Shown: positions 1-64,000 of the stretch, in pieces
How the letters are laid out: each line of letters opens with the position of its first letter
How positions within the stretch are numbered: the stretch's first letter is position 1
Origin: Comamonadaceae bacterium CG12_big_fil_rev_8_21_14_0_65_59_15
Lineage (GTDB): Bacteria > Pseudomonadota > Gammaproteobacteria > Burkholderiales > Burkholderiaceae_C
DNA: 64,000 nt
Direction: 5' to 3'
Assembly: GCA_002786915.1 (NCBI GenBank)
Contig: PCUV01000077.1
Coordinates: 1 to 64,000, forward strand
Position numbers and translations under genes: made by a program
Notes under the pieces: generated by a model
What the model was told of the DNA's origin: nothing
The model's input: only the letters and a program-made list of their open reading frames with translations
Databases searched by the model: none

Positions 1-1
1 C

Positions 2-106
2 GCCGCAACCGACGTGCCCGATTTCATCTCTGAACTCGACGGCGGCAACTTTGAGCACAAGATGAGCATCGCCCTGAGCGAAGTCGCGGCAGCAGCCCGC
101 AGCTGA
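2..106 (+). CDS. C-terminal end of a phage-type hypothetical protein (partial)
   Basis: An open frame enters from the left edge and ends in TGA at 104-106, giving 34 residues that include DFISELDGG and a SIALSEVAAAA tail. The short acidic and alanine-rich tail resembles small early phage proteins that I recall only loosely, so no function is given. It lies on the same strand as the following run of small genes and probably shares their transcript. The N-terminus is outside the window. Confidence 0.45.
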   Translation, partial: AATDVPDFISELDGGNFEHKMSIALSEVAAAARS

Positions 107-163
107 TGGAAAACGCCCAGATGGTGAGGCTTGACCAGGTGAAACGGGCGCAGGGGTGGCGGC

Positions 164-583
164 ATGAAAACCAAAAAACAAAACACCGCCACAGCTATGC
201 GTCGGCTGTATCAGGCTACATCAGACATTGTGGCGGGCATGCGCAAGGTATACGCAGAAAACGACATGCCCAGCAGCGGTGAGATACGGGTACCGGTGCT
301 GTTTCGTGGCACCGACATGCGCGTGACGATCGAGGCCGGGCAAGGCGTAGCCATGCGCAACGCGGTAGAACACGCACAAATGAGTGCCAGCGACAAGCCG
401 GTTAGCGAACCCGGCCTGAGTGCCCGTGGTGAAGCAATCACGCTGCTGGCTATGTACGCATCCGAGATCAAGGACAACAGCACCGCATCCGGGCGCTTTG
501 TTGACCCCGACGATGAGAAATTTTTTAACCGGGTGGTCAGCGCGATGAAGGCGCTTGATTTTCCAGATAGGACGCCAGCATGA
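164..583 (+). CDS. phage-associated hypothetical protein, 139 aa
   Basis: The ATG follows a purine-rich stretch (GGGGTGGCGGC) that could act as ribosome binding site. The protein is soluble, with a basic N-terminus (MKTKKQ), no cysteines and no membrane segment. I do not recognise the family. Its TGA overlaps the ATG of the next gene (ATGA), the first of a long series of such junctions, so it is probably translated in step with its neighbours. An alternative short frame starting at 106 was not preferred because it has no separate support. Confidence 0.6.
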   Translation: MKTKKQNTATAMRRLYQATSDIVAGMRKVYAENDMPSSGEIRVPVLFRGTDMRVTIEAGQGVAMRNAVEHAQMSASDKPVSEPGLSARGEAITLLAMYASEIKDNSTASGRFVDPDDEKFFNRVVSAMKALDFPDRTPA

Positions 584-804
584 CAAACCTTATCCGACTG
601 CCGCCAACCACCACCATGACCGCAGAGCAAGCGCTGGAATCGGCGCTGGTGGATGCCAAGATTAAGCACCTGCAAGACGTGTTGATCATCGGGTACGACG
701 AAGACGGGGATTTGTTTGTCAGGTCCAGCCGGTTGACGTGTGCTGAGGCATTCTTTCTGGCGAATAAGGCCGCGTGCTGGGCAGAGTCTGGAGGTGAACT
801 GTGA
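580..804 (+). CDS. phage-associated hypothetical protein, 74 aa
   Basis: This small acidic protein starts in the ATGA overlap with the gene before it and ends in a GTGA overlap with the gene after it. It contains a GYDEDGDLFVRSS stretch, which suggests a compact beta-rich fold, and it ends near a helix with one cysteine. I do not recognise a family. The overlaps on both sides are the main reason for calling it real. Confidence 0.55.
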   Translation: MTNLIRLPPTTTMTAEQALESALVDAKIKHLQDVLIIGYDEDGDLFVRSSRLTCAEAFFLANKAACWAESGGEL

Positions 805-1094
805 CCATCACCCTCCCCCGGTCTGACCAGCATGAAGCCACCCGCCATTTGCTTGAATCGCAACCAGATATGTTGCAAGAGATCAAGATGCTTAAAGAAG
901 CGATAAGCCTGGCGTATGGGCATTTATGGCACATCAACACGGAGATGCTTGCGCCGGTGGCGCTGTATCCGCCAGACCAAGCTGCAAGCGCTGCGCGAAA
1001 GTCACTCTTGACTGTTATGACAACAACAGAGAGAAGGAGTGCAATTGATGCGTTTCGTTTGGCAAGGGAAGGAGAAAAAGATGGAGCTAATTGA
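801..1094 (+). CDS. phage-associated hypothetical protein, 97 aa
   Basis: The start is the GTG of a GTGA overlap with the previous stop. The protein is soluble, with a short predicted helical region (HEATRHLLESQPDMLQEIKML) and a charged C-terminus (REGEKDGAN). No known family is evident. Its last 14 nt overlap the start of a 44-codon membrane-peptide gene in another frame, and the ribosome binding site of that peptide lies inside this gene's last codons. Confidence 0.55.
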   Translation: MTITLPRSDQHEATRHLLESQPDMLQEIKMLKEAISLAYGHLWHINTEMLAPVALYPPDQAASAARKSLLTVMTTTERRSAIDAFRLAREGEKDGAN

Positions 1095-1215
1095 CTGCAT
1101 TCTTTTGGTTTCCCTTTCATTTGTTTTTGTAGTCGCAGCAATAGCTACGGTTATTTTTATAACAGAGGACTGTGAGCACTTATTAGCGCGAGGCGAAGGG
1201 CAAGGCCATGAATAA
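1081..1215 (+). CDS. small single-pass membrane peptide, 44 aa
   Basis: A 44-codon frame begins with ATG directly after GGAAGGAGAAAAAG, one of the clearest ribosome binding sites in this cluster. Residues 4-28 are almost wholly hydrophobic and end in VIFIT, giving one membrane helix, followed by a short charged tail (EDCEHLLARGEGQGHE). It overlaps the gene on either side. It could be a phage accessory, spanin-like or inner-membrane peptide; the sequence alone does not decide. Confidence 0.5.
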   Translation: MELIDCILLVSLSFVFVVAAIATVIFITEDCEHLLARGEGQGHE

Positions 1216-1555
1216 CAAGTGGAAGATATTTTCAGTTCAGCAATTTTTCAGCCACGACCCAACGCCAAAAGAAGCTGTTGATTTATGGGGTGCACTAGAG
1301 CAAGCCCAATCTGCAGCAGAGGTGATGGCTATTGAAGAAAACACAATCCGCTGGGAGTTTTATGAAGGTATCCCCAAGCCGGAGTTTAGGAGCATGGTGG
1401 TTGATACTGCTCGTATCTGCCAGCAGCTTGAAAATGAGTCCACGCCGTATCTCTGGGCGTGGATAGATGAAAAAAACGAGCTTGTAGAAGTAAGCGCGTT
1501 TGAGACAACCAGGCATAACGTGCCGCTGTTTAGGCGAAACGGAGAAAAGCAATGA
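1208..1555 (+). CDS. phage-associated hypothetical protein, 115 aa
   Basis: This soluble protein of 115 residues has several tryptophans and an acidic middle part. The start ATG lies 8 nt inside the end of the preceding small membrane peptide, and the stop overlaps the next gene by an ATGA. Base composition is visibly more AT-rich than in the chromosomal genes further right, as expected for acquired DNA. I do not recognise the family. Confidence 0.55.
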   Translation: MNNKWKIFSVQQFFSHDPTPKEAVDLWGALEQAQSAAEVMAIEENTIRWEFYEGIPKPEFRSMVVDTARICQQLENESTPYLWAWIDEKNELVEVSAFETTRHNVPLFRRNGEKQ

Positions 1556-1953
1556 AGCCATACCAAGCAACAACCCCAAAAATCGGCCAACATTGGCCAG
1601 AACAAAATGGCATTTATGCGGGTATTGCCCGTGGATTTTACGGTGAGCCAGACGGCCATATCGTGCTTCTGGACGATATGCCACCAGAAAAGAGAATGAC
1701 CTGGAAGGATGGAATGGCCTGGGCTGCAGGTCTTGGCGACGGTGCGAGACTTCCAAACCGGTTTGAAATGGCGCTAATTGGAGCCAATATCAGCGACACG
1801 ATCAGTCCAGAAGGCTTTTACTGGTCAGCGTCAAAGTATTCAGAGGGTGTCATCTGGAACCATTACTTAAGCCCATCTAACCCTGGCTTTCAAGAATTCT
1901 GGCATAAAAAGAATAAATCTTGTGTTAGGGCTATCAGGAAGTTAGTAGTATGA
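1552..1953 (+). CDS. DUF1566/Lcl-like phage protein, 133 aa
   Basis: The C-terminal half contains LPNRFEMALIG, then EGFYWSASKYS and a final CVRAIRKL. This pattern is typical of the DUF1566 (Lcl C-terminal-like) fold found in many prophage accessory proteins, where a YWSSTEYS-type motif is followed by a closing VRAVR strand. Members are often cell-surface or ligand-binding modules, but no substrate can be named. No signal peptide is visible. It is joined to both neighbours by ATGA overlaps. Confidence 0.6.
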   Translation: MKPYQATTPKIGQHWPEQNGIYAGIARGFYGEPDGHIVLLDDMPPEKRMTWKDGMAWAAGLGDGARLPNRFEMALIGANISDTISPEGFYWSASKYSEGVIWNHYLSPSNPGFQEFWHKKNKSCVRAIRKLVV

Positions 1954-2492
1954 ACAAAAATTTAGAAACAGCTTTTGGTTCGTATATTGAACCATCCGGG
2001 GACGAAGCGATTGAACTTTGCAAAGACAGTGGTTTGAGTGCAAAGCCTGTGGGCTATGTGTATCAAGAGACTGACTCTTTTACTGGACACAAGCACCTTG
2101 TAGGTGCAATTGATAAGCAAACGCTTGCTGTTGGTACGCCTCTTTATGCGCATCCACCAACGCCTGCAAAACCACTTAACGACTTTGATATGCGCGAAGT
2201 GCTTGCGTCAAGCCTGCTGTGCTGGCCTAGGCTAACTGAATCGGAAACGAAAAATTTGATTTGCTTTTTTGAGAATGTTTGCAAATACGATCAGCAAGCA
2301 ATGGAGCTTTGCGAAGTCTGCGGATGGAAAGCAAAGATGGACGGTGAACCGTGTCTTGTTTGCCAAGCGCCACAAATTAATAAGCTTCAAGCGGCTGCCC
2401 AACTGGGGCTAGATGCATTCGACAAAATGATTGGACGTAAGCCTGAATTTGTTGAACAAGCTATAGCAGCGCTAAGGCAGGCACTCAAGTGA
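1950..2492 (+). CDS. phage hypothetical protein with CxxC pairs, 180 aa
   Basis: Residues 30-70 contain GYVYQETDSFTGHKH and VGTPLYAHPPT, a pattern common in phage proteins of unknown function ending in PLYxHP. A pair of CxxC motifs (CEVCGWKAKMDGEPCLVCQ) near residues 122-140 suggests a small zinc ribbon. The last 27 codons and the following start site are repeated 359 bp downstream, and the hexapeptide FTGHKH is also encoded there in a shifted frame. It is joined upstream by ATGA and downstream by GTGA. Confidence 0.6.
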   Translation: MNKNLETAFGSYIEPSGDEAIELCKDSGLSAKPVGYVYQETDSFTGHKHLVGAIDKQTLAVGTPLYAHPPTPAKPLNDFDMREVLASSLLCWPRLTESETKNLICFFENVCKYDQQAMELCEVCGWKAKMDGEPCLVCQAPQINKLQAAAQLGLDAFDKMIGRKPEFVEQAIAALRQALK

Positions 2493-2500
2493 TCACGCTA
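2413..2500 (+). repeat. 88-bp imperfect direct repeat, copy A
   Basis: It begins ATGCATTCGACAAAATGATT and ends TGATCACGCTA, and is matched by copy B at 2772-2859 with scattered substitutions. It covers the end of one gene, the overlapping stop/start junction and the first codons of the next gene. Confidence 0.75.
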
Positions 2501-2587
2501 GAACACACAAGAGAGAAGTGCCTAAATGCGCGGGAATTGCTAGCTGCTTGTGCATCTTCAAAAGGAGCCAATCATGCGGGGAACTGA
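2489..2587 (+). CDS. possible 32-aa peptide in a GTGA overlap
   Basis: GTG at 2489 overlaps the preceding stop exactly as the other genes in this series do. It opens 32 codons beginning V-I-T-L, the same first residues as the 78-aa protein starting at 2848. It is probably a leftover of a duplicated gene start rather than a working gene. Confidence 0.25.
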   Translation: MITLEHTREKCLNARELLAACASSKGANHAGN

Positions 2588-2851
2588 CCGTGGCACATAC
2601 CAACGCATTGCCCAATCGCTCTTGCGACACAATTTAAAACCAAAACCATTTTGTCGCTTCAACGGAGTAAGCCTCGAAGTGGGAACCCAGAGCCTTCACC
2701 GGACACAAGCATCAAGAACGTGGAGGACTTTTTGGAGAATGAAACTGAAACGAATCAAAGGAGAAATGCTAATGCATTCGACAAAATGATTAAAAATAAG
2801 CTTGAATTTGTCGAACAAGCCATAGCAATATTAAAACAGGCGCTCAAATGA
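2574..2851 (+). pseudogene. degenerate partial copy of the 1950-2492 gene
   Basis: The end of this stretch, in the frame that terminates at 2851, encodes AFDKMIKNKLEFVEQAIA and then KQALK, matching the end of the 180-aa protein (AFDKMIGRKPEFVEQAIA, RQALK). The FTGHKH peptide of that protein recurs here in a different frame, so the copy is frameshifted. A good ribosome binding site (AAAGGAG) precedes ATG 2574, but that frame gives an unrelated basic 71-residue product. The tail frame has only a TTG start at 2651. I read it as a truncated, shifted duplicate. Confidence 0.5.
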
Positions 2852-2859
2852 TCACGCTA
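2772..2859 (+). repeat. 88-bp imperfect direct repeat, copy B
   Basis: Second copy of the repeat at 2413-2500, offset 359 bp. It carries the stop/start overlap into the next gene: copy A has GTG where copy B has ATG. Confidence 0.75.
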
Positions 2860-3084
2860 TCAAAAACAGAGAAAGTTCTTGCTGTTGTGCCAACTTATGC
2901 AAGTGGGCCTGGGTGGTCAAACCGCCTTGCCTCGATATATATCGGTGACTTTGCTACAAGTAAATTCCGCGTCGTGTATCTACAACCCGAAGAGCAAAGT
3001 AAAGGCCTCCATACGTTATTTGATATTGGGGCTAAGGCACATGACGCACTAATTAGTGCTGTGGAAACAAAGGTGAAAAAATGA
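2848..3084 (+). CDS. phage-associated hypothetical protein, 78 aa
   Basis: It starts in an ATGA overlap and ends in another. The protein is soluble, with alternating hydrophobic residues in the first half (KVLAVVPTYASG, SIYIGDF) and a helical C-terminus with several lysines. I cannot assign a family. Its first codons lie in the 88-bp repeat, so its start site was duplicated or is the source of the duplicate. Confidence 0.5.
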   Translation: MITLSKTEKVLAVVPTYASGPGWSNRLASIYIGDFATSKFRVVYLQPEEQSKGLHTLFDIGAKAHDALISAVETKVKK

Positions 3085-3299
3085 TCAAACCACCACCACT
3101 ACCAACGCCAACCATTGTTGATGGACGCAGCTTGTACACGTCTGGTGATATGCGCGAGTACGCAAAAAAATACGTTCAAGCAACCATGGTCGCCATTGAT
3201 GTTATTGGTTCGTCCGACATCAATCAAAGTGCAAGCGGGCAGGCTGAAAAGCCCGATGTTGTCAGCGAACTTTTTAAATGTTTCGGGATGAAAAAATGA
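3081..3299 (+). CDS. phage-associated hypothetical protein, 72 aa
   Basis: A small protein with a proline-rich start (MIKPPPLPTPTIVDG) and a helix containing MREYAKKYVQATMVAIDVI. Both ends use ATGA overlaps. I do not recognise it. Proline-led N-termini of this kind occur in small phage proteins of unknown function. Confidence 0.5.
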   Translation: MIKPPPLPTPTIVDGRSLYTSGDMREYAKKYVQATMVAIDVIGSSDINQSASGQAEKPDVVSELFKCFGMKK

Positions 3300-3538
3300 G
3301 AGAACCACCAAAACTTGTAGGGATTGAGTACCTTGTACCCATATTGGGCAAGTCCCTAAAAACACTCAAAAATGATGTGACAGCAAAGCCAGAAACTTTG
3401 CCGCCACGGGCGAACATTCCTGGCCTGCGCAAGCCCATGTTTTTTGAATCCGTGGTGATTGACTGGTTGGAAAGTTTCATGCCAGCAAAGCCAGAACCTG
3501 CAAAGAAGCGCGGCAGACCGTCGAGCGTGGTCGCATGA
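3296..3538 (+). CDS. AlpA/excisionase-like helix-turn-helix protein with AT-hook-like tail
   Basis: The protein has 80 residues from the ATG that overlaps the previous stop. The body (IEYLVPILGKSLKTLKNDV, then PPRANIPGLRKPMFFESVVI and DWLES) follows the layout of small MerR/AlpA-type helix-turn-helix proteins that read a site and then state which residue column is bent (IPGxRKxxF...VxxWL). The tail contains KKRGRPS, an AT-hook-like basic motif. Because it lies three genes from the integrase, it could be the recombination directionality factor or an operon regulator. The upstream ATG at 3278 is less likely. Confidence 0.6.
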   Translation: MREPPKLVGIEYLVPILGKSLKTLKNDVTAKPETLPPRANIPGLRKPMFFESVVIDWLESFMPAKPEPAKKRGRPSSVVA

Positions 3539-3765
3539 GTAGGCTTGGCATCTTAAAAAAGTCGTGGGGCTATGAAAATAGTACGCCTCGCTGCATGTTG
3601 TGCCACCACTATGTTGCAACCTTTTACCGGATGACAAATAACAGCCAGGCTAAGGTTTACAACCACCATTGCAACCTTGGCGGCTTTACCGTTCGTCCAA
3701 ACGGTATTTGCAACAAGTGGCAAGGTCATGACGGAGCCGTTTTGGAGGATGATGACAATGCCTGA
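3535..3765 (+). CDS. Cys/His-rich phage hypothetical protein, 76 aa
   Basis: The protein contains CMLCHHYV near the N-terminus, then HHCNLGG and GICNKW. This spacing could bind one zinc ion. It starts in an ATGA overlap and overlaps the next gene by 8 nt. No family is recognised. Small Cys-rich proteins near phage integrases are often DNA-binding or scaffold factors, which is inference only. Confidence 0.5.
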   Translation: MSRLGILKKSWGYENSTPRCMLCHHYVATFYRMTNNSQAKVYNHHCNLGGFTVRPNGICNKWQGHDGAVLEDDDNA

Positions 3766-4093
3766 TGTATTTTTTAACGGTTGTGTGATAACTGTTGGTG
3801 GCGACTTCAAACCTGGTGACCAAGCGCCAACTGGTTACCTTGATTGGCATGAGTGGGCAGATGTGCAAAGTAAAGCAGGGCTAAAGCAAAAACCTTGTGG
3901 GAGGTGCGGCAAGTGGAGGTTTCCGCAAGAACTTAGCGGCTTCGTTGATAGGACAACCATGCAAAGCAGGAAAGGACAGGTAGTCATTTCCTCTGTCGTG
4001 TGCAATAAATGTTCTACCCTAGCTTGTCCGCCAAATCCGCAGGCACGGGATGGTAGTAACGGTTTAAACTTTTCAAAGAACGATGCCCCGTGA
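3758..4093 (+). CDS. Cys-rich phage hypothetical protein, 111 aa
   Basis: I chose ATG 3758 because it follows TTGGAGGATGATGACA, a good ribosome binding site, and overlaps the previous gene. Two CxxC pairs (CGRCGKW and CNKCST) lie about 35 residues apart, as in HNH-like or zinc-ribbon proteins, but no HNH residues are obvious. Its last 80 nt run into the 3' end of the convergent integrase gene, so the true end of the protein is compressed against the integrase. Confidence 0.5.
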   Translation: MPDVFFNGCVITVGGDFKPGDQAPTGYLDWHEWADVQSKAGLKQKPCGRCGKWRFPQELSGFVDRTTMQSRKGQVVISSVVCNKCSTLACPPNPQARDGSNGLNFSKNDAP

Positions 4094-5033
4094 CAGCCGC
4101 AAGCTCCAGCACGTTTGGCAGCTTCTTACTCATGGCTGTAGCGGCAGTATGTCGGGCATCATGCCCATGCAGATGTTCCAGGCCACAAGCCCGGCGCACA
4201 TCAAGCATGTATTCACCCAGCGTGTTGGCATTGATTGGGATGATCTTGTCATCAGGCTTTTTACCTTTGCACAAAAACGTGATGATGGCCAGCGCCTTAA
4301 TTGATAGTGGGACGTTGCGCATATCACCGTTTTTTGTGTCTGATAGGTGAACAAATTTCAAATCAGGGTAGAAGTCGGCCACTGTTGGCCTGCACAGCTC
4401 ACCCATGCGCATGGCGGTTTCAACTGCCAACAATAGCGCCCACCCCACGTAGTCACGCCCTATGACCGGGCGAACACCCTCCTCCCAATTTGAAGCCTTC
4501 AGGAATTTTTGAATATCGGCATCAGTCCACACCTTATTGCGCGGCTTGTCTGCGCCTTTGAATCGGCTCACCGCATGGCATGGGTTAGCTGCCATGGCCA
4601 TACCCCACTCTTTGATGGCGTGGCTGAAAACAGCGCTGATGGTGTTTAGTTCCCTATGGACGCTTGAATGCTTGACTTGCAGCGCCCGTGCGTCACGCCA
4701 ATCTCGAATGTCACTTGGCGCAATGCGATCAAAGCGCAATCGCATAAATGCCGCGTCACGTATCAGGCGATCCAAAATGTTGACCGCATTCCTGCCTTTC
4801 ATCCCAGTGCCAACTTCGGCCAGGTATCGTTTAAACACGTCCCCGACGGTCGTCACGGCAGCTTGTTTGAGTTGCAGCGCATCGTACTGACTGACACCCA
4901 TTTTTGATTCAGTCTCAGCAGCCCATATTTCAGCATCCTTTTTTCTGTCAAAGGTTTTGCTTTGGGCTTTGAACCCAACACGGCGGATAATGACGCGCCA
5001 GGTCTTGCCTCGGTACTGTGTGATGCTTGCCAT
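4014..5033 (-). CDS. int: tyrosine-type site-specific recombinase (phage integrase)
   Basis: The protein has 339 residues, typical for phage integrases. The N-terminal 60 residues form the Arm/DUF4102-like start (ITQYRGKTWRVIIRR), residues about 60-150 the core-binding SAM-like domain, and the rest the catalytic domain. Catalytic residues are visible: Arg in ETAMRMGEL, Lys in SDTKNGD, HxxR in HDARHTA, His in TGHRS and the nucleophile Tyr in NRYYHP. It reads towards the small phage genes and marks the right end of the element. No tRNA gene is seen beside it, so the attachment site is not identified. Confidence 0.93.
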   Translation of the reverse strand: MASITQYRGKTWRVIIRRVGFKAQSKTFDRKKDAEIWAAETESKMGVSQYDALQLKQAAVTTVGDVFKRYLAEVGTGMKGRNAVNILDRLIRDAAFMRLRFDRIAPSDIRDWRDARALQVKHSSVHRELNTISAVFSHAIKEWGMAMAANPCHAVSRFKGADKPRNKVWTDADIQKFLKASNWEEGVRPVIGRDYVGWALLLAVETAMRMGELCRPTVADFYPDLKFVHLSDTKNGDMRNVPLSIKALAIITFLCKGKKPDDKIIPINANTLGEYMLDVRRACGLEHLHGHDARHTAATAMSKKLPNVLELAAVTGHRSLKSLNRYYHPVPADLADKLG

Positions 5034-5056
5034 GGGCGCATCTTACGACTAAAACC

Positions 5057-5116
5057 TTGCGCAACCTTAACCTATATTTTGCACAAACTGAAATACAATT
5101 GCACAATTATGTACAA
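5057..5116. promoter_or_regulatory. TTGCRCAA iterated sites upstream of integrase
   Basis: TTGCGCAA at 5057-5064 and TTGCACAA at 5079-5086 and 5099-5106 lie 22 and 20 bp apart, with a related TGTACAA at 5110-5116. They sit just upstream of the integrase start and before the TauE-like gene. The spacing of about two helical turns fits arm-type integrase sites or regulator operators. The role is inference. Confidence 0.4.
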
Positions 5117-5219
5117 CCTGGAACCTAAAACCTTTTATTCATGCGGGCTGCAGGCTGTTACCTTATTCACGGTTCAGGATGCCGGTCTGGTGCCACGGCA
5201 GACACCTTTTCCTTACTCC

Positions 5220-6035
5220 ATGTCCTTTGAACCCTCCCTGATTGTTGAACTCGCCCTGCTGGGTCTGGCCACCGGCTTTCTGGCCGGTCTGCTGGGCATT
5301 GGCGGGGGCATGATCATGGTGCCTTTCATCACCGCCATTCTGTCGCACCGGGGCGTGGCCAATGAACTGTCGATCAAGATGGCCATTGCCACGTCCATGG
5401 CCACCATCGTGTTCACGTCAGTGTCCAGCGTACGCGCGCACCACAAATCAGGTGCCATCCGCTGGGACCTGGTGCGCGGGCTGGCGCCGGGCATTGTGCT
5501 GGGGGCGGCGCTGGCCAGCCTGGGCGTCTTTGCCCTGCTCAAAGGGTCGGTGTTGGCGCTGTTTTTTGCCGGGTTCGTCAGTTTTTCCGCCACCCAGATG
5601 TTTCTGGACAAAAAGCCGGCGCCTTCGCGCACCATCCCCGGTACCGCCGGGCTGGTGGGTGCGGGTTCGGTCATCGGGTTTTTGTCCGGAATGGTGGGTG
5701 CTGGGGGAGGTTTCATCAGTGTGCCGTTCATGACCTGGTGCAACGTGGCCATTCACAACGCGGTGGCCACCTCTGCTGCGCTAGGCTTTCCCATTGCATT
5801 GGCCAACGCGGCCGGTTACATCCTGGGGGGGCAACACCTGGCCGACCTGCCACCTTACTCTTTTGGCTACATCTGGCTGCCCGGTTTGGCCGTGATCGCC
5901 AGTTGCAGCGTGCTGACTGCGCCGCTGGGTGCGTCGGTAGCGCACAAGTTGCCAGTGAAAAAACTCAAGCGCGTGTTTGCCAGCATCCTGTACCTGCTAG
6001 CGGCCTACATGCTGTACCGCGCCGTCAGCGCCTGA
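5220..6035 (+). CDS. TauE/SafE family sulfite/sulfonate exporter-like membrane protein
   Basis: The protein has 271 residues from ATG 5220 and eight or so membrane helices. Two glycine-rich repeats, TGFLAGLLGIGGGMIMVPF and SVIGFLSGMVGAGGGFISVPF, are the hallmark duplicated motifs of the TauE/SafE family, which moves sulfur-containing anions or other small acids across the inner membrane. The frame stays open upstream to 4962, but that stretch overlaps the integrase start and is not membrane-like. It is the first chromosomal gene beyond the prophage end. The substrate cannot be told from the sequence. Confidence 0.88.
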   Translation: MSFEPSLIVELALLGLATGFLAGLLGIGGGMIMVPFITAILSHRGVANELSIKMAIATSMATIVFTSVSSVRAHHKSGAIRWDLVRGLAPGIVLGAALASLGVFALLKGSVLALFFAGFVSFSATQMFLDKKPAPSRTIPGTAGLVGAGSVIGFLSGMVGAGGGFISVPFMTWCNVAIHNAVATSAALGFPIALANAAGYILGGQHLADLPPYSFGYIWLPGLAVIASCSVLTAPLGASVAHKLPVKKLKRVFASILYLLAAYMLYRAVSA

Positions 6036-6290
6036 TGTAGTCAGCAGAACCAGGAGCTCCGCCGGGCTTGAAGCAATTTACCGAACCACCCATGCCCAGA
6101 GCATATTCATGATCCTGCGCCAGCCCGTCGCGCTGCAAAGTGACACCGCCATCGTGCGCTCAGCAGGCTGAAACTTTTGTACCGGTCAGATTCAAAGTGC
6201 GTGCGGTAATCCGCAAGACCTCGCCGCCCGGCAGGGCGACTGAGGTCCGGTTTCATTGACTTTGAAGCAAAACTGGCTGTAGCCCTTATC
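6025..6290 (-). pseudogene. decayed gene remnant of unknown function
   Basis: On the minus strand a coherent reading runs VALPGGEVLRITARTLNLTG, then an in-frame TGA, then AHDGGVTLQRDGLAQDHEY and GGSVNCFKPGG, to a stop at 6025-6027. A better continuation upstream (FCFKVNETGP) lies in another frame. One stop and one frameshift make this a remnant. I cannot name the family. The last codons overlap the end of the TauE-like gene. Confidence 0.3.
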
Positions 6291-6607
6291 CATCATGCGC
6301 GGCAAGCTATGAAAATAGTAAAAATTCAGGTATTTTGCTTTTGTCCCCATGCAGTTCCGAAAGCCTTGAGGCGTGGTGATTGGGTCAGGTGACCGGGCTT
6401 TGGGGACATATGCGCGCGCCGACAAAAGCGGGCGTGCTGATGCATCAACCCCGCGTGTGCTTTGCTCCCAAAACCGCATGCGCCTGACCCAGTCGCCGCG
6501 CCGTACGTGGACAGTGCCTGTTTGACGCCGAGGACTGTCTCCCCATGGACGTACGACAAAGGTCACAAGTGGTAACGCCAGCATTTTGCGTTGCCGCCAT
6601 TATTTCC
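6291..6607. other. intergenic stretch without a supported gene
   Basis: Only short frames without recognisable features are seen on either strand. It lies between the decayed gene at 6025-6290 and the repeat at 6608, and may be degraded DNA. Confidence 0.3.
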
Positions 6608-6627
6608 AAAAAGGGTAGCGTCCCCTT
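6608..6627. repeat. half-site of the GGGGACGCTACCC repeat family
   Basis: AAAAAGGGTAGCGTCCCCTT matches one arm of the long palindrome found twice inside pgeF (14232-14270 and 14449-14515). Here it is intergenic and has no partner arm. Confidence 0.65.
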
Positions 6628-6639
6628 ATTCCATTATAC

Positions 6640-6674
6640 AAAAAAGCCGCCACGGCGAACCGGGCTGCTTTTTT
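6640..6674 (-). terminator. hairpin with flanking A and T runs
   Basis: A-run, GCCGCCACGG, CGAA loop, CCGGGCTGC, T-run. The stem has one mismatch and one bulge. It lies 38 bp beyond the stop of the lipoprotein gene and could end its transcript. Confidence 0.5.
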
Positions 6675-6711
6675 GGGAGCAACCAAGACTGGGGCAAGAA
6701 CCCCTTTTTCT

Positions 6712-7407
6712 TTAGGCGCCAGTGGCACCGGTGCTGGATTGTGTTGAAACGGTGCTACCCGTATTTACACCATTAGCAGTAACAGAACCCGTTGAACTGA
6801 TCGTGACCGGAATCTTGACCGTGGTTGTAATTGAATTCGAAGTTAAAGAAGTTTGTCCAAATTGAAACACTGGAGCCAGCGTCGTTGATCCAACTACCAC
6901 GTTTTGGGTTGGAAGTGTAAACTGGCAGAACGGCCAGACAATTTGCATGTTAACTGCAAATGGTCCAGCACCAGTAACCGTCTTAACCTTGATCGTGCAG
7001 GAGCCGAATGTATTATCCCCTGTAGCTGTTTGGGTTCCAGAAGCAAGAGATACACCAGTATCTACCGTTGCCGCTGCGGTAGCGTCTTTTGTCGTGAATG
7101 CCAGCGTCACAGGAGCTGTGAAGGCTGCTGCTGCACCAGTAACAGTCGCCGTTGCTGCTTGTGCTGCTGTAATAGAAACAGGTGCCGTCGCAGTGGCGGC
7201 GACAGCCACCGCTGCCAATGCGGTCTTTTGAGTTGCTTGTGTCGCTGCTGAAGCCGTTGGATCAATAGCGACCACCGCATTGGTAGTTGCAACAACCGGT
7301 GCAGGCGGCACATAGTCGCTCCCACCGCACGCCACCAATGAAGCGGCAAAAACGGAAGCTAAAGCCAGCTTGGTGCTGGTGGCATGAATGAAAGAAGTCG
7401 CTAGCAT
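6712..7407 (-). CDS. Ala/Thr-rich lipoprotein of unknown function, 231 aa
   Basis: The start at 7407 follows AAGGGGATTTCA, a good ribosome binding site. The signal peptide ends in the lipobox SLVACGGS, so the protein should be lipid-modified at that Cys. The mature part is low complexity, rich in Ala, Thr and Val, with two cysteines (GSCTIKV and WPFCQF) that may form a disulfide. Such sequences occur in betaproteobacterial surface lipoproteins. The 17 upstream codons of the open frame precede the ribosome binding site and were left out. Confidence 0.7.
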   Translation of the reverse strand: MLATSFIHATSTKLALASVFAASLVACGGSDYVPPAPVVATTNAVVAIDPTASAATQATQKTALAAVAVAATATAPVSITAAQAATATVTGAAAAFTAPVTLAFTTKDATAAATVDTGVSLASGTQTATGDNTFGSCTIKVKTVTGAGPFAVNMQIVWPFCQFTLPTQNVVVGSTTLAPVFQFGQTSLTSNSITTTVKIPVTISSTGSVTANGVNTGSTVSTQSSTGATGA

Positions 7408-7598
7408 TGAAATCCCCTTAAATGACGTGGATGAAAAAACACATTTGCAATTTAACACATCTTTTCAGATAGCGTCAAAAAATTTTCACCTCACTGTTGT
7501 TTGCACCAACCTCTTGCGCAAAACGATACAAAACATGGCATGACCTTCAAGGCGAGGGATAAGGATGGCCCACCTACGCACGCCCCCGCCATCGGCCT

Positions 7599-9716
7599 CT
7601 ACCGATTTGCCGCACCCTGCGCCAGCACACCGCTGGCAGCATAGGTGTAAAACGCTTCGCGCATGCGATTGATCTGGCTCAGCCAATAGGCCTGTGACAC
7701 GCGCCCCGCGTTGCGGTGTGTTTCATCCAGCCCCAGCTCCAGGCGCAGCGGTACAACTGCCCCCGGCGTGATGTAGTTGCCTGGTGAGGCAGCATCGGTG
7801 AGTCGGGTGCGCACGGCTTGCGGGTGGTGGCCAGTGCCGCCAAAGAATCCTGTGCCCGGCTTCATGCCCTGGCGCGGCGTGAGCGGAAAAGTCAGCTCAA
7901 AACCGGCAAAGCGCGTACTGCCGCCTTTGCGGTAAAACAATTGCACACCCACGTCGCCGTACCAGCGCGTCCACTCAACGCTGGGGCCACGCGAGCCGTC
8001 GGTAAACTGGTGCGCGCCCAGCTCCACAAACATCGCCGGGGCCAGCGCGTGGCGGTAACTGATGGAGCTTGCCCGGTCGGCCCACACCAGCGACCCCGGA
8101 ATGCGGTCGTACCAAGCGCCACGCGCATGCCATTCGCCGTCGGCCCAAGGAGCTTGCAGCACCGAGTCGATCTCGGCGCCATTGGCTTCATACTGAAAGC
8201 GGCCCACGCTCACCCGGTTCAGCCACTGGTCGCCCAGCTTGACAGTCTGCTGCAACGCCAGCGTTTTCAACCCGCTGCGCGGCTTGAACACCCCAAACAG
8301 GCCGGTGTCGTCCATGTTGGGGGAATTACCCACCGGGGCCATACCCGTGGCCAACACCTGGCCGCCGCTCCACAGCGGCACCACCGCTTGCAGGTTGGCC
8401 GCCAGCGCGTGGTCCAACGCGCCGATTTCGGTGCCGATGGTGGTGCGCAGTTCGGGCCGCAGCGTGACACGCACGCGCGCCGCCGGGCCGGGGCGCGCTT
8501 GCGCCCACTGCACCGCACCCGCAGCGTAAGTGGGCGCGGGCGACCAGCGCAGGCTGTCGCTCACCGCACCACCCAGTCCAGTGCGCAAAAACTGCCGATA
8601 CTCGGCCACTTCCACCGCTGTTTCATACATCGGCAAGGCGTTTTCTACCGCCACCGCATGGATGCGCGTGGCCCCTGGCCCAGCCAGTTCAGCCCCTACA
8701 CCCAGCACCAGGCCCAGCGCGTCTGCGTCGTTGTGTGCGTAACGGTGGTTTTCATATTCGATGACCACGGCAGTACCCACCGCGCCCACACGCACGCGCT
8801 CCAAGCCCAGGTCAATCAGTTGGGCCGCAATGGCGTCGAGCGCGGCCACACGTGGCGCTGGCAGTGCTGCGTCGGCAGGGTCCGTGGCCGCTACAGCGGG
8901 CATGATCAGCGCTTCTACCGGCTGGTAACGCTCGTCGCGCACTTCTTTGTTGCCAAACGGCATGATCAGTGACAGATTAAAACTGTTACCGCCACCCTGC
9001 GCACCCAGGTTGTTGAAACTGTCACTGTCGCGCTGCGCCTGCGCCACCACCCGGGCATAGGCCAGTGCCGGGATCGCACTGGACATCCAGCGCACCCCCA
9101 GGTGGCGCTGGCTTGACTGCAGCTCGGCCAACGCTGACCAGTGCTCGGCAAAACGGAAATTGAGCGCGCCAAAAGTGCCGTCAAACACCTTGTTGCCGCC
9201 CCCGCCCAGAATGTTTTTGCCCTTGGCGAACCCCAGCGACAGCCCCAGCGGCCCATAGTCTTGCGTGGCCACGGCGTACGCCGACTGAAAGAACACTGCG
9301 CCCCCACTCAGATCGTTCACGCCCAGCGCAATCTTGGGCAGGCCCGGGGCAAACAGCGGCAACTGGTATTTGAGGTTGGCCGAAATGTCGCGCGTGCCGT
9401 TGACAATAATGCTGCCCGGATTAGGCATGGTGTATTCAGCAAAGCGGCCAAAAAACTCCAGCCCGGGCAGCAAACCAACGCCCAGCGTGGCGTTTTGGTG
9501 CACCGGGCGCAATGCGCCCAGCGCCGGATCCTGGTAATTGCCATAGCTTAGCGCCACGCTACCCACCGACAGCACATCTGCGCTGGGTACAACCAGCCCG
9601 CCTGTATTGCCCTGGGTGGTGATGCCCAGCACCGGTTGTGCCAGGGCCACTGCACTGGTCAGAGCCGATAAAGCCAGTACGGCATGGCAAATTTTGGCAG
9701 GGGGCAAGCAGCGCAT
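7599..9716 (-). CDS. yjbH: YjbH-family (DUF940) outer-membrane beta-barrel protein
   Basis: The protein has 705 residues with a signal peptide (AVLALSALTSAVALA). The N-terminal part (GNTGGLVVPSADVLSVGSV, NYQDPALG, LLPGLEFFGRFAEY) and the C-terminal part (WTRWYGDVGVQLFYRKG, FAGFELTFPLTPR) match the YjbH/YmcA type, a lipoprotein or porin-like partner of exopolysaccharide export. In E. coli the gene sits in yjbEFGH; here only this member is present. It starts 5 nt after the phaB stop, so it is probably co-transcribed with the PHA genes. It lacks a lipobox cysteine, so it is predicted to be an outer-membrane barrel. Confidence 0.75.
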   Translation of the reverse strand: MRCLPPAKICHAVLALSALTSAVALAQPVLGITTQGNTGGLVVPSADVLSVGSVALSYGNYQDPALGALRPVHQNATLGVGLLPGLEFFGRFAEYTMPNPGSIIVNGTRDISANLKYQLPLFAPGLPKIALGVNDLSGGAVFFQSAYAVATQDYGPLGLSLGFAKGKNILGGGGNKVFDGTFGALNFRFAEHWSALAELQSSQRHLGVRWMSSAIPALAYARVVAQAQRDSDSFNNLGAQGGGNSFNLSLIMPFGNKEVRDERYQPVEALIMPAVAATDPADAALPAPRVAALDAIAAQLIDLGLERVRVGAVGTAVVIEYENHRYAHNDADALGLVLGVGAELAGPGATRIHAVAVENALPMYETAVEVAEYRQFLRTGLGGAVSDSLRWSPAPTYAAGAVQWAQARPGPAARVRVTLRPELRTTIGTEIGALDHALAANLQAVVPLWSGGQVLATGMAPVGNSPNMDDTGLFGVFKPRSGLKTLALQQTVKLGDQWLNRVSVGRFQYEANGAEIDSVLQAPWADGEWHARGAWYDRIPGSLVWADRASSISYRHALAPAMFVELGAHQFTDGSRGPSVEWTRWYGDVGVQLFYRKGGSTRFAGFELTFPLTPRQGMKPGTGFFGGTGHHPQAVRTRLTDAASPGNYITPGAVVPLRLELGLDETHRNAGRVSQAYWLSQINRMREAFYTYAASGVLAQGAANR

Positions 9717-9721
9717 GGTTA

Positions 9722-10459
9722 TCAGCTCATGTGCAAGCCGCCATTGACCGCGAATTCTGCACCGGTGGCGTAGCCCCCTTCAATAGAGCACAGCCATGCA
9801 ATGATGGAAGCAATTTCAGAGGGTTCGCCCAAACGCTTGACCGGCACCGTGCCAATGATCTTGTCGAGCACTTCTTGGCGAATCGCTTTGACCATATCGG
9901 TACCAATATAGCCGGGGCTCACGGTGTTGACGGTGACGCCCTTGCTGGCCAGTTCTTGCGCCAGCGCCATGCTGAAACCGTGCATACCAGCCTTGGCAGC
10001 CGAGTAGTTGGTTTGACCCGCCTGACCCTTGGCACCGTTCACGCTGCTGATATTGATGATGCGGCCCCAGCCTTTTTCAACCATGTCACCTACCACCTGC
10101 TTGGTGACGTTGAACATCGAATTGAGGTTGGTGTCGATCACCGCGTCCCAATCTTCACGGCTCATCTTGATAAACATGCGGTCGCGCGTGATGCCGGCGT
10201 TATTGACCAGCACGTCGATGCTGCCATGCTCAGCCTTAGCCTTGGTAAACGCGGCCACGGTGGAATCCCAGTCGCCCACGTTGCCGGCCGACGCGTAAAA
10301 GGTGTACCCCAGCGCTGCCTGCTCGGCCAGCCACTTGACGTGGTCACGCGTTGGGCCACAACCTGCAATCACCTTGTAGCCTTCTTTATGCAGGCGCTGG
10401 CAAATGGCGGTACCGATGCCGCCCATGCCGCCGGTGACGTAGGCTACTTTTTGACTCAT
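9722..10459 (-). CDS. phaB: acetoacetyl-CoA reductase
   Basis: The protein has 245 residues, the usual PhaB length, and reduces acetoacetyl-CoA to (R)-3-hydroxybutyryl-CoA with NADPH. Short-chain dehydrogenase signs are the cofactor motif TGGMGGIG near residue 9, NNAGIT near 86, the catalytic Ser in NISSVNG and the YxxxK motif in NYSAAKAG. The C-terminus GGYATGAEFAVNGGLHMS is typical. It follows phaA by 155 bp on the same strand. Its start codon is preceded by GAGGAGAACACATC, a strong ribosome binding site. Confidence 0.95.
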   Translation of the reverse strand: MSQKVAYVTGGMGGIGTAICQRLHKEGYKVIAGCGPTRDHVKWLAEQAALGYTFYASAGNVGDWDSTVAAFTKAKAEHGSIDVLVNNAGITRDRMFIKMSREDWDAVIDTNLNSMFNVTKQVVGDMVEKGWGRIINISSVNGAKGQAGQTNYSAAKAGMHGFSMALAQELASKGVTVNTVSPGYIGTDMVKAIRQEVLDKIIGTVPVKRLGEPSEIASIIAWLCSIEGGYATGAEFAVNGGLHMS

Positions 10460-10614
10460 GATGTGTTCTCCTCAAATTATCTTTGAATAAATGGGCACTA
10501 TAGCCGCTTGCAGCGGGCGTGCCACTCTGGTAAATACCAATGTCAACGAGGAAACCCGCTGAAAATAATTCGTCCAGCGGATACCCAGCGATGCATGATT
10601 TTTGGGTGTGTCGC

Positions 10615-11793
10615 TTAGCGCTCCACCACCAGCGCGGCACCCATGCCGCCACCGATGCACAGCGAGGCCAGACCTTTCTTGGCGCCGCGGCGTGCCATCT
10701 CGTGCAACAGCGTCACCAGAATACGGCAGCCAGACGCGCCAATCGGGTGGCCCAACGCGGTTGCACCGCCGTTGACATTGACCTTGGACGGGTCGGTGCC
10801 CAACTCATTGTTAACGGCACAGGCTTGTGCGCAGAAAGCTTCATTGAGTTCAAACAGGTCGATGTCGCCCACCGACCAACCCGCGCGCGCCAACGCCTTG
10901 CGGCTGGCGTTCACCGGGCCCATGCCCATGATGGCTGGGTCAACACCGCTCATGCCAAACCCGGCAATACGTGCCAGCGGCGTCAAACCCAACGCTGCGG
11001 CCTTTTTGGCTGTCATCACCACCACCGCTGCCGCGCCGTCGTTGATACCCGAGGCATTGCCTGCTGTGACAGTACCGGCCTTGTCAAACGCCGGGCGCAA
11101 CCCGGCCAGCGCGTCGGCGTTGGTCTTGCGGTTGATGAACTCGTCCGCAGTAATCAGCAGCGGGTCGCCCTTTTTCTGCGCGATGGACACCGGCACAATT
11201 TCGTCCTTGAAGCGGCCTGCGTCTTGTGCTGCCGCCGCCTTTTGCTGGCTGGCCAGCGCCATCGCGTCTTGCATCTCGCGCGTGATGCCAAATTGCTTGG
11301 CAACGTTTTCGGCGGTGATGCCCATGTGGTAGTTGTTATAGACATCCCACAGGCCATCAACGATCATGGTGTCGATCAGCTTCCAGTCGCCCATGCGCAT
11401 ACCGCCACGGCTGCCCGGCAGCACGTGGGGTGCCAGGCTCATGTTTTCCTGGCCACCGGCAACCACAATTTCGCTGTCGCCAAAAGCCACAGACTGCGCC
11501 GCCAACATGACAGCCTTGAGACCCGATCCGCACACCGTATTGATGGTCAGTGCGGGCACGTCTTGTGGAATACCAGCCTTGAGCAGCGACTGGCGCGCCG
11601 GGTTTTGACCCGAACCCGCAGCCAGCACCTGTCCCATGATGACTTCACCGACCTGCGCCGGATCAAGCTTGGCGCGTGCCAAGGCCTCTTTGATGACGAT
11701 GCTGCCCAGCGTAGGTGCGCTGACGGTGGACAAGCCGCCGCCAAATTTGCCGATGGCGGTGCGAGCGGCTGAAACGATAACGATGTCTTCCAT
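10615..11793 (-). CDS. phaA: acetyl-CoA acetyltransferase (beta-ketothiolase)
   Basis: The protein has 392 residues. It condenses two acetyl-CoA to acetoacetyl-CoA, the first step of PHB synthesis. The nucleophilic Cys lies in NTVCGSGLKAV near residue 88, the catalytic His in GHPIGASG near 348 and the second Cys in CIGGGMG near 378. It sits between phaC and phaB, 56 bp after phaC, and the order phaC-phaA-phaB is that of many Burkholderiales. All thiolase motifs are intact. Confidence 0.95.
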   Translation of the reverse strand: MEDIVIVSAARTAIGKFGGGLSTVSAPTLGSIVIKEALARAKLDPAQVGEVIMGQVLAAGSGQNPARQSLLKAGIPQDVPALTINTVCGSGLKAVMLAAQSVAFGDSEIVVAGGQENMSLAPHVLPGSRGGMRMGDWKLIDTMIVDGLWDVYNNYHMGITAENVAKQFGITREMQDAMALASQQKAAAAQDAGRFKDEIVPVSIAQKKGDPLLITADEFINRKTNADALAGLRPAFDKAGTVTAGNASGINDGAAAVVVMTAKKAAALGLTPLARIAGFGMSGVDPAIMGMGPVNASRKALARAGWSVGDIDLFELNEAFCAQACAVNNELGTDPSKVNVNGGATALGHPIGASGCRILVTLLHEMARRGAKKGLASLCIGGGMGAALVVER

Positions 11794-11849
11794 GATGACT
11801 CCTCAGGGTCCGGTTAAAAAACTAAAAAATTCAAAAAAGCGCAACGAGT

Positions 11850-13574
11850 TTAGGCCTTGGCCAATACATAGCGCCCGGGCGCGGGCTCAATGGCCTTGAA
11901 CTTGCCCTTGCCGTAAGCCTTGGGGGCAGCAACCTGCTTGCCCGCCTGTTCGGCCAGCCAGTTGGACCAGTCGGTCCACCAGCTGCCCGGGTATTCGGTG
12001 GCGCCTTCGAGCCACTGGGCGTGTGTTTTGGGAAACTTGCCGTCGGCGCGAATCCAGTGGCTGCGCTTGCCCTTGGCGGGTGGGTTGATCACCCCGGCAA
12101 TGTGGCCGGAGGCCCCCATGACAAAACGCTTCTTGCCGGGCAGGTATTGCGTGGTGGCATAAGCGCCGCCAATGGGCACGATATGGTCTTCGCGCGAGCC
12201 GTAGATGTAGGCGGGAATGTCCACCTTGCCCAAATCAATTTTTTGGCCGCAAACCGTCACCTTGCCCGGTTTGGTGAGGTTGTTTTCCAGGTACGTATTG
12301 CGCAGATACCAGGCGTAGAACGGTCCGGGCAGGTTGGTGCTGTCGCTGTTCCAGTACAGCAGGTCAAAGGGCGGCGGCGTTTCGCCTTTAAGGTAGTTGC
12401 CCACCACGTAGTTCCAGACCAGGTCATTCGGGCGCAAGAAGGCAAAGGTGGAACCCATGTCGTTGCCCTTCATCAGCCCGCCCTTGCCCATTTCTTGTTC
12501 GCGGTATTTGACAAAGTTTTCGTCAATGAACACGTCCAGCACGCCGGTGTCGGCAAAGTCGAGCATCGAAGTCAGGAAGGTGGCACTGGCCACCGGCTTT
12601 TCACCGCGGGCGGCCAGCACCGCCAGCGCAGTACCGAGCATGGTGCCGCCTACACAAAAACCCAGCGCGTTGATGCTTTTGGCACCGGTCACCTCTTGCG
12701 TGACGCTGATGGCCTTGATGATGGCGTGCTCAATAAAGTCGTCCCAGGTGGCCTTGGCCATCGATGCGTCGGGGTTGCGCCAGCTGACGATAAAGGTGCG
12801 GTGGCCTTGGGCGACCGCGTAGCGCACCAAAGAATTTTCGGGCTGCAGGTCCAGGATGTAGTACTTGTTGATGCTGGGCGGCACCATCAAAAACGGCGTT
12901 TCATAGACCTTGTCGGTGAGCGGTTTGTATTCGATCAACTGGAAAAAGTCGTTTTCAAACACCACCGCACCTTCGGTGGTAGCAACGTTTTTGCCCACGG
13001 TGAAGACGCTTTCATCGGTCATCGACACATGGCCTTGTTGCATGTCGTGCAACAGGTTCTGGATGCCCTTGCTGATGCTCTCGCCCTTGGTCTCGATGGC
13101 TTTCTTTTGTGCCTCTGCGTTGAACAGCATGAAGTTGCTGGGCGCGGTCGCGGCGTTGAGCTGTTCCACGGTAAAACGCAGCCGGGCACGGGTTTTGGCG
13201 TCGGTCTGCACGGCATCGACCAGCTGCATCAGCGTTTTGGCGTTGAGCAAATACAAGGCAGCAGTAAACGCCGCCATCGGGTTAGCAGACCAGGCTGGGT
13301 CAGCAAAGCGGCGATCAGAAATCTTGAGCTGACCTTGCAGGCTTTGCGCCCACAGTTCGCCCGCTTCTTGCAGGTAGCGCTGCTGTAGCGCCTGCAATTT
13401 CTGCGCATCAAACGTGATTTTGGGCGCCTGCGCCTGCGTGCCCAGCAGGGGCGCTGCGGCCTGGCCGAGGTCCATGTTCTGGAACGATTCAAACATCTTG
13501 CCGAAAGACTCGGTCATGGATTGCTGAAATTGCTGCGCGCTTTGCAGCCAGAGTTGCTGGACGTCACTGTTCAT
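11850..13574 (-). CDS. phaC: class I poly(3-hydroxyalkanoate) polymerase
   Basis: The protein has 574 residues, typical for class I PHA synthase, which polymerises 3-hydroxyacyl-CoA on the granule surface. The lipase-like box GFCVGG holds the catalytic Cys near residue 307. The acid in GSREDHIVP and the His in GASGHIAGVINPP complete the triad. The variable N-terminal 100 residues are rich in Gln, as in relatives. It is first in the phaCAB operon. A ribosome binding site (GAGGGAAATCA) precedes the ATG. No -10/-35 pair is clear upstream. Confidence 0.95.
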   Translation of the reverse strand: MNSDVQQLWLQSAQQFQQSMTESFGKMFESFQNMDLGQAAAPLLGTQAQAPKITFDAQKLQALQQRYLQEAGELWAQSLQGQLKISDRRFADPAWSANPMAAFTAALYLLNAKTLMQLVDAVQTDAKTRARLRFTVEQLNAATAPSNFMLFNAEAQKKAIETKGESISKGIQNLLHDMQQGHVSMTDESVFTVGKNVATTEGAVVFENDFFQLIEYKPLTDKVYETPFLMVPPSINKYYILDLQPENSLVRYAVAQGHRTFIVSWRNPDASMAKATWDDFIEHAIIKAISVTQEVTGAKSINALGFCVGGTMLGTALAVLAARGEKPVASATFLTSMLDFADTGVLDVFIDENFVKYREQEMGKGGLMKGNDMGSTFAFLRPNDLVWNYVVGNYLKGETPPPFDLLYWNSDSTNLPGPFYAWYLRNTYLENNLTKPGKVTVCGQKIDLGKVDIPAYIYGSREDHIVPIGGAYATTQYLPGKKRFVMGASGHIAGVINPPAKGKRSHWIRADGKFPKTHAQWLEGATEYPGSWWTDWSNWLAEQAGKQVAAPKAYGKGKFKAIEPAPGRYVLAKA

Positions 13575-13684
13575 TGATTTCCCTCGTTATTTAGTCAAAC
13601 CGGTCTGTTGACAAAGCGCTAGTATCGACGATGGAAGTTGCATTTTTCTGACAACGGTTATTTTCTGGACAAAACCTTCACTGC

Positions 13685-13978
13685 ATGTACATCGTTCCCC
13701 TGGGTTGGCTCTACGTGGCTTTGATGATGGCAGTGGCCGAGGCCACCAGCAGCACCGGTACCGTGCTGGGTGCAGTCATCACGTTTCTGTTTTACGGCCT
13801 GCTGCCTGTTGCGCTAGTGGTGTACCTGATGGGTGCGCCGTCACGCGCGCGGACCATCAAAGCGCGCGAACAGGCTGAAGCATTTGCGGCCCACAGCACC
13901 ACGACTTCAGGGCAAGCGCCAGACGCTGGCGGCAAAGCGCCCGGTGACCCGGTCGCGCCGATGCGAAAAGAACCGTGA
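13685..13978 (+). CDS. small two-helix membrane protein, 97 aa
   Basis: The protein has two hydrophobic segments (GWLYVALMMAVAEA and VLGAVITFLFYGLLPVALVV) followed by an Ala/Gly/Pro-rich soluble tail. It lies divergently from phaC and converges on pgeF, whose end it overlaps by 72 nt. A small membrane protein of this type is often seen in Burkholderiales at this position; I know no function. The long overlap could mean that the true C-terminus is shorter. Confidence 0.55.
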   Translation: MYIVPLGWLYVALMMAVAEATSSTGTVLGAVITFLFYGLLPVALVVYLMGAPSRARTIKAREQAEAFAAHSTTTSGQAPDAGGKAPGDPVAPMRKEP

Positions 13979-14737
13979 GGCGTTGGCAAAAGTGCACCAC
14001 GCGGCGCTGCTGTCGTTGCCAAACACCTGCGTCACACCGGCGGCACGCAGCCGCAGCCGTGCCAAACCCGCCAGATCGGCCAGCCATTTGCCACCTGCCA
14101 GTGCGGTAAAACACTGTGCCGCCTGGGCATCGGTGGCAACAAACGCTGCGCGCACCTCACCACCCACTTCAAATGCGTCAGGCCCAATGCACGGCCCCAA
14201 CCATGCTATTATTTTTGCAGCTTCCTGCGCCTCTGAAAAGGGGACGCTACCCCTTTTCACCCTTTTCAGAGTAGTTTCCAGCACCCCGACCCCACCCTGC
14301 CCCGCCAGTCCACGCCAACCGGCGTGTGCCGCGGCCACCCAGTCGCCCTGCTCGGTGGTGAACAACACCGGCAGGCAGTCCGCCACCATGACGGTGCAGG
14401 CAACCCCTGACGCGTGGGTGATGCAGGCATCGGCCTGGCTGGCATGTAGAGAAAAGGGGACGCTACCCTTTTTCACTTTTCTCCACAATGAAAAAGGGTA
14501 GCGTCCCCTTTTCTCCAACTGCAACACCTGGGTACCGTGTACCTGATTCAAAAATACCGGCCGCGCGCCAATGGCCTTTTCAAACCAGGCCCGGTTCGCC
14601 GCCACATGCGCCGGGTCGTCACCCACATGGTCGCCCAGGTTCAGGCTGTCGTACGGTGGCAATGACGCACCCCCGAACCGCGTGGTGCAGATGGCCCGCA
14701 CATGGGCTGGCGCGGGCCAATCAGGAATCATCTGCAT
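13907..14737 (-). CDS. pgeF: PgeF/YfiH (multicopper polyphenol oxidase family) with two repeat-derived inserts
   Basis: Conserved YfiH landmarks are present in order: TTRFGG, YDSLNLGDHVGD, NQVHGTQV, DACITHASGVACTVMVADCLP, AAAHAGWRGL and GPCIGPDAFEVG. In E. coli PgeF removes L-Ser wrongly placed in peptidoglycan. Two in-frame stretches are foreign to the family: residues about 74-97 (containing KRGRYPFSLW and KKGSVPFSL) and about 156-169 (KRVKRGSVPFS). Both are translated palindromes of one repeat family. The first lies between QVHGTQV and the metal-site motif, so function may be altered, but the frame is kept. Length is 276 against about 245 usual. Confidence 0.88.
   Translation of the reverse strand: MQMIPDWPAPAHVRAICTTRFGGASLPPYDSLNLGDHVGDDPAHVAANRAWFEKAIGARPVFLNQVHGTQVLQLEKRGRYPFSLWRKVKKGSVPFSLHASQADACITHASGVACTVMVADCLPVLFTTEQGDWVAAAHAGWRGLAGQGGVGVLETTLKRVKRGSVPFSEAQEAAKIIAWLGPCIGPDAFEVGGEVRAAFVATDAQAAQCFTALAGGKWLADLAGLARLRLRAAGVTQVFGNDSSAAWCTFANASRFFSHRRDRVTGRFAASVWRLP
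14232..14270. repeat. palindromic repeat inside pgeF (GGGGACGCTACCC family)
   Basis: The outer arms TCTGAAAAGGG (14232-14242) and CCCTTTTCAGA (14260-14270) enclose GACGCTA and a second C-rich half. It is translated in pgeF as KRVKRGSVPFSE. Confidence 0.8.
14449..14515. repeat. 27-bp perfect inverted repeat inside pgeF
   Basis: The left arm 14449-14475 begins GAGAAAAGGGGACGCTACCC. The right arm 14489-14515 is its exact reverse complement, with a 13-nt loop between them. The core matches the half-site at 6608-6627. It lies in the pgeF reading frame. Confidence 0.85.
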
Positions 14738-14819
14738 GGTTTAAACCATCGCTATGCGGCACGAAGCCACATCGGCGCCGTCATCGCGAGCGTAGCGCGG
14801 CGATCCATCTGTTTCCCGC

Positions 14820-16553
14820 TCAGCCATGCGCGCCACGCACCTTGGCGTACGCTTGCAACAATTTGTGGTGCATCTCGCAACCGTCCAGCGCCAGGCCCGG
14901 CGCACTCAGGCCCATAAAGCGGTCTTCCTGCATGATGAGCGCGTGTGCCTGCGCCAGCGAGCCGGAACCATAAAGCAGCGCCAAAGCGTCCAGATACGGC
15001 GCGCTGTCGCCCATGTCCGACAGTTGAATCAGGTTGCGGATGCAGGCATAGACCTGGCGGCGCTGCGGGTTGATCTGGTCAAAGTTCAAAATCCAGTCGC
15101 AGCCTTCCAGCGTAGCGGCTTCGTCGCCAATGGCCAGCGCCAGCAGGGTTTTGAGTTCGCCCACACGCAGGTCAGACCAGAACGAACCCGCATCGGCCGC
15201 CAGGCCAATCAACCCCGCTACCGGGCGATGGTCGGCCAGGCTCGATTCATTGAGCGTGTCGAGCAAATCAGCGCATTCCTCGTCGTCCAGATCGGACAGG
15301 TTCAGAATGGCTTCACGCATCGGGTTGGCGATGCTGTTGTTTTCAAACTCCAGGTCGTCGATGGGGTAAATCTCGGACAGGCCCGGCACCAGAATGCGAC
15401 AGGCGACCACCCCCAGATGGGTGAATTCGGCCACATAAATGTCGTGGCCGTCGGCGTGCAGGCGCTGCACACACCAGGCGTCGTCTTCAGCCGTGGTGCC
15501 GTTGCTGAAATTCCAATCAACAAAGTCAAAGTCGGGCGTGTCGCCCAGAAACTTCCAGTGAATGACGCCGCTGGAATCGACAAAATGAATCTCGATGTTG
15601 GTCGAACTGGCGGTCTCTTCCAGATCAAAGACCGGCGCCGGAAAGCCCGAGAGCGCATCCAACGCCCGGCCCTGCAACAGCTCGGTCAGCGCGCGCTCCA
15701 GCGCCACTTCAAAGCGCGGATGCGCGCCAAAGCTGGCGTAGCAGCCCTGATCCGCCGGGTTCAACAGGGTCACGTTCATCACCGGATATTGGCCACCGAG
15801 CGACGCGTCCTTCACCAGAATGCCAAAACCTGCTTCGCGCAAAGCGGCGATCCCCCTGGCGATGCGCGGGTAGCGTGCGATCACTGTTTCAGGCACATCA
15901 GGCAGGCACAGGCCCTGGCTGATGATGCGCGCCTTGATGGCACGCTCAAAAATCTCGGACAAGGCCTGCGCGCGCGCCTCGTGCGCCGTGTTGCCCGCTG
16001 ACATGCCATTGCTCACGTACAGGTTACCGATGATGTTCACCGGAAAGTACACGGTGGCGCCGTCACGCTGGCGCACATACGGGATGGCGCAAATGCCGCG
16101 CTCGTCATTGCCAGAATTAAAGTCCACCAGGCTGCTGGCCTCGACATTGCCTTGCGGGTTGTAGAGCTGCTGCAAATCTGGCGTGAGCAGGCCGACCGGC
16201 CAGGTGCCGTCCTCGGGCAGGTCAAACCAGCGCTCTTGCGGGTAATGCACAAACCTGGCGCTGGCCAGTTCCGGCCCCAGGTAGTAGTGCGTCCAGAAAT
16301 AGTTATTCGACAAACGCTCACAAAACTCGCCCAACGCGCTGGCCAGGCACGCCAGCCGCGTGGCACCCTTGCCGTTGGTAAACAGCAGCGGGCAATCCCG
16401 GTCACGAATGTGCACCGACCAAATGCCATCGACCGGGTTAAGCCAACTGCGTTCTTCAATGTGAAAGCCCAATGCTTGCAGTTTGCCTTGCAGCGTCTGG
16501 ATCGTGGATTCGAGTGCGGCGTCTTTGCCGGGGATAAAGGTGGTGGTGTGCAT
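14820..16553 (-). CDS. ycaO: YcaO-type S12 methylthiotransferase accessory protein
   Basis: From ATG 16553 the protein has 577 residues, close to the 586 of E. coli YcaO, and starts THTTFIPGKDAALE-like: the visible N-terminus is HTTTFIPGKDAALESTI, followed by SVHIRD and FTNGKGATRLACLASALGE, all landmarks of full-length YcaO. YcaO uses ATP and assists beta-methylthiolation of ribosomal protein S12 by RimO; the domain is the same as in azoline cyclodehydratases. The C-terminal tetratricopeptide-like region is present. The frame is open upstream to 16793, but family alignment supports the later start. Another possible start is 16565. Confidence 0.88.
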   Translation of the reverse strand: MHTTTFIPGKDAALESTIQTLQGKLQALGFHIEERSWLNPVDGIWSVHIRDRDCPLLFTNGKGATRLACLASALGEFCERLSNNYFWTHYYLGPELASARFVHYPQERWFDLPEDGTWPVGLLTPDLQQLYNPQGNVEASSLVDFNSGNDERGICAIPYVRQRDGATVYFPVNIIGNLYVSNGMSAGNTAHEARAQALSEIFERAIKARIISQGLCLPDVPETVIARYPRIARGIAALREAGFGILVKDASLGGQYPVMNVTLLNPADQGCYASFGAHPRFEVALERALTELLQGRALDALSGFPAPVFDLEETASSTNIEIHFVDSSGVIHWKFLGDTPDFDFVDWNFSNGTTAEDDAWCVQRLHADGHDIYVAEFTHLGVVACRILVPGLSEIYPIDDLEFENNSIANPMREAILNLSDLDDEECADLLDTLNESSLADHRPVAGLIGLAADAGSFWSDLRVGELKTLLALAIGDEAATLEGCDWILNFDQINPQRRQVYACIRNLIQLSDMGDSAPYLDALALLYGSGSLAQAHALIMQEDRFMGLSAPGLALDGCEMHHKLLQAYAKVRGAHG

Positions 16554-16650
16554 GGTGGGCAGCATAACAGTTGGCGCTGCCGCAGCGGCGAACCCGTCAG
16601 ACTTGAGGATACCTTCAAGCCGCAAGCGCCAAAAAAATCGGCTTGGCTGA

Positions 16651-17595
16651 CTATTCGCTGCAAACCTGGTTACGCCCTGCATTTTTGGCGCGATACAGCG
16701 CATCGTCGGCGCGCTTGACAAACGCATCTGATGGCTCATTCGGCCGATATTCTGCAACCCCAAAGCAGCAGGTCTTGCGTCCAACCACGGCAAAATCCGT
16801 CGCGCCGATGCTGCGGCGGATATTCTCGGCCACGCCGCAGGCCGCTGCCAGATGGGTGGCCGGGCACAGAATCATGAACTCTTCACCGCCCCAGCGCGCC
16901 ACCGTATCGACCCGGCGCACGCCCTGGCGCAACAGGTGCGCGACGGCCACCAGCAGATCGTCCCCCACCTGATGCCCATGCGTGTCATTGACGCTCTTGA
17001 AGTGATCAATATCGGCCATCATCAGCGACAAGGGCAGCGCCGTGCGCACCGCACGCTCACATTCGCAGGCCAGCATTTCGTCAAACTTTCGTCGGTTGAA
17101 CAAGCCCGTCAACCGGTCGGTCACCGACAAATCTTCGAGTTGCTGGTTCTTGAGCGCCAGTTCGGCGTGCGCTTCGGCCAGGCTATTCTGCATTTGCTTG
17201 ACCGCGCTGATGTCGCTGGCAATGGAATACATCACGGTGCGACCGTCCGACAGGAGCAGCGTGCCTTCCTGGAGCTGGAACCAGGCGTCGGCCGCCTCAT
17301 TGAAACGCTCATAGGTCAGGCGCACACCATTGGCGCAGCCAGCCGGGTCGAGTAACTCGGCCATCTTGCAGTCAATACAAGGCCGACTCTGCTGGTAGAT
17401 CAATTCATGGCACTTGCCCAGCTTGCCAGCCACGGCGGCATCCCGGGACTCGGGTAGGTGGTTGCTATAAACCAGATCGTAGGAGCTGACATCGACCACA
17501 TAAACCGTGAACTGGGTCAGATCAAGAATGTCCCACATCGTCAGCACCGCTGGCACGCGGGTGCGACGTGGGACTTTATTTGCACCGGCTTTCAC
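16651..17595 (-). CDS. PAS-GGDEF diguanylate cyclase
   Basis: Residues about 25-140 form a PAS-like sensor with a Cys-rich stretch (KCHELIYQQSRPCIDCK) of the type that may bind a metal or cofactor. A short coiled coil follows and then the GGDEF domain with the active motif RWGGEEF. An RxxD inhibitory site (RRVD) lies five residues before it, so product feedback is likely. It makes c-di-GMP from two GTP. Its start overlaps the stop of the CheY-like gene by 4 nt (ATGA), so it is the last gene of a four-gene signalling operon. Confidence 0.85.
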   Translation of the reverse strand: MKAGANKVPRRTRVPAVLTMWDILDLTQFTVYVVDVSSYDLVYSNHLPESRDAAVAGKLGKCHELIYQQSRPCIDCKMAELLDPAGCANGVRLTYERFNEAADAWFQLQEGTLLLSDGRTVMYSIASDISAVKQMQNSLAEAHAELALKNQQLEDLSVTDRLTGLFNRRKFDEMLACECERAVRTALPLSLMMADIDHFKSVNDTHGHQVGDDLLVAVAHLLRQGVRRVDTVARWGGEEFMILCPATHLAAACGVAENIRRSIGATDFAVVGRKTCCFGVAEYRPNEPSDAFVKRADDALYRAKNAGRNQVCSE

Positions 17596-18029
17596 GCCGC
17601 GTCACCCTGCGCCTCTGATTGCTTGGCCTCGATCACTTGCTGCAGTTTGTCGGGCTGGATATGGCGTTTGACCGCAGTTTCGATGACTTCTTTGAGCTTG
17701 TCTTCATGGAACGGCTTAAGCACATAGCCCTTGGCCCCTGCCTTGAGGGCGTCGAGCACCATTTTTTCCTGACCATGAGAGGTCACCATGATGATCAGCG
17801 CGTCGGGAAACTTCTGTCGGATGCGGCGCGTCGCCTCAATCCCATCCATGTCCGGCATGGTGATGTCCATCGTCACCAGATCGGGCTTGTAGGTTTCATA
17901 CGCCGTTAGCGCCTCCAGACCGGTAGCGGCCGTTCGCACCACCTGGTGGCCCAGGGTTGTGAGCATACTGGAGAGCTTTTTGACAGTGATGAGTGAATCA
18001 TCAACCACCAGAATTTGAAGGTATGTCAT
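17592..18029 (-). CDS. CheY-like single-domain response regulator
   Basis: The protein has 145 residues with the receiver pattern: acidic pocket VVDDS near residue 9, phosphoacceptor Asp in TMDITMPDMDG near 54, Thr/Ser in VTSHGQ and Lys in LKPFHEDKL. It has no output domain. It lies between the CheX-like phosphatase gene and the diguanylate cyclase gene, 7 bp after the former, so it probably relays phosphate from the upstream kinase. The tail is short and charged. Confidence 0.88.
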   Translation of the reverse strand: MTYLQILVVDDSLITVKKLSSMLTTLGHQVVRTAATGLEALTAYETYKPDLVTMDITMPDMDGIEATRRIRQKFPDALIIMVTSHGQEKMVLDALKAGAKGYVLKPFHEDKLKEVIETAVKRHIQPDKLQQVIEAKQSEAQGDAA

Positions 18030-18036
18030 AGCCAGC

Positions 18037-18555
18037 TCATTTCACGTAATTGAGGTCGCGGTCAAACAATTCGCCCGGCCCGACCAGGTTGATGTCCATG
18101 CTGCCCACTGGTGAACTCAGGCGGCGGCTGATAAATACGGCATTCTTCATGCGGTGAATGTGGCGCGCGCTGTCAATCATCATCGGTGGTGTCAGGGTGA
18201 TAGCCGCGTCACGCTGTTGCAACTCGGCGGTGCAGTTGCCAATGATGGTGTTGACCACCTCGGCGGCCACCGAACTGCGGTAAGTTTCTTCTTCACCCGC
18301 AGGCACATCGATGCCCTCAACCATGCGCGCGTACAGCACGTCCAGCAACTGCGGGTCAAAGCTGAAAGCCACCAACAGGCTCACTGGCCCGCCCACGCCA
18401 ACGATGGCGGTCAGGCCCGCAATGTCAAGCGTGGCCGCGTTGCCGCTGTCCGTGCTGACGTCTGTCACCGCAATATCAAACTCTTCCTGGAAGTAGCTGC
18501 GCGTTCGCTCCAGCGTTGCGGCCACCACCTGCGCTACCCATGGGTTGATAGACAT
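18037..18555 (-). CDS. CheX-like chemotaxis phosphatase family protein
   Basis: I chose ATG 18555, preceded by ATAGGAGACAAC. The protein has 172 residues. The region VAAEVVNTIIGNCTAEL carries the ExxN pattern used by CheX/CheC phosphatases to remove phosphate from CheY, followed by the LTPPMMI strand region of the fold. Chemotaxis CheX proteins dimerise and bind CheY-P. Here the partner is probably the CheY-like protein encoded next. The next gene upstream ends 8 bp before this start. Confidence 0.7.
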   Translation of the reverse strand: MSINPWVAQVVAATLERTRSYFQEEFDIAVTDVSTDSGNAATLDIAGLTAIVGVGGPVSLLVAFSFDPQLLDVLYARMVEGIDVPAGEEETYRSSVAAEVVNTIIGNCTAELQQRDAAITLTPPMMIDSARHIHRMKNAVFISRRLSSPVGSMDINLVGPGELFDRDLNYVK

Positions 18556-18563
18556 GTTGTCTC

Positions 18564-20900
18564 CTATGCGCCAAATATATCGCACGGCAGGGGCAAGGTA
18601 AACACAAATTGCGTGCCCTGCCCGCGCGCTGATTGCACCCGCACGTCGCCGCCGAGCTTGCGCGCCTGGCTTCGCACCTCTGCCAGTCCAACGCCGCGCC
18701 CGGCAAGGTCAGAGGCTTCCTGGAGCGTGCTGACATTGTCCAGAAAAATCAGCTCCATCACCTGTTCTTCGCTCAGCGCCGCTACCGCCTGTGACGCAAG
18801 CAGGCCCATGCCAACGGCGCGCTGTCGCAGCGCGGCCAGGTCAATGCCGACACCGTCGTCAGCAATACTGAGCTGAAGCTGCGTGCCGCTGACCTGAACA
18901 CTGCAAGTAATACTGCCAAGCTCTGACTTGCCGCTGTCCAGGCGCGTATTCGGGTCTTCAATGCCATGCACCACCGCGTTACGAAAGACATGCGTGAGCG
19001 AACGCAAAAAAGGGCGCCAATGTTGCGGGTCAATCCAGACCGCTTCGCCGCCCCGCACCACCAGCGGCGCGACTTCTTTTTCCAGTCGCGCCGCAGCCTG
19101 CTGGATCAGCCGCTCAAAGCTGCCCAGCGCCTGGCTGAACGACATCTTGTGCAGTTGTTCCAGCGCCAGCAGCAACTTGCGGATCGACGCCAGCGTGACG
19201 TCGATCGGCTCGCCATGCAACAGTTGACTGGCGAGTTGTTGTAACTGCCGTGTCTGCTCGCCTGTGATCAGAATGCGTTCACCACAGGCCAAAAAGTCAT
19301 CCCCCAGCGCCTCGCGCAGCGGCCTCAGGTCGGCTTCCAGCAACTCTGTCATCGGCACCGCTTGCAGTGCCTCGGCAAGGGCTTGCTGCGTCACCTGCGC
19401 TCCAAGCTGGCGCAGTTCTTCCAGCCGCCCCTCAAGCGCATGCAGTGCCTGCGGCGTCTGGCCAAAACTGTACTGATTCAGCAGCCCCTTGAAGGTATGC
19501 ACCTGGCGATAGAGTTCACGCGCCATGCGCGCGGGTTGCGCCCCCGAACGCAGCAGCGTAGCGAGTCCGACGCTGGCAAACTCACGAAACGTCTGGATCG
19601 TGTCAAAAAAGTCGCGGCTGTCGGTAATGGCGGCAACGATCATCTCCAACCGCTGGCGCTCGCTCTGCACCTTTTGCTCCAATAGGCGTTCACCGGTGAC
19701 ATCCGTCAACACCACCATGACGCGCTGCTTTTCAAGCAATTTGTACTCGGCACGCAGCAGCAGCTCACCGCAACGAAACTCTACGGGCAGCAGTGACAGC
19801 ATGGCCACGCACTGCCACGGATCGGGTTCATTGAGGACGGCGGCAACGGTTTCACGCAGCAGTTCAGCCTTGACCCGGTCCGCGCCAAACAGCACCTGCG
19901 CCGCGTCGCGCCCAGCTGGGTGCAGGCCCAGCATGGTGCTACAAGCGCGACTGCATTCCGCTTCCACCTGTAGATCGACGCCAAACGATAGGAAACCCTG
20001 GCCCGAGTGATCAAGCAAACTGGTCACCTGCTCGCGGCGCGCTTCGGCCAACTCCTTGGCGCGCAGCAATTCGGCTTCAATGCGCTTGCGCTCGGTCACG
20101 TCGATATAGATCGAGACAAAGCCACCGCTCGGGATCGGGCTGCCGCGCACTTCCAGCCAGCGCCCGTCGGGGCGTAAACGCTCGAACCGATGCGCCTGAA
20201 AATTGCGCGCCCGCTCCACCGCCGTGCGCACCTGTTGCTCGGGGTCGCCCGGGCCGTATTCACCGCGATTGACGTTAAAACGCACCAGCTCTTCAAAGTC
20301 CACCCAACCCTTGGCAAACAGTTCCGGCGGAAAACCCAGCAGCGTCATGAGCTGGTCGTTGTAGGCAGTAAAGCGCAAATCGGCGTTGCACAGAGAAATA
20401 GCGCCAGGAAAGTTGTCGATGATGGTTTTGACCTCGTCGCGCTGGCGCTTGAGTTGCTCTTCATTTTGCTTTTGTTCGGAGATGTCGGTGTAGGTGGTGA
20501 CAAAGCCGGCAATTTCGCCGCCGGATGTGAAGGGCATCCCCTCCACCAACACGGTGCGCCCGCCGGGCAGTACGCGCTCAAACCGGTGCGCCACAAACTC
20601 GCGTGCGCGCGCCACAATGGCCTGCACCTGTTGTTCGGGGTCACCCGCGCCATAGTCGCCCCGCAGCGCATTGAAACGAATCACGTCTTCAAACCGGACA
20701 CCCTTGCACATAAGACTCTGCGGCAAATCCAGAATCTGGTTGAAACGCCGATTCCACAGGGTCAGCGACAAGGCTTTATCGCAAACGCTGACGCCTTGCG
20801 GCAGCACATCCAGCAAGGCCTGCAGATGGGTGGTGGCCAGCTCATGCGCGCTTTCACCGCGCCGGGATGCCAGGTTGGGTTCAGACTGATGGGTATCCAT
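18564..20900 (-). CDS. PAS-PAS-PAS/Hpt/HATPase hybrid sensor kinase, CheA-like core
   Basis: The protein has 778 residues. Two PAS7-type repeats (residues about 25-150 and 160-290, each with FNALRGDYGxGDPEQQV-like text) and a third PAS-like region are followed by an Hpt-like helix bundle with VHTFKG near residue 468, the form of a phosphorylated His. The ATPase part has N-box HVFRNAVVHGIE near 640, G1 DDGVGID and G2 GRGVGLAEV, as in CheA. No CheW-like coupling domain is seen and there is no membrane segment. ATG 20900 has a ribosome binding site (AAAGGAGCGGT). It is the first gene of the operon with CheX, CheY and GGDEF genes. Confidence 0.85.
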   Translation of the reverse strand: MDTHQSEPNLASRRGESAHELATTHLQALLDVLPQGVSVCDKALSLTLWNRRFNQILDLPQSLMCKGVRFEDVIRFNALRGDYGAGDPEQQVQAIVARAREFVAHRFERVLPGGRTVLVEGMPFTSGGEIAGFVTTYTDISEQKQNEEQLKRQRDEVKTIIDNFPGAISLCNADLRFTAYNDQLMTLLGFPPELFAKGWVDFEELVRFNVNRGEYGPGDPEQQVRTAVERARNFQAHRFERLRPDGRWLEVRGSPIPSGGFVSIYIDVTERKRIEAELLRAKELAEARREQVTSLLDHSGQGFLSFGVDLQVEAECSRACSTMLGLHPAGRDAAQVLFGADRVKAELLRETVAAVLNEPDPWQCVAMLSLLPVEFRCGELLLRAEYKLLEKQRVMVVLTDVTGERLLEQKVQSERQRLEMIVAAITDSRDFFDTIQTFREFASVGLATLLRSGAQPARMARELYRQVHTFKGLLNQYSFGQTPQALHALEGRLEELRQLGAQVTQQALAEALQAVPMTELLEADLRPLREALGDDFLACGERILITGEQTRQLQQLASQLLHGEPIDVTLASIRKLLLALEQLHKMSFSQALGSFERLIQQAAARLEKEVAPLVVRGGEAVWIDPQHWRPFLRSLTHVFRNAVVHGIEDPNTRLDSGKSELGSITCSVQVSGTQLQLSIADDGVGIDLAALRQRAVGMGLLASQAVAALSEEQVMELIFLDNVSTLQEASDLAGRGVGLAEVRSQARKLGGDVRVQSARGQGTQFVFTLPLPCDIFGA

Positions 20901-21403
20901 ACCGCTCCTTTGATCGTCATTACCGCTACCGTTGTCTCACGGCCTGGCTACTCCAGGGAAGGCCAGCGGCAGACACCGTCCCAATGTAGATACTTCACTG
21001 GAAAATACTGACAACCGTCAATGGCCATCCAGGGCACTGATTTTGATCGCTCTGGCACAGAAAAACACAACGTCAGTTGAAAAACTTTATCGCGAACTCA
21101 CAGCGCAATTTCGCGTGCCACTCCGCCCAGCGCGGTGGCTGGCTTTGGCGGCCGACGATTTGGCTTCGCCGAAACTCCGTTTTCGGGTACCCCCGTATGA
21201 GGAGGCCGCCAAAGACTGCCGCCGCGCGGGTTCAAGGTGACACGGTCACGACAAAGCCAGTAAACCATACCAAGTTCATCTTTTCATCGGCTAGAGCCCT
21301 TGCCCTAGCTCAGACCAGTCCGAATCCGCCACCAGCGTCCTAAACTGCGCGCCTTGCGCAAATACGAAGCAACAAAACACACCACAACATACCGAGGACG
21401 ACC
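20901..21403. other. 500-bp intergenic region with an inverted repeat
   Basis: It lies between two divergent transcription units. The only structure seen is an 11-bp inverted repeat, CTTTGGCGGCC at 21143-21153 and GGCCGCCAAAG at 21204-21214, 50 bp apart. Short frames here have no recognisable content. Confidence 0.4.
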
Positions 21404-24331
21404 ATGACCCCCTACCCGCACCTGCTGACCCCCCTGAACCTGGGCTTTACCACCTTGCCTAACCGCGTCATCATGGGCTCGATGCACGTCGGGCTGGAAG
21501 AAGTCAAGGACGGTTTTGCCCGCATGGCGGCGTTTTACGCCGAGCGTGCCAAAGGGGGCGTCGGCCTGATCGTGACCGGCGGCATTGCGCCCAACGACAG
21601 CGGCCGCCCGATGCCCGGCGGTGCCCGCCTGACGACGCCAGCCGAGGCCGACAAACACAAGCCGGTGACCGCCGCCGTGCACCAGGCCGGTGGCAAGATT
21701 GCCATACAAATCCTGCACTTTGGCCGCTACGCCTACCACGAGAACCTGGTGGCTCCCAGCGCGCTCAAAGCCCCGATCAACCCGATGAAGCCGCACGCCT
21801 TAAGCACCGAAGAGGTCTATCAGACGGTGGATGACTTTGTGCGCTGCGCAGCACTCGCCCAAAGCGCGGGCTACGACGGCGTGGAGATCATGGGCTCGGA
21901 GGGCTATTTGCTTAACGAATTCATCGCCGCGCGCACCAACCAGCGCGACGACGAATGGGGTGGCAGCTATCAAAACCGCATCAAGTTCCCGCTGGCCATT
22001 GTGCGCGGCGTGCGCGAAAAAGTTGGCCCCAACTTCATCATCATCTACCGCCTGTCGATGCTTGATCTGGTCGAAGGCGGCAGCACGCAAGACGAAGTGA
22101 TCGAGCTGGCGCAGGCGTTGGAACAAGCCGGTGTGACGATCCTCAACACCGGCATCGGCTGGCACGAGGCGCGCATCCCTACCATTGCCACCAAGGTACC
22201 GCGCGCCGCCTGGGCCTGGGTGACCAAACAACTCAAAGGCAAGGTGGGCGTGCCGCTGGTGGCCACCAACCGCATCAACACGCCCGAGGTAGCCGAACAA
22301 CTGCTGGCTGACGGCTTTTGCGACATGGTGTCGATGGCGCGGCCGTTTCTGGCCGACCCGCTGTTCATGCAGAAAGCCGTTGCGGGCAAGGCGGACGAAA
22401 TAAACACCTGCATCGGCTGCAACCAGGCTTGCCTGGACCACACCTTTGGCGGCAAGACCACCTCGTGCCTGGTGAACCCGCGCGCCTGCCATGAAACCCT
22501 GATCAACCTGGCACCCGCCGCCCGTCGCGAAAAGATCGCGGTGGTCGGCGCGGGACCTGCCGGTTTGAGTTTTGCCACGGCAGCGGCGCAGTGCGGGCTG
22601 GACGTGACGCTGTTTGACGCCGCGCCAGAGATTGGCGGCCAGTTCAACGTGGCCAAACAAATCCCCGGCAAGGAAGAGTTTTACGAGACCTTGCGCTACT
22701 TTGGCAAGCAGCTTGAGTTGACTGGGGTCACGCTCAAGCTCAACACCCGCGTGAGTGCACCAGACCTGGTGGCGGGCGGCTACAGCCAGGTGGTGCTGGC
22801 TACCGGCGTGACCCCGCGCACGCCGCCGATTGACGGCATTCACCACCCCAAGGTGCTGGGCTACCTGGACGTGCTGCGCGACAAAATGCCGGTTGGCCAG
22901 ACCGTGGCATTGATCGGCGCGGGCGGCATTGGTTTTGACACAGCGGAATACCTGCTGCACGAAGGCACCAGCCCGAGCCAGGATGCGGCCAAGTTCTTTG
23001 CCGAATGGGGCGTGGATACCGGCTACCAAACGCGCGGCGGCTTGACCGCAGCGCACATCGAAGCCAGCCCGCGCAAAGTGTATTTGTTGCAACGCAAGGC
23101 CAGCAAGGTGGGTGACGGCTTGGGCAAGACCACCGGCTGGATTCACCGCACCTCGCTGAAAAACCGCCAAGTCGATATGCTCTCGGGCGTAACCTATCGC
23201 AAGATTGACGACGCGGGTCTGCACATCACCGTCGAAGGCCAAGAGCGCCTGCTGGCGGTGGACAACGTGGTAATCTGCGCCGGCCAGGAGCCGCAGCGCG
23301 AACTGCAAGCCGCGCTGCAAGCGGCGGGTCTGGCCGTGCACCTGATTGGCGGCGCCGACAAGGCCGAAGAACTCGACGCCAAACGCGCCATCAAACAGGG
23401 GCTGGAACTGGCCATTGCGCTGGCAGCTGGCCCTGCACCCACACCCGAAAAGTTACAAACAAAATCGCCTTCTAGCGCTCATCCAGAAAGCGTAAGTAGC
23501 AATCAAACCAATAGCAATTCTGGCTACACCGTGTTGACCGTGAGCCTGGCCGACCACGTCGCCACCATCACGCTAAACCGCCCCGACAAGGCCAACGCCA
23601 TGAACCTGGCGATGTGGCACGAGCTGCGGCAGGCGTTCCAGTGGGTTGACCGCACGCCCGAGGCGCGCGTAGCTGTTTTGCAAGGTGCGGGCAAGCTGTT
23701 CACCAGCGGCATCGACCTGCAAATGATGATGGGCATGGGCGACCAAATCCAGAACGACTGCGAAGCCCGGATGCGCGAAAACCTGCGCGGCTTGATTCTA
23801 GATTTACAAGACACACTCACCGCGCTGGAGCGCTGCCGCAAGCCGGTGCTGGCCGCCATCCACGGCGCGTGCATTGGCGGCGGCATTGACCTGATCTGCT
23901 GCGCCGACATGCGTTACTGTTCAAGTGACGCAACCTTCATCATCAAGGAGATCGACATCGGCATGACCGCCGACGTGGGCACGCTACAGCGCCTACCCCG
24001 TCTGGTCGGCGAAGGCATCACGCGCGAGCTGGCCTATACCGGGCGCAAGTTTGACGCCGCCGAGGCCCTGAGCATGAAACTGGTGAACCGCGTTTTTGAC
24101 TCGCGCGAGGCGCTGGAAGTCGGGGTGCGAGAGATCGCCGCCACCATCGCGGCCAAGTCGCCGCTCTCTATCCGGGGCGTGAAGGAAATGATCACCTATG
24201 CCCGCGACCACTCCGTGGCCGACGGCCTGAACTACGTCGCCACCTGGAACGCCGCCATGCTGCTCTCAGACGACCTGCAAGAAGCCATGATGGCCAACAT
24301 GGGCAAGCGCGCGCCGGTGTTCAAGGATTAA
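21404..24331 (+). CDS. fadH: fused 2,4-dienoyl-CoA reductase / dienoyl-CoA isomerase-like crotonase
   Basis: One 975-residue frame joins two enzymes. Residues 1-675 are FadH-like: an FMN TIM barrel (SMHVGLEE, HFGRYAYHE, EIMGSEGYLLNEF), Fe-S cysteines in CIGCNQACLDHTFGGKTTSC, an FAD motif VVGAGPAG and a nucleotide motif LIGAGGIGFD. Residues about 707-975 are a crotonase with HGACIGGGID and KEIDIGMTADVGTLQRLP, which fits delta3,5-delta2,4-dienoyl-CoA isomerases better than hydratases. The linker (about 676-706) contains a translated copy of a dispersed repeat. Both enzymes act on double bonds in unsaturated fatty acids, so fusion makes sense for channelling. Confidence 0.9.
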   Translation: MTPYPHLLTPLNLGFTTLPNRVIMGSMHVGLEEVKDGFARMAAFYAERAKGGVGLIVTGGIAPNDSGRPMPGGARLTTPAEADKHKPVTAAVHQAGGKIAIQILHFGRYAYHENLVAPSALKAPINPMKPHALSTEEVYQTVDDFVRCAALAQSAGYDGVEIMGSEGYLLNEFIAARTNQRDDEWGGSYQNRIKFPLAIVRGVREKVGPNFIIIYRLSMLDLVEGGSTQDEVIELAQALEQAGVTILNTGIGWHEARIPTIATKVPRAAWAWVTKQLKGKVGVPLVATNRINTPEVAEQLLADGFCDMVSMARPFLADPLFMQKAVAGKADEINTCIGCNQACLDHTFGGKTTSCLVNPRACHETLINLAPAARREKIAVVGAGPAGLSFATAAAQCGLDVTLFDAAPEIGGQFNVAKQIPGKEEFYETLRYFGKQLELTGVTLKLNTRVSAPDLVAGGYSQVVLATGVTPRTPPIDGIHHPKVLGYLDVLRDKMPVGQTVALIGAGGIGFDTAEYLLHEGTSPSQDAAKFFAEWGVDTGYQTRGGLTAAHIEASPRKVYLLQRKASKVGDGLGKTTGWIHRTSLKNRQVDMLSGVTYRKIDDAGLHITVEGQERLLAVDNVVICAGQEPQRELQAALQAAGLAVHLIGGADKAEELDAKRAIKQGLELAIALAAGPAPTPEKLQTKSPSSAHPESVSSNQTNSNSGYTVLTVSLADHVATITLNRPDKANAMNLAMWHELRQAFQWVDRTPEARVAVLQGAGKLFTSGIDLQMMMGMGDQIQNDCEARMRENLRGLILDLQDTLTALERCRKPVLAAIHGACIGGGIDLICCADMRYCSSDATFIIKEIDIGMTADVGTLQRLPRLVGEGITRELAYTGRKFDAAEALSMKLVNRVFDSREALEVGVREIAATIAAKSPLSIRGVKEMITYARDHSVADGLNYVATWNAAMLLSDDLQEAMMANMGKRAPVFKD
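23467..23500 (-). repeat. dispersed ~36-bp repeat, copy 1 (in coding linker)
   Basis: The minus strand reads GCTACTTACGCTTTCTGGAT then GAGCGCTAGAAGGC, matching copies at 31231 and 38717. It is translated within the linker of the fused dienoyl-CoA enzyme. Confidence 0.75.
24295..24324 (+). repeat. 30-bp direct repeat flanking the AbiEii-like cassette, left
   Basis: CAACATGGGCAAGCGCGCGC and the next 10 bases recur at 25441-25470 with one mismatch. The left copy is the coding 3' end of the fused dienoyl-CoA gene. Confidence 0.85.
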
Positions 24332-24340
24332 AGTGGCAAA

Positions 24341-24361
24341 CTGCGGGTCACACACCCGCAG
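24341..24361 (+). terminator. hairpin after the fused dienoyl-CoA gene
   Basis: CTGCGGGT, CACAC loop, ACCCGCAG: a perfect 8-bp stem 10 bp after the stop. There is no T-run, so it may not be an intrinsic terminator. Confidence 0.35.
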
Positions 24362-24436
24362 GGAATTGGCTTAGACTTTGGGCGGCCGCCTTGCGGCAGT
24401 CAACACCAACGCCGTGCTTGCTTCACACTTCGCCCC

Positions 24437-24727
24437 ATGCCTTCAGCCGCATTGATCACCTCGCACTTGATCGCCCCCTACGGAGGCGGCTTGACCGAGG
24501 CTGACTTGGTGCAATCTTTGTGCGTTGGCAAACTTGCGGCCACCACAGAACAGGCCAACGCCATCCTGAGTTATCTGTTTATTGAAACCGATCCTCGCTT
24601 GATTGTGTCGTGCGCCATTGAAGCCGGATCCAACGTCAGCCAAGCCAACCGGCTGTACCTCAGTACGCTTGAACACGCATCCCCGCGCTCGCCCATGTGG
24701 GAAAGTGCCGTCAGAGAGCTGCTATGA
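24437..24727 (+). CDS. hypothetical protein upstream of AbiEii-like gene, 96 aa
   Basis: The protein is soluble, mainly helical in appearance, and contains two to three leucine-rich stretches. I do not recognise a family. Its stop overlaps the ATG of the AbiEii-like gene (ATGA), the arrangement of an antitoxin before its toxin, so it is the likely partner. It does not look like the usual COG5340 AbiEi protein. The cassette lies between 30-bp direct repeats. Confidence 0.5.
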   Translation: MPSAALITSHLIAPYGGGLTEADLVQSLCVGKLAATTEQANAILSYLFIETDPRLIVSCAIEAGSNVSQANRLYLSTLEHASPRSPMWESAVRELL

Positions 24728-25407
24728 CCACGTAGGCAGACATCGCGAAACATATCGCCGTGGGCTCCTGGCGCGAGCTTGAGCGCTTTGCCCGTGCCAT
24801 GGTTGAAGATGCTGCAGTGTGCGCCAAAAGTGAGTTCAAACCACTGCTGGGGGGCGGCACGCGATTGATGCTGGCAATGCAACACCGCATCAGTGATGAC
24901 GTTGGCCTGTTCATCCGCGACCCGCAATGGATAGGCTACCTGACACCCCGGCTGAACGACCATTTTGAACACCAGATCGACGCCTACGATGAAGGTGCGA
25001 CGTCGCTAAAAATCAAACTTTCAAATGGGGAGATTGATTTTATCGTGAGCATGTCGTTGCTGGGGCTGGAGCCAGAGTTTTCAGCCGATTGTTTTTTCCC
25101 GCTGGAGCCGGTGTCAGAAGTACTGGTCAAAAAACTGTTTTATCGCGGCTGGGCGTTGACCCCCAGGGATTTGTTTGACTGGTGGTGCATTGAGCACCAG
25201 TTGCCCCAGGAAGGCGTGCCTACAGCGGGTATTGCAAAGCTGGTTTTCGGGCGCATCGACGCCATCGCCGCCGCACTGCAGCAGATGAGCGTCTCCAACA
25301 GCGCCGCGTTGGTATGGCGCACTATTCGCAGCCCGCACCTGCCCGATTTGCAGGCAAGCATCGATTGGGCACAACAAAGGCTGCTGAATTTTCAAAAAAT
25401 AGCCTGA
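24724..25407 (+). pseudogene. decayed AbiEii-type nucleotidyltransferase toxin
   Basis: The fold is recognised by LLGGGTRLMLAMQHRISDDV followed by GLFIRD, by IKLSNGEIDFIVS, and by LTPRDLFDWWC. These match the AbiEii/AbiGii nucleotidyltransferase family. Two lesions are visible. The coupled ATG at 24724 is followed by ACC ACG and then an in-frame TAG, after which ADIAKHIAVGSWREL continues as expected for the family. The second metal-binding Asp of the DxD motif (usual DVDLF) reads DVGLF. A GTG at 24760 could restart translation but has no clear ribosome binding site. Confidence 0.7.
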
Positions 25408-25440
25408 GCGCTCGCGACGCATGAATGCGACCGGAGCATG

Positions 25441-25470
25441 CAACATGGGCAAGTGCGCGCCGGTGTTCAA
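25441..25470 (+). repeat. 30-bp direct repeat flanking the AbiEii-like cassette, right
   Basis: It matches 24295-24324 at 29 of 30 positions and lies 1146 bp downstream, just after the toxin remnant. It is not in a gene. Confidence 0.85.
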
Positions 25471-25583
25471 TGAATTGACACGGCACAGTTTATGGAGGCC
25501 AGACTCTAGGGTTTTAGGGTGCGATCACTAAGGGTTTCCCCTGAGAATGCACCCGTAGTCCATTTTTTACCAAAGGAAACCCC

Positions 25584-26171
25584 ATGAAATCCAAGTCTCT
25601 AAGTACCGTGACCTGCCACGTCATCAGCGCCTACGGTAACACGGCCAGCAATGTGATCCACGCCTGCCGCGCCGGTGGTGAACGTGTCGTGGGCCTGGTC
25701 GATGCCCGCTGGAACAGTGCGCTCAAGCAATCGCGTTCACAACTGGCAACGGGTGTGGCCAAGAATGCCGACGCCGTGCACCAGGTGCTGCAAAAATACA
25801 CGTTGCAGGGTTTGACCCTGACTTCTGGCGGCGCCCAGGGTGTCGTCAACCAAATTGTCAAATTGGCCGACGCCGGTGTCATGACGGTGGCGCACAACGT
25901 GGATCGGTTTGAAGACAAAACAGGCGTCAACGTACTCAGCAGCGTGGCCCAAGTAGCTTTGCCGGGCGCGCTGGCGCTAAGCAACCTGGCGCAACAGATC
26001 GAACAAAAATCGGCCACTCTGGCCAACCGCGTGGCCGGTGAACGAGTCGTCAAGGTGGTTGCCAAACGCAGCCGCAGCGTGGTGCGCAAAACACGCCCGG
26101 TGGTCAAAGCGGTTGCCAGGCCCGTCAAAAAGACGGCAGAAAAAGCGGCCGGCGCTGTCGTTGCCGCATAA
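25584..26171 (+). CDS. phasin-like protein with basic Lys/Arg/Ala-rich tail, 195 aa
   Basis: The first 140 residues are amphipathic and helical, with SNLAQQIEQKSATLANRV. The last 50 are rich in Lys, Arg, Val and Ala (KRSRSVVRKTRPVVKAVARP), a pattern seen in histone H1-like and PhaM-type proteins that link PHA granules to DNA. No Phasin_2 signature is certain. It stands alone with an A-rich leader and an AAAGGAAACCCC ribosome binding site. A granule or nucleoid role is inference, helped only by the phaCAB operon elsewhere in the window. Confidence 0.55.
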   Translation: MKSKSLSTVTCHVISAYGNTASNVIHACRAGGERVVGLVDARWNSALKQSRSQLATGVAKNADAVHQVLQKYTLQGLTLTSGGAQGVVNQIVKLADAGVMTVAHNVDRFEDKTGVNVLSSVAQVALPGALALSNLAQQIEQKSATLANRVAGERVVKVVAKRSRSVVRKTRPVVKAVARPVKKTAEKAAGAVVAA

Positions 26172-26391
26172 CGCACGCCCCGGCCAAGACACCGGGGCAA
26201 CGGCGTCGATTGGCCGCATCCCCTGGGGTGCAATTCAAACTGATGTGCTGTAGAGGCTTACTCCCTCTGCCTCTGGGAGAGGGAATCAGTCCGCATCCGT
26301 TTGCATCGCACCCCATCCCTTGCTGACGTCTGCAAAAGCAGGTTTTAGCTGACAAAATAGCGACTTCGATCACTTGTCTGAAGGAAGCCTC

Positions 26392-26982
26392 TTGAAGTCT
26401 CTATTACTCTCGCTCAGCCTGGCTGGTGCGCTGTCGCTGGCGGCCTGTTCCAAACAACAAGAAGCTGCCACGCCGGCGGCCAGTCCTGCCCCAGCGGTTG
26501 CCCCTGCAGCCCCCAGTGCGTCGATATACGACACGGTCGCGAACACCGGCAAAGGGTTCACCGTGGGCGCCATGATGAGCGCCCAGACGGTTTATGTCAT
26601 TTTTGAACCCACCTGCCCGCACTGCGGCAAGCTGTGGCAGGCGTCGCTGCCGTTACAGAGCAAAGTCAAATTTGTCTGGCTACCGGTGAGTTTCAGCGCC
26701 AAGAGCCTGCCGCAGGCCGCCGCGTTGATGACCGCCCCGAACCCGGTGGAAACCATGAGCGCGCATGAAGCGTCGCTGCTCTCGGGCAAGGGGGGGCTGA
26801 TTGCTCCCGACAATGTGTCTGCCGAGCTGCGTCAGGCGATCAAGACCAACGGCCAACTGTTGACCGCGCTGGGTGCCGATTCGGTGCCGTTTTTGCTGGC
26901 CAAGCACCGCCAGACTGGTCAGATTGTGACCTTCAACGGCGCCATGGAAACGGCGCAGCTGGCGCAGTTGTTGGGGATTTGA
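26392..26982 (+). CDS. DsbG/DsbC-like thioredoxin-fold lipoprotein
   Basis: I chose the TTG at 26392, which follows GAAGGAAGCCTC and gives a classic signal peptide ending in SLAACSK (lipobox). After a Pro/Ala linker, FEPTCPHCGKLW carries the CxxC redox pair near residue 76, and VPFLLAKH holds the cis-proline strand of the thioredoxin fold. The protein is like DsbG and its relatives in the periplasm. It is followed by a tandem-repeat hairpin array. Confidence 0.75.
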   Translation: MKSLLLSLSLAGALSLAACSKQQEAATPAASPAPAVAPAAPSASIYDTVANTGKGFTVGAMMSAQTVYVIFEPTCPHCGKLWQASLPLQSKVKFVWLPVSFSAKSLPQAAALMTAPNPVETMSAHEASLLSGKGGLIAPDNVSAELRQAIKTNGQLLTALGADSVPFLLAKHRQTGQIVTFNGAMETAQLAQLLGI

Positions 26983-27128
26983 TCAGTTGGGGTACATCGC
27001 TCGCGCGGGTGGTTTGACCCGCAGCCTTAATCAGTTGGGGTCAGAGCACGTCGCTGCGCGAGTGGTCTGACCCGCAGCCTTAATCAGTTGGGGTCAGAGC
27101 ACGTCGCTGCTCGAGTGGTCTGACCCGC
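26983..27128. repeat. three tandem 48-53 bp hairpin repeats
   Basis: Units start TCAGTTGGGG at 26983, 27031 and 27084. Each contains GGGTCAGA ... TCTGACCC inverted arms (the first unit is shorter and partly degraded). It lies between convergent genes, and so may serve as a bidirectional terminator. Confidence 0.8.
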
Positions 27129-27144
27129 AAATCTCAGGATGGCT

Positions 27145-28050
27145 TCAGCTTGCGCTGAACGAACCGCCCAGCAACTCGGCCAAGCGGCTGACGGGCATCT
27201 TGAAACCACACGCCTGCGCGTGGCCGCCACCACCCATCGATTCGGCCAACGGGATGCAGTTGAAGCCCGAGCGCGAGCGCAGACCGCACTTGACCACGCC
27301 GGGCTTGTCTACCGTCCACAGCAGTGCGAACGTGCCCGACTGCTTGCACAGCAGGTCACCCACCAGACTATGAAACGCGCTGGGCACGTTGGCCATCAGC
27401 CCCGCCACGCCATTGAACACCACCGGCTGGGCGTTTTGCACCATATCCAAGGCCAGTTTGTTGAACTTGGCGTCCATCGCTTGGCCACGCCCGATGTAGG
27501 CGGCCAGTTCATCTGAACTGAAGTTGGCGATGGTTTGCCAGCGGGCAAATTCCAGCGGCTCCATGTCCAATGCGGACAGAAAACCGGCGCTTTCAGGGTA
27601 CTGCCAGACCCAGATGTCGCGGTCTTCCACCAAGCGCACCAGGTCGGGAACGGGCTGCTGTGGGTAAAAAAAATGCCAAGCCAGCCGCGCGCCAGATTTT
27701 TTCATGTCAAAGTGCACCACGCCGCAGCGGCACTTGAAGCCAGTGAGTTTTTCAGCGGCGCTTAAGTGATGGTCCAGCACCACCAGTTTGGCCGCCTGCT
27801 CCTCAATGGCGCGCAGCAGCGGCGCGGCAAAAGAAAAGTCAAGGATATAGACCGCCCGACCCGCCACCGTCGGCAGATCGGCCAAGGTTTTGACGTCACC
27901 ATGGTCCAGCGCCAGGTACTGCGCCCGGTCACCAAAATAAAGCCATGCGGCCAAGGCAGCGGCAAAGCCGTCGGGGCAACTGCGGCCGTGGTAGATCACC
28001 AGGGGATGTGGGTCGTTCTGGTCGGGGGCTACGGTTAGATTCAAGGGCAT
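27145..28050 (-). CDS. DHH/DHHA1-family phosphoesterase
   Basis: The protein has 301 residues with the DHH fold: SCPDGFAAALA near the N-terminus, ILDFSF, VVLDHHLSA with the DHH triad near residue 94, and GGGGHAQACGF of the DHHA1 domain near the C-terminus. The family cleaves phosphodiesters such as short oligonucleotides or di-nucleotides. The SCPDGFAAA opening resembles small proteobacterial DHH proteins of uncertain substrate. It converges with the repeat array and the upstream lipoprotein gene. Confidence 0.82.
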   Translation of the reverse strand: MPLNLTVAPDQNDPHPLVIYHGRSCPDGFAAALAAWLYFGDRAQYLALDHGDVKTLADLPTVAGRAVYILDFSFAAPLLRAIEEQAAKLVVLDHHLSAAEKLTGFKCRCGVVHFDMKKSGARLAWHFFYPQQPVPDLVRLVEDRDIWVWQYPESAGFLSALDMEPLEFARWQTIANFSSDELAAYIGRGQAMDAKFNKLALDMVQNAQPVVFNGVAGLMANVPSAFHSLVGDLLCKQSGTFALLWTVDKPGVVKCGLRSRSGFNCIPLAESMGGGGHAQACGFKMPVSRLAELLGGSFSAS

Positions 28051-28101
28051 TTCGGTTTACCAGAGGTCACAGGTGAAGGGATCGTTTTGCTTCGCATTTT
28101 A

Positions 28102-28138
28102 TAGCTATTGATGCAATATCCGTTTTGGCTACAGGCTT
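28102..28138 (+). repeat. dispersed ~36-bp repeat, copy 2 (intergenic)
   Basis: TAGCTATTGATGCAATATCC then GTTTTGGCTACAGGCTT. Close to the copy inside lpxK at 52400, with the shared end GGCTACAGGCT. Confidence 0.7.
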
Positions 28139-28163
28139 TATTTATCACCATAAAATCCGCCAG

Positions 28164-28460
28164 ATGCCCACCTCAATGAAAAATGCCCTATTTAATGGCA
28201 CGGTGATGCCAGGCGGAGAAGCGTTTGACGCCTGGGCCAACCAGCCGCTGTTGCTGTCGCTGGAAGCCGGTGGCATCGACTGGCCAAGCTCGTGCCGCAA
28301 CGGCACCTGCCGCACCTGTTTTTCCAAGTTGGATGCTGGCCAGGTGCGCTACGAATGCGACTGGCCGGGCTTGAGCGCCGAAGAAAAAGCTGAAGGCTAT
28401 GTGTTGCCCTGCGTGGCGCATCCCTGCTCAAACGTGAGCCTGCATTTCGAAGGCTTTTAA
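28164..28460 (+). CDS. plant-type [2Fe-2S] ferredoxin-like protein, 98 aa
   Basis: The cysteine pattern SSCRNGTCRTCFSKLD followed by YVLPCVAHP gives C-x4-C-x2-C and a fourth Cys, as in plant-type 2Fe-2S ferredoxins. It is a stand-alone electron carrier with no flavin domain. I chose ATG 28164, and ATG 28176 remains possible. The dispersed repeat copy 2 lies just upstream. It converges with ylqF, sharing the last 4 nt. Confidence 0.75.
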   Translation: MPTSMKNALFNGTVMPGGEAFDAWANQPLLLSLEAGGIDWPSSCRNGTCRTCFSKLDAGQVRYECDWPGLSAEEKAEGYVLPCVAHPCSNVSLHFEGF

Positions 28461-29425
28461 GCCTTTGGTACGGCTGGCCGCTTGATCTGCTTGAAGCGAA
28501 TTTTGCGGTCCAGCTCAATAGCGTCTTTTTTAAGTTGGCGCTGTGCATCCAGAGTCTGGCCTGCTGCAAGCCACATGGCAAATTCTGGTGGTGTTTCCAG
28601 CGTGATGCGGCCCAGCGCGCCCGAGCGAAAGTCGTCAATCACCAGTTCTGCGGCCTTTTGCCAGTTCACTTGTTGACGGCGCTGTAGCGCACCGCGCTTG
28701 CGGCCAATTGCCTCCAGCAGTTGTTCGCCAGTTTGCGTTGCCATGCACTCGACGCCATAACGTGTCTGGAGCAGCGCCGCATAGTGCTGACGCAGGTAGT
28801 CCAGCAGCTCCAGCGCCACTTCTTGCTCGTCAAACGCGTTGCGCCCCACCGCACCGCTGGCGGCCAAGTGGTAGCCACTTTGCGCCACGATGATGCGCGG
28901 CCACAGCACGCCCGGCGTGTCGTACAGGTAAAAATCGGGCGCAATGGCAATGCGTTGCTCAAGCTTGGTCACGCCCGCTTCGTCACCCGTTTTGGCGGCA
29001 CGCTTGCCCGCCAGCGTATTGATCAGCGTCGATTTGCCCACGTTGGGAATGCCACAGATCAGCACCCGCATTGGCTTGGCCATGCCGCTGCGGTTGGGGG
29101 CAAGTTCGTGGCAAGCGGCAAGCAAAGCCTTGGCCGGTGCCTTGATGCTGGCATCTAGCGCCAAGGCGCGTGTGCCAGGCTGCACGTTGTAGTGCGCCAG
29201 CCAGGCGTCGGTGCGCGCGGGGTCGGCAAGGTCCTGCTTGTTAAGCACTTTGAGCGCGGGCTTGCCCTGCGTGAGCGTGGCCAGCATCGGGTTGGCGCTG
29301 GAGCCGGGCAGGCGTGCGTCCAGCAGTTCAATCACCACGTCAATCGCTTTGATGCGCTCAGCAATGGCCTTTTGCGTCAGGTGCATGTGGCCGGGAAACC
29401 ACTGGATCAAAGCCAAGGCTTGCAC
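28457..29425 (-). CDS. ylqF: YlqF/RbgA-type ribosome biogenesis GTPase
   Basis: The protein has 322 residues with the circularly permuted order of GTPase motifs: NKQDLAD (G4) near residue 62, GIPNVGKST (G1) near 126 and DTPGVLWP (G3) near 170. YlqF-type GTPases help late assembly of the large ribosomal subunit. The C-terminal ANTAR-like helical part is present. Its start overlaps the diguanylate cyclase stop region by 19 nt, so the two genes are probably co-transcribed. Confidence 0.85.
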   Translation of the reverse strand: MQALALIQWFPGHMHLTQKAIAERIKAIDVVIELLDARLPGSSANPMLATLTQGKPALKVLNKQDLADPARTDAWLAHYNVQPGTRALALDASIKAPAKALLAACHELAPNRSGMAKPMRVLICGIPNVGKSTLINTLAGKRAAKTGDEAGVTKLEQRIAIAPDFYLYDTPGVLWPRIIVAQSGYHLAASGAVGRNAFDEQEVALELLDYLRQHYAALLQTRYGVECMATQTGEQLLEAIGRKRGALQRRQQVNWQKAAELVIDDFRSGALGRITLETPPEFAMWLAAGQTLDAQRQLKKDAIELDRKIRFKQIKRPAVPKA

Positions 29426-30828
29426 TCCGTGGGCTGGAACACCACCACGCGGTCGCGGCCGCTGTTTTTGGCCTGGTACAGCGCCGTATCGACGCTCTGA
29501 AACATATGTCCAGCCTCATCCTCTGGTGCCAACGTGGCCACACCGGCACTCAGCGTGACAGGGCGGCTAATGCCAAAGTCGTGCGTACGCGCGGTTTGCA
29601 GCAGCCGCTCGGCCAGCGTCAGCGCCTGCTCGCTATCGGTCGCAGGGCAGAGCAACAAGAATTCTTCACCACCCCAGCGGATCACATGGTCGATGGTGCG
29701 CGCACCATCCTTAAGCAATTGCGCCACCTGCTGCAACACCCGGTCGCCCGCCGGGTGGCCCAGTTCGTCGTTGACTCTTTTGAAAAAATCAATGTCAAGC
29801 AACACCACTGACAAAGCCTTCTCAAAACGCCTGGAACGTTGCAGTTCATGGTCATAAAGATCATCAAAGTCAGTACGGTTGCGCAAACCGGTCAGCGCAT
29901 CGTGGTGTGACAGGTCTTTGAGCTTGGCGTTCACCTTGCGCAAACGTGCAATCCAGTAAGCGCTGGTCAATACCACCGCACCCAGCAGCGCCGCCAACCA
30001 GCCAATCAGGGTGTAGTCCACACCGGTGACCATCTGCACGGCGGCCACATGCTGGTTGATGATGGCCTGTAGTTCAACGGGTGTGATGCTGGCCACGCCC
30101 TGGTTCAGTCGATCACGCAGCGCCGGCTGTGACTTGAGCACGCCAATGCGCAAGGCATTGCCATAACCCGGCACCTGCCCGGCAATTTTCAGGTTGAACC
30201 AGCCCTGGCGCTTGATGGTGTCGGCCGCCACAATCAGAGATCGAAACGTCATGTCGGCCTGGCGCTCAGACACCATCTTGAAGGCCTGCGCTTCACTATC
30301 GACTTCAACGATATTGAGCTTGAGAAAGTCGCGCTGCAAGCGCTCTTTCACCGACGTGCCCTTGGGCAAGACCAGCGTCTCTCCCGCCAATGCAGACAGG
30401 TTCGATACAAACGGATGCTCTTCGCGCGTGATGACCACGTTGTCATCCACCAGCACCGGGTCGGTAAAAATCAGCCAAGCATCGCGCTTGGCAGTTTGGT
30501 TCAAAAAACTCATCAGCTGACAACGCCCGGCCTGCGACGCAGCGATGCTCTCGTCCCAATCGCGCGTGGGCACCAGGCGCAGATTCATGCCGCTGCGCTG
30601 CGCGGCCAGCTTGAGCAAATCGGCCGCAATGCCCACGTGCTGGCCTTGTGCATCAATCTGCTCAAACGGCGGCCAGTCGGGGTCCACGCAAAACGTGACT
30701 TCACCGGGAGCCTGCAGCGGCGCTGAAGCTGCAACCGTTGTATTCGGCGCGGCAGTAGCTTGTGCCCAACTCAAAGGCGGCAAGGCCAGACAAGCCAGCA
30801 CCCACCCACTCAAAATAAATTTAAGCAT
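29407..30828 (-). CDS. diguanylate cyclase with periplasmic SBP_bac_3 sensor
   Basis: I chose the ATG at 30828, after GGAAAGGTTTGG. The protein has 473 residues: signal peptide/anchor, then a periplasmic amino-acid-binding-type domain (VTFCVDPDWPPFEQID, DWDESIAASQAGRCQ), a membrane helix (LIGWLAALLGAVVLTSAYWI), and a GGDEF domain with RWGGEEF. RTID five residues upstream is the I-site. Binding of a small solute outside probably changes c-di-GMP inside. It overlaps arfB by 8 nt. Confidence 0.85.
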   Translation of the reverse strand: MLKFILSGWVLACLALPPLSWAQATAAPNTTVAASAPLQAPGEVTFCVDPDWPPFEQIDAQGQHVGIAADLLKLAAQRSGMNLRLVPTRDWDESIAASQAGRCQLMSFLNQTAKRDAWLIFTDPVLVDDNVVITREEHPFVSNLSALAGETLVLPKGTSVKERLQRDFLKLNIVEVDSEAQAFKMVSERQADMTFRSLIVAADTIKRQGWFNLKIAGQVPGYGNALRIGVLKSQPALRDRLNQGVASITPVELQAIINQHVAAVQMVTGVDYTLIGWLAALLGAVVLTSAYWIARLRKVNAKLKDLSHHDALTGLRNRTDFDDLYDHELQRSRRFEKALSVVLLDIDFFKRVNDELGHPAGDRVLQQVAQLLKDGARTIDHVIRWGGEEFLLLCPATDSEQALTLAERLLQTARTHDFGISRPVTLSAGVATLAPEDEAGHMFQSVDTALYQAKNSGRDRVVVFQPTECKPWL

Positions 30829-31225
30829 CCAAACCTTTCCGCCGTTGTGCCTTGATGTTACTGTGCAGGCGCTTGTCGTCCAGCCGACGCTGGCGCGCAG
30901 CACGCGTGGGCCGCGTGGCTTTGCGGGGTGTGGGCGCCTGCGCCACGCTGGCCACCAGTTCGTGCAGGCGCAGCAGCGCGTCAAAACGGTTCATCTCTTG
31001 CGTGCGGTGTTGCTGCGCCTTGAGCACCAGCACGCCGTCCTTGCTGATGCGGCTGTCGCGCAACGCCAGCAGGCGTTCTTTGACGTCAGCGGGCAGGCTA
31101 CTGGCGGCAATGTCAAAGCGCAAATGGATGGCGCTGGAGACCTTGTTGACGTTCTGCCCGCCCGCGCCCTGAGCGCGGATGGCACTTAAGGTGACTTCTT
31201 CGGGCGGGATGTGAATTGCTTCCAT
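30821..31225 (-). CDS. arfB: alternative ribosome-rescue hydrolase ArfB
   Basis: The protein has 134 residues with the catalytic GGQ in GAGGQNVNKVSSAIHLRFD near residue 23, and a basic tail (KRLHSNIKAQRRKG) that enters the mRNA channel. ArfB (YaeJ) frees stalled ribosomes by hydrolysing peptidyl-tRNA. The length is usual for the family. It overlaps the start of the diguanylate cyclase gene and may drive it. Confidence 0.92.
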   Translation of the reverse strand: MEAIHIPPEEVTLSAIRAQGAGGQNVNKVSSAIHLRFDIAASSLPADVKERLLALRDSRISKDGVLVLKAQQHRTQEMNRFDALLRLHELVASVAQAPTPRKATRPTRAARQRRLDDKRLHSNIKAQRRKGLDA

Positions 31226-31230
31226 AAAAA

Positions 31231-31266
31231 TAGCTAGTTGCGCTTATTCTATAAGGGCTAGAGGCC
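31231..31266 (+). repeat. dispersed ~36-bp repeat, copy 3 (intergenic)
   Basis: TAGCTAGTTGCGCTTATTCT then ATAAGGGCTAGAGGCC. It lies just upstream of arfB, between it and the DUF4143 ATPase gene. Confidence 0.75.
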
Positions 31267-31405
31267 AAAAAATATATAACTTGCTACCACGGGCATTCGG
31301 CCGTACGTATCAAAGTGTCGCACCCGGCAGGTGCTCTTGCATCCGCGTAAAAGGCAACGTGCCAAGACCGCGTACCGAGCCGGTTACAGAACCGCACAGT
31401 GATGA

Positions 31406-32644
31406 CTATTTACCCCACAGAGTCGCAAGCGGCGCAGCCCATAAGCCGTTACCCAAGGGCAGCGTCTCGTCACCGTCATAGAGCAAAACGCCAAACTTGA
31501 ACAGTTCACCCGCCATGCCGGATAACTTTTTCAGTCCCCGAAAATCACTCTCCCTGACCGTGGCCGCTGCCTTGACCTCCACACCAACCAACTGCCCGGC
31601 GGCATTTTCAATCACCAAGTCCACCTCAAACTTGTCGGTGTCGCGGTAATACATGAGCCGGTAATTGCCATCGGCCGTGGTGCTGTGTTTGAGCAGTTCT
31701 GCAAAGACAAATGTTTCCAGGACGTGGCCAAAACGGGTGCGGTCTTGCTGCACCTTGTCGGCATCCACGTCAAGCACAGCAGCCAGCAGACCCGCATCAA
31801 GGAACTGCAACTTGGGTGTCTTGACGAGGCGCTTGAGCCGGTTGAGCCCCCACACATCCACACGTTTTAACAAATACATCTGCTCCAAAACACCCATGTA
31901 TTTGGCAGCCGTCTTGCCATCCATGTTCACCTTTCCCGCCAGTTGCGTGTAGTTGCACATCTGCCCGGCCGTTTCGGCCAAGGCATGTAAAAAACGCGGC
32001 AACTGGTCCAACTTTTCGATACCCGCCACGTCACGAACATCGCGCGCAAGAATGGCAGCAATGTACTGCCGAGCCCAAGCCACCCGACGCCTGCTTGTTG
32101 GCCTGGCAACGGCCTCTGGGTAACCCCCACGCAACACCCGCTCGACCAGATCACCCCCACGCGATGGCGATCCCAGTACAGGTATCCGGCCCTGAAACAC
32201 AGCGTCGAGCCAGTTTGTCGATTGCCCCTGGATTTCGCTTTGCGACAAAGGCAACAGTGACAAGGTCTGCATGCGCCATGCCAACGAGTCGGCCACAGTG
32301 GGCATCGTCATCAGATTGGCTGAACCTGTCAGCAAAAACCGCCCGGGTCGCCGATCTTCGTCAACGCTCTTCTTGATCGCCAGCAGCAAACCAGGGGCAC
32401 GTTGAATTTCATCAATCACTGCCCGATCCAGGCTGCGAATCATGCCCACCGGATCATTTCGCGCTGACAAGAGTGTGAGTTCATCATCGAGTGTCAAATA
32501 GCGCAAATTGCTTTCTGCCACTTGCCGCGCCAGCGTCGTTTTGCCTGCCTGACGGGGGCCAGCCAGCAGAACCACCGGTGTGTCTGCCATGGCTTCGGTG
32601 ATTCGCGGCGCTATCCAGCGCGGGTAAAGAGACGCTACTTTCAT
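31406..32644 (-). CDS. DUF4143-type AAA ATPase
   Basis: The protein has 412 residues. Residues 20-150 are an AAA_14 domain with Walker A GPRQAGKTT, Walker B VIDEIQ and sensor LTGSANL. The C-terminal half is DUF4143, ending in an endonuclease-like fold (FEVDLVIEN, GVEVKAA). The family is common in mobile or defence regions, but the role is not settled. A palindrome, TTTATTTCGGAAATAAA, lies 16 bp upstream of the start and may control it. The flanks hold a gene fragment and a repeat. Confidence 0.8.
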   Translation of the reverse strand: MKVASLYPRWIAPRITEAMADTPVVLLAGPRQAGKTTLARQVAESNLRYLTLDDELTLLSARNDPVGMIRSLDRAVIDEIQRAPGLLLAIKKSVDEDRRPGRFLLTGSANLMTMPTVADSLAWRMQTLSLLPLSQSEIQGQSTNWLDAVFQGRIPVLGSPSRGGDLVERVLRGGYPEAVARPTSRRRVAWARQYIAAILARDVRDVAGIEKLDQLPRFLHALAETAGQMCNYTQLAGKVNMDGKTAAKYMGVLEQMYLLKRVDVWGLNRLKRLVKTPKLQFLDAGLLAAVLDVDADKVQQDRTRFGHVLETFVFAELLKHSTTADGNYRLMYYRDTDKFEVDLVIENAAGQLVGVEVKAAATVRESDFRGLKKLSGMAGELFKFGVLLYDGDETLPLGNGLWAAPLATLWGK

Positions 32645-32659
32645 GGCCTCATGATACCG

Positions 32660-32726
32660 TTTATTTCGGAAATAAATGACGTTTAATTTGGAATTTCAAT
32701 CTGTGAATTTCGGAATATTTTCACAG
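32660..32726. promoter_or_regulatory. palindromic operator-like sites before the DUF4143 gene
   Basis: TTTATTTCGGAAATAAA (32660-32676) is symmetric except at the centre. CTGTGAA (32701-32707) and TTCACAG (32720-32726) form a second dyad, 12 nt apart. TTTCGGAA occurs in both. The region is AT-rich and suits a promoter with a self-binding regulator. Confidence 0.45.
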
Positions 32727-32757
32727 AACTTGACAGTGCCTAGTTCCCTATAGTTTC

Positions 32758-32991
32758 TCAGGCTGCCATTCGCTCAAAGTCAGGGGGCGGGTCATGGCGG
32801 CGATATTTGGCCATGATTTTCGACAGGTCAGGCGCAAAAGCTGGAACCGCTTTAAATACCGGCAGGGTTGAGCGCAGTGCATTTGCGACGACCAGCTCGG
32901 AAGGCGGCAGGGCAGGATTCATGGTGCGCAGCCAACTGCGAAAACAGCGCCAAACCTCTGCGCCCAGGTGCTTGAAAAAATGCTGTGCATG
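32758..32991 (-). pseudogene. C-terminal fragment of an unidentified protein
   Basis: A clean minus-strand frame runs HFFKHLGAEVWRCFRSWLRT, LPPSELVVANALRSTLPVF and SKIMAKYRRHDPPPDFERMA to a stop at 32758. There is no suitable start, and the frame is cut off upstream near 32991 by unrelated sequence. It looks like the end of a lost gene. I do not recognise the family. Confidence 0.35.
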
Positions 32992-33044
32992 GACCTAAGT
33001 TATCACCGATCGCCATCCAAGTCTCAACCACCCCCGGCGCATTC

Positions 33045-34445
33045 TTAGGGCACAGAATTCACATAGCGCGCCACAAACGCCCCCACAGCGCTTTCGGGCA
33101 GCGACAACCACACGGTGTGGCCACTGCCGGGGGCCACCGCCATAGGCTGCGCGTCGGCGTTTTCCATGCGTGCCAGCAGCACATCGGTATTGCCCTGCGG
33201 GTGGATGATCTCCAGCCGGTCACCGACGGCAAAGCGGTTGCGCACATTCACCTTCATCAGGCCGCGCGTTGCATCAAATTCCAGAGCATCGCCCACATAC
33301 AGGCTGCGGCCCGACTCGGAATAACCGCGCAGGTAATTTTGCGTTTCTTCAGGCGTGTGGCGCTGAAAAAAACCGCTGGTGTAGCCGCGGTTAGCCAGGC
33401 CTTCGAGTTGCCCCAGCAATTCGGGGGTAAGTTCGCGCCCAGCCACGGCGTCGTCAATGGCGCGGCGGTAGCTTTGCACCGTGCGCGCCACGTAATACGG
33501 GCTTTTGGTGCGGCCTTCGATCTTGAGCGAATCCACACCCATTTCAACCAGTCGTTGGACGTGCTCGATGGCGCGCAGGTCTTTGCTGTTCATCACGTAG
33601 GTGCCGTGCTCGTCTTCTTCGATGGGCATATAGCTGCCCGTGCGCTGACTTTCTTCGATCAGATAGACCTGATCGGCCTGCGCTGCGCGCACCAGCGGCT
33701 GCGGCGTACCCGGCATAAGCGCCGCAGACCCACACCCGCCCGGCGCCGGGTCTGCACCGGCTGGCTGCTGCGCTTGTTCCCGCGCCGCTTGCGCGGTCAG
33801 CACGTCGCCCGAGGCATCGACCACGCCGGGTTGCGTTTTGTAGTCCCAGCGGCACGAATTGGTGCAACTGCCCTGGTTGGCATCGCGGTGGTTGAAGTAG
33901 CCCGACAGCAGGCAGCGGCCCGAATAGGCAATGCACAGCGCGCCGTGCACAAACACTTCCAGCTCCATGTCGGGGCAGGCCTGGCGGATTTCTTCGACTT
34001 GGTCTAAGGAGAGCTCGCGCGACAAAATGATGCGTTTGAGCCCCACTTTTTGCCAGAACTTGACCGCCGCCGAGTTGACGGTGTTGGACTGCACAGAGAG
34101 GTGGATTTCCATCTCGGGCCAGGTTTCGCGCACCATCATGATCAGGCCGGGGTCGGACATGATCATGGCATTGGGCTTCAAGGCAATCACCGGCGCCATG
34201 TTGTCGATGTAGTGCCTTATTTTGTTGCCATGCGGGAAGATATTGCTCACCAAAAAGAAGCGCGCACCTTTGGCGTGCGCGGTGTCGATACCCTGCTTCA
34301 ACACCTCGATGTCACCAAAGTCGTTGTTGCGCACGCGCAGAGAGTAGCGGGGCTGACCGGCGTAAATGGCGTTGGCGCCAAAGGCCAGTGCCGTTTCCAG
34401 CATGGCCAGGGAGCCGGCCGGAGCCAATAGTTCGGGGGTTTTCAT
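33045..34445 (-). CDS. trhP: TrhP/YegQ-type U32 peptidase-family tRNA hydroxylation protein
   Basis: The protein has 466 residues. Landmarks are LLAPAGSLAMLETALAFGAN, YAGQPRYSLR, FVHGALCIAYSGRCLLS, GSCTNSCRW and DSLKIEGRTKSPYYVA. Family knowledge: TrhP (YegQ) is an Fe-S protein required for 5-hydroxyuridine at tRNA position 34. The Cys residues are present. A linker (about residues 215-250, REQAQQPAGADPAPGGCGS) is unlike the E. coli version and includes an inverted repeat (GCAGACCC ... GGGTCTGC at 33724-33755). The gene is otherwise complete. Confidence 0.85.
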   Translation of the reverse strand: MKTPELLAPAGSLAMLETALAFGANAIYAGQPRYSLRVRNNDFGDIEVLKQGIDTAHAKGARFFLVSNIFPHGNKIRHYIDNMAPVIALKPNAMIMSDPGLIMMVRETWPEMEIHLSVQSNTVNSAAVKFWQKVGLKRIILSRELSLDQVEEIRQACPDMELEVFVHGALCIAYSGRCLLSGYFNHRDANQGSCTNSCRWDYKTQPGVVDASGDVLTAQAAREQAQQPAGADPAPGGCGSAALMPGTPQPLVRAAQADQVYLIEESQRTGSYMPIEEDEHGTYVMNSKDLRAIEHVQRLVEMGVDSLKIEGRTKSPYYVARTVQSYRRAIDDAVAGRELTPELLGQLEGLANRGYTSGFFQRHTPEETQNYLRGYSESGRSLYVGDALEFDATRGLMKVNVRNRFAVGDRLEIIHPQGNTDVLLARMENADAQPMAVAPGSGHTVWLSLPESAVGAFVARYVNSVP

Positions 34446-34562
34446 GAAGCGACATGACTCATCAAAGGGGATGAATTATCTGTGCCTTTGCCGAATGACG
34501 AGCTATGCAGTCTTGACTGGTTGGTGGCATTCAATCGACTTCAAACCAGACATAGGCAGTAA

Positions 34563-34592
34563 TTTTGTCCAAAAATACGTTTTTGTCTAAAA
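34563..34592 (+). promoter_or_regulatory. repeated TTTTGTCYAAAA sites over a promoter
   Basis: TTTTGTCCAAAA (34563-34574) and TTTTGTCTAAAA (34581-34592) lie 18 bp apart, with TAAAAT at 34588 as a possible -10 box. It lies just before the Phd-like gene, as expected for autoregulation. Confidence 0.5.
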
Positions 34593-34599
34593 TAATCGC

Positions 34600-35046
34600 A
34601 TGCTTACTTTTTCAGCCTCCCAAGCCAAACAGAATTTTGGTGCACTCATGGGTCACTTGGCGCAAAGCCCGGTGGCGATTGAACGGCATCAAAAAATTGT
34701 GGCCATTGTCATGTCGCCCGAGGCGGCGGCGGCCACGCCCTCTTTGCAGCAAGCTGCGCGTACGCAACAACAGCAGCGCGAATTGCAACGACTGATGCGC
34801 CACCAGCAGTGGGCCATTGCCTTGCTGTGCGCCGAACCCGCCACGCAGCAACTTCACCTGGAAGCCGCGCGCAGTGTGGTGCAACGCTGGCAGGCAGAAC
34901 AGCTGTGCAGTGCCGATTACATCGAACGTTGGCAAAACTGGCTGGCATTGCCTGTCACAGAACTGGCACAGCGCATGTGCAGTGATTCCGAAGGCTGGGG
35001 CCCCGCCATGCGACAAAACTCGCCGTTTGCGACCAACCCGCCATGA
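34600..35046 (+). CDS. Phd/YefM-like antitoxin with extended C-terminus, 148 aa
   Basis: The N-terminal 50 residues (FSASQAKQNFGALMGHLAQS, PVAIERHQKIVAIVMSPE) match the Phd/YefM DNA-binding fold. The Gln-rich C-terminal part is long for an antitoxin and may bind the partner. It is joined by ATGA to the nucleotidyltransferase-like gene and preceded by two operator-like repeats, the arrangement of a self-regulated toxin-antitoxin pair. Confidence 0.6.
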   Translation: MLTFSASQAKQNFGALMGHLAQSPVAIERHQKIVAIVMSPEAAAATPSLQQAARTQQQQRELQRLMRHQQWAIALLCAEPATQQLHLEAARSVVQRWQAEQLCSADYIERWQNWLALPVTELAQRMCSDSEGWGPAMRQNSPFATNPP

Positions 35047-35603
35047 ATGTCGATGCTCTCATGCAACTGTTGGCAGCCGCACAAGCCTTATGCGGCCATC
35101 GCGACTATGTGGTCATTGGCAGCTTGTCGGTGCTGGGAATGGCGCAGGTGGAGGCCATTCCGAGGGACATGACGCTGTCCATTGATGCTGATTGCTACAC
35201 CTTGGCCGACCCACCGCGCGTGTTTGATCTGGCGATCCAACTGGGCGAAGGCAGCCCCTATCACCAGCAGCATGGTGTTTATCTGGATCCCGTGTCGCCC
35301 CACCTGCCAACCCTGCCGCAAGGCTGGGCGCAACGGCTGATTTTGATTGAGCGTCCACCCGTGGTAGCCCATTGTCTGGATGCCAACGATGCCGCCATCT
35401 CCAAGCTAGCGCGCGGCGAACCGCGTGATCTGCGCTGGGTGCGCGCCGGTTTGCAAGCGAATTTGATGTCCGTACCGATGTTGCGCCTGCGCTTGCGGCA
35501 GACCATGTTTCTGGATGCCGCTGAGCAGCAGGCCACGGAACTGCGCCTGGCCGAACTGGCCGGGTCTGTCAAGCCGACGCCGCAATCGGACGCAACACAC
35601 TGA
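35043..35603 (+). CDS. nucleotidyltransferase-like protein (DUF6036 type), putative toxin
   Basis: The protein has 186 residues. [15 protein letters not shown] followed by [11 protein letters not shown] gives a GS...DxD pattern of the nucleotidyltransferase superfamily (here D-A-D), as in DUF6036 proteins linked to toxin-antitoxin pairs. It starts in ATGA overlap with the Phd-like gene. The last 35 nt overlap the 3' end of aroC. The likely role is toxin of the pair; the target is not known. Confidence 0.55.
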
Positions 35604-36663
35604 CCACATCGCCACATTGGGCTCGCTGGCGCAGTGCGTGGTCCATCACCACCAACGCCAGCATGGCTTCCAGAATGGGGGTGGCGCGAATGCCTACGCA
35701 GGGGTCGTGGCGACCTTTGGTGACCACCTCGGTCGGCTGGCCATGAACGTCAATGGAGGCACGTGGGGTCAGGATCGAGCTGGTGGGCTTGATCGCCACC
35801 GACACTTCCAGGTCTTGCCCGCTGGTGATGCCACCCAAAGTACCGCCCGCGTTGTTGCCCATGAACCCGGCGGCTGAAAGCGCGTCTCCGTGCGTGCTGC
35901 CGCGCTGCGCCACACAAGCAAAACCAGCGCCAATTTCCACGCCCTTCACCGCGTTGATGCCCATCATGGCGTAAGCAATGTCGGCGTCCATCTTGTCAAA
36001 CAGCGGCTCGCCCAGGCCCACCGGCACGTTGGATGCACTCACGCGCAGGCGTGCACCGCAACTGTCACCGGCCTTGCGCAACGCGGCCAGGTAAGCTTCC
36101 AGCGCGCTCACATCGGCTACCGGGGCAAAAAACGGGCTGTGGGGCACGTGCTCCCACGATTCAAAGGCAATCGGCAATTCGCCAATTTGCGTCATGCAGC
36201 CGCGAAAGGTGGTGCCGTATTTTTCAAACAGCCACTTTTTGGCCACAGCCCCCGCTGCCACCATGGGCGCGGTGAGCCGGGCGCTGCTGCGGCCACCGCC
36301 ACGCGGGTCGCGGATGCCGTATTTCTGAAAGTACGCGTAATCGGCGTGACCCGGGCGAAAGGTCTGAACGATGTTGCCGTAATCCTTGCTGCGCTGGTCG
36401 GTGTTTTTAATCAGCAGGCAGATCGGCGTGCCGGTGGTTTGGCCTTCATACACGCCACTGAGGATTTCAACCGCGTCAGGTTCGTTGCGCTGGGTCACGA
36501 ATTGGCTGGTGCCGGGGCGGCGGCGATCCAGGTCGCCTTGGATGTCGGCCTCCGACAACGCCAGCCCGGGCGGGCAGCCATCAATCACGCAGCCAATGGC
36601 CGGGCCGTGGGATTCACCAAAGTTGGTGACTGCGAATAGGGTTCCGAAGGTATTGCCGCTCAT
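35569..36663 (-). CDS. aroC: chorismate synthase
   Basis: The protein has 364 residues, the common length. It converts EPSP to chorismate using reduced FMN. Conserved segments are [27 protein letters not shown] and the region [14 protein letters not shown]. The catalytic His residues in GESHG and RPGHADY are present. No insertion is seen. It converges with the toxin-like gene and overlaps it by 35 nt. Confidence 0.96.
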
Positions 36664-36772
36664 GGGGAGTGATTATCCCTGAGCAGGCGACAAGACACCA
36701 ACCGCGGGGACGATTCATGGATGCCGGATCGGGTCCGGCATGACATCGCCACGCCGACAGTTCCGCTTCAAT

Positions 36773-37237
36773 TTACAGCTTGGGCGCGTCGTCCGGGCCT
36801 TCGCCTTCGGGCCAGTCGTGGATGTAGGCCTTGAGCATCTTGTTCTCAAAGCTCTGGCTGTCCACCACGGCGCGCGCCACGTCGTGAAAGCTGATCACAC
36901 CCATGAGTGTCTTCTTGTTCATCACCGGCATGTAACGCGCATGGCTGTCAAGCATCATGCGGCGCACTTCGTCCATATCGGTTTCGGTGGTGCAGGTCAG
37001 CGGATGGTCGTCCATGGCCGCGCGCACGGTGGACTGCGTGATATTGCCCTTGGTTTTGACCAGCACCTGGGTGAGTTCACGCACGGTCACCATGCCTACC
37101 AGTTCGCCATGATCCATCACCACCAGCGAGCCAATATCGCGCTCGTTCATCTGCTCCAAGGCGCTCATCAAAGATTGGTCCGGGTTGGCGGTGTAAAGGG
37201 TGCCGCCTTTGATGCGCAAAATATCACTGACTTTCAT
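36773..37237 (-). CDS. tandem CBS-domain protein, 154 aa
   Basis: Two CBS motifs cover the protein: MKVSDILRIKGGTLYTANPD in the first, and TVRAAMDDHPLTCTTETDMD, VRRMMLDSHARYMPVMN in the second. CBS pairs bind adenosine nucleotides and usually regulate partners. A ribosome binding site GAAGGAGACCT precedes the ATG. It stands alone, so the partner is unknown. Confidence 0.8.
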   Translation of the reverse strand: MKVSDILRIKGGTLYTANPDQSLMSALEQMNERDIGSLVVMDHGELVGMVTVRELTQVLVKTKGNITQSTVRAAMDDHPLTCTTETDMDEVRRMMLDSHARYMPVMNKKTLMGVISFHDVARAVVDSQSFENKMLKAYIHDWPEGEGPDDAPKL

Positions 37238-37390
37238 AGGTCTCCTTCATGGGTATGGGCAACCCGCATGGGTTGGTTGGCAGGAATATAGCCCACAAAT
37301 GCACTGGCAGACCTAGTGATTACCATCATGCCAGTCGTCATCTGGTTGAAAATGCTGTCCGCAAGTTTGGTCTTACTGCAAAGGAACCCC

Positions 37391-38701
37391 ATGTCTGGTT
37401 ACGCCGATCCTGGTTTTGACACACTGTGCCTGCACGCGGGCGCAGCCCCCGACCCCGCCACGGGCGCGCGCGCGGTGCCAATTCACTTGAGCACCTCGTT
37501 TGTTTTTGAGTCCAGCGAACACGCCCAATCACTGTTTAATCTGGAGCGCGCCGGGCACGTCTATAGCCGCATCAGCAACCCCACCAACGCGGTGCTCGAA
37601 GAGCGCATGGCGGCACTTGAAGGCGGCATTGGCGCCATCACCACCGCCAGCGGCCAGGCCGCGCTGCACCTGAGCATTGCCACGCTGATGGGCGCGGGCA
37701 GCCACATCGTGGCCAGCACCGCGCTGTACGGCGGCAGCCAGAACCTGCTGCACTACACGCTGCGCCGCTTTGGCATCGAGACCACGTTTGTCAAGCCCGG
37801 TGACATTGACGGCTGGCGCGCGGCCATTCGCCCCAACACCAAACTGCTGTTCGGCGAAACCGTGGGCAACCCGGGGCTCGACGTGCTGGACATTCCCACG
37901 GTGGCGTCGATTGCACACGACGCGGGCGTGCCGCTGCTGGTGGACTCCACGCTGACCACGCCCTGGCTGATGAAGCCGTTCGAGCACGGCGCGGACCTTG
38001 TCTATCACTCGGCAACCAAATTTTTAAGCGGCCACGGCACGGTGATTGGCGGCGTGGTGGTGGACGGCGGCAGTTTTGACTGGGACGCCAGCGGCAAATT
38101 TCCTGAGCTCACGCAGCCCTACGACGGCTTTCATGGCATGGTGTTCAGCGAAGAGTCCACCGTAGGTGCCTTTCTGCTGCGCGCGCGCCGAGAAGGCTTG
38201 CGCGACTTTGGCGCGTGTTTGAGCCCGCATTCAGCCTGGCTGATCTTGCAGGGCACCGAAACCTTGCCGCTGCGCATGGCGCAGCACATGCGCAACACGC
38301 AAAAAGTGGTGGCGTTTCTGGCCAGTCACCCATTTGTGTCGCGCGTGGGTCACCCCATGCTGCCCACGCATCCCAGCCACGCGCTGGCGCAAAAGCTGCT
38401 GCCGCGCGGGGCCGGGTCAGTGTTCAGTTTTGACCTGAAAGGTGACCGCGCGCAGGGCAAAAAGTTTGTCGAAACACTCAAGTTGTTCAGCCACCTGGCC
38501 AACGTGGGCGACTGCCGCAGCCTGGTGATTCACCCGGCCAGCACCACGCACTTTCGCATGGACGACGCGGCGCTGGCAGGTGCGGGCATATCGCAAGGCA
38601 CGATCCGCTTGTCGATTGGTCTGGAAGACGCCGACGACCTGGTAGACGATCTGAAGCGGGCGCTCAAAGCGGCTGAGAGGGCCGCCGCCGCTCAGCCATG
38701 A
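37391..38701 (+). CDS. PLP-dependent O-acylhomoserine sulfhydrylase (MetY/MetZ type)
   Basis: The start at ATG 37391 follows AAAGGAACCCC; the longer frame from 37316 lacks this. The protein has 436 residues and the Cys/Met metabolism PLP fold. Landmarks are YSRISNPTNAVLE, ASGQAAL, ETVGNPGLDVLD, and the PLP-binding Lys in YHSATKFLSGHG. The C-terminal motif TIRLSIGLEDADDLVDDL is present. It makes homocysteine directly from O-acetyl- or O-succinyl-homoserine and sulfide. Which ester is used cannot be told. Confidence 0.85.
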   Translation: MSGYADPGFDTLCLHAGAAPDPATGARAVPIHLSTSFVFESSEHAQSLFNLERAGHVYSRISNPTNAVLEERMAALEGGIGAITTASGQAALHLSIATLMGAGSHIVASTALYGGSQNLLHYTLRRFGIETTFVKPGDIDGWRAAIRPNTKLLFGETVGNPGLDVLDIPTVASIAHDAGVPLLVDSTLTTPWLMKPFEHGADLVYHSATKFLSGHGTVIGGVVVDGGSFDWDASGKFPELTQPYDGFHGMVFSEESTVGAFLLRARREGLRDFGACLSPHSAWLILQGTETLPLRMAQHMRNTQKVVAFLASHPFVSRVGHPMLPTHPSHALAQKLLPRGAGSVFSFDLKGDRAQGKKFVETLKLFSHLANVGDCRSLVIHPASTTHFRMDDAALAGAGISQGTIRLSIGLEDADDLVDDLKRALKAAERAAAAQP

Positions 38702-38716
38702 TTGCATCGTTATTAG

Positions 38717-38752
38717 TAGCTGTCTGCGCTTATACAGCAAGGGCTAGAGGCA
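38717..38752 (+). repeat. dispersed ~36-bp repeat, copy 4 (intergenic)
   Basis: TAGCTGTCTGCGCTTATACA then GCAAGGGCTAGAGGCA. It shares TGCGCTTAT and GGGCTAGAGGC with copy 3. Confidence 0.75.
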
Positions 38753-38784
38753 CTTTTCTTATCTAAATATCGGAACGATCCACC

Positions 38785-39603
38785 ATGTATGTCACCGTCC
38801 ACCAGGCCCCCATTTATTGCTACACAGGTGGCCAGCCGTTTGACGCCGCGAAACCCACAGTAGTGTTCATCCACGGCGTGCTCAACGACCACAGCGTCTG
38901 GATTTTGCAAAGCCGCTATCTGGCGCACCACGGCTACAACGTGCTGGCGCTCGACCTGCCCGGCCACGGCCGCAGCCAGGGCGACGCACCTGAGAGCGTG
39001 GCGCAGGCCGCAGACTTTGTGGCAGCGCTGTTGGACGCAGCAGGTGTGGAGCGCGCCGCGCTGGTGGGGCACAGCTGGGGCTCGCTGATTGCGCTGGAAA
39101 CCGCCGCACAGCTCAAAGAGCGCGCCAGCCACCTGGTGCTGATTGGCAGCGCCAGCCCGATGCGCGTGTCGCCAGCCTTGCTGGATGCGTCGGTCAACAA
39201 TCCCGAACAAGCCATCAAGCTGGTGAACGTTTTTTCGCGCAGCACGTTGGCACCGCCGCCCTCGGCCCTGGGGCCGGGCACCTGGGTCTATGGTGCCGGC
39301 CTGGCGCTGGGCCGACGCGTGCTCGCCAGCAACAAAACGGTCAACGTGTTTTACCGCGGCTTCAAGGCCTGCGACAGCTACAGCGGTGCCGACGCCGCCA
39401 TCACGCAGATCACCTGCCCGGTGCTGTTTGTGCTGGGCGAACATGACCAGATGACGCCGCCCAAAGCGGCGCAGGGCTTGATCAGTGCGGCGCGTACCAG
39501 CGGCAAGCAGGTGCAGGTGGTGATGCTGCCGGTCGGTCACAACCAGATGACCGAAGCGCCCGACGCCACCTTGTTTGCGCTGCGCGATTTTCTGGCGAGC
39601 TGA
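38785..39603 (+). CDS. alpha/beta hydrolase, 272 aa
   Basis: Family signs are VFIHGVLNDHSVW, LPGHGRS, the nucleophile elbow GHSWGS near residue 96 and a late Asp/His pair (LGEHDQMTPP and PVGHNQM). The protein is cytoplasmic with no signal peptide. It is of the esterase or carboxylester hydrolase type; the substrate is not told by the sequence. It follows the O-acylhomoserine sulfhydrylase gene and a copy of the dispersed repeat. Confidence 0.82.
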   Translation: MYVTVHQAPIYCYTGGQPFDAAKPTVVFIHGVLNDHSVWILQSRYLAHHGYNVLALDLPGHGRSQGDAPESVAQAADFVAALLDAAGVERAALVGHSWGSLIALETAAQLKERASHLVLIGSASPMRVSPALLDASVNNPEQAIKLVNVFSRSTLAPPPSALGPGTWVYGAGLALGRRVLASNKTVNVFYRGFKACDSYSGADAAITQITCPVLFVLGEHDQMTPPKAAQGLISAARTSGKQVQVVMLPVGHNQMTEAPDATLFALRDFLAS

Positions 39604-39642
39604 AAACGGCTACGACAAAGCCACCAGCAAGCCCAGCCAGAC

Positions 39643-40497
39643 TCAGCCCTGATGTGCCATGTGCTCGCGCATGAAGGCCTCAAATTGCGACGCTGGCAAC
39701 GGTCTGCTGAAGTAAAACCCCTGCACCTCGTCGCAGCCCTGCAACCTCAGGTAGGCCAATTGGCTCGCGGTTTCAACCCCCTCGGCAATGGTGTGCATGC
39801 CCAGGCTGCTGGCCAGATTGATGATGGCCGACACGATGGCCTTGTCGTCCGGGTCGTCGCTGATGTCACGCACAAAAGACTGGTCGATCTTGAGCTTGGA
39901 GACGTTGAACTTTTTCAGGTAGCTTAAGGACGAATAACCGGTACCAAAGTCGTCAATGGACATGCGAACGCCCAGGTCGTGCAGCCGGTTCATCAACGCG
40001 ATCGCCGCCACCGGGTTGTCCATGGCGGTGGCTTCGGTCAACTCGATTTCCAGAAACTGTGCAGGCAGGTCGGCCTGCTCCAGAATACGCGTGACCATGT
40101 TAAACAGGTTCGGGTGGCGAAACTGCACCGCCGACAGATTGACCGCCATGGTGAGGGGTGCAAACCCCATCGTCTGCCACTGCTTGGCTTGCTGCGCCGC
40201 CGTACGCATGACCCATTCGCCCAGCTCCAGAATCTGCCCGCTGTCTTCTGCAATGGGAATGAACTCCGCTGGCGACAGCGGACCAAACTCAGCACTGCGC
40301 CAGCGCAACAGCGCCTCGGCCCCTACCACACGACCGTCTTGCAACGACATCTGTGGCTGGTAGTGCAATTCAAATTCATGGCGCTCCAGCGCATGGCGCA
40401 TGGCATTGACCAACTTGAGCGTGCGCTCCGACTGGGCCTGCATCTCTTGGGTAAAGAAGCAAAACGCGTTGCGGTTGGCCTGCTTGACGCGGTACAC
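39643..40497 (-). pseudogene. EAL domain part of a frameshifted GGDEF-EAL protein
   Basis: This frame starts with GTG at 40497 and reads YRVKQANRNAFCFFTQEM, the normal end of a GGDEF domain, then a full EAL phosphodiesterase domain: EALLRWR, ELTEATAMDN, DDFGTGYSSL, KIDQSFVRDI, EGVET and GFYFSRPL. All catalytic residues are present. A single missing base near 40495 (GCG ATG TAC expected, GCGTGTAC seen) separates it from the upstream sensor-GGDEF frame. It probably cannot be made with its sensor unless the ribosome slips. Confidence 0.75.
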
Positions 40498-42419
40498 GCC
40501 GTGTCGGCATTTTTGGCCAGAGTTTCAAAGTCTTGCCCGTCTTGCGGGAACATGGCAATCCCGATCGAGGCCGTTGCCACCAGCTCCATGTGGTCCACCA
40601 TGCAGGGCTGCTCCAGCGCGCTCGTCATCTTCATGGCAACCTGCGCCGCGCCTTCCGCATCGACCGAGGGCAGCAGCAAAATGAATTCGTCACCGCCCAT
40701 GCGCGACAGGCTGTCTTGCGCACGCAGCAAAGCCGTCAGCCGCCGGGACACCTCCACAAGCAAGCGGTCGCCCACACTGTGCCCCAGCGTGTCGTTGATG
40801 GTCTTGAAATGATCCAGGTCGAGGAACATCACCGCCAGATGTTCGTGCCCACGCTTGGCCAGGTTGCACATCAAATCAAAATGCTCGCGCACCAGCGAGC
40901 GGTTGGGCAAACCGGTGAGCTGGTCAAAATGCGCCAGATGCTGTATCTGCGCCTGCGCACGGCGCATCTCACCGATGTCACGGGTGATCGACAGAATGCA
41001 GGGCACCCCATTGAATGAAACGACTGCCGCCGACATCAATGCATGCACGACGCCACCGTCTTTTTTAACGAAATCGGCCTCCAGATTGGTACAGCGCCCG
41101 TCCTTGCGCAGCACCTCCACCAGCCGTTGCCGATCGGCCAGATCATGCCAGATGCTAATTTGCGCTGACGTTTTTCCAAGCACTTCGTCGCTGGACCACC
41201 CGGTCAACTGTTCAAAACCCTCATTCACGTCAAGATACAAACCATCTGCCAGACGGTTGATATTGACCGAATCTGGACTGGTGCGAAAAGCCTTTCGGTA
41301 GCGCTCCTCGCTTTCCAGCAACCTGCGCTGCACCTCCAGGCTTTCCTGTTGATCTTTCATCCGATCCAGCGCGTAGCTGATATCCATCGCCATTTCGGTC
41401 AGCAAGGCTTGTGCCGCTTCGTCAAACGCGTTTATCGTGTCAGAGTACACCGCAAAAGCGCCCACGACCTTGCCCTTTTGCCGCAGCGGCAGGCTGGCCA
41501 CCGCCGCCCATCCGTATCTGCGGGCACGCTCATGCCAAGGTGCGGAACTGGGATCGTTTTGGAAATCCTGCACCCAGCAAGATGCATCCTCACGCATCGA
41601 CGTGCCCACCGGTCCGTGGCTGGCCGGATTGGCCGGATCCAGGCTCACGCCCACGCCTTCCAGATAGTCGGTACCGTCGCCAAACCACGCCACGGGCCGC
41701 ACAGATTGCGCGTCCGCGTCGGGTTCACCGATCCAGGCCAGGCGCATGCCACCAAAATTGACCGCGTCGCGGCACAGAATGGCAAACAGCTCATCTTTGT
41801 TTTGGCAGCGCACAATGGCCTGATTGCACTGGCTCAAAGCGGCGTACAAACGGCTCAGACGCTCGGCCTTCTGTTGCGCCAACTTGCGCTGCGTGATGTT
41901 GCGCGACAGCACCAGAAAAGTGGCTTCTGCGTCTTGGCGCGCGCTTTTTTTGGACACCGACAGTTCAAACCACTGCACGCCGTCGGCGGTCTGCAGTTCA
42001 ATCTGGTGCCCCAGCGAAAAGCCGTTTTCATGCGCCTCATGAATGGCCGCCATTGTCGTCTGCGCTGGCTCAGGCGGCAACACCTCGGCCAGTGTTTTCC
42101 CCAACAATTGCTCGGGTGGCATGGCCAACCGCTCCCGATGCGCGGCGTGCACTTTCAGGTACCGCCCCCGACCATCCATTTCAAACATCAAATCGGGCAG
42201 CGCCCTCAAGGTGTCAATCAGTTCCTGGTTAAGTTGCGCCAGCTCACCTTGGTTGGCTGCCAGATCGCGCGCCAGCAGCTCGGCCCGCTGGCGACTGGTC
42301 GTGGCGCGATAGACCAACCAGGCCAGCACCAGCACCAGCATCAGCAACGCTGCCAACGCGATGACTTCACTCACCTGTGCCACCCGGTCCCAACCGCACC
42401 CAAGTGAACACCAGCGCAT
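40323..42419 (-). CDS. PAS-GAF-PAS-GGDEF part of the frameshifted protein
   Basis: The frame has 698 codons but loses the GGDEF sense at about residue 642 (NADTA then CTASSRPTATRF instead of NADTAMYRVKQ). Before that: membrane helix (IALAALLMLVLVLAWLVY), PAS, GAF (RLAWIGEPDADAQ), a second PAS, and a GGDEF domain with RMGGDEF. About 55 residues after the shift are nonsense. The start is also suspicious, because a better N-terminus lies in another frame (42367-42465). Sensor, cyclase and phosphodiesterase were once one polypeptide. Confidence 0.75.
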   Translation of the reverse strand: MRWCSLGCGWDRVAQVSEVIALAALLMLVLVLAWLVYRATTSRQRAELLARDLAANQGELAQLNQELIDTLRALPDLMFEMDGRGRYLKVHAAHRERLAMPPEQLLGKTLAEVLPPEPAQTTMAAIHEAHENGFSLGHQIELQTADGVQWFELSVSKKSARQDAEATFLVLSRNITQRKLAQQKAERLSRLYAALSQCNQAIVRCQNKDELFAILCRDAVNFGGMRLAWIGEPDADAQSVRPVAWFGDGTDYLEGVGVSLDPANPASHGPVGTSMREDASCWVQDFQNDPSSAPWHERARRYGWAAVASLPLRQKGKVVGAFAVYSDTINAFDEAAQALLTEMAMDISYALDRMKDQQESLEVQRRLLESEERYRKAFRTSPDSVNINRLADGLYLDVNEGFEQLTGWSSDEVLGKTSAQISIWHDLADRQRLVEVLRKDGRCTNLEADFVKKDGGVVHALMSAAVVSFNGVPCILSITRDIGEMRRAQAQIQHLAHFDQLTGLPNRSLVREHFDLMCNLAKRGHEHLAVMFLDLDHFKTINDTLGHSVGDRLLVEVSRRLTALLRAQDSLSRMGGDEFILLLPSVDAEGAAQVAMKMTSALEQPCMVDHMELVATASIGIAMFPQDGQDFETLAKNADTACTASSRPTATRFASLPKRCRPSRSARSSWSMPCAMRWSAMNLNCTTSHRCRCKTVVW

Positions 42420-42465
42420 CCACCAGTGCGCTGATGATCAACGTGCGACGCAACTTTGACGACAT
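42367..42465 (-). CDS. possible N-terminal fragment of the same sensor protein
   Basis: ATG 42465 is preceded by AGAAGGATCTGTTGGCT. It opens 32 codons, including SSKLRRTLIISALVDALVF, a typical positive-inside start of a membrane sensor. The frame stops just after the start of the next frame, which supplies the second hydrophobic stretch. A second frameshift near 42370 would join them. It is an inference. Confidence 0.35.
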   Translation of the reverse strand: MSSKLRRTLIISALVDALVFTWVRLGPGGTGE

Positions 42466-42573
42466 AGCCAACAGATCCTTCTGTCAGGTTGAAACGCTTG
42501 GACAAAATCAATGGCGCATTGTGACCCAATTCATACGAACAGCCTAGCAAGGCGGATGCGGTCATTTTCACTT

Positions 42574-43812
42574 TTATAACGCCTCACGTAGCATCAAGTT
42601 GGCTAAACGTGCGCTTTTCCATACTGCCTCGGTGCTAGGCGCGTGCTGAAGCAACAAACGCTCCGCCAGCGGCCCCAGCGTCTGCTGGTCCGGGTTCACC
42701 AGCAACACCCAACGTGCACCTTCGGTAGCACGGTCTTCCTGTAGTTGCCCGACCCAGTCCAGCGCAGCCAGTGTTTCCAGTACTGGCTCCAACTGTAGTG
42801 AATCAACGCGCAAACCCGCATCCAGCCCTTCCAGGCTTGATCCTCGGGCAGGCGTGCCAGCCACCCGGTCGAGCGCGGCCAAGATTTCCAAAGCCAGCAT
42901 AAAGTGCCATCCATGCGCGTGCGGGCGCCGCCGCACACCGGCCAGCAGGCTCGGCAAATACGCCGCGATGACCGCGCCCAGCAGCACAATCACCCAGCCA
43001 ACGTAGATCCAGATCAGCAAAATGGGTACGGTGGCAAAGGCGCCGTACAGCACCGAATAGGTTGGCACTTTGCTCAGGTAGAGCACCAGCAACTGCTTGG
43101 CCAGTTCAAAGCCGATGGAGACAAACAGGCCGCCAGCCCAGGCGTGCGACCAGCGCACCCGGGTGTTGGGCACGTAGCGATACAGTGCCGCCATCCCCCA
43201 GGTTAGCAGCAAAAACTGCAGCGCATCTAGCAACCACTGCACACTGCCAGGCAAGGCACCCACCAGTCCCCTGGACGCCGACAACACGTAAGACGTGAGC
43301 GACAGGCTGGCCGCCAGCAGCAGCGGCCCGAGCGTGACCAGAGCCCAATACACCAGCACGCGCTGCCCCAGCGGCCGTGGCTGGCGCACCCGCCAGATGG
43401 CGTTGAGCGTACGGTCGATGGTCAAAATCAACGCCAGCGCGGTGACAAACAGCACCATCACCCCGACCCCACCCAGTCGGCTGGCCTTGCCTGCGAACTG
43501 CGTCAGATACCCCAGCACCTGGCGCGCAATGTTGTCGGGCACCAGGCTTTGCACCAGCCACTGCTGCAACACCCCCTGCAACTTGGCAAACATCGGAAAC
43601 GCGGTAAACACCGCCAACACCACGGTAAAGAGCGGCACCAGCGCGATGGTGGTGGTGAACGTGAGGCTGCTGGCGGTCAGACCCAGATGGTCTTCACGAA
43701 AGCGCTCGCGCAGCGTGTGCGCGGTGTTGCGCCAGGGGAAACGCCGCAATTCTTGAAAAAACGCTTCCAGCCAATGCGGCCAGTCGCCAGGGTGCGTGTT
43801 GGGGTCGGTCAT
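42574..43812 (-). CDS. YihY/BrkB-family inner membrane protein
   Basis: I chose ATG 43812, giving 412 residues; the open frame continues upstream to 44274 but that part is low complexity and lies over the facing DUF2069 gene. Six membrane segments are seen (TIALVPLFTVVLAVFTAFP, GVGVMVLFVTALALILTI, LLLTWGMAALYRYVPN, LIWIYVGWVIVLLGAVIAAY). The family used to be called BrkB or ribonuclease BN; the role is unsettled. The C-terminal 100 residues are soluble. Confidence 0.82.
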   Translation of the reverse strand: MTDPNTHPGDWPHWLEAFFQELRRFPWRNTAHTLRERFREDHLGLTASSLTFTTTIALVPLFTVVLAVFTAFPMFAKLQGVLQQWLVQSLVPDNIARQVLGYLTQFAGKASRLGGVGVMVLFVTALALILTIDRTLNAIWRVRQPRPLGQRVLVYWALVTLGPLLLAASLSLTSYVLSASRGLVGALPGSVQWLLDALQFLLLTWGMAALYRYVPNTRVRWSHAWAGGLFVSIGFELAKQLLVLYLSKVPTYSVLYGAFATVPILLIWIYVGWVIVLLGAVIAAYLPSLLAGVRRRPHAHGWHFMLALEILAALDRVAGTPARGSSLEGLDAGLRVDSLQLEPVLETLAALDWVGQLQEDRATEGARWVLLVNPDQQTLGPLAERLLLQHAPSTEAVWKSARLANLMLREAL

Positions 43813-43833
43813 GACCGCTATGATGCCACTCCC

Positions 43834-44262
43834 ATGAATACTGCCCGGCCAACCCCTGCCCTTGCACCGCGTGCGGCGGTTGCGGCCAGCCGCGCGCTGG
43901 CCGTGGCCAGCCTGTTGGGGCTGATCGCGCTGGGGCTGGCGTGGGAGCTTTGGCTGGCACCACTTCGACCCGGTGGATCGTGGCTGGCGCTGAAGGTGCT
44001 GCCGCTGTGCCTGCCGCTGGCGGGGCTGCTGAAAAACCGCATGTACACCTACCGCTGGGTCAGCTTGATGGTGTGGCTGTATTTTGCCGAAGGCGTGGTG
44101 CGCGCTTACAGCGACACACCCCCGTCGAATGTGCTGGCGCTGCTGCAAATTGTGTTGTGTCTGCTGCTGTTTGTCGCCTGCGCGCTGCACGTGCGGCTGC
44201 GCTTGCGTGGCCCCAGAATCCATCCGTATGAAAGCCCTGTCCATGAAACCCCTGCTGCCTGA
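43834..44262 (+). CDS. DUF2069 inner membrane protein, 142 aa
   Basis: The protein starts at ATG 43834, 21 bp from the divergent YihY start. It has three or four membrane helices (LAVASLLGLIALGLAWELW, LALKVLPLCLPLAGLL, VLALLQIVLCLLLFVACAL) and the core RMYTYRWVSLMVWLYFAEG, the signature of DUF2069. The function is unknown. It overlaps the start of the FAD oxidase gene. Confidence 0.78.
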   Translation: MNTARPTPALAPRAAVAASRALAVASLLGLIALGLAWELWLAPLRPGGSWLALKVLPLCLPLAGLLKNRMYTYRWVSLMVWLYFAEGVVRAYSDTPPSNVLALLQIVLCLLLFVACALHVRLRLRGPRIHPYESPVHETPAA

Positions 44263-45676
44263 GCTGCGTGCCATTGTCGGCGACGCTCATGTATTGACCA
44301 CGGGCGACCTGAGCGCCTGGACCAACGATTGGCGCAAGCGCGCACAAGGCAAGCCCTTGGCCGTTGTACAACCCGCTACCACGCAAGAAGTGGCGCGCAT
44401 TGTGAAAGCCTGCGCCGCTTACCGCACCATGCACCCGCACAGCGGCATCAGCATCGTGCCCCAAGGCGGCAACACCGGGTTGGTGGTGGGCTCCACGCCC
44501 GATGCATCGGGCCAGCAGATCGTGCTGAGCTTACAGCGCCTGAACGCGGTGCGCCAAATCGACCCGGCCAACCTGACGTTGACTGCCGAGGCAGGTTGCA
44601 TCTTGCAAACCCTGCAACAGCGTGCCCATGAAGCCGGGTATTTGTTCCCCTTGAGCCTGGCCGCCGAAGGCTCGTGCACGCTCGGTGGCAACCTGGGCAG
44701 CAACGCCGGTGGCACGCAGGTGGTGCGCTGGGGCAATGCGCGCGAGCTGTGCCTGGGCCTGGAAGTGGTCACCGCGCAGGGCGACATCTGGAATGGCTTG
44801 AGCGGCCTGCGCAAGGACAACACCGGCTACGACCTGCGCCACCTGTTCATTGGCTCGGAGGGCACGCTGGGCGTCATCACCGCAGCCACCATGAAGCTGA
44901 GTCCCCTGCCCGCCGCGCAACTGACCGCGTGGGCCACCGTGCCGTCACTACAGTCCGCAGTGCAACTGCTGGGCCTGGCGCACCACCATCTGGGTGCAGG
45001 CTTGACTGGCTTTGAAGTGATGGGACAGTTTGCCCTGAGCCTGGTACAACAGCACTTTAAAGCGCTGCGCGTGCCGTTGTGGCAAGACGCACCGTTTTGC
45101 GTGCTGCTGGAAAACTCTGACCACGAATCCGAGCCCCATGCACGCGCGCGCTTTGAAGCCCTGCTGGAAGCCGCGCTCAGCGACGGTTGCGTCAGTGACG
45201 CCGTGGTGGCTGAAAACCTGACGCAGGCCAAAACGCTGTGGCAAATCCGCGAAAGCATTCCGCTGGCGCAGGCCGAAGAAGGGCTGAACATCAAACACGA
45301 CATTTCGGTGCCGATTTCCAGCATTCCGGCGTTTGTGCAGGCCACCGACGCGCTGCTGGCGGCTGCCATTGCTGGCGTGCGGCTGGTGAATTTTGGCCAC
45401 CTGGGCGACGGCAACCTGCACTACAACGTGCAAGCGCCGCTGGGTGGGGATGCGGCTGCGTTCTTACATGCGCGCGAGCCTGAGGTGAACCGCATCGTGT
45501 TTGATTCAGTAGCCGCTTTTGGTGGCTCGATCTCTGCCGAACATGGCATTGGCAGCCTGAAGGTAGAGCACTTGGCGTACTACAAATCGCCCGTGGCGCT
45601 GGGGCTGATGCGTTCCATCAAGCAGGCACTGGACCCGCTCAATGTGATGAATCCGGGGCGGGTGCTTGCACCCTGA
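44243..45676 (+). CDS. FAD-binding oxidoreductase, GlcD/D-2-hydroxyacid dehydrogenase type
   Basis: The protein has 477 residues from ATG 44243 (44228 is an alternative). It carries an FAD_binding_4 domain (QGGNTGLVVGSTP, SLGGNLGSNAGGTQ) and a C-terminal FAD-oxidase domain with VNFGHLGDGNLHYNV and SAEHGIGSLKVEHL. Family members oxidise glycolate, D-lactate or D-2-hydroxyglutarate. No GlcE/GlcF partner is beside it, so it may act alone. A strong terminator follows. Confidence 0.82.
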   Translation: MKPLLPELRAIVGDAHVLTTGDLSAWTNDWRKRAQGKPLAVVQPATTQEVARIVKACAAYRTMHPHSGISIVPQGGNTGLVVGSTPDASGQQIVLSLQRLNAVRQIDPANLTLTAEAGCILQTLQQRAHEAGYLFPLSLAAEGSCTLGGNLGSNAGGTQVVRWGNARELCLGLEVVTAQGDIWNGLSGLRKDNTGYDLRHLFIGSEGTLGVITAATMKLSPLPAAQLTAWATVPSLQSAVQLLGLAHHHLGAGLTGFEVMGQFALSLVQQHFKALRVPLWQDAPFCVLLENSDHESEPHARARFEALLEAALSDGCVSDAVVAENLTQAKTLWQIRESIPLAQAEEGLNIKHDISVPISSIPAFVQATDALLAAAIAGVRLVNFGHLGDGNLHYNVQAPLGGDAAAFLHAREPEVNRIVFDSVAAFGGSISAEHGIGSLKVEHLAYYKSPVALGLMRSIKQALDPLNVMNPGRVLAP

Positions 45677-45707
45677 CCCCCGGTGCGCTTGCCTTGACAT
45701 GATGTAA

Positions 45708-45738
45708 AAACCCCAAGTAAATCAATCACTTGGGGTTT
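45708..45738. terminator. bidirectional intrinsic terminator
   Basis: AAACCCCAAGT (45708-45718) and ACTTGGGGTTT (45728-45738) make a perfect 11-bp stem with a 9-nt loop, flanked by A and T runs. It separates the convergent FAD oxidase and icd genes. Confidence 0.85.
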
Positions 45739-45788
45739 GTTCTTTGATGGTCTTTGGTGGTCTTTGGCGACCACTGTATGTAACTTAA

Positions 45789-47042
45789 CTACATATTGTC
45801 AATCATCACTTGACCGAAGCCAGAGCAACTGACTTGCGTCGCACCGTCCATCAGGCGAGCAAAATCGTAGGTGACTTTCTTGCTCTTGATCGAGCGTCCC
45901 ATCGAGTTGATGATGGCATCCGCTGCCTCAAACCAGCCCATGTAGCGCAGCATCATCTCGGCCGACAGGATTTCGGAACCCGGGTTCACGTAGTCCTTAC
46001 CAGCGTACTTGGGTGCCGTGCCGTGCGTGGCTTCAAAGCAGGCCACGGCGTCGGACAGGTTGGCACCGGCAGCAATACCGATACCACCCACCTGTGCAGC
46101 CAGCGCGTCAGAGATGAAGTCGCCGTTCAGGTTCATGGTGGCGATGACGCTGTATTCGGCCGGGCGCAGCAAGATTTGTTGCAAGAAGGCGTCGGCAATA
46201 CAGTCTTTGACCACAATGTCTTTGCCCGTCTTGGGGTTCTTGAATTTGCACCATGGGCCGCCGTCCATCTCAACGGCGCCAAATTCTTTCTTGGCCAGAC
46301 CATAGCCCCAATCACGGAACGCGCCTTCGGTGAATTTCATGATGTTGCCCTTGTGCACCAGCGTCACATTGGGCTTGTCATTGTTGATCGCGTACTGGAT
46401 GGCCTGGCGCACCAGACGCTCGGTACCTTCACGCGACACGGGTTTGATGCCAATGCCCGACGTGTTGGGGAAGCGGATCTTGGTGACACCCAGTTCTTCT
46501 TGCAGGAATTTGATGATTTTCTTGGCCTTGGGCGACTCGGCTTCAAATTCGATACCGCAATAAATGTCTTCGGTGTTTTCTCGAAAGATCACCATGTTGG
46601 TCTTTTCAGGCTCTTTGACCGGGCTGGGCACGCCTTCAAAGTACTGAATCGGGCGCAGGCAGACGTACAGATCAAGCTCTTGGCGCATGAACACGTTGAG
46701 CGAGCGAATGCCGCCACCAATGGGCGTTGTCAAGGGGCCTTTGATCGACACCACGTATTCTTTCAAGGCATCGATCGTTTCGGACGGAAACCAGACATCC
46801 GGCCCATACACTGTGGTGGCCTTTTCGCCAGCATAAACTTCCATCCAGTGAATTTTTTTCTTGCTGCCATAGGCCTTGGCCACGGCCGCATCCACCACCT
46901 TGATCATCACCGGTGTGATGTCAAAACCGGTTCCGTCACCGACGATGAACGGGATGATGGGCTCATCGGGAACATTCAGCGAATTGTCAGCGTTGACGGT
47001 GATTTTTTTGCCCTGAGCAGGCACTTTGATGTGTTGATACAT
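45789..47042 (-). CDS. icd: NADP-dependent isocitrate dehydrogenase
   Basis: The protein has 417 residues from ATG 47042. It turns isocitrate into 2-oxoglutarate in the TCA cycle. Landmarks are [14 protein letters not shown], the phosphorylated/substrate Ser in [13 protein letters not shown], the family signature [30 protein letters not shown] and a C-terminal DFARLM. The E. coli-type length and order fit. The longer frame to 47117 is not used because the M-Y-Q-H-I-K start is conserved. Confidence 0.95.
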
Positions 47043-47251
47043 GCGATGAAGTCTCCGTTGGTTGGTCACAAATTGTGTTTCGAGCCGAACACCCGATAAC
47101 TGCTGAATCCGGTGCAATCGCTCAGCTTTTTGATTCTAGTGCGATAAATTACCAATTCCTGTCAACCGATTGCCCGTTGCGTCGTTACGGGTTGACCTTC
47201 CTCAAACAAAGAAGGTTTTTTGTCTTAACGTTACTTCAAGGAAACTTACAA

Positions 47252-47482
47252 ATGAACAAACTTCTCGCTGCTCTGGTTGCAGGTCTTTTCGCTTCTGGCG
47301 TTTTTGCTGCCACGCCCGCCCCCGCTGCTGCTCCCGCAGCCGCCAAGGTTGAAGCTGCTGCTCCGGCCAAGGCTGAAGCTGCTCCGGCTGCTGCCGCTGC
47401 TGAAAAAGCTGCTCCCGCCAAGAAGGCCAAAAAAGCCAAGAAGGCCAAAAAAGCTGCTGCCAAGGCTTCTGCTGCCCAGTAA
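47252..47482 (+). CDS. small exported Ala/Pro/Lys-rich protein, 76 aa
   Basis: A ribosome binding site CAAGGAAACTTACAA precedes the ATG. Residues 1-20 are a signal peptide (LLAALVAGLFASGVFAATP). The rest is low complexity, with Ala/Pro/Glu repeats and then KKAKKAKKAKKAAAKASAAQ, like a histone-H1 tail but exported. A clear terminator follows. Small proteins of this type are common in Burkholderiales and no function is known. Base composition is locally repetitive, so length may vary between strains. Confidence 0.7.
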   Translation: MNKLLAALVAGLFASGVFAATPAPAAAPAAAKVEAAAPAKAEAAPAAAAAEKAAPAKKAKKAKKAKKAAAKASAAQ

Positions 47483-47502
47483 TCAAGCCTCTGGCCTGAT
47501 TC

Positions 47503-47529
47503 AAAAACCCGCTTCGGCGGGTTTTTTTT
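47503..47529 (+). terminator. intrinsic terminator
   Basis: AAAAACCCGC, TTCG loop, GCGGGTTTTTTTT, 20 bp after the Ala/Lys-rich gene. Confidence 0.9.
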
Positions 47530-47554
47530 GGCCAAGTCCGTGGACAATCATGCC

Positions 47555-48007
47555 ATGAAACACATCGCTTCGCTCTTTTTTTACTGCCTTGCCTTTTGGT
47601 GCACACCTGGTTGGGCACAGAACGCGCCACAACTGAACCTGCCGCGCATCCAGATCACCGCGGGCATGTTCCTGATTGATACTCAGGTGGCGGCTACGCA
47701 AGACCAGCGCTCCACCGGCTTGATGCACCGCCAGCAGATGCCGGCCGGCGAGGGCATGCTGTTTGTCTTTGACGGCCCCAGCGAACAATGCTTCTGGATG
47801 AAGAACACGCTGATCCCGCTCACTGCAGCGTTTGTGGCTGACGACGGCACCATCGTCAACCTAGCCGACATGAAGCCGCTCACAACCGACTCGCATTGCT
47901 CGGCCAAGCCGGTGCGCTACGTGCTGGAAATGAACCAGGGCTGGTTCGAGAAAAAGGGCATTAAGGCCGGATTCAAGCTAGCCGGGCGGCCCTTTGTGAT
48001 CAGATAA
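47555..48007 (+). CDS. exported DUF192 protein, 150 aa
   Basis: The start at ATG 47555 gives a signal peptide (HIASLFFYCLAFWCTPGWAQ). The mature part carries the DUF192 core: TGLMHRQQMPAGEGMLFVFD, CFWMKNTLIPLTAAFVADDG, and KPVRYVLEMNQGWFEK. The family is widespread and small; the role is unknown, with weak hints of a sugar- or metal-binding barrel. It follows the terminator of the previous gene. A repeat copy and a terminator follow. Confidence 0.85.
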   Translation: MKHIASLFFYCLAFWCTPGWAQNAPQLNLPRIQITAGMFLIDTQVAATQDQRSTGLMHRQQMPAGEGMLFVFDGPSEQCFWMKNTLIPLTAAFVADDGTIVNLADMKPLTTDSHCSAKPVRYVLEMNQGWFEKKGIKAGFKLAGRPFVIR

Positions 48008-48033
48008 GGGAACAGATGATGCTCTTTTGTTAA

Positions 48034-48067
48034 TAGCTATTCACGCTTATTTGAAGAGGCTGGATGC
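48034..48067 (+). repeat. dispersed ~36-bp repeat, copy 5 (intergenic)
   Basis: TAGCTATTCACGCTTATTTG then AAGAGGCTGGATGC. It shares TAGCTATT and CGCTTAT with the others but is the most diverged. Confidence 0.6.
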
Positions 48068-48080
48068 AAAAAAACCATAA

Positions 48081-48106
48081 AAAAACCGCCCGAAGGCGGA
48101 TTTTTT
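48081..48106. terminator. intrinsic terminator between convergent genes
   Basis: AAAAACCGCC, CGAA loop, GGCGGATTTTTT. It sits between the ends of the DUF192 gene and sodB and can serve both strands. Confidence 0.85.
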
Positions 48107-48122
48107 ATGTCTTGCCTGACAT

Positions 48123-48704
48123 TCAGGCAAAGTTCTTTTCGGCAAACGACCAGTTCACCAGCTTATCTAGGAAGGTCTCCACGTACTTGGGCCGTGCATT
48201 GCGGTAGTCGATGTAATAGGCGTGCTCCCACACGTCCACCGTCAGCAGCGCTTTGTCAGCCGTGGTCAGGGGCGTGCCGGCCGCGCCCATGTTGACGATA
48301 TCGACGCTGCCATCGGCCTTTTTCACCAACCAGGTCCAGCCAGAACCGAAATTGCCCACTGCCGATTTGACAAACGCTTCCTTGAACGCCGCGTAGCTGC
48401 CCCACTTGGCGTTGATGGCCGCAGCCAGCGCGCCGGTGGGTTCACCGCCGCCGTTGGGTTTGAGGCAATTCCAGAAAAACGTGTGGTTCCAGATTTGTGC
48501 GGCGTTGTTATAGATGCCGCCACTGGCTTTCTTGACGATCGATTCCAGGTCCAGGGTCTCGAATTCGGTGCCCTTTTGCAGGTTGTTCAGGTTCACGACA
48601 TAGGCGTTGTGGTGCTTGCCGTGGTGGTACTCCAGCGTCTCTTTGGAGTAATGCGGTGCCAGCGCGTCAATGGCAAAAGGCAGTGCGGGCAAGGTGTGTT
48701 CCAT
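48123..48704 (-). CDS. sodB: iron superoxide dismutase
   Basis: The protein has 193 residues. It removes superoxide in the cytoplasm. Metal ligands are visible: His in [11 protein letters not shown], His in [10 protein letters not shown], and the Asp/His pair in [13 protein letters not shown]. The start at ATG 48704, with GAGAGGACACC upstream, gives the [10 protein letters not shown]-terminus typical of FeSOD. Gln in GGGE... versus metal choice is not proof, but the [10 protein letters not shown] form points to iron. It follows xseA by 46 bp on the same strand. Confidence 0.93.
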
Positions 48705-48750
48705 GGTGTCCTCTCGTTGGGTGGTTAAGTCGGGCAGATTGTAAAAAATT

Positions 48751-50094
48751 TCACTGCGGCTCGTGCAGCACGCGCAAATCAACCGTGCCGTCAACAAGGG
48801 TAGCGCGCACAGCCTGCCCGGCGCGCGTCTGTGCCACGCGGCCGATGGCGTGTCCCTGTGCGTCCGTGAGCCAAGCGTAGCCGCGCGCCAGCACCAGGCA
48901 TGGGTCCAGCAGACCCAGGCGCAGCGCGGCACGATCGAGCTGTTGCGTTGGCACCGCCAGTGCGCGCTGCGCTGCCGGTGGCAACTGGGTGCCCAAGCGC
49001 TGCAGGTGTTGCTGATGCCCCAGCAACAGCGCTCGCACCGCACTGTTCAGTCGAGGTGCCGCACCGCTCAAACGCAGTTGCTGCGCTGTCAGCCGTTGCG
49101 ACGGCCGCCCCAGGCGCGACGCAGCGGTATCCAGACGCTGCCCTTGTCGGTCCAGCGTGCGTTGCAGCGCATCGCGCAGGCGACGTTGCTGCACGTCCAG
49201 CGCGCCCAGCCACGTTTCACACGGCTGCGCTACCATTTCAGCGGCGGCCGTAGGTGTGGGAGCGCGCACGTCAGCCACAAAATCGGCGATAGTGAAGTCG
49301 GTCTCGTGGCCCACACCGCACACCAGCGGCACCGGGCTGCGTGCAATCGTCTGCGCCAGTTGTTCGTCGTTGAAAGCCCACAGGTCTTCCATCGCACCGC
49401 CGCCGCGCACCAGCAGAATCACGTCCACCGGTGGTGGCGCAGAACCGGTTTTATTCTTATAAGAAAAATCAGCCTTTAGCCCTTGATTTGAATGGGCTAA
49501 CAGATACATTTTTGAGAGCGCTTCGCACAACTCGGCGGGCGCGCCTGCACCCTGCACTGCTGCGGGCAGCAACACCACCGGCAGGTGTGGGGCGCGTCGG
49601 CGCAAGGTGGTGACTACATCGTGCAGCGCCGCCGCGCCCAGGGATGTGACCAGCCCGATGGCGTGCGGCATCAGCGGCAGGGTACGCTTGCGCCCGGCAT
49701 CAAACAAACCCTGCGCCTCCAGTTTGGCCTTAAGGCGCAAAAACTCTTCATACAGGCTGCCTTGCCCGGCGCGGCGCATGCCTTCCACGATCAGCTGCAG
49801 GTCGCCCCGCGCCTCGTACACACTCAAGCGCGCGCTTACTTCGACCAACTCGCCGTCGCGCGGCGCAAAGTTCAAGCCCGCCGCTGCGCGCTTGAACATG
49901 GCGCATCGCAACTGCCCGGCGCTGTCTTTCAGCGAGAAATAACAATGCCCACTGGCCGCGCGCGAAAAACCGCTGAGTTCACCACGCACACTGACCAGCG
50001 AAAAGCGCCCCGCCAGCGCGTCCGAAATGGCGCGGCACAGCGCACCTACGGCCCATACCCGGGTCGCTGGAGCGTCCAAAAGCGTCTCAGCCAT
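48751..50094 (-). CDS. xseA: exonuclease VII large subunit with in-frame repeat insert
   Basis: From ATG 50094 the protein has 447 residues. OB-fold start: [22 protein letters not shown]; catalytic-domain landmarks: [38 protein letters not shown] and [14 protein letters not shown]. The C-terminal helical region binds XseB. Residues about 194-220 ([20 protein letters not shown]) do not belong to the family and are a translated copy of the dispersed repeat. It lies at a surface-type loop before the RGGGxxEDL motif, so the fold may be kept. A longer frame to 50163 is open. Confidence 0.9.
49472..49506 (-). repeat. dispersed ~36-bp repeat, copy 6 (inside xseA)
   Basis: The minus strand reads TATCTGTTAGCCCATTCAAA then TCAAGGGCTAAAGGC, matching AAGGGCTAGAGGC of copies 3 and 4. 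It is translated in xseA. Confidence 0.65.
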
Positions 50095-50330
50095 GGCGAT
50101 TTCCAGCGTGAGCAAGGCCATCACGCACGTTGAACGGGCCTGGCGTGCTATCAAGTCTTCCACAATGCCACGGCATTGTCATGCTCCCAAAACAAAGAGC
50201 GAGATATCTCGTGATTTCGGTGTAACTCATTGATTTAAATAATCTTTTTATTGCCTAAATATTCAGCAACGCAATTAAACCCAGCAAATCCGGGCTCTGC
50301 AACCCTTTCTACGACCAGTTCTACACAAAG

Positions 50331-50339
50331 TTATCCACA
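50331..50339 (+). promoter_or_regulatory. single DnaA-box consensus TTATCCACA
   Basis: TTATCCACA lies in the AT-rich gap between xseA and exbB. Only one copy is seen, so it is not evidence for an origin. Confidence 0.4.
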
Positions 50340-50436
50340 GAAATTGTGATCTTTCAGGCATCCATTCGTGCCGTCGATCGTCCTGCGCGCTTCGGCCATA
50401 ATCGCGCAGCAACTTTCATCGCGCAAGGGGTCGTCT

Positions 50437-51063
50437 TTGTTTTCCATCATACAAGCTGCGGGCTGGCCCATCTGGCCCTTGATTGCCTGCTCAGTCCTCG
50501 CCCTGGCGCTGGTGATCGAGCGTTTTGTCACACTCAAGACCGCCAAAGTCGCCCCACCAAAACTGCTCGAAGAAGTCCTGACGGTCACGCGCACCAGCGT
50601 GCCGGGGCCTGAGGTCATCAAACAGCTTGAAGCCAATTCGGCGCTGGGCGAGGTACTGGCCAGCGGCATCCGGGCGCTCAACAACAACCCACACTGTAGC
50701 GACGACGACCTGCGCGCCAGCATGGAAGCCACCGGCAGGCTGGTGGCGCACCGACTCGAGCGCTACCTCAGCGCTCTGGCCACCATTGCGTCGGCCGCGC
50801 CGTTGATGGGTCTGTTTGGTACCGTGGTCGGGATGATCGAAATTTTTGGTTCGCAGTCGTCCAACGTCGCCACCGGTGGCAACCCGGCGCAACTGGCGCA
50901 TGGCATTTCGGTGGCGCTCTACAACACCGCATTCGGCCTGATCATCGCCATCCCGTCACTGATTTTCTGGCGCTACTTTCGGGCCCGCGTGGACCAATTT
51001 TTGCTGACTCTGGAACTCTCGGCCGGACACCTGGCACGCCATCTCAACAACCTGCGCCGCTAA
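50437..51063 (+). CDS. exbB: ExbB/TolQ-family proton channel protein
   Basis: I prefer TTG 50437, after AAGGGGTCGTCT, giving 208 residues that begin FSIIQAAGWPIWPLIACSVL, the form of this family in Burkholderiales; GTG 50368 is an alternative. There are three membrane helices, and the channel segment ASAAPLMGLFGTVVGMIEIF is well kept, followed by ISVALYNTAFGLIIAIPSL. It uses the proton gradient with ExbD to drive TonB-type outer membrane transport. exbD follows 11 bp later. Confidence 0.88.
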   Translation: MFSIIQAAGWPIWPLIACSVLALALVIERFVTLKTAKVAPPKLLEEVLTVTRTSVPGPEVIKQLEANSALGEVLASGIRALNNNPHCSDDDLRASMEATGRLVAHRLERYLSALATIASAAPLMGLFGTVVGMIEIFGSQSSNVATGGNPAQLAHGISVALYNTAFGLIIAIPSLIFWRYFRARVDQFLLTLELSAGHLARHLNNLRR

Positions 51064-51074
51064 AGGCCTGTCCG

Positions 51075-51503
51075 ATGAACTTTCGTCCGCGCCAAAAGGA
51101 AGAGCCCGAGATCAACCTGATCCCGTTCATCGACGTGCTGCTGGTGATCCTGATTTTTTTGATGCTTTCCACCACCTACAGCAAGTTCACCGAGCTGCAA
51201 CTGCGCTTGCCCACGGCCGATGTGCAGGCACAGCGTGACTACCCCAAAGAAGTGCTGGTGTCGGTAGACGCCGAAGGCGGCTACACCGTCAACCGCGAGC
51301 CGGTGGCCGGACGCAGCATGACAAATCTGGCCAGCGCCATTCAGGCGTCAGCCAAGCTTGGCAAGGATTCGGTGCTGATCATTTACGCGGATGCCGCCGC
51401 GCGCCACCAGTCGGTGATCACCGTGATGGAGGCTGCGCGCCAGGTCGGCCTGCAACAAATCACGTTTGCCACCCAATCCAGTGGCGGCGCTGCAAGCCAG
51501 TAG
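51075..51503 (+). CDS. exbD: ExbD/TolR-family protein
   Basis: The protein has 142 residues. It has one membrane helix with the conserved Asp: INLIPFIDVLLVILIFLML, preceded by a short basic N-terminus. The periplasmic part carries VSVDAEGGYTVN and IIYADAAARHQSVITVME, typical for ExbD. It partners the ExbB just upstream. lpxK follows 54 bp later. Confidence 0.9.
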   Translation: MNFRPRQKEEPEINLIPFIDVLLVILIFLMLSTTYSKFTELQLRLPTADVQAQRDYPKEVLVSVDAEGGYTVNREPVAGRSMTNLASAIQASAKLGKDSVLIIYADAAARHQSVITVMEAARQVGLQQITFATQSSGGAASQ

Positions 51504-51557
51504 GCCCATAGGACCCTGCCGCGCCCTGGCACCCGCTGGCCAGACCTTTGCCCCACC

Positions 51558-52583
51558 ATGAAGCCTGCGCCTGAACCTAGCCTTTGGCAGCGAACGCTGA
51601 TGCAGCACTGGCTGCGGCGTGACTGGGCGGCCTGGCTCTTGTGGCCCTTGTCATTGCTGTACCGGGTAGCGTTTGGCGTGCGTCAAACGCTGTACCGCTG
51701 GCACTGGCTCGCCAGCATGCGCCTGCCGGTGTCGGTGGTCGTGGTGGGCAACGTCGTGGCTGGGGGTGCTGGAAAAACCCCTGTCGTGCTGGCGTTGGTG
51801 GAACACCTGCAACAACGCGGCGTGGCTGTTGGCGTCATCGCACGCGGGTACGGGCGCAGCAGCACCGGATGCGAGCAAGTCACTTTAAACCGCGCTGCGC
51901 AAGAAGTTGGCGACGAACCCGCGCTGATCCAGCGCCGCACCGGTGTGCCCGTGTTCGTGGCCGAGCAGCGCGTGCAGGCGGCACAGGCGCTGCTGCACGC
52001 CTACCCGCAAACGCAAGTGATCGTCAGTGACGACGGCCTGCAACACCTGGCGCTGGCGCGCGACCTCGAAATCGGCGTGTTTGACGACCGTGGCGTTGGC
52101 AATGGCTGGTTGCTGCCCGCCGGGCCGCTGCGCGAACCCTGGCCGCGCCCGCTGGATCTGGTGCTGCACACCGGCAACCACCCCGCTTTTGACGGTTTTC
52201 AGGCGCGCCGATCGCTCGCGCCCTACGCCATCGACGCCCAGGGCACCCGTGTGCCACTGGCCGATTTGGCGGCGCCTGGTGCATCCCCGGTGCTGGCGCT
52301 GGCCGCTATCGCCCGCCCTGAAGCATTTTTTGCCATGCTGCGCGCGCAGGGCGTGCCGTTGGCCCAGACGCTGGCGCTGCCAGACCACTTTGATTTCAGT
52401 AGCTTTCATCGCAATGATTACGGGGGCTACAGGCTGATTTGTACCGAAAAAGACGCGGTCAAGCTGTGGCCACTGTGCCCCGACGCGCTGGCCGTGCCGC
52501 TGCAGTGCGAGCTGCCCGAGGCGTTCTGGAGCGCGTTTGACAAGCGGTTGGAGACTTTGCTGTCTTCCAGACCAGCGCAATGA
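51558..52583 (+). CDS. lpxK: tetraacyldisaccharide 4'-kinase with small repeat-derived insert
   Basis: The protein has 341 residues. It phosphorylates lipid A precursor at the 4' position. The P-loop lies in [20 protein letters not shown] and further signs are [24 protein letters not shown] and VICTEKD-like ([11 protein letters not shown]). Residues about 281-293 ([13 protein letters not shown]) are coded by a copy of the dispersed repeat, in a loop just before the LICTEKD strand. The exbBD-lpxK-trm112-kdsB order is common in Burkholderiales. Confidence 0.92.
52400..52435 (+). repeat. dispersed ~36-bp repeat, copy 7 (inside lpxK)
   Basis: TAGCTTTCATCGCAATGATT then ACGGGGGCTACAGGCT. Its closest relative is copy 2, with GGCTACAGGCT shared. 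It is translated within lpxK. Confidence 0.7.
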
Positions 52584-52600
52584 CTCGCTATCATTACCCC

Positions 52601-52783
52601 ATGGACACACGACTACTTGAACTGCTGGTTTGCCCGGTCACCAAAGGCCCGTTGCAATACGACCGTGAAAAACAGGAACTCACCTCACGCTCAGCTCGCC
52701 TGGCCTACCCGGTGCGCGACGGCATCCCGATCCTGCTGGAAAACGAGGCGCGCACGCTGACCGACGAGGAACTCGGGCTGTGA
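52601..52783 (+). CDS. Trm112-family protein, 60 aa
   Basis: The small protein has the family core [14 protein letters not shown] followed by [11 protein letters not shown]. In this group it is often found between lpxK and kdsB. In eukaryotes and archaea the Trm112 fold activates methyltransferases. The second Cys pair typical of zinc forms is absent, as in most bacterial members. It starts 17 bp after lpxK. Confidence 0.82.
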
Positions 52784-52817
52784 CGCCTAGAGCTTGCGTC
52801 CGAACAGTCCTGCGGTT

Positions 52818-53579
52818 ATGACGTTCACCGTCCTGATCCCCGCGCGGCTGGCCTCTACCCGCCTGCCCAACAAGCCGCTGGCTGATCTGTGCGGCGCGCC
52901 AATGGTGGTGCGCGTGGCGCAGCGCGTGCTGTCCATGACCGGGCGCACACCGCGCGTGGTGGTGGCGGGCGACCACCCCAGCATCGTGGCGGCGTGCCAA
53001 AGCCACGGCATCGACGCGGTGCTGACCCGTGCCGACCACCCCAGTGGGTCAGATCGCTTGGCCGAAGCCTGCACGCTGCTGAGCCTGGCCGACGAGCAGA
53101 TCGTGGTCAACGTACAGGGGGACGAGCCGCTGATTGACCCGGCGCTCGTTTCGGCCGTCGCCAACTTGTTGCAAAAAGTGCCGCAAGCCAAGATGAGTAC
53201 TGCGGCACATGCTATTGACACCGTAGCGGATTTTCATAACCCAAACGTCGTCAAAGTGGTGCTGGACGCCCAAAGCTTGGCGCTGTACTTTAGCCGCGCC
53301 CCGATTGCCTTCCCGCGCGATGCGTCCGCCGCACTGCCCAGCCCGGCGCCGCTGCGTCACATCGGCATCTACGGCTACCGGGTCGGGTTTTTGAAGCAGT
53401 TTCCCAAACTGGCGCAGGCGCCGCTGGAGCTGACCGAGTCGCTGGAGCAACTGCGCGCACTGTGGCACGGGCACCGCATCGCGGTGCATGTCACCGAGCG
53501 CGCGCCTGGGGCCGGTGTGGATACGCCCGAAGACCTGGAACGGGTACGCCAACTGTTGACGCAGCGCAAAGTGCTGTAA
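52818..53579 (+). CDS. kdsB: 3-deoxy-manno-octulosonate cytidylyltransferase
   Basis: The protein has 253 residues. It activates Kdo as CMP-Kdo for lipopolysaccharide. Landmarks: [44 protein letters not shown], and [12 protein letters not shown]. The start ATG at 52818 is preceded by only a weak ribosome binding site. It is the last gene before adk, after a 113-bp gap. Confidence 0.94.
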
Positions 53580-53674
53580 GCCTGAGCGCCATTTGCGCGT
53601 GATAACCTCAAGGGGTACGGGCAGCAGCGGCTGCCACCCCCACATGCCGCACTGTGCCCCTACTTTTTTCATAA

Positions 53675-54349
<675 letters not shown>

Positions 54350-54439
54350 ACAAGCTCGGGGCTCTTGGGCCCCGGTTGACCTGATCGGTAACGGGCGAGG
54401 GTCGTAGGGTCATCCGACCCAATGGGATAATCCACCCCC

Positions 54440-55249
54440 ATGACGATCACCATCAAAGACGCCGACGGCATTGTCGGCATGCGCACCGCCGGCCGCCTGG
54501 CCGGCGAGCTGCTGGATTACCTGGCACCCCTGGTCAAACCTGGCATCACCACCAATGAACTCGACCGCCTGGCCGAGGACTACACCACGCGCGTGCTAGG
54601 CGCCATTTCGGCCCCGCTGAACTACGCGCCCGGAGGGCACAAGCCCTACCCCAAGTCGATTTGCACGTCAATCAATCACCAAGTTTGCCACGGCATCCCG
54701 AACGACAAACCCCTCAAAAAGGGCGACATCATCAACGTGGATGTCACCGTTATCAAAGACGGCTGGCACGGCGACTCGAGCCGGATGTATATGGTGGGCG
54801 ACGTATCGGTAGCGGCCCGGCGCCTGTGCCACCTGACTTATGAGGCCATGTGGAAAGGCATCATGCAGGTACGCGCGGGCGCTTACCTGGGTGACATCGG
54901 CCACGCCATTCAGGTGTTTGCCGAGGGCCACGGCCTGAGCGTGGTGCGTGAGTATTGTGGTCACGGCATTGGCCGCAACTTTCACGAAGACCCACAGGTG
55001 CTGCACTATGGCAAACCCGGCACGCTGGAGCAGCTCCAGGCCGGCATGACCATCACCATCGAGCCCATGCTCAACGCCGGTCGCAAAGACATCAAGGAGC
55101 TGGGCGACGGCTGGACCATCGTCACCAAAGACCATTCGCTGTCAGCGCAGTGGGAGCACACCGTGTTGGTCACCTCCACCGGCTACGAGGTGTTGACGCT
55201 GTCCCCGCAAGGCCCGGCCACCCCGGCGTTTGTACCGCCTTTGGCCTGA
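54440..55249 (+). CDS. map: methionine aminopeptidase, type I
   Basis: The protein has 269 residues. It removes the first Met from nascent proteins. The metal residues are visible in sequence: [32 protein letters not shown] and ITIEPML, with a late Glu in QWEHTVLVT. The start ATG lies after a short gap from adk. glnD follows within 20 bp, as in many proteobacteria. Confidence 0.95.
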
Positions 55250-55269
55250 ACCGACTGCCAGGCGTTGAC

Positions 55270-57867
55270 ATGGACAGGCACGACCTGAGCACACTGCGCA
55301 CCCGGTATCGGGCCGACAAGGCCGCCTTGTTGGACGCATTAGGGGCCAGCGGTGCGTCGTCGCGCACGGTCAACACGGTGTTGCATCGCCTGGCCGGTCT
55401 GGCCGACGAATTGTTAAAAAAACTATGGCAACGCGCCGGACTGGGTGCGCCCATGGCACTTGCCGCCGTCGGTGGTTTTGGCCGCACCGAGTTGTTTCCG
55501 CAGTCCGACGTCGATGTGCTGGTGCTGCTGCCTGACACGCTGTCTCCCGAGGCCGACCCGGCGCTGCAGATGCGCATCGAAAGCTTCATTGGCAGTTGCT
55601 GGGACGCCGGACTGGAGATTGGCTCCAGCGTGCGCACCTTGAGCGACTGCATGCGCGAGGCAGCGCAAGACGTGACCGTGCAAACAGCGCTGCTGGAAAG
55701 CCGCCTGATCACCGGCAATTCACGCCTGTTCAAAGCGTTCCAACAGCAATTCATGGAGGCGATCGACCCGCAGGCTTTTTTTGTCGCCAAGACGCTCGAG
55801 ATGCGCCAGCGCCATTCCAAGTTTGAAGATACGCCTTACGCGCTGGAGCCCAATTGCAAGGAATCGCCGGGCGGCCTGCGCGACCTGCAGGTGATTCTGT
55901 GGGTGGCCAAGGCTGCGGGCTTGGGTTCTGACTGGAATGCACTGGCCAAAGCGGGGCTGGCCACACCCTTTGAAATCAGGCAGATCAAGCGCAACCAGGC
56001 GATGCTGCACCTGATCAGGGCACGTTTGCATGTGCTGTCCGGACGACGTGAAGACCGGCTGGTGTTTGACATGCAGGCAGCGGTCGCCAAGTCATTTGGG
56101 TTCCTGCCCCCTGATACCCAATCTGACCCGCGTGCCTTTGTGCGCCCCAGCGAAGAGCTGATGCGCCGCTATTACTGGGCTGCCAAAGCGGTCACCCAGC
56201 TCAACCAGATTTTGCTGCTCAACATCGAAGAACGCTTGAGCCCGTCCACCCACACGCCGCGCCCCATCAGCGACAAGTTTCTGGACAAGGCCGGCACGCT
56301 GGAGGTGGCCAGCGACGACCTGTACCAACGCGATCCGCACGCCATTCTGGAAACGTTTTTGGTCTTCGAGCAGCACATCGGCCTGAAGGGTTTGTCGGCA
56401 CGCACCTTGCGCGCGCTGTACAACGCGCGCGACCTGATGAACGCGTCTTTCCGCAACGACCCGGTCAACCGCGCTACATTCCTGAAAATCTTGCAGCAGC
56501 CGCGCGGACTGACGCACGCCATGCGGCTTATGAACCAGACGTCGGTACTGGGACGCTACCTGTGGGTGTTTCGCAAGATCGTCGGGCAGATGCAACATGA
56601 CCTGTTTCACGTCTACACCGTCGATCAGCACATCTTGATGGTGCTGCGCAACATGCGACGGTTTTTCATCGTCGAGCACGCGCACGAGTATCCGTTTTGC
56701 TCGCAGCTGGCCGCCGACTGGGACAAGCCCTGGCTGCTTTACATTGCAGCGCTGTTTCATGACATTGCCAAGGGGCGCGGTGGTGACCATTCAGCACTCG
56801 GCGTAATCGAAGTTCGGCGATTTTGCAAACAGCACGGCATTGACGTGCATGACGCGGCACTGATTGAATTTGTGGTGCGTGAACACCTGACCATGAGCCA
56901 GGTGGCACAAAAGCGCGACCTGAGCGACCCCGACGTGATCACGGCCTTTGCCAAACAGGTGGGCAATGAACGCCAACTGACCGCGCTGTACCTGTTTACC
57001 GTGGCCGACGTGCGCGGCACCAGCCCCAAGGTGTGGAACGCGTGGAAGGGCAAACTGCTGGAAGACCTGTACCGCGCCACATCGCGCGCCCTGGGTGGAC
57101 ACGCCCCTGACCTGCACGCCGAGGTGCAAGAGCGTCAACGCGACGCGCTGATTGAACTGGCGCTGCACGCGCAGCCGTTTGAGTCGCAAAAAGCGCTATG
57201 GACCACGCTGGACGTGGGCTACTTCATGCGCCACGACGCGGTCGAGATTGCCTGGCATGCGCGCAAGCTTTCACGGTACGTCAATAGCAGTAAACCCGTC
57301 GTGTGCGCCCGGCGTTCGCCGCTGGGTGAGGGGCTGCAAGTACTGGTGTACACCCCCGACCAAGAGGATCTTTTCGCCCGCATTTGCGGCTACTTTGACC
57401 GCAGTGGATTTTCAATTCTCGACGCGCGCATCCACACCACCCAAGGCGGGTATGCGCTGGATACCTTTCAGGTCATCACATCGCTGCTATCGGAACATTA
57501 CCGCGAGCTCATCAGCATGATCGAAAACGATCTGGCGCTGGTGATTGCCCAGTCTGGCCCGCTGCCAGAACCCAGCCGGGGGCGGGTATCTCGACGCGTC
57601 AAAAGTTTCCCGATTCAGCCACGCGTGTCGCTCAACCCGGACGAAAAAGGCCAGCGCTGGCTGCTCAACATCTCAGCCAGCGACCGCATCGGCTTGCTCT
57701 ATTGCGTTGCGCGCGTGCTGGCACGGCACAAGATCAGCATCAACCTGGCCAAGGTCAACACCTTGGGCGAACGGGTGGAAGACACGTTTTTGGTGCAGGG
57801 TGCTGCGCTACAACACAACCGCAATCAAATCGAGATTGAAACCGAGTTGTTGCAAGCGCTGGCCTAA
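55270..57867 (+). CDS. glnD: bifunctional PII uridylyltransferase / uridylyl-removing enzyme
   Basis: The protein has 865 residues from ATG 55270. It senses glutamine and sets the PII signalling state. Domains in order: nucleotidyltransferase ([17 protein letters not shown]), HD phosphohydrolase ([16 protein letters not shown]), and two ACT domains ([37 protein letters not shown]). All key motifs are intact. The longer frame starting at 54955 overlaps map and is not used. Confidence 0.95.
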
Positions 57868-57914
57868 CAAACCCCAAATCGTTTGAATTGAATCGCCCAA
57901 ATCACCGCATAGCC

Positions 57915-58388
57915 ATGTCACTGATCACCACACTTTTTCCCTTGGGTTGGCTGCACTACCTGGCGGGCGGCCTGCTGATCGGCTGCGCGGTGGCGCTGCT
58001 GTTTGCCTTGACGGGCCGCGTGGGTGGCATGAGCACCGTGTTTTCCAGCAGCTGGTCGTGGCTGATAAAGACGCCCTATTTTTTGCAAGCGCGCTACACC
58101 GACTCGCGCGGCTGGCGCCTGGTGTACGCCGGCGGGCTGATGCTGGGTGCTGCGCTGTGGTGGGTGCTGGTGGACGGTGGCACACCCCAATCTACCCGGG
58201 TGTCCGCGTGGCAACTGTTGCTGGGAGGGCTATTGGTAGGCTACGGGGCGCGACTTGGCAATGGCTGCACCTCGGGCCACGGCATCTGTGGGCTGGGTTC
58301 GTTGCAATGGCCTTCGCTGCTAGCCGTGCTGACCTTCATGGTCACCGCATTTCTTAGCGCCAACACCCTAGGCCGCTGGCTGCCATGA
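57915..58388 (+). CDS. YeeE/YedE-family transporter half 1, 157 aa
   Basis: The protein has four to five hydrophobic segments and the family cysteine motif GNGCTSGHGICGLG. YeeE/YedE proteins move sulfur compounds such as thiosulfate; in this two-gene form each half has one Cys motif. The start is ATG 57915. It ends in ATGA overlap with half 2, so both are made together. Confidence 0.82.
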   Translation: MSLITTLFPLGWLHYLAGGLLIGCAVALLFALTGRVGGMSTVFSSSWSWLIKTPYFLQARYTDSRGWRLVYAGGLMLGAALWWVLVDGGTPQSTRVSAWQLLLGGLLVGYGARLGNGCTSGHGICGLGSLQWPSLLAVLTFMVTAFLSANTLGRWLP

Positions 58389-58810
58389 GTGCCCACACCA
58401 ACGGCTTTCAACAAGTGCTGGCAACGCTGGTTTGCGGTGCTTTGTTTGGTTTTGGGCTGGCGCTATCCACCATGATCCAACCTGAGGTCGTACTGCAATT
58501 TCTGCGCTTTGAAAACTATGGCCTGATGCTGGTGATGGGCGGTGCCGTACTGGTGACCGTGGTTGCGTACAAAGGGTTGCCACGCTTAACCACCACGCCA
58601 CTGCTGGGCGGTCAATTTCAGCAACACGCCAGCCAATGGAATCGCGACACCGCTATCGGTGCAGCCATTTTTGGCCTGGGCTGGGGGCTGTGCGGTGTCT
58701 GCCCCGGGCCGGCCATTGCCGCGCTGGGCGCTGGCAACTGGGATCTGGTTTATGCACTGGTCGGCATTGCCGTGGGTGCGCTGCTGCAGGGTGTCACCAC
58801 GCGTGGCTAA
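58385..58810 (+). CDS. YeeE/YedE-family transporter half 2 (DUF6691 type), 141 aa
   Basis: This half has its own motif, GLGWGLCGVCPGPAIAALG, and three to four hydrophobic segments. It begins in the ATGA overlap. Together the two halves match the single-chain YeeE fold. No sulfurtransferase gene is seen next to it, which is usual elsewhere, so the exact sulfur substrate is not told. Confidence 0.8.
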   Translation: MSAHTNGFQQVLATLVCGALFGFGLALSTMIQPEVVLQFLRFENYGLMLVMGGAVLVTVVAYKGLPRLTTTPLLGGQFQQHASQWNRDTAIGAAIFGLGWGLCGVCPGPAIAALGAGNWDLVYALVGIAVGALLQGVTTRG

Positions 58811-59186
58811 GCGTTTTGGATGCCCCAAACCTACGGTGCGACCATTCCAGGACGAGATGAGTGTGATCACCCAATTCGATGGACTAATATTCAAGAACGG
58901 CGATGGACGAAACGGCCAAGAATTACGGGCACAGCAAAACGGCACCGGTATTGCTACGGGTGCCGTTTCAGATTTCGGTTGTGGTGGACTTAAGCTCAGA
59001 ACAGCTCGTCAGTGCAGTCGCCTTTCCACGGTTCGTGAACTACAGTTTTGCCGATGATGCTGGTGGGCTTGCTGGCCTGGTTGTGGGGCTGCACCAGCGC
59101 TGGCCGGACATTGGCCGCCACGCCTGACTGGTCGGCATTGAACTTCAAGCGCAAGCGACGCGATGTGAATGCGTGGCGACATCGAT
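58811..59186. other. intergenic stretch with no supported gene
   Basis: A minus-strand frame (58996-59190) reads ADQSGVAANVRPALVQPHN, then KPTSIIGKTVVHEPWKGDCT, which has protein-like composition but no known family and no clear ribosome binding site. It may be a remnant. A plus-strand frame (58903-59127) is equally unsupported. Confidence 0.3.
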
Positions 59187-61157
59187 TCAAACCCGTAGTA
59201 GTTTTTCGAACTCATCCGCAGGCATAGGCCGCCCAAACAGGTAGCCTTGAAACATGTCACAACCGCGCGACTTCAAGTAGTCCAGTTGCGCCTGGTCTTC
59301 CACCCCTTCGGCCAGCACGGTGAGCCGCAGGGCGTGCGCCATGGCGATGATGGCGTTGACAATCTCCATGCCATCACGGTTCAGCGGAATGTCGTCGATG
59401 AAGCGCTTGTCGATTTTCAGGACGTTCAGCGGGAACAGCTTCAGGTAAGCCAGTGAAGAATAGCCGGTACCAAAATCATCAATCGCCAGGCGCACCCCCA
59501 GGCCTCGCATCTTGTTCAGCATCAAAATCGCTTGCGCTTCGCGCTGCATCAAGGCGCTCTCGGTCAGTTCCAGCTCCAGGTGTTCGGCCGGGTAGCCGGT
59601 ATCGCGCAGCACCTGGGCCACGGTTTCATCGATATCGTCTTTAAGAAACTGGTAGGGCGAAAGATTAACGGCCAGCGTCAGCGGTGCAAAGCCCGCCGCC
59701 AGCCAGCGCTGTCCTTGCAAGCAGGTTTGTTCCAACACCCAAGTGTCAATTTCATCGATCAAGCCGCACAATTCTGCCGCGTGGATAAAGCGCGCCGGCG
59801 CAATGAGTCCTTCCTGCGGCGACTGCCAGCGCACCAGCGCTTCAGCACCCACCATGCGACCACTGGCAATGTCCACCTGAGGCTGGTAGAACACCCGCAG
59901 CTCACCATGCGTGAGCGCATGGCGCAGTTGTACTTCAAGGTCAATGCGTTCGCGCGCCGCAAGGGTCAGGTCGTCCGAAAAAAACGCAAAGCACCCACGT
60001 CCTTGAGCCTTGGCTTTGTAAAGAGCGCTGTCTGCTTGTTGGAGCATCAACTCCGGCGTATTGCAATGGTCCGGGAAAATGCTGATGCCTACGCTGGCTC
60101 CGATACGCACTTGCACCTTGCTGCTCAAGGTATAGGGCTCGCTCAAGGCTTTGATCATGGCATTGGCAATGTTGCCGGCATCTTTGGCATCGCCCACATG
60201 GTTCAGCAGCACGGCAAATTCATCGCCGCCCAGGCGGCACACCAGGTCCACATCTCGGCGCTGTTCAAGCAGCCTGGCGGCCACGCCTTGCAAAACTTCG
60301 TCTCCGGCTGGGTGGCCCCAACTGTCGTTGACATCTTTGAAGCGGTCCAGGTCGAGCATCAGCAGCGCCATGAATTTGCCATCGCGCTGCGCTCTTTGCA
60401 TGCCATAGCTCAGGTCTGAGAGCAGTGAATAGCGGTTGGGCAACTGGGTCAAGGGGTCATGGTGCGCCAAAAAATCCAGCTCGGACTGGGTCTTTTTGAG
60501 CGCTGAAATATCCGAAAAAATGGCCACGTAGTTGCTCAGTTGCCCATGGGTGTCCTTGACGACCGAAATGCTCGCCAACTCCGGATAGATGTCGCCGCTT
60601 TTGCGCCGATTCCACAGCTCACCGCGCCAATTGCCTGTGCGTTTGATGCTGTCCCACAGGCGGGCATAAAACGCTGGGTCATGCCGCCCGGAGTGCAGCA
60701 GTGCCGGGCTTTTGCCCAGAATCTCGGCCTCGGTATAGCCGGTAATTTCTGTGAAGGCGTGGTTGATGCGCACAATGCAATTTTTTGCGTCTGTCACCAT
60801 CAGACCTTCTTGCGTACTCTCAAACACCGCTGCGGCCAAGCGCAAGCCCTGTTCAGACTGCTTGCGCTCGGTGATGTCACGCACACCAATCACATAGGCG
60901 CGCTGGCCATTCCAGGTAATGGGCGCGGAGCGCAATTCGGCCCAGCCAATGCCACTGGGCCAGATCAAGTTGATCTCGTGGTAGGCCGCGTCGTCTTTCA
61001 CCGGTATCGCCAAATCACGCCCGACCAAACTGCCGCGCTCAAAAATTTGCTCGGCGCTGGCGTTGGCATACAGCACCAGCCCGTGCTGATCCACCACCAC
61101 CACACCATCGGTGATGGACTGCAGGATCAGTTCCAGATCAATCGGGTCGGTGGGCAT
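59187..61157 (-). CDS. PAS-PAS-GGDEF-EAL c-di-GMP enzyme
   Basis: The protein has 656 residues. Two PAS domains (residues about 5-100 and 105-225) are followed by GGDEF (RLGGDEF) and EAL (AEALVRWQ, ELTESALM, DDFGTGYSSLAYL, KIDKRFIDDI, EGVEDQ, GYLFGRPMP) domains. The catalytic residues of both domains look intact, so it could make or break c-di-GMP. There is no I-site RxxD at the usual place. It lies 16 bp after the receiver-KaiB-like gene and is probably part of the same operon. Confidence 0.9.
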   Translation of the reverse strand: MPTDPIDLELILQSITDGVVVVDQHGLVLYANASAEQIFERGSLVGRDLAIPVKDDAAYHEINLIWPSGIGWAELRSAPITWNGQRAYVIGVRDITERKQSEQGLRLAAAVFESTQEGLMVTDAKNCIVRINHAFTEITGYTEAEILGKSPALLHSGRHDPAFYARLWDSIKRTGNWRGELWNRRKSGDIYPELASISVVKDTHGQLSNYVAIFSDISALKKTQSELDFLAHHDPLTQLPNRYSLLSDLSYGMQRAQRDGKFMALLMLDLDRFKDVNDSWGHPAGDEVLQGVAARLLEQRRDVDLVCRLGGDEFAVLLNHVGDAKDAGNIANAMIKALSEPYTLSSKVQVRIGASVGISIFPDHCNTPELMLQQADSALYKAKAQGRGCFAFFSDDLTLAARERIDLEVQLRHALTHGELRVFYQPQVDIASGRMVGAEALVRWQSPQEGLIAPARFIHAAELCGLIDEIDTWVLEQTCLQGQRWLAAGFAPLTLAVNLSPYQFLKDDIDETVAQVLRDTGYPAEHLELELTESALMQREAQAILMLNKMRGLGVRLAIDDFGTGYSSLAYLKLFPLNVLKIDKRFIDDIPLNRDGMEIVNAIIAMAHALRLTVLAEGVEDQAQLDYLKSRGCDMFQGYLFGRPMPADEFEKLLRV

Positions 61158-61173
61158 GAAGACTTACCCGCAC

Positions 61174-61863
61174 TTACAACACAATGGTGCCTGCACCCGA
61201 GCCGTTTTGCGCGGTAATCGCGGCCAGTACCGAATGCATTTTGGACAGGTTGCCCAGCAGTTTGAGCACCGGTTCGGGGATTTCCCGCACCAGCATGGGG
61301 GTGGCAAAGACGTCGTTCTCCAGGGCTTTTTCGGGCATGCCCAGCACTTCCACCACGTTCAGTGACCAAAACCCTGGCTGATAAGCCGATGCCAGCACCG
61401 CACTGAGTTGTTCCACAAATTGTTGAATCTCGGGGTTGACCGACACCACATACAAGTTCAGCAAAATCCGGTGCTCGTCGGCCTGCAGCGACTGGGTGCG
61501 TAGCGCCGACCGGGCAATGTGCCGGATTTGCGATGATGTGAGCGGTTTGTTGGCCAACTGAAACTTCAGCCCTTCGGACTGCACCGCCCTCAACTTGTCC
61601 AAAAATTCATGCGAGAACGCGGTGACGATGTAGATCGTCAGGGTGGCATCGTGTGCCAGCAGGCGGCGCATGGTCTCGATGCCGTCGATGCCGGGCATTT
61701 TCAGATCCAAAAAGATCAGATCTGGGCGCTGCGTCTGCGCCAGGGCAATGCCCTCCAGGCCATTTTCGGCGGTGCGCACCGTGCAGCCAATTTCACCCAA
61801 GACCAACGAGAAGGCGCCGCGTACCGCAGCGTCGTCGTCAATCACGAGAATTTCGTTTGTCAT
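61174..61863 (-). CDS. response regulator: receiver domain fused to KaiB-like domain
   Basis: The protein has 229 residues. Residues 1-120 are a receiver: ILVIDDDAAVR, FLDLKMPGIDG (phosphoacceptor Asp near 54), VTAFSHE and NKPLTSSQ. Residues about 135-220 read RILLNLYVVSVNPEIQQFVE and DVFATPMLVREIPEP, then VLKLLGNLSK. These line up with the KaiB core (LKLYVAGNTPNS..., ATPTLxxxLPxPxRRxIGDLS). The fused form has no DNA-binding or enzyme output, so the KaiB-like fold should be the output. It overlaps the kinase gene by 26 nt and precedes the GGDEF-EAL gene. Confidence 0.85.
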   Translation of the reverse strand: MTNEILVIDDDAAVRGAFSLVLGEIGCTVRTAENGLEGIALAQTQRPDLIFLDLKMPGIDGIETMRRLLAHDATLTIYIVTAFSHEFLDKLRAVQSEGLKFQLANKPLTSSQIRHIARSALRTQSLQADEHRILLNLYVVSVNPEIQQFVEQLSAVLASAYQPGFWSLNVVEVLGMPEKALENDVFATPMLVREIPEPVLKLLGNLSKMHSVLAAITAQNGSGAGTIVL

Positions 61864-63262
61864 TTTGTTTGTCTCCTTCCAACGAGTTGGCCACTTTCAT
61901 GGCGATGCAAAAACTTGTGCCAGCGGCTGGAAGGTTCTCCAGATAGACCGCGCCGCCCATTTGTTCCATCAGTTGGCGCGATACTGCCAGGCCTAAACCG
62001 GTTCCTTTGCCTACCGCTTTGGTGGTAAAGAACGGCGTGAACAACTTGTCGCGCACGCCGTTCGCGACACCCGGCCCGTTGTCGCTGATATGCAAGTGTA
62101 TGTCTGCATCGACCTGTTCGGCCCAGATCCGGATGCGCTTGTCAGCTTGCTCAGCCACGGCATCACGGGCGTTGAGCAACAGATTAAGCAGCACCTGCTG
62201 CAAACCACCCGAATGACAACGCACCATGGGCAAGTTGTCGGGCAAGTCAACAGCCAGCGTGATGTCGTGTTTTTTGAGTTCGCCGGCAAACAGGTTGAGT
62301 GCTTGTTGCGCCACCTGGGCAACGCTGCCTGAATCGGTGGCTGCTTTGTCGGGGCGCACAAACACCAGCATGTTTTGCACGATTTTTTTGATGCGGTGAA
62401 TTTCGTGCAGGGCATCGTCCAACACCTGCACCGACTTGGCATCGGTGGTTTTGTCGCGCACAAATTCAACGTAGCTCAGCAGGCCCATCAAGGGGTTGTT
62501 GATTTCATGCGCCACACCGCCCACCATGGTGCCAATGGATGACATCTTTTCAGCAAGCACCATGTGCGCGCGCGCTTCCATGTTCTCGTGGTATTGCTTC
62601 TGCGCCTGCAGGTCGTCGGCGCGCAGATGGGATGCCAGACGCTCCAGCACAGCACTTTTTTCCACCGCCAGCGCCTTGGCCAGCTCCTGGGCCTGGAGGC
62701 GAGCCTTGGCTTGCCGGTTCACCACTAGAGCTGCCGTGACGGACGCCAGCACCCCCAGCAGGCTCAACAGCACCATCCATGCCAGAAGCTGGTAGCGGGC
62801 GGTATTGTGGCTGGATTCGCTTTGCACCAGCAAACTTCGCTCATGGACAAGAAATTGCTCAACCTCGGCGCGCAATTCGTCCACGATGTCCCGGCCGACC
62901 CCGCCTTGCAGCCGAATTACTGCGCTGCGCGCATCGCCTTGCTGGGCCAAGGCAATGGTTTCGCCCAGGTCAGCCAATTTGGCATTCACCAAGCGGGTCA
63001 ACACATCCAGGCGCGGGTATGGCTCCTTCATGAGGTGGTGCAATAGCTGTAATTGGGTGGGTACCTCTTTCAGGGCTGTGCGGTAGGGCGCCAGAAACGC
63101 CTCATCGCCAGTAAGCAGGTAGCCGCGTTGCCCGGTTTCGGCATCTTTCATGCTCGACAACAGTGCGTTCGCCCTCTGGGTTGTCTCAGTGGCCGTTAAG
63201 CGCAGCTCATAGGCGGTCTCACTCTGTTGGTACTGCATCCAAGCCAGCCAGGCCACCAGCAC
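61838..63262 (-). CDS. CHASE3-type sensor histidine kinase, N-terminus probably truncated
   Basis: From GTG 63262 the frame has 474 codons. It contains a CHASE3 periplasmic sensor (ALLSSMKDAETGQRGYLLTG), a second membrane helix (LLAWMVLLSLLGVLASVTAAL), a HisKA domain (GGVAHEINNPLMGLLS) and an ATPase domain (N-box LLNARDAV, DNGPGV, GKGTGLGLAVS). The first membrane helix is cut short: the frame begins at VLVAWLAWMQYQQS and the bases before it look foreign. The open frame up to 63568 is non-membrane-like and overlaps the PIN-like gene, so it was not used. It is the first gene of the KaiB-like operon. Confidence 0.72.
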   Translation of the reverse strand: MLVAWLAWMQYQQSETAYELRLTATETTQRANALLSSMKDAETGQRGYLLTGDEAFLAPYRTALKEVPTQLQLLHHLMKEPYPRLDVLTRLVNAKLADLGETIALAQQGDARSAVIRLQGGVGRDIVDELRAEVEQFLVHERSLLVQSESSHNTARYQLLAWMVLLSLLGVLASVTAALVVNRQAKARLQAQELAKALAVEKSAVLERLASHLRADDLQAQKQYHENMEARAHMVLAEKMSSIGTMVGGVAHEINNPLMGLLSYVEFVRDKTTDAKSVQVLDDALHEIHRIKKIVQNMLVFVRPDKAATDSGSVAQVAQQALNLFAGELKKHDITLAVDLPDNLPMVRCHSGGLQQVLLNLLLNARDAVAEQADKRIRIWAEQVDADIHLHISDNGPGVANGVRDKLFTPFFTTKAVGKGTGLGLAVSRQLMEQMGGAVYLENLPAAGTSFCIAMKVANSLEGDKQNDKRNSRD

Positions 63263-63271
63263 CGTCAGGGG

Positions 63272-63297
63272 TCTTGGGGTCAGGTCTTGTATTGAGA
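63272..63297. other. probable junction of foreign sequence at the kinase 5' end
   Basis: The minus strand reads TCTCAATACAAGACCTGACC then CCAAG, and the kinase frame becomes family-like just after it. Such GACCTGACCCC ends are often seen at transposon-related repeat borders in betaproteobacteria (from memory). It suggests an insertion or deletion that removed the start. Confidence 0.35.
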
Positions 63298-63491
63298 GAT
63301 CGCCCCTCCTCCAGCCTGTCGGCACCCAGCTACCCAAGCAGCAGAATGTGAACGCCGACCCGCTGCTGGCACAACGCGTTGTGCCGCCAACCCCATGCGT
63401 TACCCATGCGCTGGCTTTATCTGGCAACCTCAGTGGCAGCGACCTGTGCCACCCTGTGGCCGCTGCATTGGGGTTAATTAATTTGGGAGCG

Positions 63492-64000
63492 TCAAGAAGA
63501 TGGCAAGTTCCACACCTTCTCAAAATGTGACACGACTCTTGACGCACCGTGAAGTTGTAGCGCGCCAAGCAGTTGCCCTATGGTGTAGGGCGGATTTTTC
63601 AGGTCAGTGATGGTTCGTTCAAGCGCCGCAGCTACTCGGTCTGGCGCAACAGCAAACAACCTATCCACGAATTTTCCGGGCTTGACCACCTCAATTCCCA
63701 AAGCAGCTACTTCTTTCACCGCCAGGTGTTTCGTGTTGTCTGAGATCAGGTAGATTTGGTCGCATGGTTCACAGTAGTCGCGCAGCACCAAAGCTGCAGC
63801 AACCAAGTGCTTGTCACCTGAGTCAACTTTTTCAGGTACCCGGTCCATCACCGACTTTCTTTGGTAACCAAATACCTCATACTCAACCCCGACCGCTGCC
63901 CTGAAACACTTTAATCGCCTTGTAGCCAGCTGCAAGTGAACTGGATCGGCCGCTGCCAATCGCATGGTCTTGCGATCTGCTTTGGACTTTGCCAAAACGA
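63492..64000 (-). CDS. PIN-like domain protein (partial at window edge)
   Basis: The frame is open to the right edge of the window. It contains DSGDKHLVAAALVLRDYC, IYLISDNTKHLAVKEVAALG and EVVKPGKFVDRLF, matching the second half of PIN-domain nucleases, where the D-x-K-H and S-D-N residues hold the metal. The first conserved Asp of the fold is expected further right, outside the window. It could be a VapC-type toxin or a stand-alone PIN protein. The kinase gene lies downstream on the same strand. Confidence 0.6.
   Translation of the reverse strand, partial: VLAKSKADRKTMRLAAADPVHLQLATRRLKCFRAAVGVEYEVFGYQRKSVMDRVPEKVDSGDKHLVAAALVLRDYCEPCDQIYLISDNTKHLAVKEVAALGIEVVKPGKFVDRLFAVAPDRVAAALERTITDLKNPPYTIGQLLGALQLHGASRVVSHFEKVWNLPSS

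Follow-up and report, generated by a model that had tools for sequence, protein, structure and literature searches.

What does a KaiB domain do at the end of a response regulator that is encoded between a sensor kinase and a c-di-GMP enzyme? This question is raised by an operon on the minus strand (59187-63262) of the window, the 64-kb stretch of DNA analysed here, which encodes a CHASE3 kinase, a REC-KaiB fusion and a PAS-PAS-GGDEF-EAL protein (Table 1). The first PAS domain of the last protein, designated PASk, is central to the answer proposed here.

Organization of the operon

The gene order, the strand, the 26-nt overlap between kinase and REC-KaiB genes (61838-61863) and the 16-bp gap before the PASk protein (61158-61173), all described in an earlier note on this DNA, were confirmed from the coordinates.

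Table 1. Coordinates of the operon and its domains within the window.
Feature	Position	Strand	Remarks
CHASE3 histidine kinase	61838..63262	-	HEINNP box, HATPase; 5' end may be truncated
REC-KaiB fusion, 229 aa	61174..61863	-	26-nt overlap with kinase
Receiver domain, phospho-acceptor D53	61573..61851	-	usual active-site residues present
Variable linker REC/KaiB, residues 118-132	61468..61512	-	alignment
KaiB domain, residues 133-229	61174..61467	-	Pfam match, profile, tree, fold search
PASk-PAS-GGDEF-EAL protein, 656 aa	59187..61157	-	GGDEF, I-site RxxD, EAL motifs
PASk, N-terminal short PAS domain	60828..61157	-	kept beside REC-KaiB in 54/57 loci
Second PAS domain, residues 117-218	60504..60809	-	domain match
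GGDEF domain, residues 231-388	59994..60467	-	domain match and motifs
EAL domain, residues 410-644	59226..59930	-	domain match and motifs
44-bp direct repeat copy, 5' edge of kinase	63263..63306	-	second copy at contig 64773-64816, beyond the window

The motifs of the downstream protein (RxxD at 301 with GGDEF, EAL at 439, ELTE, DDFG, EGVE and QG) mark it as a putative c-di-GMP enzyme. Its best NCBIfam match is the DibA phosphodiesterase NF045675 (721 bits, residues 69-651), and since this score lies under the equivalog cut-off of 980 bits the protein is placed outside the DibA family. We know of no link between DibA and KaiB.

The REC-KaiB protein

The earlier note read the C-terminal part of the receiver protein as KaiB, and sequence and fold agree with it. 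In Pfam searches, residues 5-97 match Response_reg (75.4 bits) and residues 137-211 match KaiB (35.1 bits, E 1.1e-8, cut-off 27); in a search of the source genome a single KaiB match was obtained, at 37 bits. A profile built from 18 fused KaiB domains matches solved KaiB structures with E 3.7e-12. An AlphaFold2 model of the KaiB domain by itself (17 alignment rows, mean pLDDT 69, below 50 at the 8 residues 52-59) gave KaiB chains as its top 16 Foldseek matches, with E from 7.4e-5 to 8.7e-4 and TM (query) of 0.54-0.59. The model of the whole fusion has pLDDT below 50 at residues 174-193, and receiver proteins alone were found among its best 50 rows in the fold search. Both models are weak in the half of KaiB that a fold switch would involve. 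The KaiB match in both sequence and fold rules out a plain trimmed receiver.

The receiver carries its acid pocket (D9/D10), D53, T81 and K106, all of which are invariant in a 17-row alignment. The fused KaiB domains form one group of 50 rows with support 100/100 in a tree of 90 columns, the bootstrap of which was unsettled at its end. Two observations bear on the fold state of the fused domain and point in opposite directions. The fused KaiBs mostly have Ala at positions 89 and 88, and among the PDB rows of the alignment Ala stands at 89 in 5jwo and at 88 in 5jwq; passages of two papers describe G89A/D91R KaiB as mostly fold-switched (PMC8059507, PMC6378743). Against this hint, the KaiB-only model is closest to ground-state KaiB rather than to the fold-switched form.

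Conservation of the module

The survey of REC-KaiB fusions and their neighbours suggested in the earlier note yielded 57 related loci in 56 genomes, which rules out a unique oddity of one genome. The fusion is present in 55 of the 57, a kinase lies upstream in 55 (absent in 2), and PASk lies downstream in 54 (missing in 3). These counts support the view that kinase, REC-KaiB and downstream protein are conserved as a unit. As downstream output, 42 of the 57 loci carry GGDEF-EAL, 10 a histidine kinase and 1 HD-GYP; sensor and effector domains are exchanged among loci while REC-KaiB and PASk persist. The idea of a KaiB module steering c-di-GMP survives in outline, as a REC-KaiB protein that shares its operon with a kinase and a putative c-di-GMP enzyme, but c-di-GMP as constant output does not, and a c-di-GMP-specific system is ruled out by the other outputs of 11 of the 57 loci. 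With histidine kinases at 10 loci and HD-GYP at 1, c-di-GMP is the commonest output rather than a constant one. The constant downstream partner is the first PAS domain, PASk, and not GGDEF-EAL.

No relatives were found in viral contigs. In a whole-protein search 526 plasmid and 29 phage records matched, all below 60% identity and, among the rows listed, mainly in the receiver; at 80% query coverage 2 plasmid records and 0 phage records were obtained.

Linkage of PASk to Kai genes

The idea that PASk belongs with KaiB came from loci fetched via KaiB, and it was followed up in a sample of 398 genomes not selected for KaiB, using a PASk profile built from REC-KaiB modules only. Candidates from a loose first look were scored, 12 per genome. 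The profile gave 46 further matches of at least 40 bits, spread over 25 genomes. For 42 of these, KaiB or KaiC is found within 8 kb, and 4 are not near Kai genes; the 46 are not independent events because many of the genomes with PASk beside Kai genes are related. Among 89 genomes of the same genus, a PASk score of at least 123 bits was reached by the 5 with REC-KaiB and by no other, the next best score being 29.7 bits. Related PAS domains also adjoin ordinary kaiBC in other families.

Many Kai loci are without PASk. The PASk score exceeded 20 bits at one only of 14 Kai places fetched, and of the 33 genomes in the phylum sample that have KaiB, 10 lack PASk at 40 bits or more (compared by hand, with 12 candidates scored per genome).

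Proposed mechanism and alternatives

We propose a two-component relay with KaiB as its output domain, in which a phospho-gated KaiB docks on PASk and steers the enzyme behind it, and assign this reading a probability of roughly 55%. Its sequence-level part is established: a kinase is encoded next to the fusion, the receiver is complete and joined to KaiB, and the downstream protein starts with PASk. In the relay, the neighbouring kinase would phosphorylate D53 of the receiver. In the off state KaiB would be held by its own receiver, much like the beta2 strand of fold-switched KaiB on the pseudo-receiver of cyanobacterial CikA, and phosphorylation would either free KaiB or shift its fold. The free KaiB could then dock on PASk and modulate the enzyme that follows it, which would be GGDEF-EAL, and so c-di-GMP, in this operon and HD-GYP or a histidine kinase elsewhere. 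Operons of kaiBC with PASk outputs probably rely on this KaiB-PASk contact as well. A wider proposition, to which we give somewhat less than even odds, is that KaiB serves fundamentally as an adaptor for a single PAS subtype, PASk, and not only as a regulator of KaiC; the KaiB-PASk contact would then convey the output in many Kai systems outside cyanobacteria, and in REC-KaiB modules it would have been freed from KaiC and placed under two-component control.

The strongest competitor, which we nonetheless regard as unlikely, has the KaiB domain make no contact with PASk. KaiB would instead determine how the phosphorylated receiver oligomerizes or how long it persists, or would feed back on the kinase, and PASk would be a ligand sensor that was simply passed on together with the operon. 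Co-inheritance by itself accounts for linkage within one operon. In addition, the KaiB-only model looks like the ground state of KaiB crystals, some of which are named tetramers, and there are the three loci with no PASk neighbour. It fits poorly with the persistence of PASk while the rest of the protein swaps among three effector types, and the PASk-like domains beside kaiBC in other families are hard to derive from the inheritance of one operon.

It is much less probable that KaiC has remained the target of REC-KaiB, which would then feed into a Kai timer. The absence of a KaiC gene from the window, pointed out in the earlier note, extends to the source genome, in which three matches to the KaiC-ATPase family were the only ones found (47.1, 37.2 and 22.1 bits), with frame lengths that presumably suit RadA, RecA and another NTPase. 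Of the 56 module genomes, searched through up to 55 loose-first-look candidates each, 41 gave no KaiC, a result weakened by the many drafts among them. KaiC is present in the other 15, in one as a fragment, and PASk also adjoins kaiBC, both of which would suit a KaiC input; in these 15, however, kaiC is either on a contig other than that of the module or separated from the module by 37 kb or more. Moreover, conserved basic residues of KaiB are lost in the fusions: position 11 is T in 98% of 50 fused rows versus R/K in 89% of 111 stand-alone KaiBs, and position 74 is L in 94% versus R in 74%. We take these two basic positions to matter for KaiC binding.

The N-terminus of the kinase is unsure. 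Its start at 63262 is the exact edge of a 44-bp direct repeat, the open frame extends to 63568, and the stretch above 63262 in this frame was judged non-coding. The two repeat copies (91% identical, spacing 1510 bp) bracket two genes, one of excisionase type and one weakly PIN-like, and a hydropathy scan found no membrane helix before CHASE3. In the source genome the kinase gene abuts a cassette repeat at its 5' end, which may be truncated; that the unit is decaying there, its relay no longer sensor-driven after loss of this end to the cassette, is nevertheless improbable in view of three open frames with REC, GGDEF, EAL and HK motifs present and of a family conserved as a whole.

Comparison with known systems

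The earlier note suspected an undescribed system, and indeed no description of the REC-KaiB module was found in what the open-licence PMC literature offered. Cyanobacterial Kai output factors are largely missing outside cyanobacteria, as stated in part of PMC5520375. For Kai signal output there, PASk is a concrete candidate partner, and the module supplies small pairs to test. Being mostly KaiC-free, it lets the role of KaiB be studied apart from KaiC, and if the relay is true, a fold-switching protein serves as a response-regulator output.

Several known systems share one feature or another with the module. Excerpts on the kaiC-kaiB-PAS/HK operons of Rhodopseudomonas and Rhodobacter (PMC4794148, PMC6627678) and on kaiBC with HK or GGDEF/EAL downstream (PMC3164672) describe a PAS protein or such an output encoded after KaiB; as presented in these excerpts, they have KaiC and a stand-alone KaiB without receiver fusion, and the PAS type is not singled out. 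The cyanobacterial KaiB-4, or 'elongated' KaiB, also bears an extra N-terminal domain, which the relevant passage of PMC10808063 gives as of unknown homology, whereas the domain here is a canonical receiver. In cyanobacteria, according to sections of PMC6378743 and PMC12632262, fold-switched KaiB binds the pseudo-receiver of CikA. KaiB meets a receiver-fold domain in that case too, but the partners are separate proteins, the receiver is a pseudo-receiver, and the complex is strengthened by KaiC. Synechocystis KaiA3, as portrayed in part of PMC11372060, likewise joins a receiver with a phosphorylatable Asp to a Kai-protein domain; there a KaiA-like part is attached, which functions together with KaiB3 and KaiC3. 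In the present module the attached domain is KaiB, and in most of the genomes KaiC is not found.

The three genes and the kinase edge

Frame and domain searches place three genes on the minus strand (see table). The earlier note took the 229-aa protein for a receiver joined to KaiB, and both domains were indeed matched, the receiver at 75.4 bits and KaiB at 35.1 bits (cut-off 27). A motif check found the phospho-site D53 of the receiver with its partners D9/D10, T81 and K106; the kinase motifs, GGDEF with I-site and the EAL motif are all found in the operon. The N-terminal short PAS domain of the downstream protein, at window 60828-61157, is called PASk here. Two Sulf_transp (sulphur-transport-type) genes of 166 and 141 aa (window 57888-58810, plus strand) point towards the operon's end.

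Coordinates of the operon genes and of the repeat beside the kinase
Feature	Position	Strand	Basis
PAS-PAS-GGDEF-EAL protein, 656 aa	61157-59187	-	frame + domain search
REC-KaiB, 229 aa	61863-61174	-	frame + domain search
CHASE3-HisKA-HATPase kinase	63262 to 61838, open frame to 63568	-	frame + domain search
44-bp direct repeat, inner copy	window 63263-63306		contig sequence
44-bp direct repeat, outer copy	contig 64773-64816 (locus L105:9774-9817)		contig sequence

The repeat copies are 91% identical at a spacing of 1510 bp and bracket a two-gene cassette: an excisionase-type HTH DNA-binding gene (39.2 bits) and a second gene with weak PIN likeness (17 bits, where the cut-off is 170). The inner copy ends at 63263, exactly at the start of credible kinase coding, and the kinase in this genome may be without its first membrane helix.

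Identity and fold state of the fused KaiB

Searched with a profile built from 18 fused KaiB domains, the solved structures yielded KaiB at E 3.7e-12 and no other protein below E 0.3. In the AlphaFold2 model of the whole fusion the receiver is confident and residues 174-193, in the fold-switch half, have pLDDT <50. Structure prediction had been proposed as a check of the C-terminal domain; the model of the KaiB part only (17 rows, mean pLDDT 69) retrieved KaiB chains at all of Foldseek ranks 1-16 (E 7.4e-5 to 8.7e-4), which bears out the assignment. These are the older cyanobacterial KaiB crystals, with fold-switched KaiB from rank 17 on.

Fifty fused KaiBs were compared with 111 stand-alone ones, using T. 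elongatus numbering via the PDB row. P51, A54, P63, L65, P70, P72, G78, L80 and S81 are common to the fused rows too. The basic residue at position 11 is gone from these (T in 98%), as is R74 (L in 94%), and W at 40 (100%) and E at 46 (98%) are novelties. Position 89 is Ala in 76% of fused versus Gly in 66% of stand-alone KaiBs, and Ala at 88 (84%) is likewise new. Excerpts of PMC8059507 describe KaiB G89A/D91R as mostly fold-switched (Keq 6.7 vs 0.08), and an I88A KaiB was used in a KaiB-KaiC crystal, according to part of PMC6378743. Judged from sequence, Ala at 88/89 hints at a bias of the fused KaiB to the fold-switched state, whereas the AlphaFold2 model points in the opposite direction.

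Distribution and architecture of the module

The fusion was found in 5 of the 89 genomes of the genus at 149-215 bits, the four relatives being 69-79% identical in the KaiB part; ten more gave weak matches alone (≤40.4 bits). No further strong match was found in samples of the family (299 genomes), class (369) and phylum (398), where 18, 19 and 32 other genomes matched at best at 38.7, 41.3 and 47.4 bits, respectively. A genome-contig scan yielded 16 loci, including three already known from the genus, in MAGs of Gallionellales, Comamonadaceae, unclassified Proteobacteria and Methylococcaceae, and in Methylobacter (M. luteus, M. marinus and M. tundripaludum among them), Methylocaldum and Methylomicrobium. 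Of the 237 genomes in the family to which M. tundripaludum belongs, 80 match, 45 at no less than 136 bits; the remaining matches comprise three places at 78-103 bits and others at ≤54. In a KaiB tree of 161 rows and 90 columns, whose bootstrap was unsettled, the 50 fused-type rows, including the split loci L239 and L240, lie on one side of a single branch (100/100).

For the search for further fusions and their neighbours, also proposed earlier, 57 loci from 56 genomes were read, annotated and then counted. One frame holds REC and KaiB in 55 loci, the exceptions being L239 and L240, split and rearranged. In this variant, from two genomes of the Methylobacter family, an N-terminal half of KaiB is fused ahead of a second receiver, and rec and kaiB occupy separate frames. 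A same-strand kinase core precedes REC-KaiB in 55 loci (absent in L226 and L235; merely a piece at the contig edge in L122), and in 54 the downstream protein opens with PASk (the exceptions are L113, L236 and L237). The sensor is a Ser/Thr-kinase-AAA-GAF giant in 41 of the 57, CHASE3 in the window, and PAS or no named domain elsewhere. The giants are ~1,700 aa long and combine a Ser/Thr kinase with AAA_16, GAF and histidine-kinase parts; they occur at L113-L121 and most of L224-L261. One of the loci (L231, genome G1171) carries a tandem pair of REC-KaiB genes followed by a single PASk-GGDEF-EAL gene.

Steering of c-di-GMP, the output proposed earlier, fits the 42 loci with GGDEF-EAL behind PASk but not the ten with a histidine kinase, whether or not it carries a receiver, nor the one with HD-GYP; in one more PASk locus the part behind PASk is cut by the contig end.

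KaiC in the host genomes

In the window genome, 4.34 Mb in 118 contigs at completeness 100, KaiB is matched once. The genome's three KaiC ATPase family matches reach 47.1, 37.2 and 22.1 bits (frames of 462, 391 and 522 aa), against best matches of 138-245 bits in the ten same-genus genomes with ordinary KaiB; hence no KaiC was found in this genome, which extends the earlier observation on the window alone. With presence called at >90 bits, KaiC occurs in 15 of the 56 module genomes (1 of 5, a fragment; 4 of 13; 10 of 38) and was not found in 41. By coordinates, in those 15 either KaiC and the module are on different contigs or no less than 37 kb separates them.

PASk and Kai genes

Among the 89 genus genomes, the five that carry REC-KaiB, and no others, gave PASk scores of 123-235 bits; the rest scored ≤29.7 bits. 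With a module-only profile, a few PAS domains adjoining ordinary kaiB in the collected loci reached 41-59 bits and all other frames ≤26. Since these loci had been collected through KaiB, the profile was run on 398 genomes of the phylum at a threshold of ≥40 bits. Beyond the window genome (165.7 bits), 46 matches were obtained in 25 genomes of several families, yet many of the hosts are kin to one another. KaiB and/or KaiC lies within 8 kb of 42 of them, PASk typically forming the N-terminal domain of a kinase or GGDEF protein encoded behind kaiB and kaiC. Of the four exceptions, one sits at a contig edge (G926:C81), one lies 8.4 kb from KaiB (G849), and the other two are in genomes G776 and G808. 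Both of the latter score in the range of 45-47 bits and have no Kai gene within 40 kb or in the stretch covered; G776 (L332) has KaiC 47 kb away on the same contig, and G808 (L334) no Kai gene near.

The link is not universal: PASk at ≥40 bits is absent from 10 of 33 KaiB-bearing genomes of the phylum sample, compared by hand, and among 14 Kai places examined L272 alone exceeded 20 bits (47 bits). At L272 (genome G762) a PASk-PAS-GGDEF-EAL gene comes after ordinary kaiB-kaiC; REC-KaiB is present in the same genome.

Proposed mechanism

The genes are linked, the receiver carries its phospho-site, the KaiB is a true one, and sensors and effectors are swapped round a near-constant REC-KaiB and PASk. 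We propose that the kinase would transfer phosphate to D53 of the receiver, which would otherwise restrain its own KaiB; binding of the KaiB beta2 strand by the CikA pseudo-receiver, described in portions of PMC6378743 and PMC12632262, is a precedent for such restraint. Phosphorylation would release KaiB, and the released KaiB would dock on PASk and so control the enzyme behind it. The whole chain is put at slightly better than even (about 0.55).

Comparison with known systems

Full-text searches of open-licence PMC turned up no description of a receiver fused to KaiB, of a KaiB module lacking KaiC or of a KaiB-linked PAS subtype, in keeping with the earlier view of the operon as a candidate for an undescribed system. 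On the KaiC result the module is filed as a two-component system whose output is KaiB, rather than as a Kai clock. In the parts of the sources available, kaiC-kaiB-PAS/HK operons (PMC4794148, PMC6627678), kaiBC with HK or GGDEF/EAL neighbours (PMC3164672) and an 'elongated' KaiB-4 (PMC10808063) are already described, as is KaiA3, which joins a receiver to a KaiA-like domain and has KaiB3 and KaiC3 as partners (PMC11372060).
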